DNA of 64,000 nt from the NCBI GenBank assembly GCA_026413225.1, contig CM048552.1, positions 28,791,501 to 28,855,500 of the forward strand, written 5' to 3'. The stretch's first letter is position 1; each line of letters begins with the position of its first letter. This DNA is from Otis tarda (lineage: Eukaryota; Chordata; Aves; Otidiformes; Otididae). The notes under the pieces are model-generated. The model worked only from the letters and a program-made list of their open reading frames with translations. It ran no database searches and was not told the DNA's origin. The position numbers and the translations under genes were made by a program. This document shows positions 1-64,000 of this stretch, in pieces.

Positions 1-1734
1 CACATTAACTGTGAGAGCTTTACAATAAAGCATGGTAAAATATATACAAGCAGTATGAGGGGGTTAAGGGACTTGGCAATGAGACCTGCGGTCTGCAGTA
101 TTCATCCAACTGAAGGTAGCAGGGAGCAGATATTTTGATGGCTTCTATGAAATGAGGTATTCTCAAAAAAATGCCTAATAGTCCTTTACCAGCACATTTT
201 TGGCTTTCTTACTGCTCCCAGGGTAATTTTAACAAAGTCAGAGAAAGTTAAATACTTTGCACTATCTGAGACAGTTTTCTGAGGTTAAGGTTGAGGCACT
301 ACAGGCAGGCGTACTGGGGCAACCTGACATGTCCCTGCCTTTTCTGTACTTGTTCTTTACATCAATAGACCAATGTGTTTTCTAGGACTTTCTCTCCATC
401 TACCATTACCAAACTATCATATATGTAATACATAAAGAGATAAGAGGCCAAACATTTTGCCTATGTGTTCTGGCTCCTTAGCCCTAATAACATGGATTAA
501 AGTGTGGATTTCCATTATAAGTATAATTGTGCAAATAATAAATTTCTTTTATGCCTTGACATAAAAACCAAAACAATTAATTTTTGCCTGCTCAAAGCAA
601 AAAAAAAAAAAAAAGGAAACAAAAAGGGGTATGTATGTGCATGAGTATTTTGATTTCTCTTTAATTTACCTTGCACTGAGAAACACATATATTTCAGCTT
701 TATGTCTATTGTTTTATTTTGAAGCCCTTTTTAAGGCATGAATGTTACCAACTTTGTGATCATTGATTTGAAATATACGACAGCAAAATATTTGAATATT
801 TTTTACATTTTGTCCCCTCTTTTAAGCTTAAACTATTAAGTGAAAACAAGCCAAATTATGTGTGTTCAGTCCCCTAAAGTTTCATTTTGTGTTAAATATT
901 TTGTCAACAGATAAAGTTAAAATTATGAACAGCTAGTATTGTTTCTATGAGGTTTTTTTGTCTTCTTTTGTCTCATTCCTTTATGATGAGGTGATGTTGC
1001 CGCACAGTATTTATCCTCCCAGAATTACATATCAGGAGATATTTAGAATATTGCAGACACAGTAAACAGCAATTATAAAAAACCTATAGTATTCATCTCT
1101 ATCTCAGAGTCAACAGATAGATTTGTAGGAAGACGCAGCAAATATCAACCTGTGATCACAGTGTTGCATTCCAGAGCAAGTTTAGAAAAAACCCGAAGTT
1201 TACAGCACATGCTGTACACAGAAGGTTGCATTAGAGAAAAAGAACCAGGTTCATACCTCACCTCTACACTATGACATACCATCCCAGCCTGTTGTTATGC
1301 CCAAGGTGTATGCTGAAGAGGGCTGTCTGATTTTCAAGAGCTGAATCTTAGATCCTACCCATGAATTAATTGTTAGCTCTATGCCATTTTTAATGCATTG
1401 TTCAATAGGTATTCATCTATCTGCTGATCACTCAGAAGGAAGCTGCCATTCTGCGTAGGAAACGATTAGCCTGTCACAGAAGCACATATTGGAAGGTCAC
1501 CTCTTGACTTTGACTGAATAGCTCTCCTGCCAGAAAGGGTTAACAAGCAAAAATCAGTATGGTTCAAAGAGATCTGCCTGTAATGAATAAGCTGCTTCCT
1601 TCTCTTGTGAAAGATTTTGTAAGACAGCAGTCATATACAAATACCATTGGTGCTTTTTTATTAGTACCAGTCTCTGTTGTTAGCACAGTTTGCAGAAGTG
1701 AAAGGATTTTACTGATCATCGTATTTGTGCTGTT
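1..1734. other. AT-rich noncoding spacer
   Basis: No exon, RNA gene or dated repeat was recognised here. The stretch is AT-rich and stop-codon-dense in all frames. It holds a 16-A homopolymer at 599-614. The only ORF at its right edge (1559-1741, 60 aa) runs into the CR1 fragment and has no recognisable domain, so it is regarded as chance. Confidence 0.6.
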
Positions 1735-1771
1735 ATCATAGAATCATGGAATTATAGAATAGTTTGAGTTG
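1735..1771 (-). mobile_element. CR1 LINE 3'-end fragment (very short)
   Basis: The plus strand reads ATCATAGAATCATGGAATTA followed by TAGAATAGTTTGAGTTG. This is the reverse complement of the avian CR1 3' terminus with its ATTCTRTGAT-type tail repeats, so the element lies on the minus strand. Only about 37 bp can be recognised. That fits the severe 5' truncation typical of CR1 copies, or erosion of an old copy. The right boundary is uncertain. Confidence 0.7.
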
Positions 1772-4700
1772 TTATCAATAGCTACATACACAGGTCAAAA
1801 ATTAAAACAGTGGAATGGGTGTGTGTGAAGGGAGGAAGAGAGGAGAAATAAAAGAGGAAAAATAGAGGAGCTGATGGGGGCTGTTTAACAGGTGAAAAAC
1901 ACCGTTCCAAGGAAAAATCTGCAGAAGTCTACATGTACACATAGGTATTGCCTGCGCAGCTCTTCAAAAGGCTCTGAGCTTTAACAGATATATATTTGGG
2001 TAATACTATGTTCTTATTGTATCTGAACAGTAATTGCACGTGCAATGCATAGAGAATATACACCAGTAACAAGAGAGTTTATATTTAACCCAGTTTTCAA
2101 GGTATCTAATATTTTGTCAATCATTTTATGGGTTTTAGCTTAGGGATAAATTTGAAGCTGGCTTTTCCCCAGTGAACCCTGCAACAATAGAGTAATATAT
2201 ACTGAAGGGAAAGAGAAACTGGGATATTGAGCAAGCCTAACAGAAATCTAACATTTCATTTTGTATTTAATAATTACTTTTTACAGATCCTTTGACTGGG
2301 AAATCTTTTATAACTCAAAGTTTTACTGCTCAGCTATGATGCTGAAAATCTCTAGATTTTTTCCTTGCTTCGGATTCTGAAATATACATATGGTTTGTTT
2401 TCTGACATGAGACAGTAGTTTCAATTTCAAACAGCAACAGCTCATCTGCCAATTCTTTACGTAAGATTTAACGGCTAAAAACTATTTTAAGCCAACCTGT
2501 AAAACTCAGTATTGTTACAGTTAGCAGGAAACAGCTAATTTGTCCATATATAAACAGAAACTTCATGTTTTGTTGTATAACTATGGCAACTTCTACAAAT
2601 GACTCATCCAGCACTTTTGTTATGTTATTTTATGACTCAGACTTATTAATGTTCACCCTGTTACCTCTCCCAGCCTCCAGTACAGTATCTCCACGTTCTG
2701 GAACGACTCTAAACTACATTATTAGATCTGAATGTCCCTATCCAGCTGCCCATTAAAAATTACCAACACAAGAAAAAAAAAATCTTTCTTGATCCCTGTG
2801 AGCACTACCTATAAATTCTGAGTTTTAGCTCTGCACACCCAAGGTGCTAGGTTGTGGTCTATTACATGATGACAAGACCCATTTTATATTCAAAGCAGAA
2901 AAATGACTACAGTGTGTGACAAGGAGATAAGTACACCCACCTAGTTTGTTTCCAAGTGGATCGGTTCTTCAGCGTGTATTAAGCCCTTCCAGATTTATCC
3001 CGAGCAGCTGGCTCTTTGCCAGGGCTTGGATTCTGTGCTGGTGTGCAGTGTGCTGAGTATTCCCAGGTGCTGGCATATTTTTATGCCTTAGTCCTTATTT
3101 ACAGTTTTTCTAAGGATTGCTTTGAAGCCTGAGCAATTGTGTTGCAGCAAGCTACAAAGTTCTCCTCACATCCAGCAATCTTTTCTTGTTGCCTTAAGTT
3201 AAGTCATCTCTAAACGAGAAAATAGGAGGATGAGCACTAATACATTTAAGAAGGAAAGAGCCTATTTCTTGCATAAAATTAATAATTTCAGCATACCAGG
3301 AGCTATGTTAGCAATCGCAGCACAAGATTAAGAACTAAAAATCGTGATTCACTCCATCCTCCTAAAACTCTTCGACAACTGCTACTAATACAGTACCACT
3401 TTCAACTTTATAGCTCCTCTTTTTACCAAACATGCTGTTATAACACTTGACATGCTTCGCTGCCATGGTGTAATGAAGAGGGATAAAATGATGCATTAAA
3501 GGTCCCTGGTGCAAATCCTATTCAAAATTTTTCAGTTTGGAATAGGCAGTACAAAAAGGCAATACCAGGAGTTGAAGGGTCATAAAGTAGTACAGGCACT
3601 CAGCTCTTCAAGTTTCAGTTAACTTTCTAAAAGCCAAAGCAACAACAGCAAAAGCTATAACGATACATTCAACTTTCTTTCGGAGAACAGGCACCTAGAG
3701 AATTGTAAGGGAGGGAGAGCAGGGAAGCGGCCACATTATGCTGCAGGTTCAGCCAGCTTCACTCATATGTGACTCTCAGCAGCTGTCTGATGCAAGTAAC
3801 TGCTCAGTGCCCGGTAAAACAACATGGTATGGTAGCACGCTTCACGCCGTGAGGCAAATGGCACTCGGTGGAACGACAAGGAAAATCAGAGTAAAGCTCT
3901 GGAAAATCAATGCCATGATTTTGGAGTTTTGAGCATTAGCTCCTCAAAATTGAATTCTAATTGCTTACAGTTATTCTCACTGATTATTTTCATATTTAAA
4001 GAAAAAATTCTCATTGTAGGTCATATCTCTTGTTCAATGTTTTCCTTTAAAAAAAAAAATTAAATACGTGAATTTGTGGCTGCAAAACAGATTAGTTACT
4101 TTGTAGAAAATACAACTTACTGTACACAAACTGTAGGACTTTGGTCACCAGATATTAAACACTTGTATACCTCATTGCACTGCTATTATTTGCAATTCTG
4201 TTTGTGGAAGTGTGGTAAATTGGAGAAGGCAGCTCCAGTTTATTGCTAAAGTACAGACAGACAAAAGGGCCTAAGTCCAGTCACAGTGCTGTTTTAGTTA
4301 TGACCACAGCCGAGCTGCTCAGCAGTCTTTGCCTTAGGTTTGCCAGCTGCGATATTAAGGACCTGAACGGGACAAGTTGTCCATACAATGTGATGCACAT
4401 GTTTCTATTTTTGGGGAGAAATGCACTAGTGAGTAAACTGAGGAAGGGAATATGGGTGAGATTCAAAGCCCATTCAAGTTTCTGAAATGCTTTGATTAAT
4501 TTTTGCGGTTTTCAGGGGAGACATTTCACAAGTTTATTTTAAATTTCTAGTGGACAGCGATACTGTGTAAACCAAATAATACTTTTATCATGCTCAAAAA
4601 GTCTACAACAAGGAGAATAAACCAGAGGAGAAATAGCAGAGAAGAATATGCTCTATTTTACCATCACACAAATGAATGTGTAACAGATAAACATCCTCCT

Positions 4701-5400
4701 TTTCATGCTGGATCAAGAGCCAAGGGAGATACCACATACTTGAAGCCATCAACCACTTAAAGCTGCTATTGTCAAAGCAATTTTTTACAGCAGACTGATT
4801 TGTATGCAGACCATTTTTAATAGCACAGAAAGAGTTTGGGACCATGTGTTAGAGTACACAAGTGATTTCCAAAAGACATTTGAAATGTAAAAATTCTGGA
4901 GGCTGCCTTCTTCCTTTCTCCCCTTCCCTGCAACATGCATACACATGCACACACGCACCATCAACTTCCACTGACATTTCTTCATTACTATGAAGCAGCT
5001 CAGGCTCTCTTGAGGGATTTTGCAGAGCACTGTTCCTCTTTTTAAGTGAAGCTACACACTTACGTCTCTACAAATGATTTCCATAAGTTTATATTCCATC
5101 AAAACACATGATTTCAGATCTTAAGGTGTAGAAGTAATGTTAACAAGGTCCTCCTATGAAGATTTTAAGCCCTTTTGAATGCAATTCCATTCTTTCTGGT
5201 GGCTTCCACTTGTAAATTTGCATAGGGCATTGGGACATTCTTTGGCATCAGCAAGCGCAGCTGGAGAACAAAATGTCCTGAAATCCACACCACTGAACTG
5301 AAATTTTTTGCTTGTGTGATACAGGAAAAGGCCATACTCTGGTGCAACGTTATCAAATCATGGTATCTGCAGGCTAGCTTTCTGTAAGAAGAACAATGTT
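1772..5400. other. AT-rich noncoding spacer
   Basis: Nothing recognisable was found beyond short A-runs (for example 2771-2781 and 4048-4059). Scattered ORFs of 60-81 aa occur on both strands (such as 4243-4485 plus and 4603-4845 minus). They overlap one another in opposite orientation and show no domain, so they are treated as chance. Confidence 0.6.
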
Positions 5401-5560
5401 AAACCAAAACAAAAAAAAACCAAAACCAAAAAAAACCAAAACCAAAACAAAACAAAACAAAATAAAATAAAATAAAATAAAATAAAATAAAATAAAATAA
5501 AATAAAATAAAATAAAATAAAACAAAGTAAAGCAAAGCAAAGCAAAACCAAACCAAACCT
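5401..5560. repeat. Compound pentanucleotide microsatellite (AAAAT)n with AAAAC/AAACC flanks
   Basis: The core 5460-5520 is about twelve uninterrupted AAAAT units. To the left the unit drifts through AAAAC to AACC-containing A-runs (5401-5459). To the right it drifts through AAAGT/AAAGC to AAACC (5521-5560). The plus strand of the whole tract is almost free of G on the left side. Because the unit is 5 bp, the minus strand has no stops and yields artificial Phe/Leu/Ile-rich frames, including the 163-aa frame at 5358-5849. Those frames are not genes. A tract of this kind is expected to be length-polymorphic. Confidence 0.95.
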
Positions 5561-6340
5561 GAAACACTCTCCTGTGGCAACAGAGTCTATCAACTATTTT
5601 TGGGTTCCACATGGTCACCACAGTATTCAGGACAGACACAGTGATTTGTCTTTTAAAAACCAGCCCATTAAGACAGAACAACATTTCCCTCTTAGCTGAG
5701 CACCAATTAAGGCTTAATTTTAACACTGGGTTACACCAACGATCTCTTTCTACTGTAAAGCTGTTAGAACCGTGTAATCCAGCTGTAAGCATGCTCTTCA
5801 AGACAGGAACCCAAGAACACTTTGCAATTCCATTCCACTGCACTTTCAATATATTGTAACAAAGGTAACAAAAAGATGTTTATTTCCTTTGTACAACAGA
5901 CAAAGAAGCTACAGTGGCATTTACTGTTTAGCTTTCGAGATAAGCACATGTGGAGTTCACAATATATCCATGGCAGTGACAAGATAAAGCAGAGATCATG
6001 TGAATCATAGGGTGAACTGTACAAAAAGACAATACTACATCAATGCAAAGAATGTGGCAGTTTGGTATTTCTAGGACAAATTACTATTTCCACAATAGTA
6101 TAAATTAATAGAAAACTTACAAGTATTTTGCAATTCTTACTTGTTCAGTCTGTAGTCACACTTTAAATAATCTAATTTATAGAAAAAATCATCTTAGTTA
6201 TTTTTAAGCAATATCATTGTAGGAAACAAACAAACAAAAAAGTAGAAATTATTTAATTTTCCCTTTATTTGATGCTGTAAGACAACAAAATCTAGTGGGA
6301 TGAATAGAAGAATGGAAACTGGGACTTTGGAGTTTTACTT
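5561..6340. other. AT-rich noncoding spacer between microsatellite and MIR-like remnant
   Basis: ORFs of 62-86 aa overlap on both strands (5611-5859 plus, 5764-6024 minus), and neither resembles a known protein. A short AAAC run lies near 6225-6238. No RNA gene or mobile element was recognised. Confidence 0.55.
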
Positions 6341-6434
6341 CTTGCTCCTACACTGATACACTCTTTAAAGCTCAGTGGATGACTAAACTTCCTGCCTCAA
6401 CTTTACCAGTTTTGTCAGGAGAATAATGATTGGT
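6341..6434 (+). repeat. Probable MIR SINE remnant
   Basis: The order of blocks follows the MIR core and 3' part in plus orientation. A CTCCTACACTGATACAC segment corresponds to the MIR CTCTGCCACTTACTAGC region. Next comes a GTGGATGACTAAACTTC segment like the GGCAAGTTACTTAACCTC region, then CTGCCTCAACTTTACCAG, then GAATAATGAT like the GGGGATAATAAT region. Divergence is high, as expected of this old amniote SINE. The assignment is from memory of the consensus and was not aligned by program. Confidence 0.4.
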
Positions 6435-9400
6435 TTTAGAAGTACTGCAAAGCCCTGGACACCATGTCTGTGGTGTAAGTTGCACTATGGTGGGCAGCAA
6501 GTCCTGCTCTTATGTGGCTCCACAGAGCAGAGTCCCAGACTGAGCATCATCAGGTAGCATTGTCCTAGGTTCCATCAGCCTTCACAGACATTCTTTATCA
6601 TGGCCCATATTTGCTGTGTGAAAAGGGAGTGTCCCACTGTTTCACATACATCCTCCTTCCCTTGGACTTGACCATTCTGCAGAAATAAAAGAGTTGCTGC
6701 TGCAGTACCATGCATATAGCTACCCCAACATTCACTCAACATGACTTCCTTTTTGATTTTTTTCCCGCCTCCTCCACTTCATGAAGAGAAGAATCTCACT
6801 CTCATGAAAGATAAAGAAATATTTCTGGATAAAGAACTTCAGTATTCTCTGAGTGCTCTACCGTGGTTCATTAGCAAAAATGTCATGGGGTAACTGCCCA
6901 CTTCATGACAAATGCAGTCAAGAAACCAACGTCTCCCTAAGCCTCCATTCACAAATACGCTTTAAATCGGTTGATTTACGCACAAGCCACAGTGACATCC
7001 AGCCACTGCCGCAAGCCAGGAGAAATTATACTGAAAAAAAATTACTCTAAACATGCTTTTTTTAACTTCCTAGATTTAATATATGTATGCGTCGTTCTCA
7101 AATAAGTCAGAAAGACCTGTTCCTACAGTGGCTTAGATGACTAAAATAGGTCTTAACTGTTATAGAAAACTAGAAAGGCAGCTAATATTACTGACACACA
7201 AATATCAGGGTGCTGGGCTTGTCACTGAAATTTCCCTGGTTAGGCATGGTGGTCAGCTCTGTTAGATCACTCCTGAGAAGTGCCAGGACATCAGATGTAA
7301 TTAAAAACAATAACTCTCCAACATTCAGATGCTGCAAACCGAGATGTTAGCACAGTCTCCCGTAGTTGTGGTAGAGGACCTTGTAAGGTGAAGTGGATTG
7401 CAGGAACAAGAAAAGAGATTTAAGTGTCCTTCAGTAAACAAACAGCTATAATTCTTAAATGTGCCTGCACTCTAAACAATTTCTGTCACGTTTCAGGAAA
7501 AAATCCTCTTCTCTGCAGTCTTTGTCTCTCTGTCTTACTCATTGTCTTGTCTTAAAAATATTTCTCTATTGCCTGTGAATGTTGCTCTTCCTATGCTTAT
7601 CTTCATATAAATAAACTGCATTGCTTCCTTTATAGTTTTAGGGATGTAAACTCATCATGTAATCAAAGGACAGTGATTTAGCAAATTCTAATACACATCA
7701 AAAAAGTAAAGTTTCTCTTAAAATGATGCATTTAAAAAAAAGTTTAACACAAAATTAAAATTCTACAATATTTTTCCATCTCCATGTCAAACTGGTGACT
7801 TGTCTACATTAAGTTCAGTTTTGGAATTTTTGTGGCAACGATTTATTATCAAATCTTGCATTAACATGCATATTCCACCTTTTCAGATCAAGCTGTATTC
7901 CAGCATTAACCAGAATTGTGAATTACGAAGTGTCTTTCTTTTATAAAATAAACTTCCTGAGATTTCCCTCCCTTACATTCACAGCTACTGCATTAAATAT
8001 GTTTGAGCATATTCCACTTTTTGTCTAGGGATAATTTACATTATTTTAAGAGATATGATATTTGAGAACTGAACATCATTTCTCCTTATTAAAGTAATAT
8101 TTAAATTGATGTTAAACATTATAGCCCACTCTTTGCTTAACGTTTTTTCAGCACAACAGCTTCTGGTGCTCTAAGAGTGGAGTTTAGGCACTAAGCGCTC
8201 CACAGTACTTCAGGGGCTGCCATAGAGCTGATGGCCTGAGAGAGCTCTCTTGTTCACTTTGTACTCCAAATTAGTCTCTAAAAAAAAGCAAAAACAAGCT
8301 TAAGTTCCCTGTGTGCCACAGCACATCTGTTTGATAGATCCTCTCAATGACAGGAGGAACTCAAAAAGTCCCGCTACCATTATTTAAAAATGTGCTTTAG
8401 ACTGTTCGCCAAAGCTATCTTGAACAGGTGAAATTTCTTTGGAAACTGGGTTGAGCAAATTCTTGTGCTGAAGCGCTTGATCCATCAGAGCACGTAGGCA
8501 TGCACTCATGTTCAGTTCTTAGGCGTGTTCTCCAGTGCCGTCCTGGATCAAGTCCTTTTATTCCTCATTTAGCACGCAATTTGAAAATATGTGCCACCAT
8601 GCGGTGTTATATTATTCAGCTCTATTTGAGAAGGATAAGCCAAGAGAAGGTCATGGCTGGTAAAAAGCGAGTAGAAAGGAATAGAAGAGCCTTTGTATTA
8701 TCCTGCCCTGTCCATTTTATACTTTAGACTGAAATATACTTGTTACTATGATATGTTCCCGCATATTCCCTTGGTCTCCTTTGATATGACTGGTACAAAC
8801 CGATGCAGCAGCAGTTCATATGGAATACATATGAAAATCACTTGATTTGTATTTATTTTCTTACTTTAAAAAATTAGGGAAGAAAGTATGAAAAGAATGA
8901 TATGCTGGTAGCAGAACCTATTAGAAACATATGGGACAGTCATGCTGTACTTTCAGTAATGGCAGAAAAGCAGGAAAATGTGAACTGTGCAATGTAAAAA
9001 TTAACTCATTCACTCTCAGAAACCAGTGAAACAATCTACTCAGACTCCGTTCTGTTGAAACTGTGTTTTTGCTTATTCATTTGTTGTATCTTAATGTTTA
9101 AAGAAGTTCCCAGAAACCTTCCTGTACTTTTGCTCAATGTGTTTTACAAATCAACAAAGAAACCCTTCAGGAAGGGATGTGAGTATAAGTTGCTTCATCT
9201 GCTTGCAAGGAACCCCAAGACTAATTTACAGATAATTCATCAACTTTTTGATCCCGGCTTAGCAGCGGCACCATTACCTTAAAGTGTAAGAAAGGGGAGG
9301 AACTTTGGTGCAGTTACCTGGTATGGGCACTACTCGGAGTAGCAAACAGATGCCTGCAGATCAGAAATGAACAGCAGGAACCCAAGTCAGAGGAGTTTAA

Positions 9401-9454
9401 CTGGCAGCTTGTAGGTACCACCGTGTAAAGGCACAAAGTAATATGCGGTAGGAG
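6435..9454. other. AT-rich noncoding spacer
   Basis: No exon-like segment with paired splice sites was noticed. ORFs reach 75 aa (8500-8727 and 9055-9282, plus strand) without domains or conserved-looking composition. No interspersed repeat was recognised. Confidence 0.55.
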
Positions 9455-9468
9455 CCAGCAGAGGGTGC
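9455..9468 (+). promoter_or_regulatory. CTCF-like binding motif
   Basis: The 14-mer CCAGCAGAGGGTGC differs by one base (T for C) from the vertebrate CTCF core form CCAGCAGAGGGCGC, in plus orientation. The match is direct. Occupancy is inference, and single matches of this length do occur by chance in 64 kb. Confidence 0.35.
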
Positions 9469-10184
9469 TTCCTTTTTAGGGTTGAAATAGGAGCGAATCT
9501 CAGGCACAGGATTAGAAAAAAAACCTTTGTGGATTTTTCATTTGCTAAAATATTGGCCCCTACTTCACCATATTTCTTTGTGAAAAGCGAGAGTTTCAAA
9601 CATAAGGTAGTTGCAGAGCAAGAAATCACATGCGTATTTTAAAATACAACCCCTTTTCCAAACCTGTGTTTGTTGGTCATTAGGTAAAGCTTATAGAGTT
9701 TACATGTAACTTTTTTTCTTTTTTAAAGGAAACAATTTCCCTCACTTAATTTCAGGTAGACTTTGCCTAGGCAGTGTTTTTACTGCGGCAGCTCCCACTC
9801 TGTGAAGCAGTACGGAATGTCACTGACATTCTTTAAACTGCTGTTTGCCTTTGAACTGTTTTTTTCAGATTTCCTCAGGAATTCTCTATAATGAATGTAA
9901 CATTTTACTGACTCTACATCACCACTAGGGATGCTTAGAGCAGGTGACTGAGTAAACCCACCAGCAAAAAAAATCCCCATAGCAATTAGGTTTCCAAAAT
10001 AGCCTATTGTCTAGTCCATGGTGAGCTGCATAGACGAATACAATGACCTTAGATTTCCTGGTATGTGCCACTGTTACCCCAGAATTCCTTCCCCAGAGAA
10101 AATCAATATCTTTAATTAAAAAAAAAAAAAAGTTGAAATTTGTAAAAGCAGCCTAAGATGAAATTTGCCTCTCAGTGCTGGCCC

Positions 10185-10500
10185 TGTTAGCCCGATTCCC
10201 AGCTTTCAGAGCCGCATGCTGATGTGAATCGCAGCCCTCAGAAGAGCAAACCACAAGCGCTAGAAAGGATTAGAGCTTCGAGCCATCACACTAGCTTCAA
10301 GGTTTTCCTTTCTCTGTTATTTTTATGTTTGATAGCACGCTTAAATTAAATACTTGGAAGATTATGTTTCGCTAAATATGTTGCGAGCAAACAGAGTGCG
10401 CAGTCAAGCCGTTCTCTCACCCGAGAACATTTCTCTTGAAAAGGTAGCACATTTCCTTGGACAGCAGCCATTCCTGGCAGCAGATCTCAGCGCTCAGTAG
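10185..10500. promoter_or_regulatory. CpG-enriched block, candidate conserved noncoding element
   Basis: About a dozen CpG dinucleotides fall in roughly 300 bp, while neighbouring sequence often goes 150 bp or more without one. Recognisable short motifs include GGATTA (OTX/PITX type, about 10267) and AACCACA (RUNX type, about 10250). It is far too weak to be a classical CpG island, and no ORF of note crosses it. A constrained noncoding element or a slightly GC-rich old repeat would look the same. Confidence 0.25.
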
Positions 10501-13500
10501 GAAACCCATGTCTTTGAGTTCTGAACTAGCCCATACTGGAATTAAAACACAACACTAACAGTCAGAACCAGTTGTTCTTGGTGGGTAAGTGTTTTATAAC
10601 TGCACGGGGATATACGAGCAGAGCTTCGAGTTTAAATCCTTTTTTAGAAAATGCTGTGATTAACTGCATGACTTCACTTATTGTTAAGGTAACAGATGGA
10701 AGTGCCACAGTGAAATATTTCCTTTTTATTTACAAACAATAGAAAGTCTTTCTGCTGATAGGAATTAAAACATTACAGAGGCATTGGTTCCACAAGCTTA
10801 AATTCTTTCATGCTACCACATGCATTTTTCATGGAAAGTCAACATCTTTAACATTTTTGCACTGTCTGAATTTATCATCCATAACTTTTTTGTGATTCCT
10901 GTTCAAATGAGTTTGCTTCTTTAGAAAGAATTATGTACCCACAGTATAATGAGCTAATTAACTAAAGAACAAAAGGTGCCTTCTGTTGTATGCGAGACAT
11001 AACCAGCTCCCAGACAGAGGCAACACATTCTTTATTTTTAAAGGCAATCTGTATTGCTGATTTTGATGTCAGATGCCCTGTATCATTTTGTACAGTGTCA
11101 CAAAAGGACTGATAAAACATTAAAACGAACATTGGCTTTAAAAAAACCCATGCGCCACATCTTACCACTAGTATTATGAATTTTGAGAGGTTTGTGAAAG
11201 ACACACACTTTGATCAAGTGCGGGATTTCTAAGAAAAAAAAATCACTTTTATGCTCTTTGACTGGCAATAGCACTGAGTGATGGACAAAACTGACAGAAA
11301 GAGACAGAAACTGCATAAACAAAATAAGGCAGGGGTTTTATTAAATATTAATTCTATTAATTCACAGCAAAAATCTTTGTTTATTATGGCATATTAAAAA
11401 TAGATTTTCTTTATTCTAAATCATTTCTCCACAGACAGTACAACTTGTCAATGCCTATAAAGATCTCTTAGCTTGCTAGAAACGCCTCAAGCACAAAAAG
11501 CAGTAAAATATTTTTAACATCGTACACTTAGATGTCACCACATTTAACAAAATATATTAAAATAATGATTTATATCACGGTTATAAGTGAATGGTAAAGA
11601 ATACTTTTACTTTTAACCAATAATAAATGTCATTGTACCATTGAAAGACCAAAATAATTAAAAATATTGTGCCATGAAACTTGGCAGATTCTGCAAGCTG
11701 TTGTAAGAGAGCACTGTCCCTGTCCAGTGCTCACAAATAGGTACATGGAAGCAGAAGGATGCTGGAAGTACACTTCTGCACGCATGCAACAGAAGAATTC
11801 TCTTATTCTAGGCTTCCTATAGGAATTACTATAATAATTATATTGTCAGTATGCAAGTTGTGTGCATTAGAGTTGAAGACTCAACAGCCACCGCTCCACC
11901 TGTGGCTTCCTGGGCCCCTTGTACAGCCTCTGTGTGAGGGAGAGGGTTTGGGGTTGGTCTTCCGTGCTGAGGGTCAGCTCAGCTTAAAGGATGGCAAGCA
12001 GCTGCACTGCAAAATAAGAGTAACTATTAAACTACAACTGTTTATTTCTTTCTCTTTTGGATGTTTCCCAAAATCAGTAAAATACGCAAGCTTTCTACTT
12101 TAGGGAGATTCATCTCTAGATTCATATTTGTATTAAACCTAATTTCTATAGCAGCATCATCAAACATCTAAACACATCCTACATATTCAACAGGTTACCA
12201 CCATCCTCACAACAGGGTACCTCCTATGCTATCCTTAATAAAATCTCACAGCTTTATGGTACCTCCTGCCCATGTTGTGACAGTGAAGAGGTTGGACACC
12301 TCTTACACATAATTCCATAGTAGTTTTATAGTAGTTTTTCATTTTAAAGGTGTGCTGTAAAAGTGATCTGAGCAGCATGCACAGAGGCATTTGGTTATCA
12401 GCTGTATAATGGGCAGACACTATCAGGGTTAAAAAAACTGCACATGGTGCTGTAAAAAGGCAGATATCCACCATTTTCATTTCTATTTGAATGGACACTA
12501 AAATAGCAATTAATACACACCGTTAGAACTAAGGAAGGGTTTCCTATCACCATTAATAATCGCATGACTTCTCTGTGGACACTCAGTCACTTGGGGCAAT
12601 ACGAGCACACACACAGAGAACCAGAAAGCCTCTTCCCACTGGCATCTAAGTTTCACAAAAGTTCTTATCCAAAGGTCAGCTGCCAATCGGTATGTACATA
12701 TATACACACATGGGTCCTTGGTGGGAATAAATTCCAAGTTAGTTGGTTACAAGAGCATATAGTAACTACTATTCGAGGTAAAGAAGAATAAACCTTTTTT
12801 TATTTGTTCTTTTGCCCTTCCTAGAAAATGGGACACCCCTACATCCTGAGCTGCTGTATGGCTCAACAATATATAATGGCACATAAACAACGGAGACAAA
12901 TTTTCATCACAATATGTAAAAATCATTAAAATGCCTCTGTATAGCAGTCACCAACCTCTGTTATACTTTGACCTTCAGGCCTTCAGATAGCTCTTAACAT
13001 CAAGTAAAACAGTAAAGGAGGAGGCTTTGGGGAGTAACCTTAAAGCTATGAATCTGTCTTACTTGAAAATCACCAGCAACCTCTTTATTTTATGAAATCA
13101 GCTATAGAAGACCTTGTTTAGCTGAGATAACAGTCATGCGAACTTAAACTGTTGTTCCTTGTCTGCAACACAATAAGAGCTTCATGGCATTCTCTCACTA
13201 CACTAGAACTGCTCTGGTTTTGAAAAAAGTTGAACAACCCTTCAGAAGAGTGAAAAGGCTGAGATGGACAGCTGTGAACATCTCAGAAACTGAAGAAACA
13301 AGAAAAGTGCATCTTCATGGGATCTGAGGCCATCAGCTAGGATTATTTCCCTTAAAAAAATGGATTATTTGCTCTATTAGAAAATTACAAGTTTATTGGT
13401 AATTTTACAAATAATTTCTAATTACAAATACAAAGCTGTTTCCCTTTCTCAAAGAAGCTACAAAATGCTGAAGGCTCCTTATAACAATGTTATATCCTAC

Positions 13501-16500
13501 ACAGATTTTTTCCAGGCAGAAGTCTGAAAACTGCAAAAAGCAGAGGGTACAACAGAAGAGGACTGTTCTGCTGCCTTCCTCTTCTTGCAGGCCTCTTACA
13601 AAGTCAGAGTGCGCTGATTTGGGAGCACTTGTAGAGAGCAACATCTTCTCCTGGCAAAGGAAAGGAAAAACATTCCATAAAGTTGTCGAAAAACTAATAG
13701 TCTGTCAATATCATGGCTCTTATGCCTTCATCACATTCTCAATTATTTCTTCAGAAGACTGCTTACAATAAAACTGAGAAGACATCTACTGTCTTGAAAA
13801 AGAAATTATAATATCAAAAAATGGTTTCACTTGGTAAGCTTGGCATTCCTGTCCTGAAGAACATATTTTCAGTGGAAACATTTCCTGCTGCACAAGCAAT
13901 CCAAAAATAGGAAAAAAAAAAATTAAAGTCATTAATCTCTTACTTCTCAACAGAGTAATAAATAACTCAGTTAATAATTTTCCAACTGTACTGATAAGTA
14001 TGCCATAAAATAAGGTTGATGCTTCTCTCATTTGAGTAGATTAGGAACAGCCATACCATAGGCATTTAACAGAAATATTCTATGTGAACAGAATAAGAAT
14101 CACAACCTTTAATAATCTTGATTAAAAATCTGACATTATTTGCATTGCCACACACTTCTATTTAGGGCATACATATGAAAGCATATATTTTTACAAGCAA
14201 AATGATCTGAAAAATTAATGTAATGGTTCATTCCTGAGGAAAATAAATAGCTGATAGGTTGTTAAATTTATTACAGATTTTAGTATACAGAATTTTTGTT
14301 ATATTAAGAGATAAGGTAAAATTCAAATTCCTTGAAGTGTAGTGTAACTTAAAAAGAAAAAAAAATACCCACAAGAATATTAAAAAGCATCTAATTACAT
14401 ATTGGCAGCAGCATCATATACTTCAGCAATTGATCACAGATTACTAATTTTAATAATCAGCAATAATTCTAACCCATTTAATGAATTTCTTAGTAGTAGA
14501 TCTAACAGGAGTTTAATCCATGTTGCAAGTACTTGAAAAATAAACCCAGCAGTACTATAATTTGATATGACAGTCAGGACTGCAAGTGTAAGATCATTAA
14601 CACTTCACAGGTTATACCCTGAAGTAAATCTTAGAAGAAGTTCACATAAATAAGGATAGATTTACACAATTATGTAGTTATGAGTATCACTGCATTTCTT
14701 ACCATAAGTGAATTCTTCTCAATTTGCTATTCATTTGACTTTGATATGCATAAAAACCGCAATCCAACAGAAAACAAGTCAACTCATTCTTCCTTTTTTC
14801 TTATTTGGTTTCAGGACATTTATATACCAGGTAGAGGTATATGAACCCAGACGGTTTCATCTAAGAGAATTTTTGCTTGTGAAAGAGTTCAGAAAAGTTT
14901 CATTTGTTCCACTTAGGTTTGCATTTTTGCCTATTGTTTGACTGGAGTGCTACAAAAGACTTATAAGGAGTTAAAGAAAAGTTAAATTTGGCAAGACTCT
15001 TCTCTGGAAAAAAAAAAAAAGGAGCAAGTGCTGAGAATAATGATAACAAAAAATTTAGATAACCCCTGTGGTGGCAACATCAATATTTTGGAACCCTTTT
15101 AAAATAAAAAATGCAAAGACAAGGGAGCTCTCTGCTTTGTAAGGGAGCTCCTCACTGGTATTTGAAACTGCACAACTCAAAAATAAAACTGCAGCACACC
15201 ACACTCTGATCAAACACATTAGCTTTTAAAATTTCTCACCTCTGTGGAGCCGCTGATGACATTGTTTGGTTTTTATCTGATAGGGAGCGAAGGGGAATTG
15301 GGACTGTATTATTTCAGGAGATTATAAATGACTGTACATTAAAGACCCATAGCCTGGAAAGATAGTGGTTTTTTTTTTTTCTTTTTAGGAAAATAGCAGG
15401 TTTTAATTTTTGTAGATAAAGAATTTTTAGATTGCAATAAACACAATATATCTGTCAGTTAATCTGTGTTTTTTGGTCCTAAACCACTCCCAGATGACTA
15501 ACGTAACTGTTGGTATGGAGGTCCTGTGTTCCTCTGACATTTAATTTCACTGACCTGGGGAACTCTACTCTAAAATGAGAAATGCAGCTAAAAATAACAG
15601 CTCTTCTGGCTAGTTACATTCAAGTTGAATCTTAGATAAGTAGACTGGACTTTGTGCTTAATTTTAAAATGTGACCAGTGGGTATACTTATATGAAAACC
15701 TATGTGTTTATTTAGGTAAGAAATTGGTCTTTGTTTATGAAAGCTAGAAAAAAAATGATCAACACTTTGTAACATTCCTGAAAGAAAGAATTTCACAGTA
15801 TTTTATACAAAATACAAGTAACGGTTTTCAAATAATTGTCCTTTGAACAACTGTCCCATCAACGTGGAGATTAAGTCAGCCATTGGGCAGAGGTCCAATG
15901 CAGTGAAAATGTCAGAGCAGTTTTTACTGCTGAGTGGCTGCTGAGACCCTCCCAATGTAACTTTTGTCCTTCAGTAACCTCAGAGAGCTTCAGGACCACT
16001 ACATGTTTGCTAGTGTGCCAGAGGTGTATTTTTAACAGTGGATATCACTACTCTGCTTTACAGATGGAACAAGAAAACCCAACCTCTTGCACCTCTTTCT
16101 CTCTAATTAACCATCCTCACTGATGAACATACTAATTCACATGGGAAAATACCTGATGCCTCAATGTTAGTATTAAGTCCTAAGTAGACATGTCTCTTCT
16201 AAAATGCAGAAATCTTACATTTTGAAAAAGCATACAATTCTGAAGAGTGTTGAACTTATGATGATAATCAAAGAATTTAATTACTTCATTAAAATTACTC
16301 AGTGTTTTATAGTATCAGATTCTTTCAGTTTGTTACTTTTGCTAAACATTATTACTGGCAGTCAACTGATTAAAATTTTCCAGAAACTAAATCTTCAAAT
16401 CTTTGAATGAACTCTATGAATATGCAGAGGAGAAAGTTCAACCTACAACATTTCAAATGATCAACATTTATAATAATTGAAATCACTGCATTATTTCTTT

Positions 16501-18250
16501 TTTAAAAACTTTATAGCAGTCTTGACTTAGTCACACTGAGAACTAGTAGATTTCTTCAAATTTTCTTCTAAATACACACATGCAAGTAGTATTTTACACA
16601 ACTGCTTTAATATTTGTGGTTGTCACCATTCTGAACTATTTGAGCTTACCATTTTTAACATAGCTCTTTCTTATGAAATATTAAAGGAACTAATTGCTCA
16701 TAACTGTTAAATGTGAAACCATGAGATAGCATGTCCTATGCAAAGCATGCTTGGTTAGCATGTCTCTGCTTGGAAACTGCATTCTTCATGAAACTCCAAA
16801 TCAATATCCTTAATTCTAAATATCATTTGCCACAAACATTCATTTCATTGATGAAAAATTCCCACTATTTTTTCAAAATTCCTCTTTAAATCCACCTGAA
16901 CATCTACAGTAAGTTATTTGGACAATATTGCAAGATTTTTAGAAATGCTTTCTACTGTCAAAGAAATTTTTATTAATCAGAATTGAAAGTTATTTATTTT
17001 TTATATTCTGCTTTCTAACAGTTCACATCTAGTGCAATTTGGTACAGTACATGAAACTATTTAAATATTGCCTTCAACTTTTTAGAGCCTTTTGTTTTAC
17101 CAGACTTCTGTGTTACTTCACTATGCAATTTACTGAAGGCTAGTAATTATTAGGACATGTGGTAGGCGTTTATCACCAGTAACATCACACAACCCACTCT
17201 ATGATCAAGATACAATAGGGCAAATGGTACAATTAAAGGCACATTCTTTGGTGCATAACAATAGAAGCCTTGTGACATGGCAAGATTAAGAAAAGACTCA
17301 AACATCTTTAAAACTACTCATTACCACCAGTTAAAATGTGCATGTCTGACCTTTATGGTAATCAGTAGTACTCCACTTGTGCACAATATAGCTAAATAAG
17401 CTTTATTTTAGACACACAGAATTCTTTGCGGTGACCTGCAGTTAACTTAGCCGATCTCAGAGCTGATGCTTACAATGAATCAACCCATCAGTGTTCACAA
17501 TGGTAGGTCATCATCTTTATCAACCAGTTTATGATGACAGGCAGAAAACAGTACTGTAGATTTTCCTGCCAAGTGGAGTACTATTTAAGTGTTGACTGCT
17601 ACATACATCAGATTAACAAGGTTGCAAAGTTACCAAGAATCCTGTTCCCTGAGGTGCAGATTCACCCTGTGGTGCTATTATACCATAAGGTATATCAAAG
17701 ATAATTGCTTAGTTTATTATCCTGTTGTCTTTTATGTCAGCCCCTAATTGTGAATTCAGAAACCTCTTGCTCTCCCAGTTCCTTATGGACCTGTTATTAA
17801 CCCCATTCATTTTAATTAGGATTTATTACTATTTTTATTATTGAAGTGTAGAATTTTTAAAAAATAGATGTTTCCAGATAACCCACTAGTTCTATATGAT
17901 TTTATAGAACCATCCCAACAGAAAAGTGCAAGGTGGCTATGTCACAGCTGTTACCTTCCCCATGGTCCTGAGGTATGGTGGTCAAGCTTTCACGGTTCTT
18001 GTGCTGCACTTGCACAGAGCAATTTAAGCACATTCCTGTAAAACACTACATGAAACCTGCCAAACCTAGAAACAGTTAAAAAACTATGGCCTGGCTAGTA
18101 TAGATAAGTAGTCATTCATAATTCCTCCTAATGTATACAATATTAATCTGTATGTACCTAAAAAATCTGACTACTTCCTATACTTCAAAGTCATTGCCTT
18201 TGCTACGAGACCTAGAAAGTGCTTCAGGATTCATTATGACATGTGGAATA
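10501..18250. other. Long AT-rich noncoding spacer
   Basis: This is nearly 8 kb without a recognisable gene or repeat. The longest ORF is 114 aa (11759-12103, plus), within chance expectation. A good acceptor-like tract ends at 14814 (TTGGTTTCAG) and is followed by 42 codons open to a stop at 14939-14941. No partner donor or known domain was found, so it is not called. Homopolymer tracts occur near 15009 (A) and 15369 (T). Confidence 0.55.
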
Positions 18251-18410
18251 TATAAGCAATAAGGCATGACAGGGAGTGTGGTTATCATAAGATAATCACA
18301 CCCCTGGGTCATTACAAAGCATGAGGTGCAGCCGAGCACCTCTCATTCCCCCTGGGGTGTGATTATATCATGATAAGCACACTTCATGCAGTTACCTTAT
18401 TGCTTTTATA
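18251..18410. repeat. 160-bp imperfect palindrome (MITE-like or ancient hairpin repeat)
   Basis: The ends are TATAAGCAATAAGG (18251-18264) and CCTTATTGCTTTTATA (18395-18410). Internal paired blocks are AGTGTGGTTATCAT (from 18275) against ATGATAAGCACACT (to 18383), and ATAATCACACCCC (18292-18304) against GGGGTGTGATTAT (18354-18366). The centre is a perfect 7-bp stem, GAGGTGC/GCACCTC, around the loop AGCCGA (18330-18335). Arms of about 75 bp match over most of their length with a few mismatches and small bulges. No coding capacity lies inside. The shape fits a non-autonomous TA-inserting DNA transposon, or one of the old palindromic repeat families kept as conserved elements in vertebrates. The family was not identified. 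Confidence 0.85.
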
Positions 18411-20917
18411 AAAAGTCTTTGTTGGGAAGAAAAACTGTATTTTTTACTTAAAGATGATAAAGTTGGCAGTTTACAATGTTGAGCAGTACTTTCTGCTAAA
18501 CTCCATGGTTTATGTGTATTAATCTACTCCTTTAGAATGTGCATCTGCCAAAGCTGATCCGAACTCATCAATCAAAGGGGGTTTGCATAATTCAGCATGT
18601 GTTTGAGTGATCCAGCTGGAAAAGAATGAGTGCACATCCCAGACAATCCCATAGCCATTGGCTGATAGTTGGACAACTATTTCTTTTCTCAAAAATTAAA
18701 ACAAACAAACAAACAAAAACAGAAAAAGAAGACAACAAATTAAGTTGCTTAACAAAAGTTATGATATTTTAAATACATACATTTTAAGTGAAAGGTAGGC
18801 TTCAGTAACTGCAAAAGAATTCAACCTGCAAAACAAGAAAAAGTTTCTAACTCGCTTTTGCCCCTGGTAGATGTTCTCCCACAAATTAAGGGTGACAACT
18901 TAATTTAGGGTCCTAGATAAACTACAAAATCCCACTGCTGTCATTCAGATTGTAGCCTAAGGGGTCTAATGTGATCTTTTGGATTTACAAACACCTGCCT
19001 TGGATTCTGCCATATGTCTTCTTAGTGGCTCCAGGGGTGTATGCTCTGTCCAGTGTTCGGCTCATTTTGTGCTTTAAGAATGCGTAACTGCACACAGGAT
19101 ATGAAGGTTTGCACCCATTTACAATTTATCAAGTGTGATGGCCATGTACTGATTTCAGAGGCATTCAGTGGTCTGGAAAGGGGCATATGTATGGGTTGAA
19201 TCTGGCCCTGGGCCATTTATGAATATAGGTAACACTTTTCACCTAACATGAGCAAGTCGCAAATTCAACTGTTTAATTTAAATAGGTCCTTGCCACCATA
19301 TCTTCCAGATTTAAGAGGCAAGGTTAGGAACACTGTCAGTATTCTGGATAAAAAGGAAAAATTCCACTAGCCTTCTGTCTTCCAATATTCGGTTTGACAC
19401 AGCGCTCTCACTACACAAAGATGCATAAAATTTTGCTTCTTCCAACAACAATTTGAACTCTGCCATTTTCTCTTTATATTTTAATCATCTAGAAGCACAA
19501 GATTTTTATGTATTTATTTGATTAATTTTCTATCAAATGTCAGTTTCTCTTTCAACTGGAAATTTGTTTCTTAATACAGAATATTGTGTTAAAATTATGA
19601 TATATAATACATATAAAATATTTTAGATAAATACATGTATGTAATAGGTTTTATATCAAAATTATTCCCCAAAAGGGGAAATTATATCAAAAGATCTATT
19701 TCTGACACATTTCCTTAGAAGTCTACAGACATATGAGAAACAAAGAATCTAGCTTTTCAAATAACACTGATACTAATTACAAGTTAATTTAATAATTATA
19801 ACAGAAAGCAATTCAGAAATAACAAGTAAAGATGTAACAAAAGAATACTAAGCTAGTAATTTTTTTGCCAATTTTATCATTTTTTCAGATGAGGTTTTTA
19901 TATAATAAATTTGTTATTTGAAGTGATTCACAAATAACTTTGGAGAAGGATTCCTTATCTAGAAGAGGTGAATTGAAAGTGAGACTTGTGGTTACTCACT
20001 TCCTTACAATTAGATGGAAACAGCAGACATTAAAACAGTAAAGGAGAAATAAACTTTAGTTCCTTTGTTCTTAAAGCTTTTATTTTAAAATTGCAGGTAG
20101 AAAAACTACTATCTGATGGTTTCTAAAAGTATTCCTAGTATTTTATAACTATAGAGGTACTAACATACAGATGGAGACCTCTGCCAATATAACTGTGTTC
20201 AGAAAATAATTTTTTTCTCACAAACTCTTACTCCACATTTTAGATTAATCCTTCATTAATTAAATGAGAGCCTGAGTATGCAAGGAATACCAACCTGAAC
20301 CAGAGTAATTTGGAGCAATACTGTTTAGGGTTTTTTTCAGTTTATTTGAATTTATAGAAAAAGTGACATGATGCTTTGTACACAGAGTTAACATTAATTC
20401 TGCCACTGTCTAATTTTAGAGTGTTCTACTTATGGTTTATCATTCTTCTAATACAGACCCACTGTGTAGGGTATAAAATATCTTGGTTCCACACCACAGT
20501 TAATTATTCATAACAGTATTATGAAGCGTTTGTTGATGAATTACAGGATAGAAAGAATGGAATGGAGGAGGAAAATCAGGAAGTGGGAATTTGGGAAGAA
20601 ATATGGTTTGTGTTAATGAAGTACTACATAAAATAAATGCATCACAAGTGAAATTTATTTATTAATGCACTTCTACATATTCAATTTGTTCCAGTCCTGA
20701 TTTGGAGGGTGGACCTTCCATAGAGGGATGAAAATACTAGTATTACATAGCATAAGTGGAAGTATATGCAAGTAACTTTCAACAGATAGGTGACTACCAG
20801 CTTGGAAAAACTGGGCATTAGGATGCGTTTCCCCGACAGATTTCCAGTACTTTCTGCATAAAAGCATCAGTGGGTATTAGCATATTTAAAATCTGTTCAT
20901 TCCTTGGATTGGTAACC
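18411..20917. other. AT-rich noncoding spacer
   Basis: It contains a short (AAAC)n run at about 18700-18719 and otherwise featureless AT-rich sequence, especially 19480-20300. ORFs do not exceed 64 aa. No RNA gene or interspersed repeat was recognised. Confidence 0.55.
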
Positions 20918-20979
20918 ATGGCTACCCTTGCCTGGATTTTTTTCTCCTCCTCTGTAGCTGGGAGTCCAGAACAGCAGGG
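20918..20979 (+). other. Candidate first coding exon with signal-peptide-like start (weak)
   Basis: An ATG at 20918 sits in a good initiation context (ACCATGG) and opens 20 codons reading MATLAWIFFSSSVAGSPEQQ. This is a short hydrophobic leader followed by small residues suitable for signal peptidase cleavage. It ends at a strong donor-like site (GGG/GTAAGTATG, GT at 20980-20981). The same bases can also be read as a 22-nt microexon (20958-20979), because TTTTTTTCTCCTCCTCTGTAG directly precedes 20958 and resembles an acceptor. No downstream partner exon was identified and the peptide matches nothing I recognise. Chance is a serious alternative. Confidence 0.15.
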
Positions 20980-22035
20980 GTAAGTATGCTTAGAAGTGGC
21001 TAGTAATGGCTAGACAGGGCAGCCTTACTCCAAGGAGTCTAGGGAAGGCTTGTCAACTAGAAAGAATTTAGCAGGAGTACATGAAATGTCTTACTAGATA
21101 ACAGTTTACTGAACACTTCCCTTCATTTACTGCAGCAATTGCTACCTGATGCTAGTCAATGCTACATGCCTCCTCAGAAAGTGGGGCAAGAAACTCCACT
21201 TTAGTCAGAAAGCAGACTATCTGTCCCCAGGAAAATGGCCTTTCTGTTTCTAATAGTTAAAGATCTGTATAATGTCTGAATCTGAAGGCTTTATATCCTT
21301 TCCAAGACTCTTTTTTTTTTCTAATTAGTGGAGTTTTGGTTTGGGCATTTTTTCTTCCTTCAAGATTAACTCGTGTGAGTCTGGATACTTTGTTATTCAG
21401 GTAAATTTCCATCCCTACTGGGTAGATTCTGTTAAATCTGTGATCTCCTGACATAATGGGAAAAATCAGTTCCTCAGCTCAATCTATATTTGAAGACATA
21501 TTTCTCTTGACAAGACTTGAACTCACAGCCGTTCAGTTTCAAGTAACCTTCTGTTTTGCAAGGCAAGAACGGACTATCCTCAACTACCTTTGTTGTTTTA
21601 TCTGATTCTAAATTGTTCTTTCTTATTTTCTTCTCTAAAGTAAATAACACTACATTCCCATTGCACAGTTTTAAGATGCCACTCGTTTCTCAGTGACTTT
21701 TCCACCATCTCTCAAAAGTCAACAATGACCCTAAACAGTATTTCAGATGAAGTTATACCTTCATTTCATGTAATGGCACTAGAAAGTTTTCTATTCCTTC
21801 TCCATCTTGTTGGCTTATGAATATTTACTTCCGTTTTTAACAACAATCAATCATACACTGAGCAGATAACTCCCCTGAGCTGTCCATAAAGTTCTCAAGG
21901 TTTCTGAAGTGACAATGTTTATTGAGTTTTGTCTGGCACAATGTTTGCTATCACTCACTTTAAATAGGTGGTCTTTAAATTCCTTACAAGTTTTACTAAT
22001 TTTCTGCAAAGTTTGCTTCCTTGCTTTACACTACC
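20980..22035. other. Noncoding spacer with a tRNA-like stretch
   Basis: Apart from the tRNA-like segment at 21502-21592 listed separately, nothing is recognised. The 65-aa minus ORF at 21257-21454 has no domain and is treated as chance. Confidence 0.5.
21502..21592 (-). repeat. Degenerate tRNA-like sequence, possibly a SINE head
   Basis: On the minus strand GAGTTCAAGTC matches a Pol III box B / T-loop (TTCAAGT with a weak GTGAG/CTTGT stem). About 60 nt upstream lies TAGTTGAGGATAGTCC, which is box A/D-arm-like. An anticodon-arm-like CTTGCCTTGCAAAACAG lies between them. The acceptor ends do not pair, so this is not a functional tRNA. It could be a decayed tRNA-derived SINE or coincidence. Confidence 0.2.
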
Positions 22036-22087
22036 CCTGAGGCAATCACATCCTGATTGTATAGCAATCTTCTAGCCATTTATAATA
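22036..22087 (+). repeat. 52-bp dispersed repeat, copy 1
   Basis: This segment, starting CCTGAGGCAATCACATCC and ending TTATAATA, recurs at 24478-24529 in the same orientation with 5 mismatches in 52 and no gaps. Similarity stops at both edges. It is probably a fragment of an old interspersed family or a local duplication. The family is not recognised. Confidence 0.8.
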
Positions 22088-23184
22088 TATTTTGAAATGT
22101 GATTTATTAATAACTATATTACATAATACAGGGCCACAGATTAATCCATGAATCTATTGCTAGCCTTTCTTATGGAAAAAAAAAAAAAACCAAACATTTC
22201 TTCCTATTCCTTTTCCTTGTCTTGTAGATGTTTTTACTAAACCATTTCTTGTTTGTCATCCAACAGCTACTTAGAGACTCTAATAGCCTACCTCAAAGAA
22301 GGCTTGTAAAAGCCTTTTAAAATACAGAAATTAGAATATGAACATTTGTTCCTCTTTTGAAATATATTCAAGCAATTCTAACCAACCAGTGAAATAGTTT
22401 TGCTTTGTAAAGCTTGCCCTACCAGAACCTGTTTACTCTCTTTTAGTGACTTTATTAATCTTTTCTAAATTATGTTAACCAATTAGGTTCATGCAGCTTT
22501 TACTGCCCTTTAATTCTCTTTCTAAGCACAAATATAACTTTTGTTGCCTTCCAAATTTAGTTTCGTAATTATTTCCTAATGAGAATAAGAGGCAATACAT
22601 TTGCTAGCCATTTGGCCAGTTCATATTTGAATTCTCTCCAACTTTAAAGGATTCCTCCAAATACAGAGCATGGCAGTCTCACATATTCTGGGCCAACTTC
22701 AGATCTGCAAGATATTTACAGGTGTCACGCTTTCTGTAAGGAGAGACACCTGGTTCCATGTAAGGAATACAAGTAGTTGGAATAAAATGGCTGGGTTGAG
22801 TAAATACTCGTCTAGTAAACAAATACAGGATTCATGAACTAAGAAACAACTAAATAATAAACTTATAAATAAATTAGTTTTACTAGTTTGAATCAAAACT
22901 GTATGGTCAGAGCCCACTGATGCCCACTACTGCTCCCAGGTACAGAGTCCAGAGCCACTCTGCCTCAACAGCAATGTATCTGAGAGCAAAATTATCTTTT
23001 TTCTTCTCCCAGACACAATGTTGCTGACATATAAAATATATTCAGATTGGAGCAGAATTGTAATTAGGATAAATATTTGATGTCCAAAGTGCTATCACGC
23101 TAATATAGATAGGAAAGGCAGAGATTTGTATGTAGGTAGTGTATTGTTGTCGCAGTCTTCTTACACTTATGCCGTATTTTTAAA
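22088..23184. other. AT-rich noncoding spacer left of the tandem array
   Basis: It holds an A-run at about 22173-22187. A 72-aa minus ORF (22699-22917) shows no domain. No repeat or exon was recognised. Confidence 0.5.
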
Positions 23185-23960
23185 GATTAAATAAATAAGA
23201 AAGATGGACTGAAGCAGGCAATATCAAAACTACTTTACTTCAGCTGAGTTGTTAAGAGAATGTTTCAGAAAACGGAAGTACTAAAGCAAATAGTTACACC
23301 TCGGGAACGGTACAGTATTGCAATCTATCGGTAATGATGGAATTAGGCTCAGCAGAAACAAATTCATACTTTTTTACTGATTAAATAAATAAGAAAGATG
23401 GACTGAAGCAGGCAATATCAAAACTACTTTACTTCAGCTGAGTTGTTAAGAGAATGTTTCAGAAAACGGAAGTACTAAAGCAAATAGTTACACCTCGGGA
23501 ACGGTACAGTATTGCAATCTATCGGTAATGATGGAATTAGGCTCAGCAGAAACAAATTCATACTTTTTTACTGATTAAATAAATAAGAAAGATGGACTGA
23601 AGCAGGCAATATCAAAACTACTTTACTTCAGCTGAGTTGTTAAGAGAATGTTTCAGAAAACGGAAGTACTAAAGCAAATAGTTACACCTCGGGAACGGTA
23701 CAGTATTGCAATCTATCGGTAATGATGGAATTAGGCTCAGCAGAAACAAATTCATACTTTTTTACTGATTAAATAAATAAGAAAGATGGACTGAAGCAGG
23801 CAATATCAAAACTACTTTACTTCAGCTGAGTTGTTAAGAGAATGTTTCAGAAAACGGAAGTACTAAAGCAAATAGTTACACCTCGGGAACGGTACAGTAT
23901 TGCAATCTATCGGTAATGATGGAATTAGGCTCAGCAGAAACAAATTCATACTTTTTTACT
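23185..23960 (+). repeat. Tandem array: four identical 194-bp units
   Basis: Units start at 23185, 23379, 23573 and 23767 with GATTAAATAAATAAGAAAG and end in CATACTTTTTTACT. All four appear identical base for base. Each unit carries four CpGs (for example in ACCTCGGGAACGGTAC and CTATCGGTAATG) and no useful ORF. The left flank (TTTTTAAAGATT) resembles the internal junction (TTTTTACTGATT), so the exact left edge is ambiguous by about 10 bp. The right edge breaks to GAGATCTGG at 23961. Identity this complete implies very recent expansion, active homogenisation, or an assembly duplication. There is no spacer, so this is not a CRISPR array. Confidence 0.97.
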
Positions 23961-24477
23961 GAGATCTGGTCTATATGGAATATCTAGGTTGATTATAGGG
24001 GATGATGTGGAAAACACAAAGAAGCCATGAAACATCCTGTAATGCTAGGGATAATTTGATGTACCTTGCTTTAGTTTCAGAACCTAAGCCCTATTTCTCT
24101 GACTCAATTCTGGTTCAGTCTGGTATTCCTTAGGCAGTCAAAATTCCCCCTTAAATTAATACAAGCTTCGCCTAAATGTGAAGCAAAGGTTTAGTAAACA
24201 AGGGAAGATTATTTTGTTTTCTGAATATAAATATATTAGCAAAAACATATATCTATGCTTTAGTATGTCCATAATTATAAAAATCTTAATAATGATTATA
24301 TACGACAAAATTACGGAAGTGTTATTAGTGGTAATTTTAAAGGCAAAAACCTGCAAAATAAAGGGTATAGATTTCTCTTTTTACAGGGATTTACAGTACT
24401 CATCAACTTGTATGGTTCACATTAGCATCCAGTGACATTGCTTTGTCTGTATATATTTCTAGCTGTCAACAGAATGT
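23961..24477. other. AT-rich noncoding spacer right of the tandem array
   Basis: The ORFs at 24156-24356 (minus) and 24178-24435 (plus) are rich in Ile, Lys and Phe because of AT-rich composition and overlap on opposite strands. They are judged non-coding. Nothing else was recognised. Confidence 0.5.
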
Positions 24478-24529
24478 CCTGAGGCAATCGCATCCTGATT
24501 CTATAGCTATCTTCTATCCTTTTATAATA
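24478..24529 (+). repeat. 52-bp dispersed repeat, copy 2
   Basis: This is the second copy of the segment at 22036-22087 (47 of 52 identical, same orientation). The two copies lie either side of the 194-bp tandem array, about 2.4 kb apart. Confidence 0.8.
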
Positions 24530-26308
24530 CACAAGGGTCTAATTTTCCATCAGCAAAGCATGAAATCATGTAAGAATGCCACATAACCAGCATGTGCAAA
24601 CAAGTAGCACTTTTTCTACACATAAAAATGCTTCATAAAATAACAAATAAATTAAATCTTCTTGTTCAAGTAAAGTGCTTGAAAACCAAGACTCTTTTTA
24701 GAAATTAAAGTACTCTATGCAGAAGTGGCCATGTCACACTGTTCTTCTAAACACGTGCACCACCTTGCAGTGTTATTTTGTGTGGTAAAATCATTCGCTC
24801 AGGCTGATGGTGGAGCTCTTTATCTCCTGGATAAATAACACAGTTGCAAACATGAGGCATATTAATTAAATTAATATAAATATTAAACAGCTAGTAGAGT
24901 AACAAAAGAAGCGTGCCTCGATTTGGTGATGCCAGCTTATTGTTCCAACAGTAGCCTTGCCCTGTAGGTGTTCAGGTTCCTATAAAGTGCTTTTGACAGA
25001 ATTCACTGGAGCAAAATGGGTACTGTGGCTCTGCCATTTGCCACTTCCAATGTATTTCTATGGGGTAGCCAGAGAAAACACTACGGCTCAGCAATTAAAT
25101 TATTTTCAAATGTGCCAAAATATATGTGCATATGAGATACGCAGACTCCAACTCCCTACCTGGAACACATGTCTAGTTCTGCAGCACTGTCTGCAATCAC
25201 CAGTGACCTCCTTAAGCAGCTTGTGTTTGCATTATACTTGAATGACATTGAAGACATACCTCTTCCTTGGGAGAAGAACCAGAGAGACAAAGCTCAGTTT
25301 AGCTTCAGTGTATTGACTACAATTGCCAAAGTCATATTCTTCCTCATTGCATCTCATATTTCTACAACTTCAGGGGATTTTTAACACCCTTCTCTACATA
25401 ATGTGCAGTTTATTTAGCACATAGCTTTCAGATGTCTGGCTGCAAAGTAACCTGTTGTAATTTAAGGCAAACATGTTCTGAATAAAGTAGCTAGTGCTTT
25501 TAAACTCTACAACATCTAGTACAGTACAAGCTTTCAGAAAAAAAAAATTATTTTCCAGGATGAAGAGGACCACATAGTCTCTACTCATGAAAATAACTGA
25601 CTTAGAATTTACATGTGTAATTTTAAATAAATTTTCCTTTGTCAGTTCCTCACCATTATAGCAACACCTTTGAGAAATGAGCCAGCACATGACAAAGAGA
25701 AAGTCAGATAACATGCACATGTTTTTCCAATATCTGGAAACATTTCCTAAACATTACAAAGTAAAACAGAGGCATGATTTTATTTGCCTCCTAAATACAA
25801 GCAGATAGGAGTGAGGATAATTGTTGCTGAAGCATAGCAGAGGTGACTGGAGTGCTCGGTGATGACTCACTGCAAGAAAACAGGCGTAAGCTTGCAGGGG
25901 AAAGTCCTGTCCCTCCTCCACAGCTGGGGCAGCCCTGCCCACACTGGAACTCATGGACACGTGAGGCTGCAGGCCCACATAGGCCCAAGGATCAGCTCTG
26001 AAATAAATCCTACAGCACAGAAGTATTAAGAGTTGGCATCACCACAACCAGGACCAAGTGCACATTAATCAGGGACAGGTTTTCAGCAAGTCTTCACTGT
26101 TGCTGGTCCACAGAAAAGGAAAAAGACGATCTGCAACATCTGAAAATCTGTCCCTCTGATGTTCCTCTCCTTACAATTGGAATTAAAGGAAATAATTATG
26201 TAGCAGATAAATACCCTTCAGGAAAGAGAAGTCACCCTGTAGAATTGATTTAATCTCGAATTTGAGTAAGCTGACTCCAACACTAGATCTTTTCTAGGCT
26301 ACATATAT
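24530..26308. other. Noncoding spacer
   Basis: ORFs up to 108 aa (25394-25720, minus) lack recognisable domains and fall within chance length. No RNA gene or repeat was recognised. A slightly GC-richer patch lies at about 25840-25985. Confidence 0.5.
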
Positions 26309-26480
26309 AGAATCATCAAATCATAGAATGGTTTGGGTTGGAAGGGACCTTTAAAGGCCATCTAGTCCAATCTCCCTGCAAAGAGCAGGGACAACTTCAA
26401 CTAGATCAGGTTGCCCAGAGCGCCGTCCAACCTGGCCTTGAACAATACCAGGGATCTTGTCGTCTACAATGAGCAAGCAG
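26309..26480 (-). mobile_element. CR1 LINE 3'-end fragment
   Basis: The plus strand carries AGAATCATCAAATCATAGAA, then GGTTTGGGTTGGAAGGGACC, a TCTAGTCCAATC block, GAGCAGGGACAACTTC, CAGGTTGCCCAGAGC and CCAACCTGGCCTTGAACA. This is the ordered reverse complement of the avian CR1 3' UTR and the end of ORF2, so the element is on the minus strand. The leading ATCA/AATCATAG pair is the CR1 tail microsatellite. The copy is 5'-truncated. Homology fades after about 26455 and the far edge is approximate. Confidence 0.92.
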
Positions 26481-29400
26481 TATGTGCAAGCAGATGCTGG
26501 GTAAATAGTCAAGCAAGTAGCCTGTGCCCCATATGTGTGCTGCTACCACAAACCAAGACAGTCCATGCTCAGTTCAGCTGTGCCTACCAGAGCCGAGGCA
26601 AAGCAATACTTCTGTTTCATAGTCCTGTCTGTATTCCAAAATGGGCACAATGGCATCTCCCTTTCTCCCTCTGGTACTCCAGGAACTGAAACGTGGAAGG
26701 CTGAAAGGTTCAGCCATTGTATCTGTGGTCTACTTACCTGAGATCCACATAAAAACCTGTAAATGTCCTGGTGATGCATGGTGTCTCCTCTGAGCAAGCA
26801 CAGCCATGCTTTAACTTCCTTCCATGCTAGGTATAGATATCTTGTCAGCAAGAACAGCACATGTGATCTTCTTTCAGCCAGAGCAACAGTAAGAAAGACA
26901 GAAAACTCATGGCAGTAACAAGTTGCAGAAAATAAAACAAACGCAGTATGTTCACTTATGTAATCCAGCTTCTACTATTTTTCTGTGGTTTATCAACCCT
27001 TGAATGATTTTCCATTGCTCTTTAGACTGTGTTGTGGGAAATGCATAGTCTGAATATGCTCCTTTTCAGGAGCAGGGTTTTCATCCATCTCTGCCTTACG
27101 TTCCGCAACTAATAAGTAGATGGTGACCTTAGAGCTACAAAATTTAACATTTCTCATTTAGCATACATTGCAATGCTGACTCAATGGTGTGCAGATTTTC
27201 TGATTTACACTGCTGCATGTGGTGTGGTGGTTTCAAACACCCAGTTGTGCTTTAAGGCAGCAGGCCAAATTGACCTTCTTCATATATACTTATATAACCC
27301 AGATGTTACGCTAGGATTCTGCATACTCTAAACTTTCATATGAAATCTTTCCCATGAAAAGAAAAATATTGTTTCTAGCTTTCATAGTTTTGAAGAAAAA
27401 CTGCAATTGGTAACAGACTGTAAACTGGTGCAATGCCTAAGGCTGGAAACAGATGGAAAACTGGGCTCAGGAAAGCGACAACTCTACTTTTCCTATTAAG
27501 CTGCCTTGCTGTTGATATTAAAACCTAATGATGCCTCTTTAAAACTTAACTCTAGGTATTTTGGTGAACATGTAAAAAGATAGGGAAGGAAGAGAGTGGG
27601 AATTAAGCCCTCACAGGTCATAATAAGAAGCAGAAGAGATATAGGCTGGAAGAAGGAAAAAAAAATAATATTGCAGAAACACTACTGTTTATGAAATGCT
27701 TGAGGAGCAAATAAGAAATGAATTACACATAAAATTGAAAAGAATGACAGGATTAGGAAATACTACAATGAGGGAAAATAGTAGCCATAAATTTACATCT
27801 CAAAGTAAGAAATTTAAAATGGCTTAGATAAGCACGTTATTTTGAAACATCTAATTTTAATTGTAGCTTCTTTTGCGAATATTATCTTAATATGTAAACT
27901 CTCTTTTTTTAAATGGTGTTTGTTGAAATCAACCATTTCTGATAAATATTTTCAGTAAATGGGCATCTGAAAGAGCAGGGTGGATAAGCTTACTCAAAAA
28001 CTTCTGATAAACTGTAAAGATAACTTCAGCTGTATCTATAGGAGTTGCACAGATTGATTAAGAGTGGAATGGTGGAGTGACACCATTAATGCTGAGGAAT
28101 TAACATGAAATTGTACGTGGTTTGGGTTTCACTCTGACTGGTTGTAATAGGGCCCCAGAGCCTCACTGGCAGGTGGAGAACACCAGGTCCAGCATTGCTT
28201 GTCTCAAAGGAACGGAGACTGTGATCCCTGAGATACTCCACAAAGTCAGCAAAATCTTAGTAAGAGAGGATTATCAGGAAATTTGCTCTTGAACTCAACT
28301 AAAACACCAAAGTAGGCACACCTTTTATTCGGTTGTGTAATACCACACAAGTCTGTACCAAAAGCTGGGTGGGAAGGAGGGGTTGCTACATCTTCTGTGT
28401 GTTTCCCTGCTGTGTTGCTGCCAGCCAGCTCTTCCTACCTGCTATTTCCCAGCTGTGAAATACTTGAAGAACCTTAACTGCTTGGTCCAGATCTCCTCAG
28501 GGTGAAACTGAGAGGTGCATAGTATGCAGATGTTGGCTACCTTGCTGCGACTTGGCTGGACATAGCAGCGTTCCCCCAAGGCACCGAAGGCCCAGTTCAA
28601 TGACATGGTTATTCTCTGAATGCCCTCTTCTTTCACTTAACATACCAGGTTCTTATCCCTGCTTCAATATCTTCCTTCACACTTCTCCTGCACTGATGTC
28701 TACTGACACATGACTCCGCCTATGACAGTCTTTGCACTTCCACAAGACCTGCCTCAGAACTAGGGTTGCTGCTACTGGACCTCGTCCCACCTCTTTTCTT
28801 CTCACAACTTTCTCTCTGTCTTCCTCCTTGGCTGCTGGATGCACCATCCTGGCTGGAAGCCAGCGCAATGAGCAGCGAGGGAGGGAGACAAGGAGAAACC
28901 ATGGTAAAACATTATTAAATCTGAGTCCCCTTATGTTTCTGTAAGTGTATAACAGATATAAATACAATTCAGGAGTAGATGGGTAAAGAATGAGGAGTAA
29001 GTATGTAAGTGCAATGCAAAATGCTTGATAGCTAGGCAGGACTTTGATTGTCAGGGTTAGCTGAAGACTTCCTTAGCAGCCCCCTGTGTAAAGGCACACG
29101 ATCTGCTCAACCCAGAGACAGCAAATGGGCTATGGTTAGAGCAGTTGGACTAGAACTGGAGAGGGAGTACAAATAGATTCCCAAAAGAGCTGAAAGATTA
29201 TAGCCTGGGTTCTTCATCTCAATATGGCATACTCCCATCCCTGCCTCTCCAGAAGCCCCACCACACACAGCTTGTGGTTTCGCAGGAGGAGAATTAACCT
29301 CTTCCTCTGTACATTTACTCAGACCCTGTTTACTCAAAACATTCACACACAAAATCCTCAAGGACGAAATGTGTAGGCAGATGCAACTTAGAGAATATTT

Positions 29401-32194
29401 TAATTTCAGAATTAGAGCTGGCCAGAAAACAGATTTCATGTGCCAGGAAAATTACGGCATTTTAGACATTTTAAAAAATCCAAAAGTGAGGCAAAAAGAA
29501 GAGCTTTTAACTTTCTCTCTAAGTGGCTTTAAAAAGAATATCTTGTAATGCTTTGAAATAATTTGAAACATCTTCTTTAAATATGTATCTCTTTTTACAG
29601 AAAATAAAATTAATTTTCAAAACAAAATTGCTTGAAAGTAAAGAATGCATTAGATGAAAAAGGAAAAATTGGAGCTCCACCATATCAAAATGTTTTCTTT
29701 TCCCTCCCTGTCAGCCTCCCTTCTCATAATGAAATTATGTAAAAATTGTTATGACAATTTTTGACAGCATTTGTCTGTCTGTCTATATGTCTGTCTGTTT
29801 ATCTAGCTATCTATGGGTTTTTTTGGCTCACAAGCTTTCCCATAATTTAATCTCCTAATAAAATTAAGTATGAACTGAAATTCAAACTGGCTGTACATCA
29901 CATCACTCATTTTAGGACAAACCAAAAATCTTTAGCTCAACTCCAGGGATGATCAAGTCCCTTGAATATAAAAGTAGTTGAGGACAATTCACAGTCTCAA
30001 ACTGTTCAGGATTTTATATCACAAAGGAGCACAACATATTTATAAACCAACAGTGAGATGGCTTTCACTTTCTCTGAGTAATATTGCAATTAAGAGTGCT
30101 AATAATGCCCAAGGAGAGTCTTTTCCCTGAAACCATCTCATCTTCAAGCTTCCTCAATGATTCTTTTGTATATTTGAATATTATTATCATTCCTGGGACA
30201 GAGTCTGACAGTTTATTGATATCACCACCTTTTCAAGAAACACATCAAGAAATAGCACCACGCCACCTCCAAATATGTTTATTAAATGCAGTGCTAAACG
30301 GACACCAACAATATAAGCAGATGTTCATTTCTCACCAGGTCTGTGCCATTCAAACCATCCATTCAGAGCCAGAGCTGCACCAGTTTTACGCCAGATCATT
30401 TTAAAGAGACATTATTCACTTTTCCTCTGAATGGGCTAAAATCTCATTGCACAAATTTTTATTATATGCAAATGAGCAGCATCTGATTAGGTCCTGAAGC
30501 AGCTTCACCTAGGTGTTCACAGGAATAGCAATGGGATCTGGGGAAGAATATTTCATAACTGAAGTATATTTTCCCTTGGGGGACACCACCATTTGATTTT
30601 GACATTTATTTGTCCTGTGCTGTAAAGGACAAAACTACAATTACACTTTTTTTTCCTCCTGTGCAGTGGGCACAGTGTCAGAAAAAATTAAATCAAAGGT
30701 AGTGTGTTCTCACAAAAAAAAAAAAACAACCAAGATTTAAAACCAAATTTAAAGAACATATTCAGAGTTAAGTCACACTACATTAGAACAGCTTATATGA
30801 TTGAAAATGCATATCATAAATGTATTTTACAAAATAGTAGTAAGTATAAAATGTAATATATAGCCGTACACTTGCTTTTTCTTTATTATTAATATTATTA
30901 GTGCTATTATTAACAGTTTACTTTTATTAATATTTTTCATTGACAGCTTTACAAACAAGATGCATCAAAAATAAATCAGTTCCTTGAGCGCATTTGTATT
31001 TTACCTGTTATGATCTTCATATCTGGAGAAAGTTGATTCAAATTAATTGAATATAAGCTTAAATAAATGGTACAGATTATGACTCTCACATCTTGCATTT
31101 CAACCACATACAAATCTATTTTTAGTATGTACATTATCATGCAACAAACAGGTATTTATTCTTGAATTCCACTCGCACAATTCACACATCATGTAAAGAC
31201 ATTTGTTCACATTTTTCACCAAGCATGCCTGGAAATTACCAATACTGCAAACAGTTTATAAGCTACTATCATACGTTTCACTTCAAGGGTTCCCAAATGT
31301 AGTGTGCATAATTTTCATAAAGGGACCTGATGTTTCAAAAAAATTTCTAGGGTAGAAGTGTCAGGGAGCTAGTAATAAATTGGCATTTCACCCTCAAATT
31401 ATTAATATGTACTTATTTACAAACTTCATCAAAATCTTACTCCAAACTAGAATGGTCAAGCATCTCATCATGTTTTTTCCTCCCACTGAATTTAAATGTG
31501 TTGAACAGGAACAATTTCTAGGTTTAAGAGGTCTCTAGTACATGAAAATAACAGATGGTGTCTTGTAATCTTATTGAACTGCTTTAGTTGGAATAAATAA
31601 CAACAAACAGCATTTGTATGCTTGAATTACACACTTGCATTGCAAGCGCATAGGTCAACGAGGTCACCAAAAAGACTATGACATATTAGAATGCAAAAAT
31701 CTGCCTAAGATCTGGAATATGTGAGGTTTATAAATTACATGTACAAAAGACATTACACTCATCTCATTCAAAGTGGATGTTTCCTATTTCTAGAAAGCAT
31801 ACAGCAGTGATAACATTCATAGAAGTTCTCCATGCCTGCCCATATTTTTAGGTCCAAAAAAGAGGCCACGTCTCAAAAAGTGGAAGGCTGGGTGATCTTT
31901 ATGTCCACTTCTTGCTTAGCTTCTAACCCTGACTCTGCTGACACTGTTAAGAGGAACACTAACAGGATCTATGGAAATGTGCTTTTTTTTTGTAACAGTT
32001 TAATCAGTAAATTCCTTATGATTGGGTTGGATTGTTCTTGAACCGGTTTGGTAATAACCAATTTCTGAAAGGACATCAAATAACTTTTTTTGATTAACAT
32101 TAGCCTTAATTTTGTTCTCAGCACTGCAGGAGTGTGGAAAGTTTGCTTAGCAGGGACAGCTCTCAGTATAGTATGACACATTATGTGATTGCTT
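26481..32194. other. Noncoding spacer with a GC-richer middle
   Basis: From about 28120 to 29300 the sequence is less AT-rich and could hide an old unrecognised repeat or LTR. No LTR ends or coding blocks could be seen. On the minus strand a good donor-like site (CTCAG/GTAAGT, near 26735) lies inside an open frame (26543-26860) that starts with GTG, but no matching acceptor was found. A (TGTC)n/(TATC)n tract occupies 29771-29814. The octamer-containing ATATGCAAATGAG is at about 30465. Confidence 0.5.
29771..29814. repeat. Imperfect (TGTC)n/(TATC)n microsatellite
   Basis: Consecutive TGTC units (TGTCTGTCTGTC) are followed by TATA, further TGTCTG units and TATC/TAGC units. It is imperfect and short. 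Confidence 0.8.
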
Positions 32195-32358
32195 GAATCA
32201 TAAAATTGTTAGGATTGGGAAGGACCTTTAAAGGTCTTCTAGTCCAACACCCCTGCAAGGAGCAGGGACATCTCCAACCAGAGCAGGTTGCTCAGTGCCT
32301 CCAGCCTGGCCTTGAATGTTTCCAGGGATGGGGCATCTACCACCTCTCTGGGCAGCTT
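32195..32358 (-). mobile_element. CR1 LINE 3'-end fragment
   Basis: The plus strand shows GAATCATAAAATTGTTAGG, TTGGGAAGGACCTTTAAAGG, TCTTCTAGTCCAACACCCC, GCAAGGAGCAGGGACATC, CAGAGCAGGTTGCTCAGTG, CTGGCCTTGAATGTTTCCAG and CATCTACCACCTCTCTGGGC. These are in the order of the reverse-complemented avian CR1 3' region. The element is therefore on the minus strand, 5'-truncated, and somewhat better preserved than the copy at 26.3 kb. The edge near 32358 is where the GGGCAGC block gives way to unique sequence. Confidence 0.93.
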
Positions 32359-35300
32359 TGAAACTGGGGAGGTGGAGCATTGATTGTTGTATACAGTTAT
32401 TTCTTTCAAATTTTGGTACTGAAAGAAAGTAGAGGATTATTATAAGGTATAATTTTTCCCATAACAGTTCATGCTTTCTACTGAAGGTTTCAAAATTTCA
32501 ACGTATCTCTTCGAAACCTGAAAGGTACATATTTTTATGATTTTATGTAGCATTTTTTTTTTAAAACCCACATATTTGCTCTTTAAAATGCAGTGGTGTA
32601 TTACAATATATTATAACATTTAGGATTTTAATACCAGTGCTTTAGTGTAATAAAACTTTTAGTGATTCCCTGGTATGTCTTGTTCAGACTTAAGTTCCTC
32701 ATTTACATATCTGATGTCCCCCAAGAGACAGACAAGCTTCAAGTTAATTATCCATGTAGCTGTAAGAACTCCTGTTTCTTTGGTAAGAACTCTCTAAAAG
32801 AAAACTAACAGTTATTAAATATTACTTTGAGTTTCAAAAAGTAATCAAATTGCATTTAAAGAGGCACTAAAGAGATACTTAAATTTAATATTCTTCGCAG
32901 ACTAAATAATATATAAACCATGTACAACTCTTACACAATCCACAAATAAAACAATCATTAAAAACTGACAAGAAGCCCAGCCTTCAGTAATTTCAAGCAC
33001 TACAAATGCTCAGAAGCAAAAAGAGTCCTGAGCAGACCCTGCACTACTCCCTAACATGCAGTCATTTTACACAAAGGCGAAATTGCACCTGTTGAAAGCA
33101 GTGACACATTCCTGACTGTTTCTGGTGGAGCAGGATTACGTTACTAATAGCTCATAAAAATGTGGAGAGAACCATGCTCTTTGCAGAAAATAACAAGTGA
33201 CAGAATGCACACTTCTGAAATGAAATGCAACTCTTGTAAATACACCAGCACGTCTCTGGTATCTCACCAAACTGTAATTACAGGGAGGAGCAACAGAAAC
33301 ATTTTACAGTGCACGTTGTCACTTGTGGCCAAAAACATCTTTAAAAAAAAAAAGAAAGATGTATCATGGAAAAGAGGAACAGAATAACTGGCAAGCATAA
33401 CATGGACTTTAATTCTAACTGTTCTATACAGCTTCCACTCACGTAGCATCCAAACGCCTTCAGTAGGGTGTTAGACAATGTACCTAATATATGTCATCTG
33501 TGGCTCATTCTCTGTCATCCTCAGCTGCAGCTGGCAACTTACAAGTACAGATATCAGGTGAAATAATTAATCTGAGTATTTTACAATAAATGAACATGTG
33601 CATCTATCTCCCAGAGTCTCATGATGACTTGCATGAGAGGCAAATTCACTGACTGTCTCCAGATTATTACATGCATCCTATAATTAAGTTACAATGACTG
33701 AATAGAATGTTGATGCTCTTATCTACACAGAAGACAACAATCTCATTCCACAAAGACCTTGGAGGTCATTCAAGAAACAATTAGATGTCCTGCTATCTAT
33801 ACTAAAAAGAAAGAAGGCCGAGGGCAGAATAGCCTTTCTTCTGTTTGCTGTAGCTTCAGTGCTCACACATTCAAATGAAGTCAAAAAATATCAACAGAGC
33901 AACACACACACAGGACACATATGCCTTGTAAAAAGTTGGTATTATATCTATTGGACAAAATGGGAAGAGTCATGTCTGCCATTTTACAGAAAAGGCATTT
34001 ATTAACAAATTTCTGTTGTTTTACTTTCTCAGCATCACTACGTACAAAGTGGAAAGCACTAAATAAAAGCATTGTCATTATTCTGCTATGTAAAGACAGA
34101 GGACAATAAATACTAATGTCAGCTGTGTACACATTCAGCTCTGACGTAAAAAGCATTAATGTGAAAACAGAAGGAGGTAACACCTAACTTCTGCATGCCA
34201 ACCAACAGCCTTTTATCATATGTGGAAAGCATATCTGACATTTTCTGGCACCTTACATTTGATCAGACGTTTGATTTATTGTGATAAAGACAGTTAAAAC
34301 TCAGTAATGCTCATAGACTTTGGGAATGCAAAATCTTGCAATCCTTAGGCAGATAATGCTACCATTGACTTCAAAAAAGACAACAGAAGAAGACTTCAAA
34401 TAGACAAAGTCTATTGTCACTCTGAGATGATCCCTCCTGGTTGAAATAGGAAACAATGTTGACAGACAACTCCAAAGGGAGTCATTTCCAGGTTTCCTCA
34501 GTCAAAAGGAAGATCACTGAGATGCAGACCTTTCAGTGTGTTTGCAGGACTGTATGTAACTGGTTCCTCTGGGCACCTCATCTAAACTGAGGAAATCTGA
34601 ACCTGTGAAGATTTCTTTCTATCACTTACTTCGATAGTATTGAAGTCCAATGCAAAAAGTTACAGAAAGCACCTTCTAAGATACGAAGGATTCAGAACTC
34701 ACCACCGTGTAATATTTCACCCTTCTTTTCCTTCTTCTCCAGTTTTTCCCCTTGACCTTCCTATTTTTAGCAGAACCAAGAAACAACTATGGGATGAGTG
34801 GGGTAAGTACCAGTAGTGAGATAGGCTTTGCAGTTTGATCTGAACAGTTGCCAAGGTGAAGTTTAAAGAACAATGCAAACTACTAGAACATCTGCCACTA
34901 GAAGACTTGTCTCAGAAATAATGGCTTGTTAAAGGTACAGCTTTAGACCAGAGATACACAAAATAATAAGAGGAAGGCATAGTCCTGGACTATCAAACCG
35001 AGATACTTCGAAAAAGCCATTAACTGCAACCACACAAATAAACTAACTAAATGAAGAAAACATGCTTACAGGGTATCTTTTATTTTCCAAATCTAAGCAT
35101 TTCATCTCTCTTCACATAAAAGTCCACCTATGTGCTTAAGAAGAGTCAAACTTAGCAGGACCTCAGCACTGAATTAAGTAGAAAAATACAGAGAAATTCA
35201 ACAATATAGAGCTATGTTAACGGATGCTTCCAAGTAAAAATAGAAGACGAAATGCAATCACCATTCCTGAAAAGAAGATATGAAATTAAGAGCCTTTTTT

Positions 35301-37765
35301 TTTCATCTGGGAGCTGGAAGAGGACCAAGAGAGATTACTGCCAGTGCTCACATTATCTAGAATACTGATCCAGGTGACTAGCAAGAGGTAGTCTACTTTA
35401 AATAGTAGATGTGAGATAACCCATCTTTCAAAGATGATGAGACTCTGCCTACTTGCTATGAAGATTGAAGCTGGATTTTCCCTAATCAGAACAGTGTGTA
35501 ATTGCCTTTGGAGTCTTGTTGTTGTTTTCAGTCCAGGCAGTAGTTATTTCACATGAAGAAACTGAAGCTAAACAGAGCTCCCTATGCCATTGATCCAATT
35601 TATGACAGTCTTGATCCCACAGTGAAATGAGTTCAGACACAGACAGAGCACATTCTTGGATCTACAACTAACTAGCTGGTATGAAAGCTCCGTATTATTA
35701 TGCATTATGTTCCATGTCTGTTCCCTTGCAGCATATCCCATCCCATCATCTGCAGCAAAATTAGATTAGTATCTGAACTCATACCACAACACTACATGTT
35801 GTGTTTGCCATCTGTTGAGTTTGCTTGGTACAGAGTACTCAAATTCATTGTTTCCTGCTTAAGGAGAACTGGACAGTCTCACGCTGTATTTAAATTTACG
35901 CAAATGTTGATGGCACAAAACATCACCCACTTCATCATAGCATATGAGATTATTTGGGCACCATACTCAAAAGGCAAAGAATATATCCTCTCTCCTCCCT
36001 GTGGCACGGAGAGATGCGATCAATCAAAAAGGTGCTTGGAGTCAGAAAATATGGCCGTATGGTGCTTCAGTGTTCAAATTATGTGTGTTCTTTAAAAAAA
36101 AAAAATGAATGCTGGATAATGATTTGCCACACCGCTATACTACAGGTAAGTTCAAAAGCAGTCATTGTCAGTATGCTGATTGATGTAAAGCTTTCAGTCT
36201 CTGGGGGGAAAAGTATAGCACTTCCTACTGCTTGATCCATAAAGCAGCATTTACTGCAGCCCACCTTCCCGGTCTGTGCTGCATAATACATTGCCAGATT
36301 ATGGGAGTTAGGGAATTAAAAGGAAAAGAAAAGAATGGATGAAAAAGCCGTGACCCCCTCCTCCACAGGTGAAATATTTGAGCCCCTGCCTCAGGGTATT
36401 GGAAGTAGACACTAATTGCCATCCAGATACCCAATACTCACTTTTACCACTTCTGGCTGATCAACCAACCTAAAATTTAATTGAAAAAGTTTTAATTTAA
36501 CGTTTGCATCCTGTGACGTCTAGCTGTGACTGGAAGCATTCACTATCAGGAGCGACAGTATAAAAAGGGATAATAGCACCCTGTGAAGGAGCCCAAGTAA
36601 AAGGCAAGAAAAGAGAAGGGAAAAAAAAAAAAAGCTTGGAAGGATACACACTTCAAGTTTCTTTTGCTAAGAAGCAACAACTTGCACTTCAAGTGATACA
36701 TCATGTGCCAGGTACTGTACCAGCTGTTTGATTCTGTATTTGTTACTTAGTGACCACTATCTGGATTTTTGTAGGGATTTTCTCATAGCTGTTGAACAGA
36801 AACCTGCAACAGTATCCACAGAGAGGAAGGGGAAAATATTATTGATCTGTGTCTGCTTTGATGTGCTGCTTTCTGGGAGTGAAAACCAATCTGTTGCAAT
36901 CAGATGCTGCACAGACTGAATTATATTGAGGTTCCCATCAATATATAGAATATGTGGGAGCAAATAAACAGTGGCCACAAAAGAAAGACTTGGCCAGATT
37001 ATTAACCAACTCTGGGTGTTGAAAAAGGAAATTCATGTGAGATCTAGACAGGTCTCATTCTTAAAGACCTTTCGGGGACAAAAATACAAGAAAGGAAGCG
37101 TTTGATATTGGAGACCATGCAGAGAAGGCAAAGAAGGGGATTTGTGCTTTATGAAGCATTAAAGTGACTTCTGTAATGATACTCTATTTGGAACAGAAAT
37201 GTCACATTAAAAAAAAAAAAAAAGGAACGAAAGCAGCTGAGATACAGAACTTGCAAACCTTGTTGGCATTTGGCATCCTTACAGATATTTTTTATGTTAG
37301 AGTTGTACCTAAAAGGGGGAGATGGAGTACAGAAAACCCAAAATCCTTCCTCAAAAGTGTTTACACTGTGAAAGAAGGAGCATGAGCACAAGCAGTCATC
37401 AGAAGGCAATGATTAGAGACAAGGGGAACAGTATTGCAAAGACAAAAGAATAAATGGATTGATAAGTGTTGAGCAGATAACATTCTCCCTACCTCCTTAG
37501 AGCTTGCCACCATCTGCCTATCCGCCTCCGGGCAGGGCAGGCAGGCAAAGGGGAATATTGGTTACAAACAGGGACTGATGCTAAAATGAGATTGGCCAAA
37601 GGCAGAAACAAGTGATAGAATGAAATTTGTTCAGAAACAAAGTCCTTGCAAATGATTAAGAGTTTAAGAACAAAAATGAAACACAGATGTGTGTTTTACA
37701 GATTTAAAATACACTTGGATCTGATTATGCAATGTTTTGCATCTTGTTTTCTTCCTTAAACTTAG
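32359..37765. other. AT-rich noncoding spacer
   Basis: It includes the 131-aa ORF at 35700-36095 (plus), about the longest expected by chance. An acceptor-like TTCCCTTGCAG ends at 35731 and a donor-like TACAG/GTAAGT lies at 36145-36146. No single frame is open across those 414 bp, so at most this is a noncoding-RNA exon. A-runs are at about 36620 and 37209, and a MIR-like fragment at 35541-35580 is listed separately. Confidence 0.5.
35541..35580 (-). repeat. Possible short MIR SINE remnant
   Basis: TTATTTCACATGAAGAAACT and then GAAGCTAAACAGAGCTC follow the reverse complement of the MIR segment ATTTTACAGATGAGGAAACT / GAGGCACAGAGAGG. Only about 40 bp align, so the call is tentative. Confidence 0.3.
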
Positions 37766-37882
37766 AAATCATCTGCAAATCAAAACAGTACCGATTTTTG
37801 CAGAGATGCAAACACAAAAAAGTTCAAGTCTTAGCCTCGTGCAGAAACAACTTCCAACTGCCTCTGTACACAGAGATTTCTG
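37766..37882 (+). other. Candidate internal exon, 117 bp, phase-symmetric (weak)
   Basis: An acceptor-like tract (GTTTTCTTCCTTAAACTTAG, ending 37765) and a strong donor (TTTCTG/GTAAGTATC, GT at 37883-37884 with the shared G) bound 117 bp, a multiple of three. One frame stays open throughout, with 2 nt at the start and 1 nt at the end shared with neighbours. Its 38 codons encode a basic, cysteine-containing peptide that begins IICKSKQYRFLQRCKHKK and ends NNFQLPLYTEIS. The protein is not recognised and no flanking exon was found. An open frame of this length has an appreciable chance of arising randomly. A cryptic or noncoding-RNA exon is the main alternative. Confidence 0.22.
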
Positions 37883-40800
37883 GTAAGTATCTCACTCTAA
37901 ATGCAGTTATGGTAGTGCTTTGCCAAGCCAAAAGCATCCCATAACAGTGGCCAAATGTCGCATGAAGGCTGAATTCACCAGTAGAACAGCTTAAATGGCC
38001 ACATACATCTTAACGACACTAGCTGAATGGAAGTAGAATGACATAGGTCTAAGGAAAATGTAAAAACATTGGAGGATGGAGTCAAAGGAAGCTTAGAGAA
38101 TATTACAGCATGGCAAATAGATGTACTAGTATGACAAAGTAATATAAGGAAGAAGCTTTCATTTTGCTTAACTCATCCAACACATCTTTTTGGTGTGCAA
38201 AGGTAGAAAACAGAGATAATTGAAACAAAGTACTAAAGGTAACTTCAGTACTCTAGATACTGACAATGCATTAGAATATCTGGGACATATACATAGGGCA
38301 CAGATATGACACAGGACCCACCTAAGACTCACAACCTTGTGAACTCAAGCAGACTACCTTAGAGCATATCAAATGGTAGTTGACACCTGCAATGATGCAC
38401 ATGAAATATTGTCAGAGTCAGAAAAATATTTTCTCTCCAAAAGTACCAAGTAAACACTCCCGTGAACATAACCACAAACACAAGATTTCTTTAATCTTTT
38501 TATCCCACTGATCTAACTCTATTGAAATATCTTTAGGTGGAGTTCTTAAAGAAGAAGATAGGTTTCACAGAGAAATGAGGGCCACTGGGCTGATGCCTTT
38601 GGACCTATGTTATTTCTCTTGCAAATTTAAATGGTCATTACTTAATAAGTTAGATGCAGAACAGTATACTGCATAATAAAGGCAGAGGACTCTGAAGCAT
38701 GGTCTTAACTTTAATTATTTGGAGAGGTTTATGAGATTCTTCTGTTCTTGGGGTTTCGATTTCTCTTTGGAAGACTAAATAAAATTAACTCAATTTCCAG
38801 CTGTGGACAGATTGTGGGCAGATAGATAATTACCCTGCCATACCCGTGGGTAGCCAGCTTCCCCCACTGTTCAGTAGCATTTGAATTGTTTGCCTTATCT
38901 CTCACTGGTTTTGACTTTGTTAAGAGGAATGAAGGTGACATTTATCTCTTAACACAAACATATATTAGTAAGCCATTTCTAGAGATGCAGGTTAAGTGAG
39001 GGACCATAAGGTACACATATGGGCAGACATATTAGAGCAATTTTAGTGACAACAAAGACCAGAAGGGAATTGTTACATTTGGAGAGAATGTGATTGAAAG
39101 TTAAAGGATAAATCAGTTATGTGTCACTATTCTCTCAATGCTAAAAGAAAGCAGGAAAATAATGACCTGTAATTCCAAAAGGGAGCAAAGAATCAGACCT
39201 TCTACAGGCAATGGGGGTGTTTCACCCCATACTCCTCTTTTGATTTCCACATGAAGCCATACACTGAATAAATTCCTGGCACAGTCTTGGCAAATTTCTT
39301 ATCACTGTAGCCAGTTATCAAATAACTAGGTTTGAAGTGACAAATGAATATTATGTGAAAAGCAAGTATTTTGGTAGTTTTTTGACACATCTGCTGTGTA
39401 ACCAATAAGAGCTGGATTCATCCAGATGGCAATGACGTTCGGGTAAACTACAACACTGACTTTAAGTGCTACAAAAAAGCAGGCATCTGACTCAAGTCAG
39501 GTGATACAGAATGTGTTACCCTGGCACCAACTTGCTCTAGAATCAACCGAGTGAAGCTACTTTGAAGAGAGACAAAAAAAGCCCAAGGTTGACTAGAGTT
39601 GGCCAGGAACAGGCCATGTCTGTACTTCAGCCCCTCATTAAAGCTCAGATATGGTTCTGCCTTCAGGCTCCTCCAGCCCCAGAGCTGTCTCCTAAGGCCT
39701 GATGCATGGTCTTTTTGCAAAATCTCCTAATGGCTAGAGTACTCAGAGAAGGGATACTTCTGTCACAGCTTCTCCTCAGCTTAAGGAGATTTGATCCCCA
39801 ATATACCATACTCAATAAGAGTGTCCTACCAAACTAGAGCTAAGTGCAAGAGTAAAAGAGGCTAGTGAGAAGATGCTCTCTAACCTTTCTTTCGAGGCTA
39901 GATCACTGTGCAGTCAAAAGGGCAAAAATGTTGAAGTCAAAAGACAATACAGAATCGAGGGTCTAACTCTGAGGTCTTTGGATTGATGCAGGTAGGTGGA
40001 GTCCCCCTGTGGATAGATAGGTGGAGTCCACTCCCTAGCCATTTGTAACATTTAAAAAAAAAATATTTATGGAACATAGAGTAGATAAAGATAGAAACAT
40101 CTAGGAAGCCTCCTTTTACCCAATTAATGACCATTCTTGTTGCTTTCAATATTCATCTGTCATCTTCAATATGGAAGATGACAGAAAGAAATATATATGA
40201 CTAGAAAATTCACCAAATTGACAATTTTTATATATTGGGTGATAAGTGATGATAGAAACTAACATGTTAACGTCCAGAGTTTTGGACAAATTCTTCTGAA
40301 AAATTAATTTGATTGCATTATAAATTCACAGTATTTTGTAACTAAAAGTTTTAAAATTTTATAAAATTACACAAAATTACAGTATGCTATCAGTACATTA
40401 TTTTGTTATTACTATTTTCAACTGATAGACAATGGGAAGGCAACCAAAATGCCTCCGCTTTTAACTCTAGACAAGAATGTGAAGGTAGTTGAGAAGAATT
40501 AAAGGAAAATGCTGCAAAATCTGAGAGCTGGTTTTAACCTGCACTAATAGTGGCACTGTAAGCAAAATGTGGAAGACTTTGCACAGATTCATAGTCAGTA
40601 CAGCAGTAATAATCCTTGACACGCATTATTTTCGAGTCGCTGCTGTCCCTATGCAAAGTGTTAAGACAGTGAACTTCCAAACCCAACCAGAGGATGTCAC
40701 AAACATTACCTCTCCACTCCATGAGACACAGCAGTGAGTCAGGGCAGGCCTCCGGGACACTTGAACCAAGTGGTGGAGTACAGCACCAAGGCAAGACAAG

Positions 40801-43437
40801 CCCTCAGAGGTTTAAACTCTCCCATTTCTGTCACTGTAACTTGATCTGACTCAGAGTCAGCAAACAGTGCATCTGCTGCTCTTTCTCATATCATCTGTAA
40901 AAAAAATGCACCCTGTGCATTTAGCAGGTTCTTGTTAAAGAAAAAAAAAAACCCAAACAACAAAAATTCCACATTTTTTTCAGATTTAAAAACTCTATAA
41001 ATTTCTTCTATTCTTTTTTAACCACAGATTTTATTTCACCAAACTTCTTTTTTTTCACTGTCTTACAATATTTTACAGCATCTCAGTTGAAAAGAAAATG
41101 AAACTGATGTGGACATGTGGCATATAGGGACCACAAAATTTCTCTGCATGTGTTCTCTTCTACTCAGTTTACATGGGCAATAAGGATAATAGAATTTCCA
41201 CAGCTTTTTCACCTTTCATACCCATTCCGGATTCTTTAAGGGTCTCTGAGGGACTGGTTTTAAGCATGCCATTTAGTGGCCCATAGAAAATACAAATTAA
41301 TTAATCTGATTTTTAAAATGTCCACTCACTTTGGTACATAAAATTATTTATTTGAAAAGTATTATTTTCCAGAAGATATATGATACTATTGCAAATGATC
41401 ACAGGGAATTTGAAAACACAAGTTCAAAATGTCTGTTGTATACAATCCCTGCACAGACGGAGCCAGATATTGCTCCCTGCTCCCTATTTAAAATTGCCAT
41501 TAACATAAACAAAAGTTAAGTATTTTTCAATTACTCTATATCCCTTTTATCCTTAGAGGGTCAGAGTCTGCAAGCACCTGATTCAGTTCCAGAGGGATTC
41601 AGTCACCACTAGCACACCATATAGCGTCAAGTACAGGCACTGCAATATGTTGAATGGTGGAGGATGTCAAGGGGTAAGAGTTAAGTCTGCTGTGAATCGG
41701 AATTTGCAGACTGAGTCCATCTCTAACATATGCTCAGTTTCAAATATATATTTATTGTAAAAACGGTTCCAGAGTACATACACACTGAACACGTTTAGGA
41801 TGCATTTGTTTTGCTTTAGTTGTCTTCTGAAGACTTTGATAGTGCTCTTCAACAGACAAGAGCTTGGAGACTATCAGTCACCATTTTGATATAGTTTCAA
41901 GACGTGGAGTGTCATAATTGCAGTCTAGGAAATGCTGGACTAAGTCCTGAATACTACTGGAGTAGTGGGCACTTATTACACAATATTGCTTAAGCGCAGT
42001 ATTTCCTGTACTTACAGTAAGAAGCACTACAACATGGTGATAATCAAAATTAAGTAGAAGCGTCACTTTCCATGCACTTTGTTGTTTGCATACACAAGGA
42101 TGCCCTAACAAATTAAATCTTGTATGCTTCATTAAACCTAAACAACAACAAATCTTCAAACAAATGTTATGTCGGCTCAATTCTGCAACAGTTAAAGGCC
42201 CAATAGGTTTATTAATTTTCTGTTTCATCTGAGGCTGAAAAGATAATGACCAAATGCCTTGCTCTTCTGCCAGTCAACATAACTCAAAGGAACAATAAGC
42301 CACTTACATACGTATTCAAAAAATGCTACCCTCAGGTCCAAATCCTCCCAGCCAACTCTTCTGACCTGCTGCCTTTAATTATAGTTACAGGTCAGGGCCA
42401 AATTGTGGACTTAAGCACAGGTATTTATAGTTTAGGGCAATGCCATTTCTTGCTCCTCAGAGAGCGATTTAGCTAGAAAAAGGGTCTTATTCAAACCAAA
42501 ACTGATAAAAGAGAGATTGACAGGAGGGAGACGTGGCTCCTCCTCCCTCCACAAAGGATGCTTCCTTGCTAGCAGACTCCTGCTCTCCTTCTCCCTCCTT
42601 CAGTTTGACAATTGCAGAGTGCCAAGAAGTGGAAATCATCCTTCCACTGGTGACATCTGTCTCCCCAAAGAGCTCCAGAGGCAGTTATTTTGATAGCTTT
42701 GGAGTCTGTCATATGATTAGGTGAATATCGAACAGTCTGGGACTTCATTCTCTTAGTGCTAGTTTCTGCGACTTGCATTTGATTGGCTGGAATTAATGCA
42801 ATGTATCATTTTATTTTAATTTTTTTTTTTTTTGTGCTAAGAAAGGGGAGGAAAAGGCTTAAATAAATTTATGCATAGGGCTTGCAGTTTAGGAATGCCT
42901 TTCTTTTCATTTATTGTATAGTATATCCATAACTATCAGTCAGCATTGTCCATTTATGCATCCACTGGCAATATTGAGTTTTCATTGTGAAAAGGTTGAT
43001 GCTTATGAACGTGTAAGAAAGCTTTATGTGCCACTTCTTTGCAAACAGAGACTTCAGAACAGTCTCCCTAATGAACCATAAAGGAAAAAGATTTTTAAAA
43101 ATAACAACTCTCTTAAGAAATGACATTTAAAAGCAGTACTGATTAATATCAGAAACAAGTCAAAAGAGTTAAAGAAGTTTTCAGTATTATCCTTTTCAGC
43201 ATGGCTATCAATAGGAAGCTGACAATAGTATTATTGCTATTTACATATTGGTAACACGCTGGTATGAATTTGCATAACGTATTGTGGTTCTATGCTCTAG
43301 GGAGTTGCATTGTAACATATTGGTGCTTAATGAACTCTGAAAAAATTGATTTTCCACAGAGTAAATTAAGGAATGCATTATAGCTGTTAAAGCAATCTTA
43401 AGGGAAATCTGAGGCTTCCACTGCAGCACCGTGCTTA
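37883..43437. other. AT-rich noncoding spacer
   Basis: It holds a 12-bp perfect hairpin at 40156-40185 (listed) and an approximate duplication of ATAGGTGGAGTCC-type sequence near 39990-40035. ORFs reach 116 aa (41878-42228, minus) without domains. A 14-T tract is at about 42820-42833. Nothing else is recognised. Confidence 0.5.
40156..40185. repeat. Perfect 12-bp inverted repeat (hairpin)
   Basis: TCTGTCATCTTC (40156-40167) and GAAGATGACAGA (40174-40185) are exact reverse complements around the 6-nt spacer AATATG. Confidence 0.9.
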
Positions 43438-43610
43438 GTAAGTAATAAATTACATGTTATACTTATTTGCCTTAATTCATGCTAATTTTGTCCAATTAAT
43501 GTATCACAGTAATTCAGAAGCCTGTCACAGGAGAGCTAATTATTTATTGGATTTTTGTGTTCAGCTCCCTAGGAGTCTACTAGCAAACAAACTTGCGACT
43601 GTCTTTCTGT
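43438..43610. promoter_or_regulatory. Homeodomain-motif-rich block, candidate enhancer
   Basis: Within about 170 bp lie ATGCTAAT (43479-43486, one base from the POU octamer ATGCAAAT), CCAATTAATG (43492-43501), TAATTA (43537-43542) inside GCTAATTATTTATTGG, and CTGTCA (MEIS/TGIF type) near 43522. Clusters like this are typical of conserved developmental enhancers, but short AT-rich motifs are cheap in this composition. No conservation data could be consulted. Confidence 0.25.
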
Positions 43611-46600
43611 TAGGTCCACAATGACATTCTTATGTCTTACTGCAGAAAGAAAAACAATGTTATTATTTTCTGGTTTCAGTTGTAAAAATGGATCATTATT
43701 CATGTAAGTTAGTTTTTTTGTTTACAAACTGGTGTCACTTTGTGACAGACTGCCATGCTGTTAGGAGGAGATCCAATGTTTTTCCTCTTCCTGTAAATGC
43801 CTGAACATGACATAATTCCTATTAAAGATCATGGCGGTACTTTTCACAACCTGAAAGCTTCTGCTGAGTGTGTGTAAAGTTCAAGAAAAAAAAACCTCTT
43901 CACATTATTTTCACTGAAACCTATGCTTTTCAAAATCCATTGGCTTGAAAAATCAAGCACAACGTGCCCATAGCAATTTATACTCTTTCACAAAAAATAG
44001 GTTTTTAACCTATTTTTTAGGTAGAATTTTAATTCACAGAAAAAAAAATGAATTATTTATGAGATTAATTTGTGCAATTCATACCTATAAATAATATGGC
44101 AGTTGCTAAATAATATGCACAGAGTGATAAGATGCAGACATCACAGTCAAACAATAACAGAGTCACCAGCTGTGAAATACCCACTCTCTGCTAGCATTCT
44201 GTCATGCACAAGCGTTTACAGAAAATTATTTGTTGGGGGTGGAAAGTATTAGATCTGATACTTGGCTTCTTCTCATGGGTAGCGGGAGAATACTTGTCAG
44301 TTGATTACATTCTTCTACCCTACGTGAAAAGAAGTGATATTTCTTTAAATGTGTAATACAAAGTGACGTTACCAGCAGGCTACATAAAATCATGTGATGT
44401 AACCTGCCATAATATGATGCACATGACCGACTGTGTCACAAATTTAAAGAGATTTATTTTAGAAGAACTGGTGAGAAAAAAAAAATATTACCCCTATTCC
44501 TTTTCCGTCAGTTGCCATTGATCTGTTTGCCTATAGCCAAATGAATACCTGGTAGTTCAATGAACGACTCTGAGCAATATACCATCTTACACTTACTGTA
44601 GCTATTATTTTCACTTAAAAAGCATCTGTCAAGTACTTCATCATTTTCTACCATTGTTTTTCAATGTCTCCATTCCTAGCAAGCACACAAAAAGTCAACA
44701 AAGAATTAATTATCCAGTCCTTGTTTCTTGGAAAACAATTATTTAATCATTTATGGCATTTAGAATTTGAAATTGTTTTCTTCATTTTCTTCCTTGACTT
44801 CTTTCACTCCAAAAAAACATAAAGCCTACACTGAATGTTAAGCATGTTTTAAATCCTATCAAAGCAAACAGGGATAATGACTGAGATTCCCCCTTAACTA
44901 AGAGCTTTATTTTCAAACTGCGTTACCTGGATGTTCTGGACAAGAGGAAAGAATATGGGCACCCCTTCCAAGGACAGGAGCACGTGTGGCCAACCATATC
45001 AGGCAAACATGATGGCTGTTTTATGAATAGTTCAGAAAAAGGTGTGAGCTATGCAAAAGAGTAACAATGAACAAAGAAAACTCCAGAATTGGGAAGAAAA
45101 GATCTTGTGACAATGTCAGAAAATTCTTCCTGGTAGCAAATATATCAGCTTTGAAAGCTCATTTGTCTGAAAATATTCATAACTTTTTCCACCTCTCAGT
45201 CCTTTTTTCTTATGAGTAGTCTACATCATTGCCTATATGGAGAAGTTTAAATAGCCTCTTCTCATGAGCCAAAATCCACACAACCTGACACTGAAAATCA
45301 TCTAAAACACTAATCATATGGAACAGGTGGCAGAGGGTTTGCATTGTAAAGATGTCACACTGTGGATATACAGAATAGGAAAAAGCCTAAAAAGTTAAAA
45401 CAAGATTGGAAATCCCTAGCTGGAATAAATGTTTTAAAGTGCCCATGTTTACTCTCTTGTTAAGCTAATATGTTTGCTTCTGCTAGACGTAGCAGAAAGT
45501 TAGAAGTTAACTTTTGTGTTACTTTAACCTAATATAGAAACTTTAAAAAAACACAATACCAAAACACCCTTGGAGAGGGAAGGCTGGCTATAAGGAACTA
45601 GATATTCATTAGAGACTCCATTTGTGACAGAGCTTTGACTATGTTTGTTCCTCAGGAAGGTAGTAAGGAAGGGTATCGTACTTTTCCTCTGCTTCTTTCT
45701 GGTTGTGACAGCTAATAAATGCCTCACTTTAAAATCTTCTTCTTTCCATAGAGGCAGATGTTTTTTTGCTAGTTATTTAATTGAGTTCCTCTCTAGTTAT
45801 TCAGAATATGACAAAAGAAATCAAATTTCAAGCACCACCTTCTACCACAGAAACATATGGAAAACCTGAGTCGGACAGCAGCAAGCGGCAAGGCTGCTAC
45901 GAACTTCAACAACCTGAGAGTTCATCTGCAGTCTCTTGTTACACTAAACACCTGTAGATTATAATTTCTGGAACTATAACTTTCCCAGCACCAGTGTGTT
46001 TTGTCATTCTTCCTGACACCTGACATGTTCTGACACATGGTTTCTTTCCAACACAAAGACAACTCCTTTCTCCACACCTGGAATGTCTTTGTCTCACTTC
46101 TTCACTCTCCCATGCTCTCCTGCCAGCTCCCTGGCAAAGATCCATCAACGAAGGGTCTCACATCTCCCTTTTCAGACTGACAAGATTGTAGTGGTCCTTC
46201 ATCATCCAAAAAATGTAGAAAGGCTTTTTATGAAAGTACAAATACGTATTGAAGATCACATTCACAATGCATATATTTGTGTAATCAGTGTCTATACAGT
46301 GTTTCCTGCCATACAAAAACTCTCCTGTTAAGCCAATAGGCCTTCTTTGCCAGACTATGAAAGATATTTAAAAAAAAAAAAAAAAAGGAAGTGTGAAGCA
46401 GGGTGTAATTTTGGGGAAGATCCCCACTGGATGTATTCTCTCCCTTCTTCTCTTGAAGGAAACAGAGAAAGGTTTTATAGATTATAGAGATTCCCAAACC
46501 AAGTCTCAGTGGTTTCAAAAACTAGTGCTGTCTGAAATAGCTGCATACTTTTTATCCACAGCTGGATGCAGAGCCAGCACAATGTCTTTCTGGCAGTTCA

Positions 46601-46852
46601 TATTATCATGGACAAAATCACTGCCAGTATCACTAGAGAGAGAGAGAAAGATATGGATACACTCATAAAGCTGCAAGCTTATACAAATAGCATTCATTTA
46701 CTCACTGAGTTCAGAGACAGATTATTTAAAGAAATGGAGGGCAATGATAGCAAGACTTTTAAATGATAACTAAGCAGCACCTTGGCCTCAATTACAACAC
46801 TATATTAAAGCAGAAATCATATAAAGAAAAAGGTGACCCAACTCAACATTAA
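43611..46852. other. AT-rich noncoding spacer with small hairpins
   Basis: It contains a perfect 12-bp hairpin at 43992-44018 and an imperfect 11-bp stem (GCAGGCTACAT, 44375-44385, with ATGTAACCTGC, 44397-44407). A 17-A tract is at 46370-46386. No gene source could be recognised upstream of that A-tract, so a retrocopy is not claimed. Confidence 0.5.
43992..44018. repeat. Perfect 12-bp inverted repeat (hairpin)
   Basis: AAAAAATAGGTT (43992-44003) and AACCTATTTTTT (44007-44018) are exact reverse complements with a 3-nt TTT loop. The terminal T-run makes it look like a bacterial terminator, but in this genome context that reading is not supported. Confidence 0.9.
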
Positions 46853-46930
46853 TCATAGAATGACAAAACCACGCAGGTCGGACGGAAGCTCCAGAAGTCA
46901 AAGCAGGTCCATTGGATCAGGCTGCCCTCC
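46853..46930 (-). mobile_element. Divergent CR1 LINE 3'-end fragment
   Basis: AATCATAGAATGACAAAACC leads into GCAGGTCGGACGGAAGC, TCCAGAAGTC, AAAGCAGGTCCATTGG and ATCAGGCTGCCC. This follows the order of a CR1 subfamily whose reverse complement reads GGTTGGAAGGGACCTC, GGAGATCATC, AAGCAGGGTCACC, AGCAGGTTGCCC. It is on the minus strand, more diverged than the 26.3 and 32.2 kb copies, and truncated. Confidence 0.75.
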
Positions 46931-49900
46931 TGGCGAATGATTAGCTTACTGGGGCATAATAGAAATTAGAGATAGCTAGACAAGGAAGGAGGTTAGTGAT
47001 TTGTTATAGAGTGAATTGTAGCAATAGAGAAGAAAGGGGAAAGGAAACTCAAAAGTGGCCATAAAAATGAGGCAGAGTATGGCTACAAATAGAAGCTGCA
47101 GGTGACTACACATCCTGCATCTTGCTCCCAAGTTGTCTTACAACGTAGGTGACTGAATGAGTTGTACTAATAGACACCCACTGCAGATCTTCACTTTCCT
47201 GCCTGCCAGTGGTCAACCAAGACTAAGAATACCGAGAGCCTTGCTTCCAGGACCCACTCATGACCGGATTCCACATCCTAAGCACCATGATCTACTCTTT
47301 CCTGTCAGCTGTATATGACTCTTACATTCCTGTTTCATGTCTTCCAAACACTACCAAAATGAATTATAACTATTTGTCTGTAATTGGAAAGGTGACTCTC
47401 CAGTTTTGCCTAGAGTTTGAAAACAAGTTTGCTTGTTTTGATATTATCAAGTTGATTAGCAAAAAAATAGCAAGAGTTCTGCTTTCTTATCAGTGTCTCA
47501 TACTATTGTGGATTTCCTTTTTTCCCATCTAGGGATTCTGGTATATATTGATGTGCTTTTGCAGGAGAGAGGCGAGAACACAGCCAGTGCTTCTATAATG
47601 CTTGCTGCTAGAACTGCAGTTGCTGACTTCCTACAAAACTCTGTTTCTTGCAAATAATGGTTGCATATGTAAATACAGGACCTGCAGTAATCAACTTCAG
47701 AACTACAGTTCAATAAAATAACTTACGAATAGCCCCATTACACAAGTGACGCTACCTGATGTGCAATTGACCTCATGGTCTATTGGAGGGTTGCATCTCT
47801 CCCGCTGCTCATACGAAACTCTTTTTTTTTTTTTTCCAGAATACCACTGCAGTTCACTGTTCTATTTTGTACATGTTTTATATTGTTCTGCTGGCATTAA
47901 CAGAGGGGCTCCTTTGAGATCTTCAGGTGAAATGTATTATAGAAATGCAAATAAACTACCGGCTTATTATTTGATGCAGAGGCTCAGAGGCTGCTGTATA
48001 GCTCTAACTAGCCATTAACATTTCCTTTCCATGCCTATCAGTATGCACTCAGAGATTGATAGATGATGGTTTTATAATTCTTAAATACTTTTTTGATATC
48101 CTAAACCTATAGAGCCTTCAGACATTTTGTTCAGGAGATTTGGAATACTTTGCTAGTTGAAATAAAAAGAGCTTCAACTGGCAGGGGTTTAAATCCAAAC
48201 ATTTAAGGCATTGATTTTACTTAGTTTTTCTAAAGTAACTCCTTTAGGAAATTGAGTGCTACATTGCTAATTTTAACTTTATTCATTTTAAAGTGCTCCA
48301 GGATACTAGCACAAAGGGCACTGTAAAAATTGCATTGTGCTGTATTAGGTTTGAATAGGATGAGTTATAGAACTGTCTGAGACTTTGAATTTCCAGAATT
48401 TAGTTATTACAATGCTTATAAACCTAAAGGTTTCTTATGTACGCATTTTATGTTTGGGGTTTTTTTTTCTTAATAATCATAATTTCTAAGAAATATCTGC
48501 TATACATAGTCTGTCACTAAAGCTTTAAAATATTTTCTATTGCAATACAGCTGTACAAAAAGATATTATAGAACAGTTGTTCACACCTACATAAATATAA
48601 TTTAAAATGCAAATGTTCATTGCCTAAATTACAGTGGAAATTCATTTTTCATGCAATGAATCTTGAAAGTATTTCCAGTGTAGATTAACCTGCAATAGGA
48701 TTTTTCTTTTGCAATATGATAAGTACACTCACCTTGTATAAATCTGCGTACAGCATGCAAAAATCTGTCTGATTACATATTACATAGTGAGTGTAAGTGG
48801 TTGTGTATTCACAGCAATCAATGCAAAGTAAAATTATTTGTATGTATTTTGAATTTTAGAACATTTTTACTATAAGAGATTTTGAGGTTTATGGCCTACT
48901 ACAGCACAAGTAAATATACAATAAAAATACAATAAGCATTGTATTAATTTTCCTTTGATGATTATAAAAATTTATTCAGGAATATATAATTTATTTCAGT
49001 AAAAACTACTTCATCATACTTTAACTTTTAAAACAATAATATAGTTTCATAGGTGTATTCTTCACATAAGTATTCCTTAACAAAAATAGATGGCATAGTG
49101 TGAAAATATGAGATATTGCAAAGATTCTGATTTTTCCTCTCTGTTTTCCAGTAATTTGTCTCAATCTCATGTATAATCTAGCATTCACTGCAAGTGATAA
49201 ATATCTATCACAAAAAGGCATAGAATTACTTTAACAGCAATAAGCTAAAATTGAAAAATACCATGAGTTCAGAGGGAAAAATAATCAAAAGTATTAAAAA
49301 GGTAAACATTGGAAGAATAAATTGAACATTCCTTAATTGCTGTTTCAAGACCAGTGGAAAATATTCCTCACACATACAGTGGATTTTTTTCCCCCTGCCT
49401 CTCAACAAGGGATAATTTGTGAAGGGATAACTTAGAAAAAACAAGGTGGATGAACTTTAAGCAACATTTTAATAGATATACCACCAAACTTCAGCAGGTC
49501 TCTGGGGAGAAAGATCGATGGGATGTATGTTATCACTAACATCAAAAAGAATAGATCTATCACAGAAAAAAAACCCCAAACTATTTAAAAATTTAAAGCA
49601 TTATCTATAGCATTTTTATTCAAAGGCTTTTTTGAACAATTGTGTTTGCTTGCACACTTCTTTGACAATAGAAAGTTCCCACAAACCCTACCCTCATGGT
49701 CAAAGGACCAAATGGACTTTTTAGATTCCATGTGTAACTAGATTTGATAGGTACTTCAATTCTGTTTAAAATATATACACATTAGTGATTATAAGTCATC
49801 TTAGCTTTAAAGGAAGAGGGCAACAGTGCAGTCACCCCAAAGTAAAAAAAAATGATAGCAAAGTCAGGCAATTATACACATTTTTGCTTTTATGTTCTCT

Positions 49901-50007
49901 ATTTTAAAATATATGTTTATCACAATAAAACATGCACTACATAATATTTATCTTATGTTATCTGCGTGAGCCATATTCAAAAGAAATTGAAACCCATGGT
50001 TGTCTTC
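46931..50007. other. AT-rich noncoding spacer
   Basis: A 14-T tract followed by CCAG (47822-47839) resembles an acceptor and is followed by an open frame to a modest donor (TTCAG/GTGAAA) near 47927. This is attributed to chance. The part from 48400 to 49600 is especially AT-rich. No gene or repeat is recognised. Confidence 0.5.
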
Positions 50008-50346
50008 TCATTGATCTCTGTATTTCTTGGAGTATGTCTTTTGTATATTTCCATTATGTCCTTCATTCTTATACCATAGATCTGCCTTTTTTTCTTCCTC
50101 GCTGAGACCAACAAAATTTGTGGTTTTATCATCAGACATTTGTTCAGCACCAAAATACTGTATGCACTTTATTGATGAACAGAAAGTGCAATTGTTTATA
50201 CTAAAGAGACCCATTGACTTGAATAGCACAGGGACTCTAAAGACCCCCAGCCTGCAATGCGTGTATGGCAAAACACGCCCTGATGTGCCAGGAAGAATGT
50301 AGACCAGAGCAGTCAGTAGCAGGGAGGCAACATGAACCAGAAGCAT
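50008..50346 (-). other. Candidate small secreted-protein ORF, 112 aa (weak)
   Basis: From an ATG at 50346-50344 the minus strand opens 112 codons to a TGA at 50010-50008. The first residues, MLLVHVASLLLTALVYILPG, form a textbook hydrophobic signal-peptide-like leader. The rest contains cysteines (THCRLG, NNCTFCSSIKC) and a charged tail (GLSEEEKKADLWYKNEGHN). The length is within chance expectation for this window. A T-rich strand readily encodes hydrophobic runs, and I recognise no family. No flanking exon or poly(A) signal ties it to a transcript. Confidence 0.15.
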
Positions 50347-50349
50347 CAC

Positions 50350-53300
50350 CCAAAGTCATAAGTGTGTATGTAATATTCACATAGTGCTCTTCTTCCAAGG
50401 TGGTAAAACAGGGACACTAGACTTTATGAAAGAAATAATAACTGCAAATTTGTTACAATTCTGTGATAACCAGGAGGAGTAATTAATATCTGTGATGTGT
50501 GGTACAGCTTAAACTGTAAAATAGTCTGATTCATCTACATTTATCTAATAAAGTGTTTACCTTTCCAGTAGTGAAATCTGCAGTGGGTTAGAAAATAAGA
50601 AAACTGTTTCACATTTCTTGTAAGTTGTACAATGGCTGCTCTTTTTATTTAGAAAATAGAAATTTACATAAAAGTGGGAAATGTTTCTCATCCCTAAGGA
50701 GAACAAATTTCATTAAAATATTCTAGTTTTCCAATGAAAATTCAAAACGTTGTCTAGCAAGCAGAAAATAAAGTTATTTAAACAAAGCCTTGCTTTTTCC
50801 CTTAAAAGAGTTTTGACTAAGTATATTCAGTTTTATTTATGAGTTGCTTTTCTTGAATGAAACGTTCGTACAAAACAATCAATGTTTACAATAAAATAAT
50901 TTTTGTTGGCTGAAATTAGTGGTTTTCAATGTACAAATTAGGCTTGAAGTTTCATTCGTCATGGTTATTTAGGACTGGATTACCACACATACCATTTTCC
51001 CCCTTTGGATTGGGATAGAAGGTAGAACATTGTAACAAATTCACTGAAATATATTGTCGTGGTCAGAACTAGTCAGAAAATTTCTCCCACGGAAAATTTA
51101 AAACAGGAAGAGAAACGCGAGAAATCGAAATATTTTTATTTGCAAATCCTGCCATACTGCCTGCCAAGAGTTGTGGTCCAAGTCTTCTTCGTCGGGGGGG
51201 GGTGCATGATCAAGATATTATACATACAATAGTAGCCTTTCTTAGCTAATCTGACTTAAGAAAATCCCCAGAAGATGTAATGTAGCTGAGCAATCCAGGT
51301 CCCCATTTATTAGTACAGAGACAGGGAAGATGACTTACTGCTCTTCTAATCTCCACATTTAAAGCACCAGTGTGGTAGCATTCCAGCTTTCTGGCACATG
51401 GCTCTTACACCATTTTTTAATAAAATACCCAGATCTCTTCCATGAATAAAGAAATTATTTTAGGTCACAAACCCAGCTGACCATTGAAAACAAACAAAAA
51501 AAATAATAGTGAAATATAACTTCTCATAATCCTCTGACCCAAGATCCTCTTCATAGCTAGTGAGAGCAGCAGGCACCGCTGAGATGCAATTCCTCTAAAA
51601 CACGTCAGATAAATCACATGCAGATTGCACCCTATTCCTCTCCATGAACTCCCAAAAATGTTGGCTTAACTCTCTCAAATATAGCTCTCCAACAGTAAGT
51701 GAGATCAATCCCAGCTCTGGTCTTCAGTCACACAATGTTCTAGTGGAAGGAAAGAAAAGAAAGGAAAGAAAGCCTCCCCTTGGGTTAGGAAGTTACTTTT
51801 TCTATCTCTTCTGAGCTCTTTTTGTCCCCATCTTGATGCTATTTCACAGAGTGACTGTTGGATCTCTTTCAGGAGACTTTCACATCATTTTCTGAAGAGT
51901 GGTGAAACTGAAATTTTCAGTCCCATTTCTTCTTTATACTTTCATGTACTCCCACAAAATTTCAACAATCAAAGCTACATTTACATTTTGTAAAAGAAAA
52001 CAACACAACAGTCTTGTTCTGAATAGGATTTTTGGTTTGATTTCCATGTTCAGCTCAATGAAGTAAATAATAAAAATATATATGCATCTTTTGATATGTT
52101 CCTGCAATTCTAATTAATTTAACCAAAATAATATGTGAGTTTTAAGAAATGTTAGCTTGTGGTCTGTATTTACATCTCAAGCACAACACTTCAAATTTAC
52201 ATTGACTCCTTTGAAGTCAGTGGTTTACAGTCTAGTGTAAATGACAACAAAGTCTACTCTGTGACCCTACAATTATCCTAGTAGAAGGACTCCATCTGTA
52301 ATTGTACTTTATGGCACATTACAGTGTAGGTATACAAATTTGCTGCAGAAATCTACTTTTGAACTTTGCATTCTTTTCTTTAAACTGCTACCTTAGTGAA
52401 ATAATTTATGGATCTTTTGCTATCAAAATATGCTAAAAAGAGATGAATGAATCTAACTTCACAAGCATAAATCAGCAAGTATATTTTAAATTCTTTCAAC
52501 ACCACTGATCAGCTATACAATTAAAAGAATAGAAAATGGCTGCAAATATCTGGAGAGATCATTCAGTTCATCCTTTACTCCAAAGGAGGTGTCAGCACTT
52601 AGGAGATTAACTAGGATACACAGTATAGCTTTCCTTTTGCCTTCCACAACAAAAAGGTGTTCAGAAAGTCCCATTTTCAATATTTTCAGGAGTCCAGTCC
52701 AGGATCCTAAATACATACAGGCAAATGAAATTTTAGTTATCTAAATGTTTGCATGTTCAAGTTCCCGTTGGTAATTATCTATATCTGCACATAAGGTCGG
52801 ATCTAACATTCACTGAAATCAATGTGGATTACTTCACCATTACCTTTCATGGACTTTGGAGTAAGCCCCTACACAGGCCCACATGCACAACTGTAAACAT
52901 ACAATGTTTCATACAAATTTGGCTACGTAAAGCACACTTATTTGAAAGTTTCCTCCATAAATGATCACAAATCAGCATAAATGTTAAAAGAAAATTTCTC
53001 CAGCTAAATTAAAGCATCATTCTTAAGATCAGAATATTATTAATATAGTTAGTAGTGAATATAGGGTGTTTCCCCCTCTTCTCACATACTTTTGTTGCAC
53101 ATACCTTCATACACCTGAATAACCAGCAGTTTCTTCAGGCAGCTCTAATAACAGCTCTTAACAAGGCTAGGAGGACAACTCACATGAAAAATTTAGATAT
53201 CTACAGAGAACCTTAAGAAACACTAAAGCTTTGTTTTACTTGTTGTTTCTTGAACAACAACCTTTTACCATTCAGAGTATTTGCTGTACAATGGAGATGT

Positions 53301-54284
53301 TAGTAGTTACCCATAGACTGTACTTTATCTTTTACTGTAAACCTCTTAGGCAGTGCATTCACATTTCATGTCCTTTCACAGTGCAGTTCACTTGGAGACA
53401 AAAGTAAGAGGAATTTGTTTCAGTTGAGCTATTCCTTTTTAACAGACACTTTCCAGCTCACTTGCAGAAGCTGCCGAAAGGGAAATCAAGGATTGAGATT
53501 AGCATTTCTTTTTCTCCAAGATTTGAAAGACCAGTAAGGTCATGAGGATTTTTAAAATTTATTTGTTGTTGATTAAAGTGTCATTAAACTATTTGCCAAT
53601 TGATGGGCTGTCAACTATGGGACAGTCTTTCATCTCGAACCCTCTAATTGTACAGTCTTCCAAGATGCCATCATCAGATCTTAAACTTGTCCTGCTGGAA
53701 ACTGCTTCCAACTTTGACAGTTTTCCAATCACTTCTACCAAATTTGTTTCAATAAAAAAAACTAATTATCTTAATTACATATTAGTCTCAGACTGGGCAT
53801 TCAGTGCTGAACTTTCATTTGTTTATATGCTGTTCAAAACTAATATTATAATAGATGCATATGACTAGAAAATGTTTGTCCAAATATTTTAAAATATACT
53901 ACTAAAAACAATAATGGCAAATTTTTTCTAAGCTGTTGTACTTTCATATGTATGTTGCTTATAAATAATAAAGAATGCAGTCTCATCCAATCAGAATTTA
54001 AGTAACTTAAAAATGTACATGGAATTTTTATTATATATTTTATTTTACACAAAATATAATGACTAAATTCTATATTATCAAAAGATTTCTAAGATGATTA
54101 CCACCTTGCAAAACAAAATATTGTTTTAAGCAGAGGTGGATCCAGTCACTGATTCAAAGCCTCGTTGTGAGGGAACCTATTTCATCAAGATCTTGTAATG
54201 AACCTTTTGGCTACCGCTTTCCACTGCAGAAATGCTGGAAAGTATAAAACAATTCTTCTCTGCATCTTCCTACTCTTTTTGCAG
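50350..54284. other. AT-rich noncoding spacer
   Basis: It contains a 9-G run at 51194-51202 and a purine-rich GAAAG tract at 51745-51772. ORFs up to 108 aa (53542-53868, plus) lack domains. No exon or mobile element is recognised. Confidence 0.5.
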
Positions 54285-54411
54285 CCCCCGCTCAAAATCT
54301 CATCACAGAGGGACTGCTGGTGTTCAAGGAGCCCAAAGATTCAACTGTTTTTCTTGTCTCTGAATGGAGAAGTGAAGTAAAGGCTCTCTCCAACATAGGC
54401 CTTAGCATCAG
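54285..54411 (+). other. Candidate internal exon, 127 bp (weak)
   Basis: A strong acceptor (TCTTCCTACTCTTTTTGCAG, ending 54284) and a strong donor (ATCAG/GTAAGC, GT at 54412-54413) delimit 127 bp with one frame open throughout: 2 nt, 41 codons, 2 nt. The peptide has ordinary globular composition (it includes TEGLLVFKEPKDSTVFLVSE and ends LSNIGLSIR). The length is not a multiple of three. The next acceptor-like site (55044) would bring an early stop in the implied frame, which argues against a simple coding pair. The minus strand of the same segment is also open, so a noncoding-RNA or cryptic exon is equally possible. The protein is not recognised. Confidence 0.22.
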
Positions 54412-56114
54412 GTAAGCACAGAGTAGAAAAACATGTATCAACTGTATTAACTCCCGGTGCAGTGCTACCACTGTTTTCACATTATATTTTCCAAAGTTCC
54501 AGCGGAGTGACCTGCCTCCAGGCCCTCTGGGTAGCAAGGGCTGGCTCCCCAGCTAAAAACTGTAGCAAGGCCATAACTTACAAAAGCATTTTAATATTTT
54601 CTGGGTTAAAACATATTGCTTAAATATACAAAATTTTCAAAATTATTAAGCAACAACAGGAGCAGAACTAGAAAATTACTGAAAGGTGAAGGACACAACC
54701 CTGTTGTGCCTCTGTTGTGTTTTGTCAGGAGAGAGTGTAACAACCATTCATTCTGCCCATTGTGTGGTCACCAAACCTTTCTTTCAAGAGTGAACTATTA
54801 TGAACTAGTTTTGGATACATTTTACTATGAATATGTATTTAACAAAAAATGTACATAATATAATAGTGAGAGTATTTGAAAAATAATGTATTCTTTTAAA
54901 AATATTGTCAGTAATTAATACAGTATGTTTCCATAATTTCTTTTAAGATTTGGGACATGATCATACAAAATGGATTTCAGCAGTGGAAAATATTATCATT
55001 TGGCATCTATCTTCCAAACTGGTATATTGTTTTTTTTTCTCCAGCAGAGGTCTGCACTGAGCACTACTGTCAACATTCCCACCAAGAAAAATACTACCAA
55101 AACTGGTTTGGATTGTCTAAGACCTACACAAGGGACAAGGCCACCTATGGGGGTCTTTACCTTAATACTGGCATTGGGTCTAAGCTTTGATTTAAGTTCC
55201 CAGGCAACAGATCTATTAAAGCTATATTACTAAGGTTCACAGTGCCCCTGAAAGCTTTATTAAATGATTATTTCACAGCATGGAGGGAAATCTGTTGAAA
55301 ATTAATATGCAGCATCAGCTAGTCATGGCTCATATCTAAGATATGCTCTTCGTGTCGAAAAAAAAAAAAGTAGAATTTTCCAAATAAGAAAGTGCAAGTG
55401 AAATTCTTCATGTTAACTTTACTTGCCTAATCTGACTTCTAGGACTACAGTCAATGGGGAGAAATGGCCTTTTCTAGAGTTGATTTCATCTTTCTTCTGT
55501 CTTAGGAGACCAATCTGGGTAGGATGCATTGCCTTTTGGAAGTGTCCCTCTGCTTCTGCAGATCATAGAAGCTGCCTCACCAGAGTGGCTGAAGTTAAAC
55601 AGGAATCCCAGTTTATGTGAAAGGCGTAAGACTTCATGTATCCATTCAACACATGGGATTCCAACAGACTCAAAGAAATATCTTGAATATATAGGGCATT
55701 TAGTGTATTAGGTTTTTGTTTTTGTAGAAAGAAATTTGACACAACTAATGCCAAGTAAAATCATGCCAACACATACTTCTTCAAAAGAATTGGTCGGAAA
55801 CAGTTAATTACCTAAACTTCTACAGTGTTGCCACAGTCAGAATACACATATTTTCTTCTATAAAACACAATTACATGTTTTATGAAGGTGATTTTTAATG
55901 AACAGTTAAGACCTCTAAATAATTTAGATACAATTTAATCTTAACAAAATTTGTCATTTTGCATTATTACATTGCTAAGAAATGTAATAATTCGGATCAT
56001 ACAGTCCTAAAGTTATGAACGATTAAGTAAATGAGCAAGTTCTCTTGCTGACTTAAAGTAATGTGGAAGGTAAAGGATAGGAAGAGCCCAGACAGGCAGC
56101 TCCTATCCCTGTGA
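54412..56114. other. Noncoding spacer with exon-like acceptor
   Basis: A NAGNAG-type acceptor (TTTTTTTTCTCCAGCAG, ending 55044 or 55047) precedes two overlapping open frames that stop at 55190 and 55233. No donor follows, so a terminal exon is conceivable but unsupported. An A-run lies at about 55358-55369. Otherwise nothing is seen. Confidence 0.45.
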
Positions 56115-56129
56115 GCACCAGATGGCAGT
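56115..56129 (+). promoter_or_regulatory. CTCF-like binding motif
   Basis: GCACCAGATGGCAGT matches the common CTCF core form CCAGATGGCAG with the preceding CAC, in plus orientation, the same as the site at 9455. The match is direct and occupancy is inferred. Confidence 0.4.
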
Positions 56130-56136
56130 CCGGAGA

Positions 56137-56146
56137 TGATTGACAG
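56137..56146 (+). promoter_or_regulatory. PBX-MEIS composite site TGATTGACAG
   Basis: TGATTGACAG is an exact match to the well-known PBX-MEIS/PREP heterodimer consensus. It begins 8 bp after the CTCF-like motif. A 10-mer match has low but real odds of chance in 64 kb on two strands. Confidence 0.4.
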
Positions 56147-59100
56147 CTCTTCGTTTTCTCCTGGACTCCCCAGACCAAAAGCTTTCCTTGTTACAGTACT
56201 TGTCTGACCAACCCTGTTCTGAAAGCCTTCTACACTTTTGTATCTGCTAAATAAGATACATTGACCCTGGGGATTTAAGGGTAAAAATACTTTTTCTGGA
56301 GAATAAGATTTATGTTTTCCATAAACTCATCCATACCACCTTACTGACGCTGAAATGCCAGAGAATTGTTCTCACATAAAGCATACTTGCACAAATTAAG
56401 CTCTGAATTTTGCTGGTAGACCAGACCACACTAACACACCCCAAAAGTTTAAATAACCTACAAAACCATTCCAGGAAATATGAGGCATATAACTCTTTTC
56501 TCTACTGGGTCACAATGTTTTTCACAGTGCATGTAACAGAGATCAGTTCAAATCTGTTACTCAAAATGAAAAAAAAAAAAAGAAAATCCTCAGACCTTCA
56601 AATTAATACTGGAAAAGATACATTACAAAGTTTATAAGACAGGTTGAACTAGTGTAAAATCAGTATCTTTGTTAGGAAATTTGATGGTCTAAGAGGCCAT
56701 GTTTTGGCTATGTAAGCGATTTAGAACAGCTTACAATCTGACAAGTTGAACTTATTTTATAGCTTTTCTTGCTAACCTCCAGGGGAAAAAAAAGTAACAT
56801 TTGTTATATATAAAAGAAAATATACTAAGATGTACACCAACATCCATGGAAGCTATCCTACTTTATTTGTTACTCCTCATTGTGTCATTTTAATTGGTCT
56901 GGTGATCCATTTAAGATTAAATTTTGTTAACAAAGGAGGTAAACAACAACAAAAAATGGAAGGAACAGTAAAAATCTTATAACTTCCCACATAGTGATAA
57001 AATATTTTTTTTTAATATCAGAAAAACAAATTTTATTAACAAATACAAATGTTTCACTGAAAATACCTGCCAATTTCTATCTATACAAACATGTAAGTCA
57101 TTCTTAATTCACTGGAGCTTTTCTCTAAGCCACGCAGCCACTCTTTTCACCTTGCAAAATTGTGCTCACATATACAGATAGCTCAGGTTTCTAAAAAGGA
57201 CCAGTTATCACATTTTAAGTAATTCACAATGTTGATTTATTTTTTATTTGTCTGTTTTGGTAAACAGTTATTTGAACTGCATGATCCTTCCTGTCCTCGT
57301 CTTTATGCAAACACCAAGGGAATTTCATGCACCTTCTCCAGGGGATACCTGAAGCATTTCTGAAGCTGAGAAGGCTGCATTTTAATAAGAAATTTTGTTA
57401 CTGAATACTGCTAAAAACACCAAAGCATATGAATTTAGAACCTGTGACAGTATACATGAAAGTAAAGCTAGTAAAAATTGTAGGTTTTTTCTCAAGGAAA
57501 TTTAACAACTTTGGAGAGGTCTGACCACGTTTATTGAACTATTAATTCTGTTAGATTTACAAAAGTTAAATTCAGTAAGTAATCACTATTTTAATAGGCA
57601 TTCATCAACAAACAGCTCAAGCACTGTTCAAATTACTTGCAAAAAAGCAGGAAGCCTGTGCTCATCATCTTGACTAAAGAACTGAAGAAGTTTACTAGTC
57701 TTCTATCACATGTACATTTGTTTGGTTGCACTGGATATATCAAGAATTTTTGGCCTCTGTTCATTGTACACTGTTTCTAAATTATTTTCCACATAATTCT
57801 AGCATATGTGGAATCTCATATTACAATTCTCATGAGATTCTACCCACAGTGGCCATGCAAAATACATTTATGGACATTACATATAATTTGTCTTACAAAG
57901 AAATAAATTGTTTCTTCCAGAGTGCTGTCATGTGGTTATACTCTAGTGATGTTTAAAAATTATAGACTGAGGACAATTCTACACAAATAATTAGTAGGTT
58001 TAATTCTCTTTTTAAAGTAGATCTGTGGAATTTTCAATGTTCATGGACTATTCTAATATTTTTATACTGTTGTGAGAACACGGAAGAGCTTTATAGCCTT
58101 AGATAGGTCTACTAGGGAAAGTCTGTGATGCAGACTGTGCAAGACAACTGCTGTAGTACACAAATGCTGGGGGACCAAAAGATAGGGACAGACTGGCCTC
58201 TAATGAAGGGGCAGGAACAAAATCCAGAAGGGATTTCAGAGATAACCATTATTCAAAGGGAAGCGGGGACAGTCTTTAAAAGTCATACTTGCTTTTAAAA
58301 CCACTTACAAAATAGTATACGAGTAAAAGTAATACAATTAAAACTAACTGGTTTTCAGTTGCAACGGAGGTGGGATGAAGATCATACATATGGCCCATGA
58401 CCACTGCTTAGCTGAGAGGCAATACCTTGCTATGCTAGAGTGACTCCAGTGCTTTCAGTGTCTGTGTCCATACTCTTAAAATCAGTAGAGCAAAACGATG
58501 GTGTAAAGATTTTCCCTCACATTCTAGTTTGAAAGTTGCATCTTAATAAAGATACAGCACAAATTTTCAGCTTAGTTATCAGTAAAATGTTTAAAGCAGA
58601 AGTCTTCAACCAATCTCTCATACATAACTTCCTTCACAAATTTTATAGTAATCACTCCATTAGACAGTATTTTTAAAACCAAAATATACATGCATAAACT
58701 ACTGACACTTTCATTTTTAAAAGTGTTTGGGACAGTCATGCTACCAGAGTGCTGGAAAAACATGATAAAGGCATAATTCTACTATCACTATGAGGACACT
58801 GATTTTGTAGGGTTTTGTCTTCCTGTTTTGAGATAAATACAAAAAGATCTTTACCAGAGTTGTGAAATGGCTCTCTATACACATTTAACTGTCATGTTTC
58901 ACCTATGTATTTTCAGGGATTTACAGCTTTTACTAAAGTAATTACTGTTTATAATCTTAAAAGTATAAACATCTGAGAAGCAGGTATCACAAATAGAAAA
59001 TCCATTATTTGGTATCAATGTATTCAAACACTATTTTATAAGTTCAAATAAAGTTTAAAAAGGAAATATCTGCACAAAGAAAATAAATTAAAGCCAGACA

Positions 59101-61959
59101 TTCTAGAAAAAGATCACTAGTGATGATCAAAAGAAGGAATTTGACAAACTGTACACTAGCTAACATCAATGAGCCGCAGAGTAGCCCTGCACTTCTCAAA
59201 AGTCTTCCCCCCCCGCCCGCACCCTGAAGTGTTACCATGTCTGTGTAATAATAGCATGGTTTTATTCCACAGAGCTAGTCCTTTTGAGCATTCTAAGCAG
59301 GATCTGCTGACTTCAGTAAGGAGAAAAAAAAAGTTTTAAGGCTTTTTATTGCAGTTAGACCTGCAAAACCAGCACAGCCGAGAAAGATGGATTCTGTTCC
59401 TTCTTGTTCATCTTCAATAGAATTCTTTAAAATGACAATGAAAAAAAAATGCCTAGTTGTCATAGGTCATTAAATGTAAAAGTTCCCAGGCATGAACTGT
59501 ACTGAAGCAGGATGCTGTGCCTGCATATAGGCTTGCAGGACAGATGCCTCATAAATTACTTGGAAGGAATACATATCTCCTCTGAATAAAACATAGAAGA
59601 AGGGGACAAACATCATGCACTGAAAAACAGCTCATACTCCCAAAGTCACTTAAGTGTAATGACTGGCCTTTCCCAGCCAGAATCCTCGTGGCTTTCAAGC
59701 AGCTAAGGCAACCCCGTAATCAAGTCTCCTACACACAACTCCAGACCCGGCTTCAGAGTCCCCACACCATCCCATACCATCCTGTGTCCACATCACCCCC
59801 AATGCTGAACACAGACTCCCCTTAGTATCGAAGAGAGAGAACTGCTGGCAGAATGTTTTTTCCAAAGGTCTGCTGACATCAGAACTGGCTTTTGCCCTTG
59901 ATCTGCCACAGCCTTGCCTTCCTAGTCTTCAATAGGTAACAAAGCCTATTTTCCTCTTAAGTCAACTTTAGTGCAACTCTTAGCTTCAATTAGAGGGGTG
60001 TATACTTGTTTCAGACTATTTTCTATTATATTTGCCTTCAAATTTTTATCCATGGTACAAATTGAGACAATGACTGATAACATGGCTATAGAGCAAGTAG
60101 TGCATGGAATGGGCGCCTATTGAGACTTTTTCATCTATCAAAAATAAATATTTTTTAGACCACAAATGCAACACCTGATTTTCTGTGTCTTTTATAACAT
60201 GAACTACTTGCTTGTCATTTTAAAAACTAGCTTTAATTGATTTTGAGATTTCAAGTGTCACTACTAGGACCTATTTTTATTTTATTGCACTGGCTTCTAC
60301 TTTATTGTTTCATTTTATGTTAGTCTGTTGAGATCTCTTTATATGAGATATTTTCTTCTTAGCCATATTTTATTGAAATGTCAACTAGTACTAAGGATCT
60401 TTCCATGGTTTTTTGAAACTTAGAAATAGCTTGGCTCTTACATGATACTTTAATAATGTTGCCAATCCTCTGATAAGTTGTTCACATCAGATATTTAGCC
60501 CCAGTACCTAATGCTTGAGAATCTACATTGATTCTCTTCACGTTCCGCCTCTGCATTCCAAGATTTATGAATATTAAGTTGTGCTTGCCCCAGAGCAAAA
60601 GTATACTCACTAAGATATTTGCTGAGATCAGGAGTCTCTCTGCCCCATTTTTAAAACAAAGGCATTAATAAGGAAGCACTATAAAATGTATGACGCTGAT
60701 AAAATAAGGAAAATTCAGTATTTTTAATAAAGTGAGAAAAAAAATCCTCTAGTTCAAAGCACCCTACCCAAGCTACTCTAAATAATGCAAAAGAGTAACA
60801 ATTTATGACACTTCTACAGAATTGTCTGCTGAGAAACGTGAATAAACCCTGATTTCTAAAATTACAACCATTATTTTTAAAAACAGTGGTCACCCAAGGT
60901 AAAAAGATATCACTGTCTATAATTTTAACCCTTACTAATATGTGAGCAGATACTATATACAGCACCTACGGCGGTCAGTTAGAATCAGCGGCAATGGTTG
61001 CACCGTTACTCAGCGCACCCGTAATTGCTTTGTGTACCAAGCACACAGTCAGAGGCTGCATGTGTACGTCTTTCAAGGCTGAAACATCTTTCACAAGGAC
61101 TAACTGAGCTTTATAATTTTAAATGCATACATAAACATGTGTGCTTTTAAAATTCCTGAAATGTCTTTTTTTTTTTTTTAAATAATTAAATTTCTAAAAT
61201 TCTATTCCAAATGTTCTCAGCTTCCTTTGTGATTTGGTCCATTTTTATGCAGGCATGAAAATAAGGAACTTATTTAAGACAAGCTGAAAGTGGTGAGAAG
61301 GGAAAAAATCACAGAAGAAACATGAATGAGGTGGTTTACTAGTTTACCAACAGGTGGAATAAACGTGCTATGCAAAAACATCCCATTGAGATAAGTGCTG
61401 GAGCAAACTAATACTAATCATTTATGTAGGCATATATTAAGACACTCAAGGCTCGGTTTCTAAACTGTGACTACATAATATTACTTCTGCCCCTCTGTTT
61501 GTAATTACATTGCTTTCAGTTTTCTGTATTAAACAGTTCCCCAGCTGCTCTTTAGAGAATAATAAATTGGTTAATTTTAAGAGCAACCACATATGGTTAA
61601 GATAATTCAAGAGATATAACTGAATAATGTAAGTCATCCCTTTTTTTACACAAATCTTTATATTAAACTAAAAATAGAGCTCTACCGTGTTTATTACAGT
61701 AAATATTCTTATTGAAACCAACAGTATATGAGGTATTCCCAGCAGGTTCTGTGTAAGCCATTATTGAAATTTCTCATTGCAATTATTTTTCAGCAATTTC
61801 CTCCCACTGTTATTCTATATATTACAATGTATTGAGCACAAAATAAGATGTTGGTATCTCTCAGTATAGCTTCTATTGGATTATGAATTAAGGTGGATAT
61901 AAATTGGATTGCAAATTAAGAAATACGAAAAGTCAAGGCACCCCTTGGATACAGAAAGC
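56147..61959. other. AT-rich noncoding spacer
   Basis: It contains a C-rich run (CCCCCCCCGCCCGC, 59207-59220) and a C-rich, G-poor patch at about 59700-59820. Homopolymers are at 56570-56582 (A) and 61167-61180 (T). The largest ORF (60651-60965, minus, 104 aa) has no domain. No repeat family is recognised. Confidence 0.5.
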
Positions 61960-62290
61960 TCGCTCTGTGCAGCAGACACCTCACCTCCCCACCAGCATCA
62001 GGGCTGACACCCGAGACACTTCAGGAGAACACTCTCATTCGCCACACAGGCAGAAATAAGAAATTCCCTGGCTTCAAGAAGTGCTAGAGAGATTTATTCT
62101 TCTCTTTACTGGCAATCGCTATGTAGGACATTATCTGGGTTCCCGGGTAGCATTAATGGTTCTGTTTTCTGCATGCCTCGGGCCACAGGGCTGTGATTAC
62201 TTTTAATCAGTTTCAAGACTCCCCACCCTCAGCTGTGCTTCGGTTATCTTCTGACTGGATCCGTACGTTGTAGCCTACCTACCGTAACAC
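61960..62290. promoter_or_regulatory. CpG-enriched block with paired homeodomain half-sites
   Basis: About ten CpGs fall in 330 bp, above the local background. It includes TGATTA (62194-62199) and TAATCA (62204-62209) as an inverted pair 4 bp apart, a layout used by homeodomain dimers. It is not a CpG island. The functional reading is inference. Confidence 0.22.
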
Positions 62291-63326
62291 TTGGAAGCTT
62301 CCCTGAGGCTTTCAGGCTATGCAGAATGCAGCCAAAATGAAAGTTTAGGTCCCTTTCCTTCCCCTTGCTCTCCCTACAAGAACTTCGCTGGCTGTTCCCT
62401 GTTTCCCATCAGTAGTCCCAAGTACTACACAGCAACCAGAAATCCTGCCCATTCTTCTGTAAAGCAATGCCATAAAACAAAAAAAAAGAAAGGAAAATAA
62501 AAACAGAATAGAAAAAATAATAAAGAAAATATATAATAAAATAAAACATTTTCCTGGAAGCTTGCAATGTTGTTTCTTATTTATACTACCCTTAAATTCC
62601 TTCTGAATACCCATGCAAATACATGTAAACTCACTTTACACATATTCCTGATAAAAAAAGTCTCAACATCATCAGTCTCCATGATCACAAAGAAACTTTA
62701 CCAGTCTTCATCCCCCATTAAACTCAGTTTAATGGGTGCAATGAGGAGACAATCTGTGAATATGCCCATAAACCCAGTGAAACACATTCTGCCACTCACA
62801 CTTGTTCCTTATTCGTTAGCCACCTTCATTTCAGTGAAACTTACAACTTAAGTGTAATCGACCTCTGCCAATACAACAAGCACACTCTCTGTTTCAAAAG
62901 ATCTGTGACAGTCATTGCACAGGGATGCTGAAACTTAACACAGGTGCTTAAAGAGAGTGAATATTGCTGGCAACAGTAAAATAGTTGTCACTATCATATG
63001 CTAACTATCAGTAGCATAACAAACACCAGATTTTCTATGATTGTGGTAAAATCATGCCAGTGTAGGGAGTGGGGAGCAAGTGGGAAGATGTGGTGGCAGT
63101 ACCCTGTGCATAAGCCATTCTTATTATTCAGAAAAAGAAAGAAAAGAAAGTTGGGGAAAATGTATTTATAAAACTCCCTGGTGAATAATATATTAATTAT
63201 CAAAAAGGGCTCAGCCAAACACTCAGACAATTTATATGGCACATCAGACAAAATACACCAGCTATTCAAAAGATTGAGGCAGAAGAGATCAGGCTTGTGC
63301 AGATTGTCTCGCTGACATGCAGCGTT
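62291..63326. other. Noncoding spacer with A-rich low-complexity tract
   Basis: 62476-62548 is an A-rich low-complexity tract that makes the 89-aa minus ORF (62345-62614) Phe-rich by artefact. No gene or mobile element is recognised. Confidence 0.5.
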
Positions 63327-63374
63327 CTAGACAAGCAAGTGAACATGCTACTAGACAAGCAAGTGAACATATTA
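63327..63374 (+). repeat. 24-bp tandem duplication (two copies)
   Basis: CTAGACAAGCAAGTGAACAT plus four bases occurs at 63327-63350 and again at 63351-63374. The copies differ only in the last few bases (GCTA versus ATTA). It is a simple recent local duplication. Confidence 0.9.
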
Positions 63375-64000
63375 CACAAGGACCTACGCAAACTACAAAA
63401 CGATCAAAGACTGCTTCAATATCATAATGTAAAATTGTAATGGGAAGGCAGACAGGATGATAAAAAGAAGCAGATCTCTTTGAAATGTGAGTCAAGAGGA
63501 AAAAAAAGTGACAGGCTCATAACATTTTCAGATGAGGATTTAAGATTACGGTATCTTCTGAAAGAACAACACAGGAAGTGAACACATGCAGCTGTTAAAA
63601 ACAACAAGATTAGCATAATTTTTACAAGCTATATAACTCCACTAAGCTGATTCCAAAAAGGAAGATATCCAGGGACAGAGGGATGGAAAGTCTAATTAAA
63701 TGGAGAGCAATGCTGCTAAACAAAGTCTAGAGTGGTTTTCTGCCTTCCATATACAGAAACTGCAGCCTCCTATAAAATAAAAGGACTGGGCTCCACTGAT
63801 TTCCCAGCAGCAATTCCAAAAGCAAGAAGCTGCAAAAGCTCTTTTTCTTTTGGTAGTTTTGTGATGAGCAGCCATAAACTCCAGTTTAACTGAAAGGAGA
63901 GTTTTGCAATGGCAAAACCAAGAGCTGCAGTACCGCCAGCTTTTAAAAGCTGCCACTTGCAGATCTGGCTGCGGGAAGCCCAATGCAAGACTAAGACTCC
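63375..64000. other. Noncoding spacer to window end
   Basis: Overlapping minus-strand ORFs of 72-95 aa at 63696-63988 occupy different frames of the same bases and show no domain. No feature is recognised. Confidence 0.5.

Follow-up and report, generated by a model that had tools for sequence, protein, structure and literature searches.

How a short array of perfectly identical repeats came to lie in bird DNA that is otherwise unique, and whether it has a role there, is the question raised by positions 23185-23960 of the Otis tarda sequence analysed here (C1:28791501-28855500, a stretch of 64 kb referred to below as the window). A first-pass annotation, made from the letters of the sequence, had described four perfectly identical 194-bp tandem units at this site, and a letter-by-letter comparison bears this out. 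The units follow each other head to tail with zero mismatches: with unit 1 (23185-23378) as reference, units 2 (23379-23572), 3 (23573-23766) and 4 (23767-23960) each agree with it at 194 of 194 positions. Neither the units nor the edge features described below carry a strand assignment. Identity at a lag of 194 bp runs over 584 bp (23185-23768), and the array therefore ends at 23962, after 4 x 194 bp plus 2 bp. These two bases, GA at 23961-23962, overlap with the first two bases of the unit and would represent the microhomology of the duplication proposed below. TRF delimits the array slightly differently (23177-23962, 4.1 copies, 99%); the eight additional bases on the left of this call are an imperfect match (TTTTTAAA versus TTTTTACT). 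Among the five TRF rows obtained for the window, the array is the only one with a unit longer than 16 bp. Moreover, the longest other exact direct match in the window (lags of 30-2000 bp, the array's own lags of 194, 388 and 582 bp excluded) extends over only 34 bp and belongs to a simple repeat at 5459, so the identity of the units is not due to chance.

The junctions are informative with respect to the origin of the array. The left edge reads ...TTTTTAAA|GATTAAAT, the inside junction between units ...TTTTTTACT|GATTAAAT and the right edge ...TTTTTTACT|GAGATCTG. In the inside junction the right end of the unit is joined to its left end with GA shared between them, which is the pattern left by a plain tandem duplication. 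The left breakpoint, TTTTTAAAGA at 23177-23186, resembles the breakpoint at the end of the unit, TTTTTACTGA, in 8 of 10 positions. Such a match has a frequency of 0.0009 (0.09%) in random position pairs, and it carries moderate weight because the 10-bp frame was picked after looking; the exact part of the match comprises 2 bp, and an identical dinucleotide occurs in about 7% (0.07) of random pairs. A whole number of units is likewise expected if the array started as a tandem duplication, while for a random segment of a longer array the length would be 0-2 bp above a whole number of units in only about 3 of 194 cases.

The exact edges, the identity of the copies, the unique flanks and the whole number of units with its microhomology all support a local duplication. 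Most probably, the array is a single-locus large tandem repeat for which a stretch of unique and apparently non-coding DNA was duplicated locally and subsequently grew to four copies. In a first step, an error of replication or repair would have connected the right-hand end of a 194-bp stretch back to its left-hand end and thereby generated two copies. This join would have taken place at the 2-bp microhomology GA, inside the imperfect 10-bp match of the two breakpoints. In a second step, the number of identical copies may have risen, by slippage or unequal exchange, to the four of the assembled haplotype. The array most likely has no role in the bird and is a neutral by-product of replication or repair. 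Its copy number, which is known here from one assembly, probably varies between individuals. It counts against this explanation that copy number and identity both rest on a single assembly and that the single-copy ancestor is not among the DNA seen.

The main rival to a local duplication is an assembly artefact, in which the true copy number differs from four or in which differing copies were made alike by polishing. With one haplotype at hand, consensus polishing could indeed yield perfect identity in a repeat of this unit length. However, the array is located inside a 216-Mb contig of an assembly of 116 contigs (contigs 1-4 measure 216, 165, 127 and 83 Mb), and the 64-kb window does not contain any N. 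Furthermore, assembly collapses tandem arrays more often than it multiplies them, and a junction with microhomology resembles a real event. We consider an artefact of this kind unlikely.

To place the unit within its genome, we searched 1,198,220,595 bases in 116 contigs. At E-values up to 10 the 194-bp unit gave four matches, which are the four units of the array and thus represent one candidate place, and the left (285 bp) and right (338 bp) flanks were each found at one genome place only at E-values up to 0.001. This search skips very common words and its counts are lower bounds; therefore, a positive control of 201 bp with a CR1-like piece of the window was run, which gave at least 3645 first-look candidates, 40 of which were scored, the window's own copy among them. 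Since the unit and both flanks are single-place and the CR1-like control is multi-copy, the unit is, within the limits of the assembled genome, locus-specific and not part of any dispersed family of satellites or transposons. This agrees with the first-pass annotation, which had called the surroundings otherwise unique, a description that holds within this genome for the unit and for the 285 and 338 bp on its sides. It had also proposed a search of the unit against the same genome, which leads to this one place only, and the statement that the unit is not a recognised satellite fits the same result.

Several known classes of repeats and foreign DNA were rejected. A transposable element requires dispersed copies, whereas the unit and each flank occur at one place compared to at least 3645 candidates for the CR1-like control. 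Satellite DNA, for which more than 50 units are required in the sections of a chicken survey drawn on here (PMC4992247), or else many places, is not compatible with four units at one place and nothing more in the assembled genome up to an E-value of 10. With regard to a bacterial, phage or viral origin, one exact pattern taken from the unit had 0 matches in the collection viral_contigs and another had 0 in genome_contigs, and blastn of 23100-24050 against phages gave no match. A direct repeat of 52 bp (22036-22087 and 24478-24529, 47 of 52 positions alike, 2442 bp apart) has one copy on each side of the array. That these copies are the ends of an element holding the array is a weak idea, as the high similarity is confined to those 52 bp.

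Alternatively, the locus may have received a fragment from another source, derived from a satellite or a circular DNA array. The head-to-tail arrangement of identical units and a CpG content above the window mean would be in line with such an event, as would the unit length, which is close to the nucleosome-repeat length. Nevertheless, a search at E-values up to 10 revealed no second site of the unit in the assembled genome, the array has the length of a whole number of units, and inspection of the edges by eye revealed no target-site duplication beyond the 2-bp GA. We therefore regard an insertion as very improbable and retain local duplication as the preferred explanation.

Other repeated sequences of the window are of different kinds. 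Two pieces at 26319-26455 and 32196-32329, which we assume to be CR1-like, are 80% alike, and the second has at least 3645 first-look candidates in the genome. An imperfect palindrome of 162 bp (18249-18410), about 70% alike between strands and hairpin-like, is perhaps the relic of an old DNA transposon. A simple repeat of the type (AAAAC)n/(AAAAT)n occupies 5401-5558.

The identity of the copies also sets a limit to the age of the array. At avian substitution rates of 1.9-3.0e-9 per site and year, 0 differences in 776 bp of a star-like array indicate an age below about 1.3-2.0 Myr at 95%; with a tenfold higher rate of change at CpG sites, this limit falls to 0.9-1.5 Myr. Assuming 2e-9, 46% of such arrays would remain without any difference after 0.5 Myr and 4.5% after 2 Myr. 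The lack of differences is thus compatible with any age up to about 1-2 Myr at these rates. As perfect identity is plausible at a young age, gene conversion is not needed. Of the earlier suggestion of a recent expansion or homogenisation by gene conversion, a recent local expansion remains the best reading, with recent meaning less than about 1-2 Myr, and the gene conversion can be dispensed with.

We then asked how common such arrays are. As a control, TRF was applied to contigs 1-4 of the same genome, in 20 stretches of 10 kb (one of them with 62 N). It gave seven rows, all with short units of 21-28 bp, and units of 30 bp or longer were absent. In the chicken genome galGal4, 10,136 arrays with units longer than 60 bp are reported, covering 0.238% of the genome (PMC4992247). 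The table of this survey labels the respective row as satellites of more than 50 units (PMC4992247). Its mean array length of about 245 bp, calculated with 1.04 Gb, fits short arrays only, and we therefore infer that two row labels in this part of the survey are swapped. The 9,987 'different units' given there were counted at a similarity threshold of 100% (PMC4992247), so this number is no evidence for each unit being restricted to a single locus. The chicken count corresponds to about one short array per 100 kb and to about two in 200 kb, compared to 0 in our control stretches. This is not far off, yet four perfect copies are not an everyday finding at such a scale. Following the definition of large tandem repeats in the parts of the survey considered (units between 60 bp and 2 kb in length, present in 2 to 49 copies; PMC4992247), the array with its four units of 194 bp belongs to this class. 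The unit exceeds the range given for minisatellites (11-60 bp in PMC4992247 and 10-100 bp in PMC4411736, as far as these sources are drawn on here), and units above 100 bp are termed macro- or megasatellite in one of them (PMC4411736). Hence, four perfect 194-bp copies represent the neat end of an ordinary class that is common in one bird, the chicken. In the open-access literature searched, no report of a '194-bp' chicken tandem repeat was found, the only match for a bird satellite of 194 bp concerned monitor lizards, and none of the titles among the matches listed concerned a tandem repeat in the FOXP2/MDFIC-TFEC interval of birds.

The content of the array and of the window gave no sign of a function. 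Six of 27 segments scored with a codon table and four of 42 ORFs were scanned against Pfam, and no exon of the window was recognised among these 10 candidate stretches: nine had no match at E-values up to 1, and one had two weak matches below their cut-offs. A coding array was rejected, as the longest open stretch in the six frames of 23177-23990 comprises 49 codons and 194 is not a multiple of 3. For the window, Rfam gave 0 matches at the gathering score, and 0 tRNAs were predicted with bacterial settings. No stable fold was detected for one unit, calculated for + strand DNA (z 0.93; equally good or better folds in 164 of 200 shuffles), and no nucleosome-like 10-bp periodicity was apparent, the array being at the 60th percentile of the window bins. 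Each unit contains four CpGs, as the first-pass annotation had stated, with an observed/expected ratio of 0.70 compared to 0.20 for the window. As an oddity of the neighbourhood, however, this count is weak: in the rest of the window, 17 of 325 non-overlapping bins of 194 bp contain at least four CpGs. The CpG excess of the unit is mild.

Gene families recognised in a search of the genome allow the array to be placed among its neighbours. Exons of the MDFI family were found at C1:28874143-28874397 and C1:28886723-28886980 on the minus strand, a FOXP coiled-coil exon at C1:29058116-29058250 on the minus strand, and an exon with the Pfam domain PF11851, presumably the C-terminus of the MITF/TFE family, at C1:28437506-28437865 on the plus strand. 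The names FOXP2, MDFIC and TFEC are given to these genes on the assumption that the usual vertebrate gene order applies. The same three families are also grouped on contig 13 (18.51-18.93 Mb) and on contig 27 (3.60-3.67 Mb). Such an arrangement is to be expected for paralogous clusters, which derive from old vertebrate genome duplications, and it helps to name the genes. Compared with solved structures, the FOXP exon matched two FOXP3 sequences only (E-values of 0.0065 and 0.047), and its identity as FOXP2 therefore rests on synteny and the vertebrate gene order. The array appears to sit between MDFIC and TFEC, which appear to face each other tail to tail. The closest MDFIC exon matched is 58.7 kb away from it, and the exons of FOXP2 and TFEC lie at distances of 242.7 and 376.8 kb, respectively. 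Outside the window, a weak match to the MDFI family that contains one stop (C1:28879692-28879946) lies between the two exons of MDFIC and is perhaps a pseudo-exon or a chance match.

This neighbourhood contains genes for transcription regulators, and in chickens the crest phenotype is caused by an intronic duplication of similar size (PMC8022956; PMC8824791). Both would speak for a functional multi-copy regulatory element, such as an enhancer or a methylation-sensitive repeat, that is under selection and acts on MDFIC, TFEC or FOXP2. Nonetheless, the array lacks any positive sign of this in the form of an RNA family, a stable + strand fold or a periodicity, and its CpG excess is mild. Moreover, the human FOXP2 downstream enhancers are described, in the part of the source used here, as sitting between FOXP2 and MDFIC (PMC6498672), whereas the array is located on the far side of MDFIC. 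We thus find a selected regulatory element hardly credible, and the earlier proposal of a methylation-sensitive or regulatory minisatellite finds no support here; the unit is also longer than the minisatellite range. By analogy, it could be speculated that a regulatory unit in the MDFIC-TFEC interval was amplified in a lineage- or breed-specific manner and that its copy number tunes a neighbouring developmental gene, but this would be a very long shot. A regulatory effect may be possible, but there is no pointer to one in the array.

As it appears here, the array is a clean-edged single-locus repeat. It could be used as a length marker and to illustrate neatly a duplication with junction microhomology, caught before its copies diverged. 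It would be of greater importance only if differences in its copy number went along with differences in the expression of a neighbouring gene.

Known systems resemble the array to different degrees. The crest duplication in the HOXC10 intron of the chicken, 197 bp long (PMC8022956) and later corrected to 195 bp (PMC8824791), has an almost equal unit size and is likewise bird DNA outside coding sequence. It is, however, a duplication in a different gene neighbourhood, whereas the array comprises four copies; furthermore, the crest piece is described as conserved and tied to a phenotype (PMC8022956), while the array is known from its sequence alone. In the chicken, 3,292 duplications are reported among structural variants detected by PacBio in 10 animals, with no mention of tandem repeats in the passages considered (PMC9632285). 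A large minisatellite of 8.6 kb near human FOXF1, which is polymorphic in people (PMC4411736), is also a tandem array near a forkhead gene, and slippage and microhomology-mediated copying are discussed for it in the passages considered (PMC4411736). The array differs from it in its length of 0.78 kb and in its position, as MDFIC separates it from the FOXP2 exon, which is 243 kb away. The definition of the large tandem repeats of the chicken covers units of 194 bp in four copies (PMC4992247); the comparison with them is one of size and count by definition, and the units of the array are in addition all identical.
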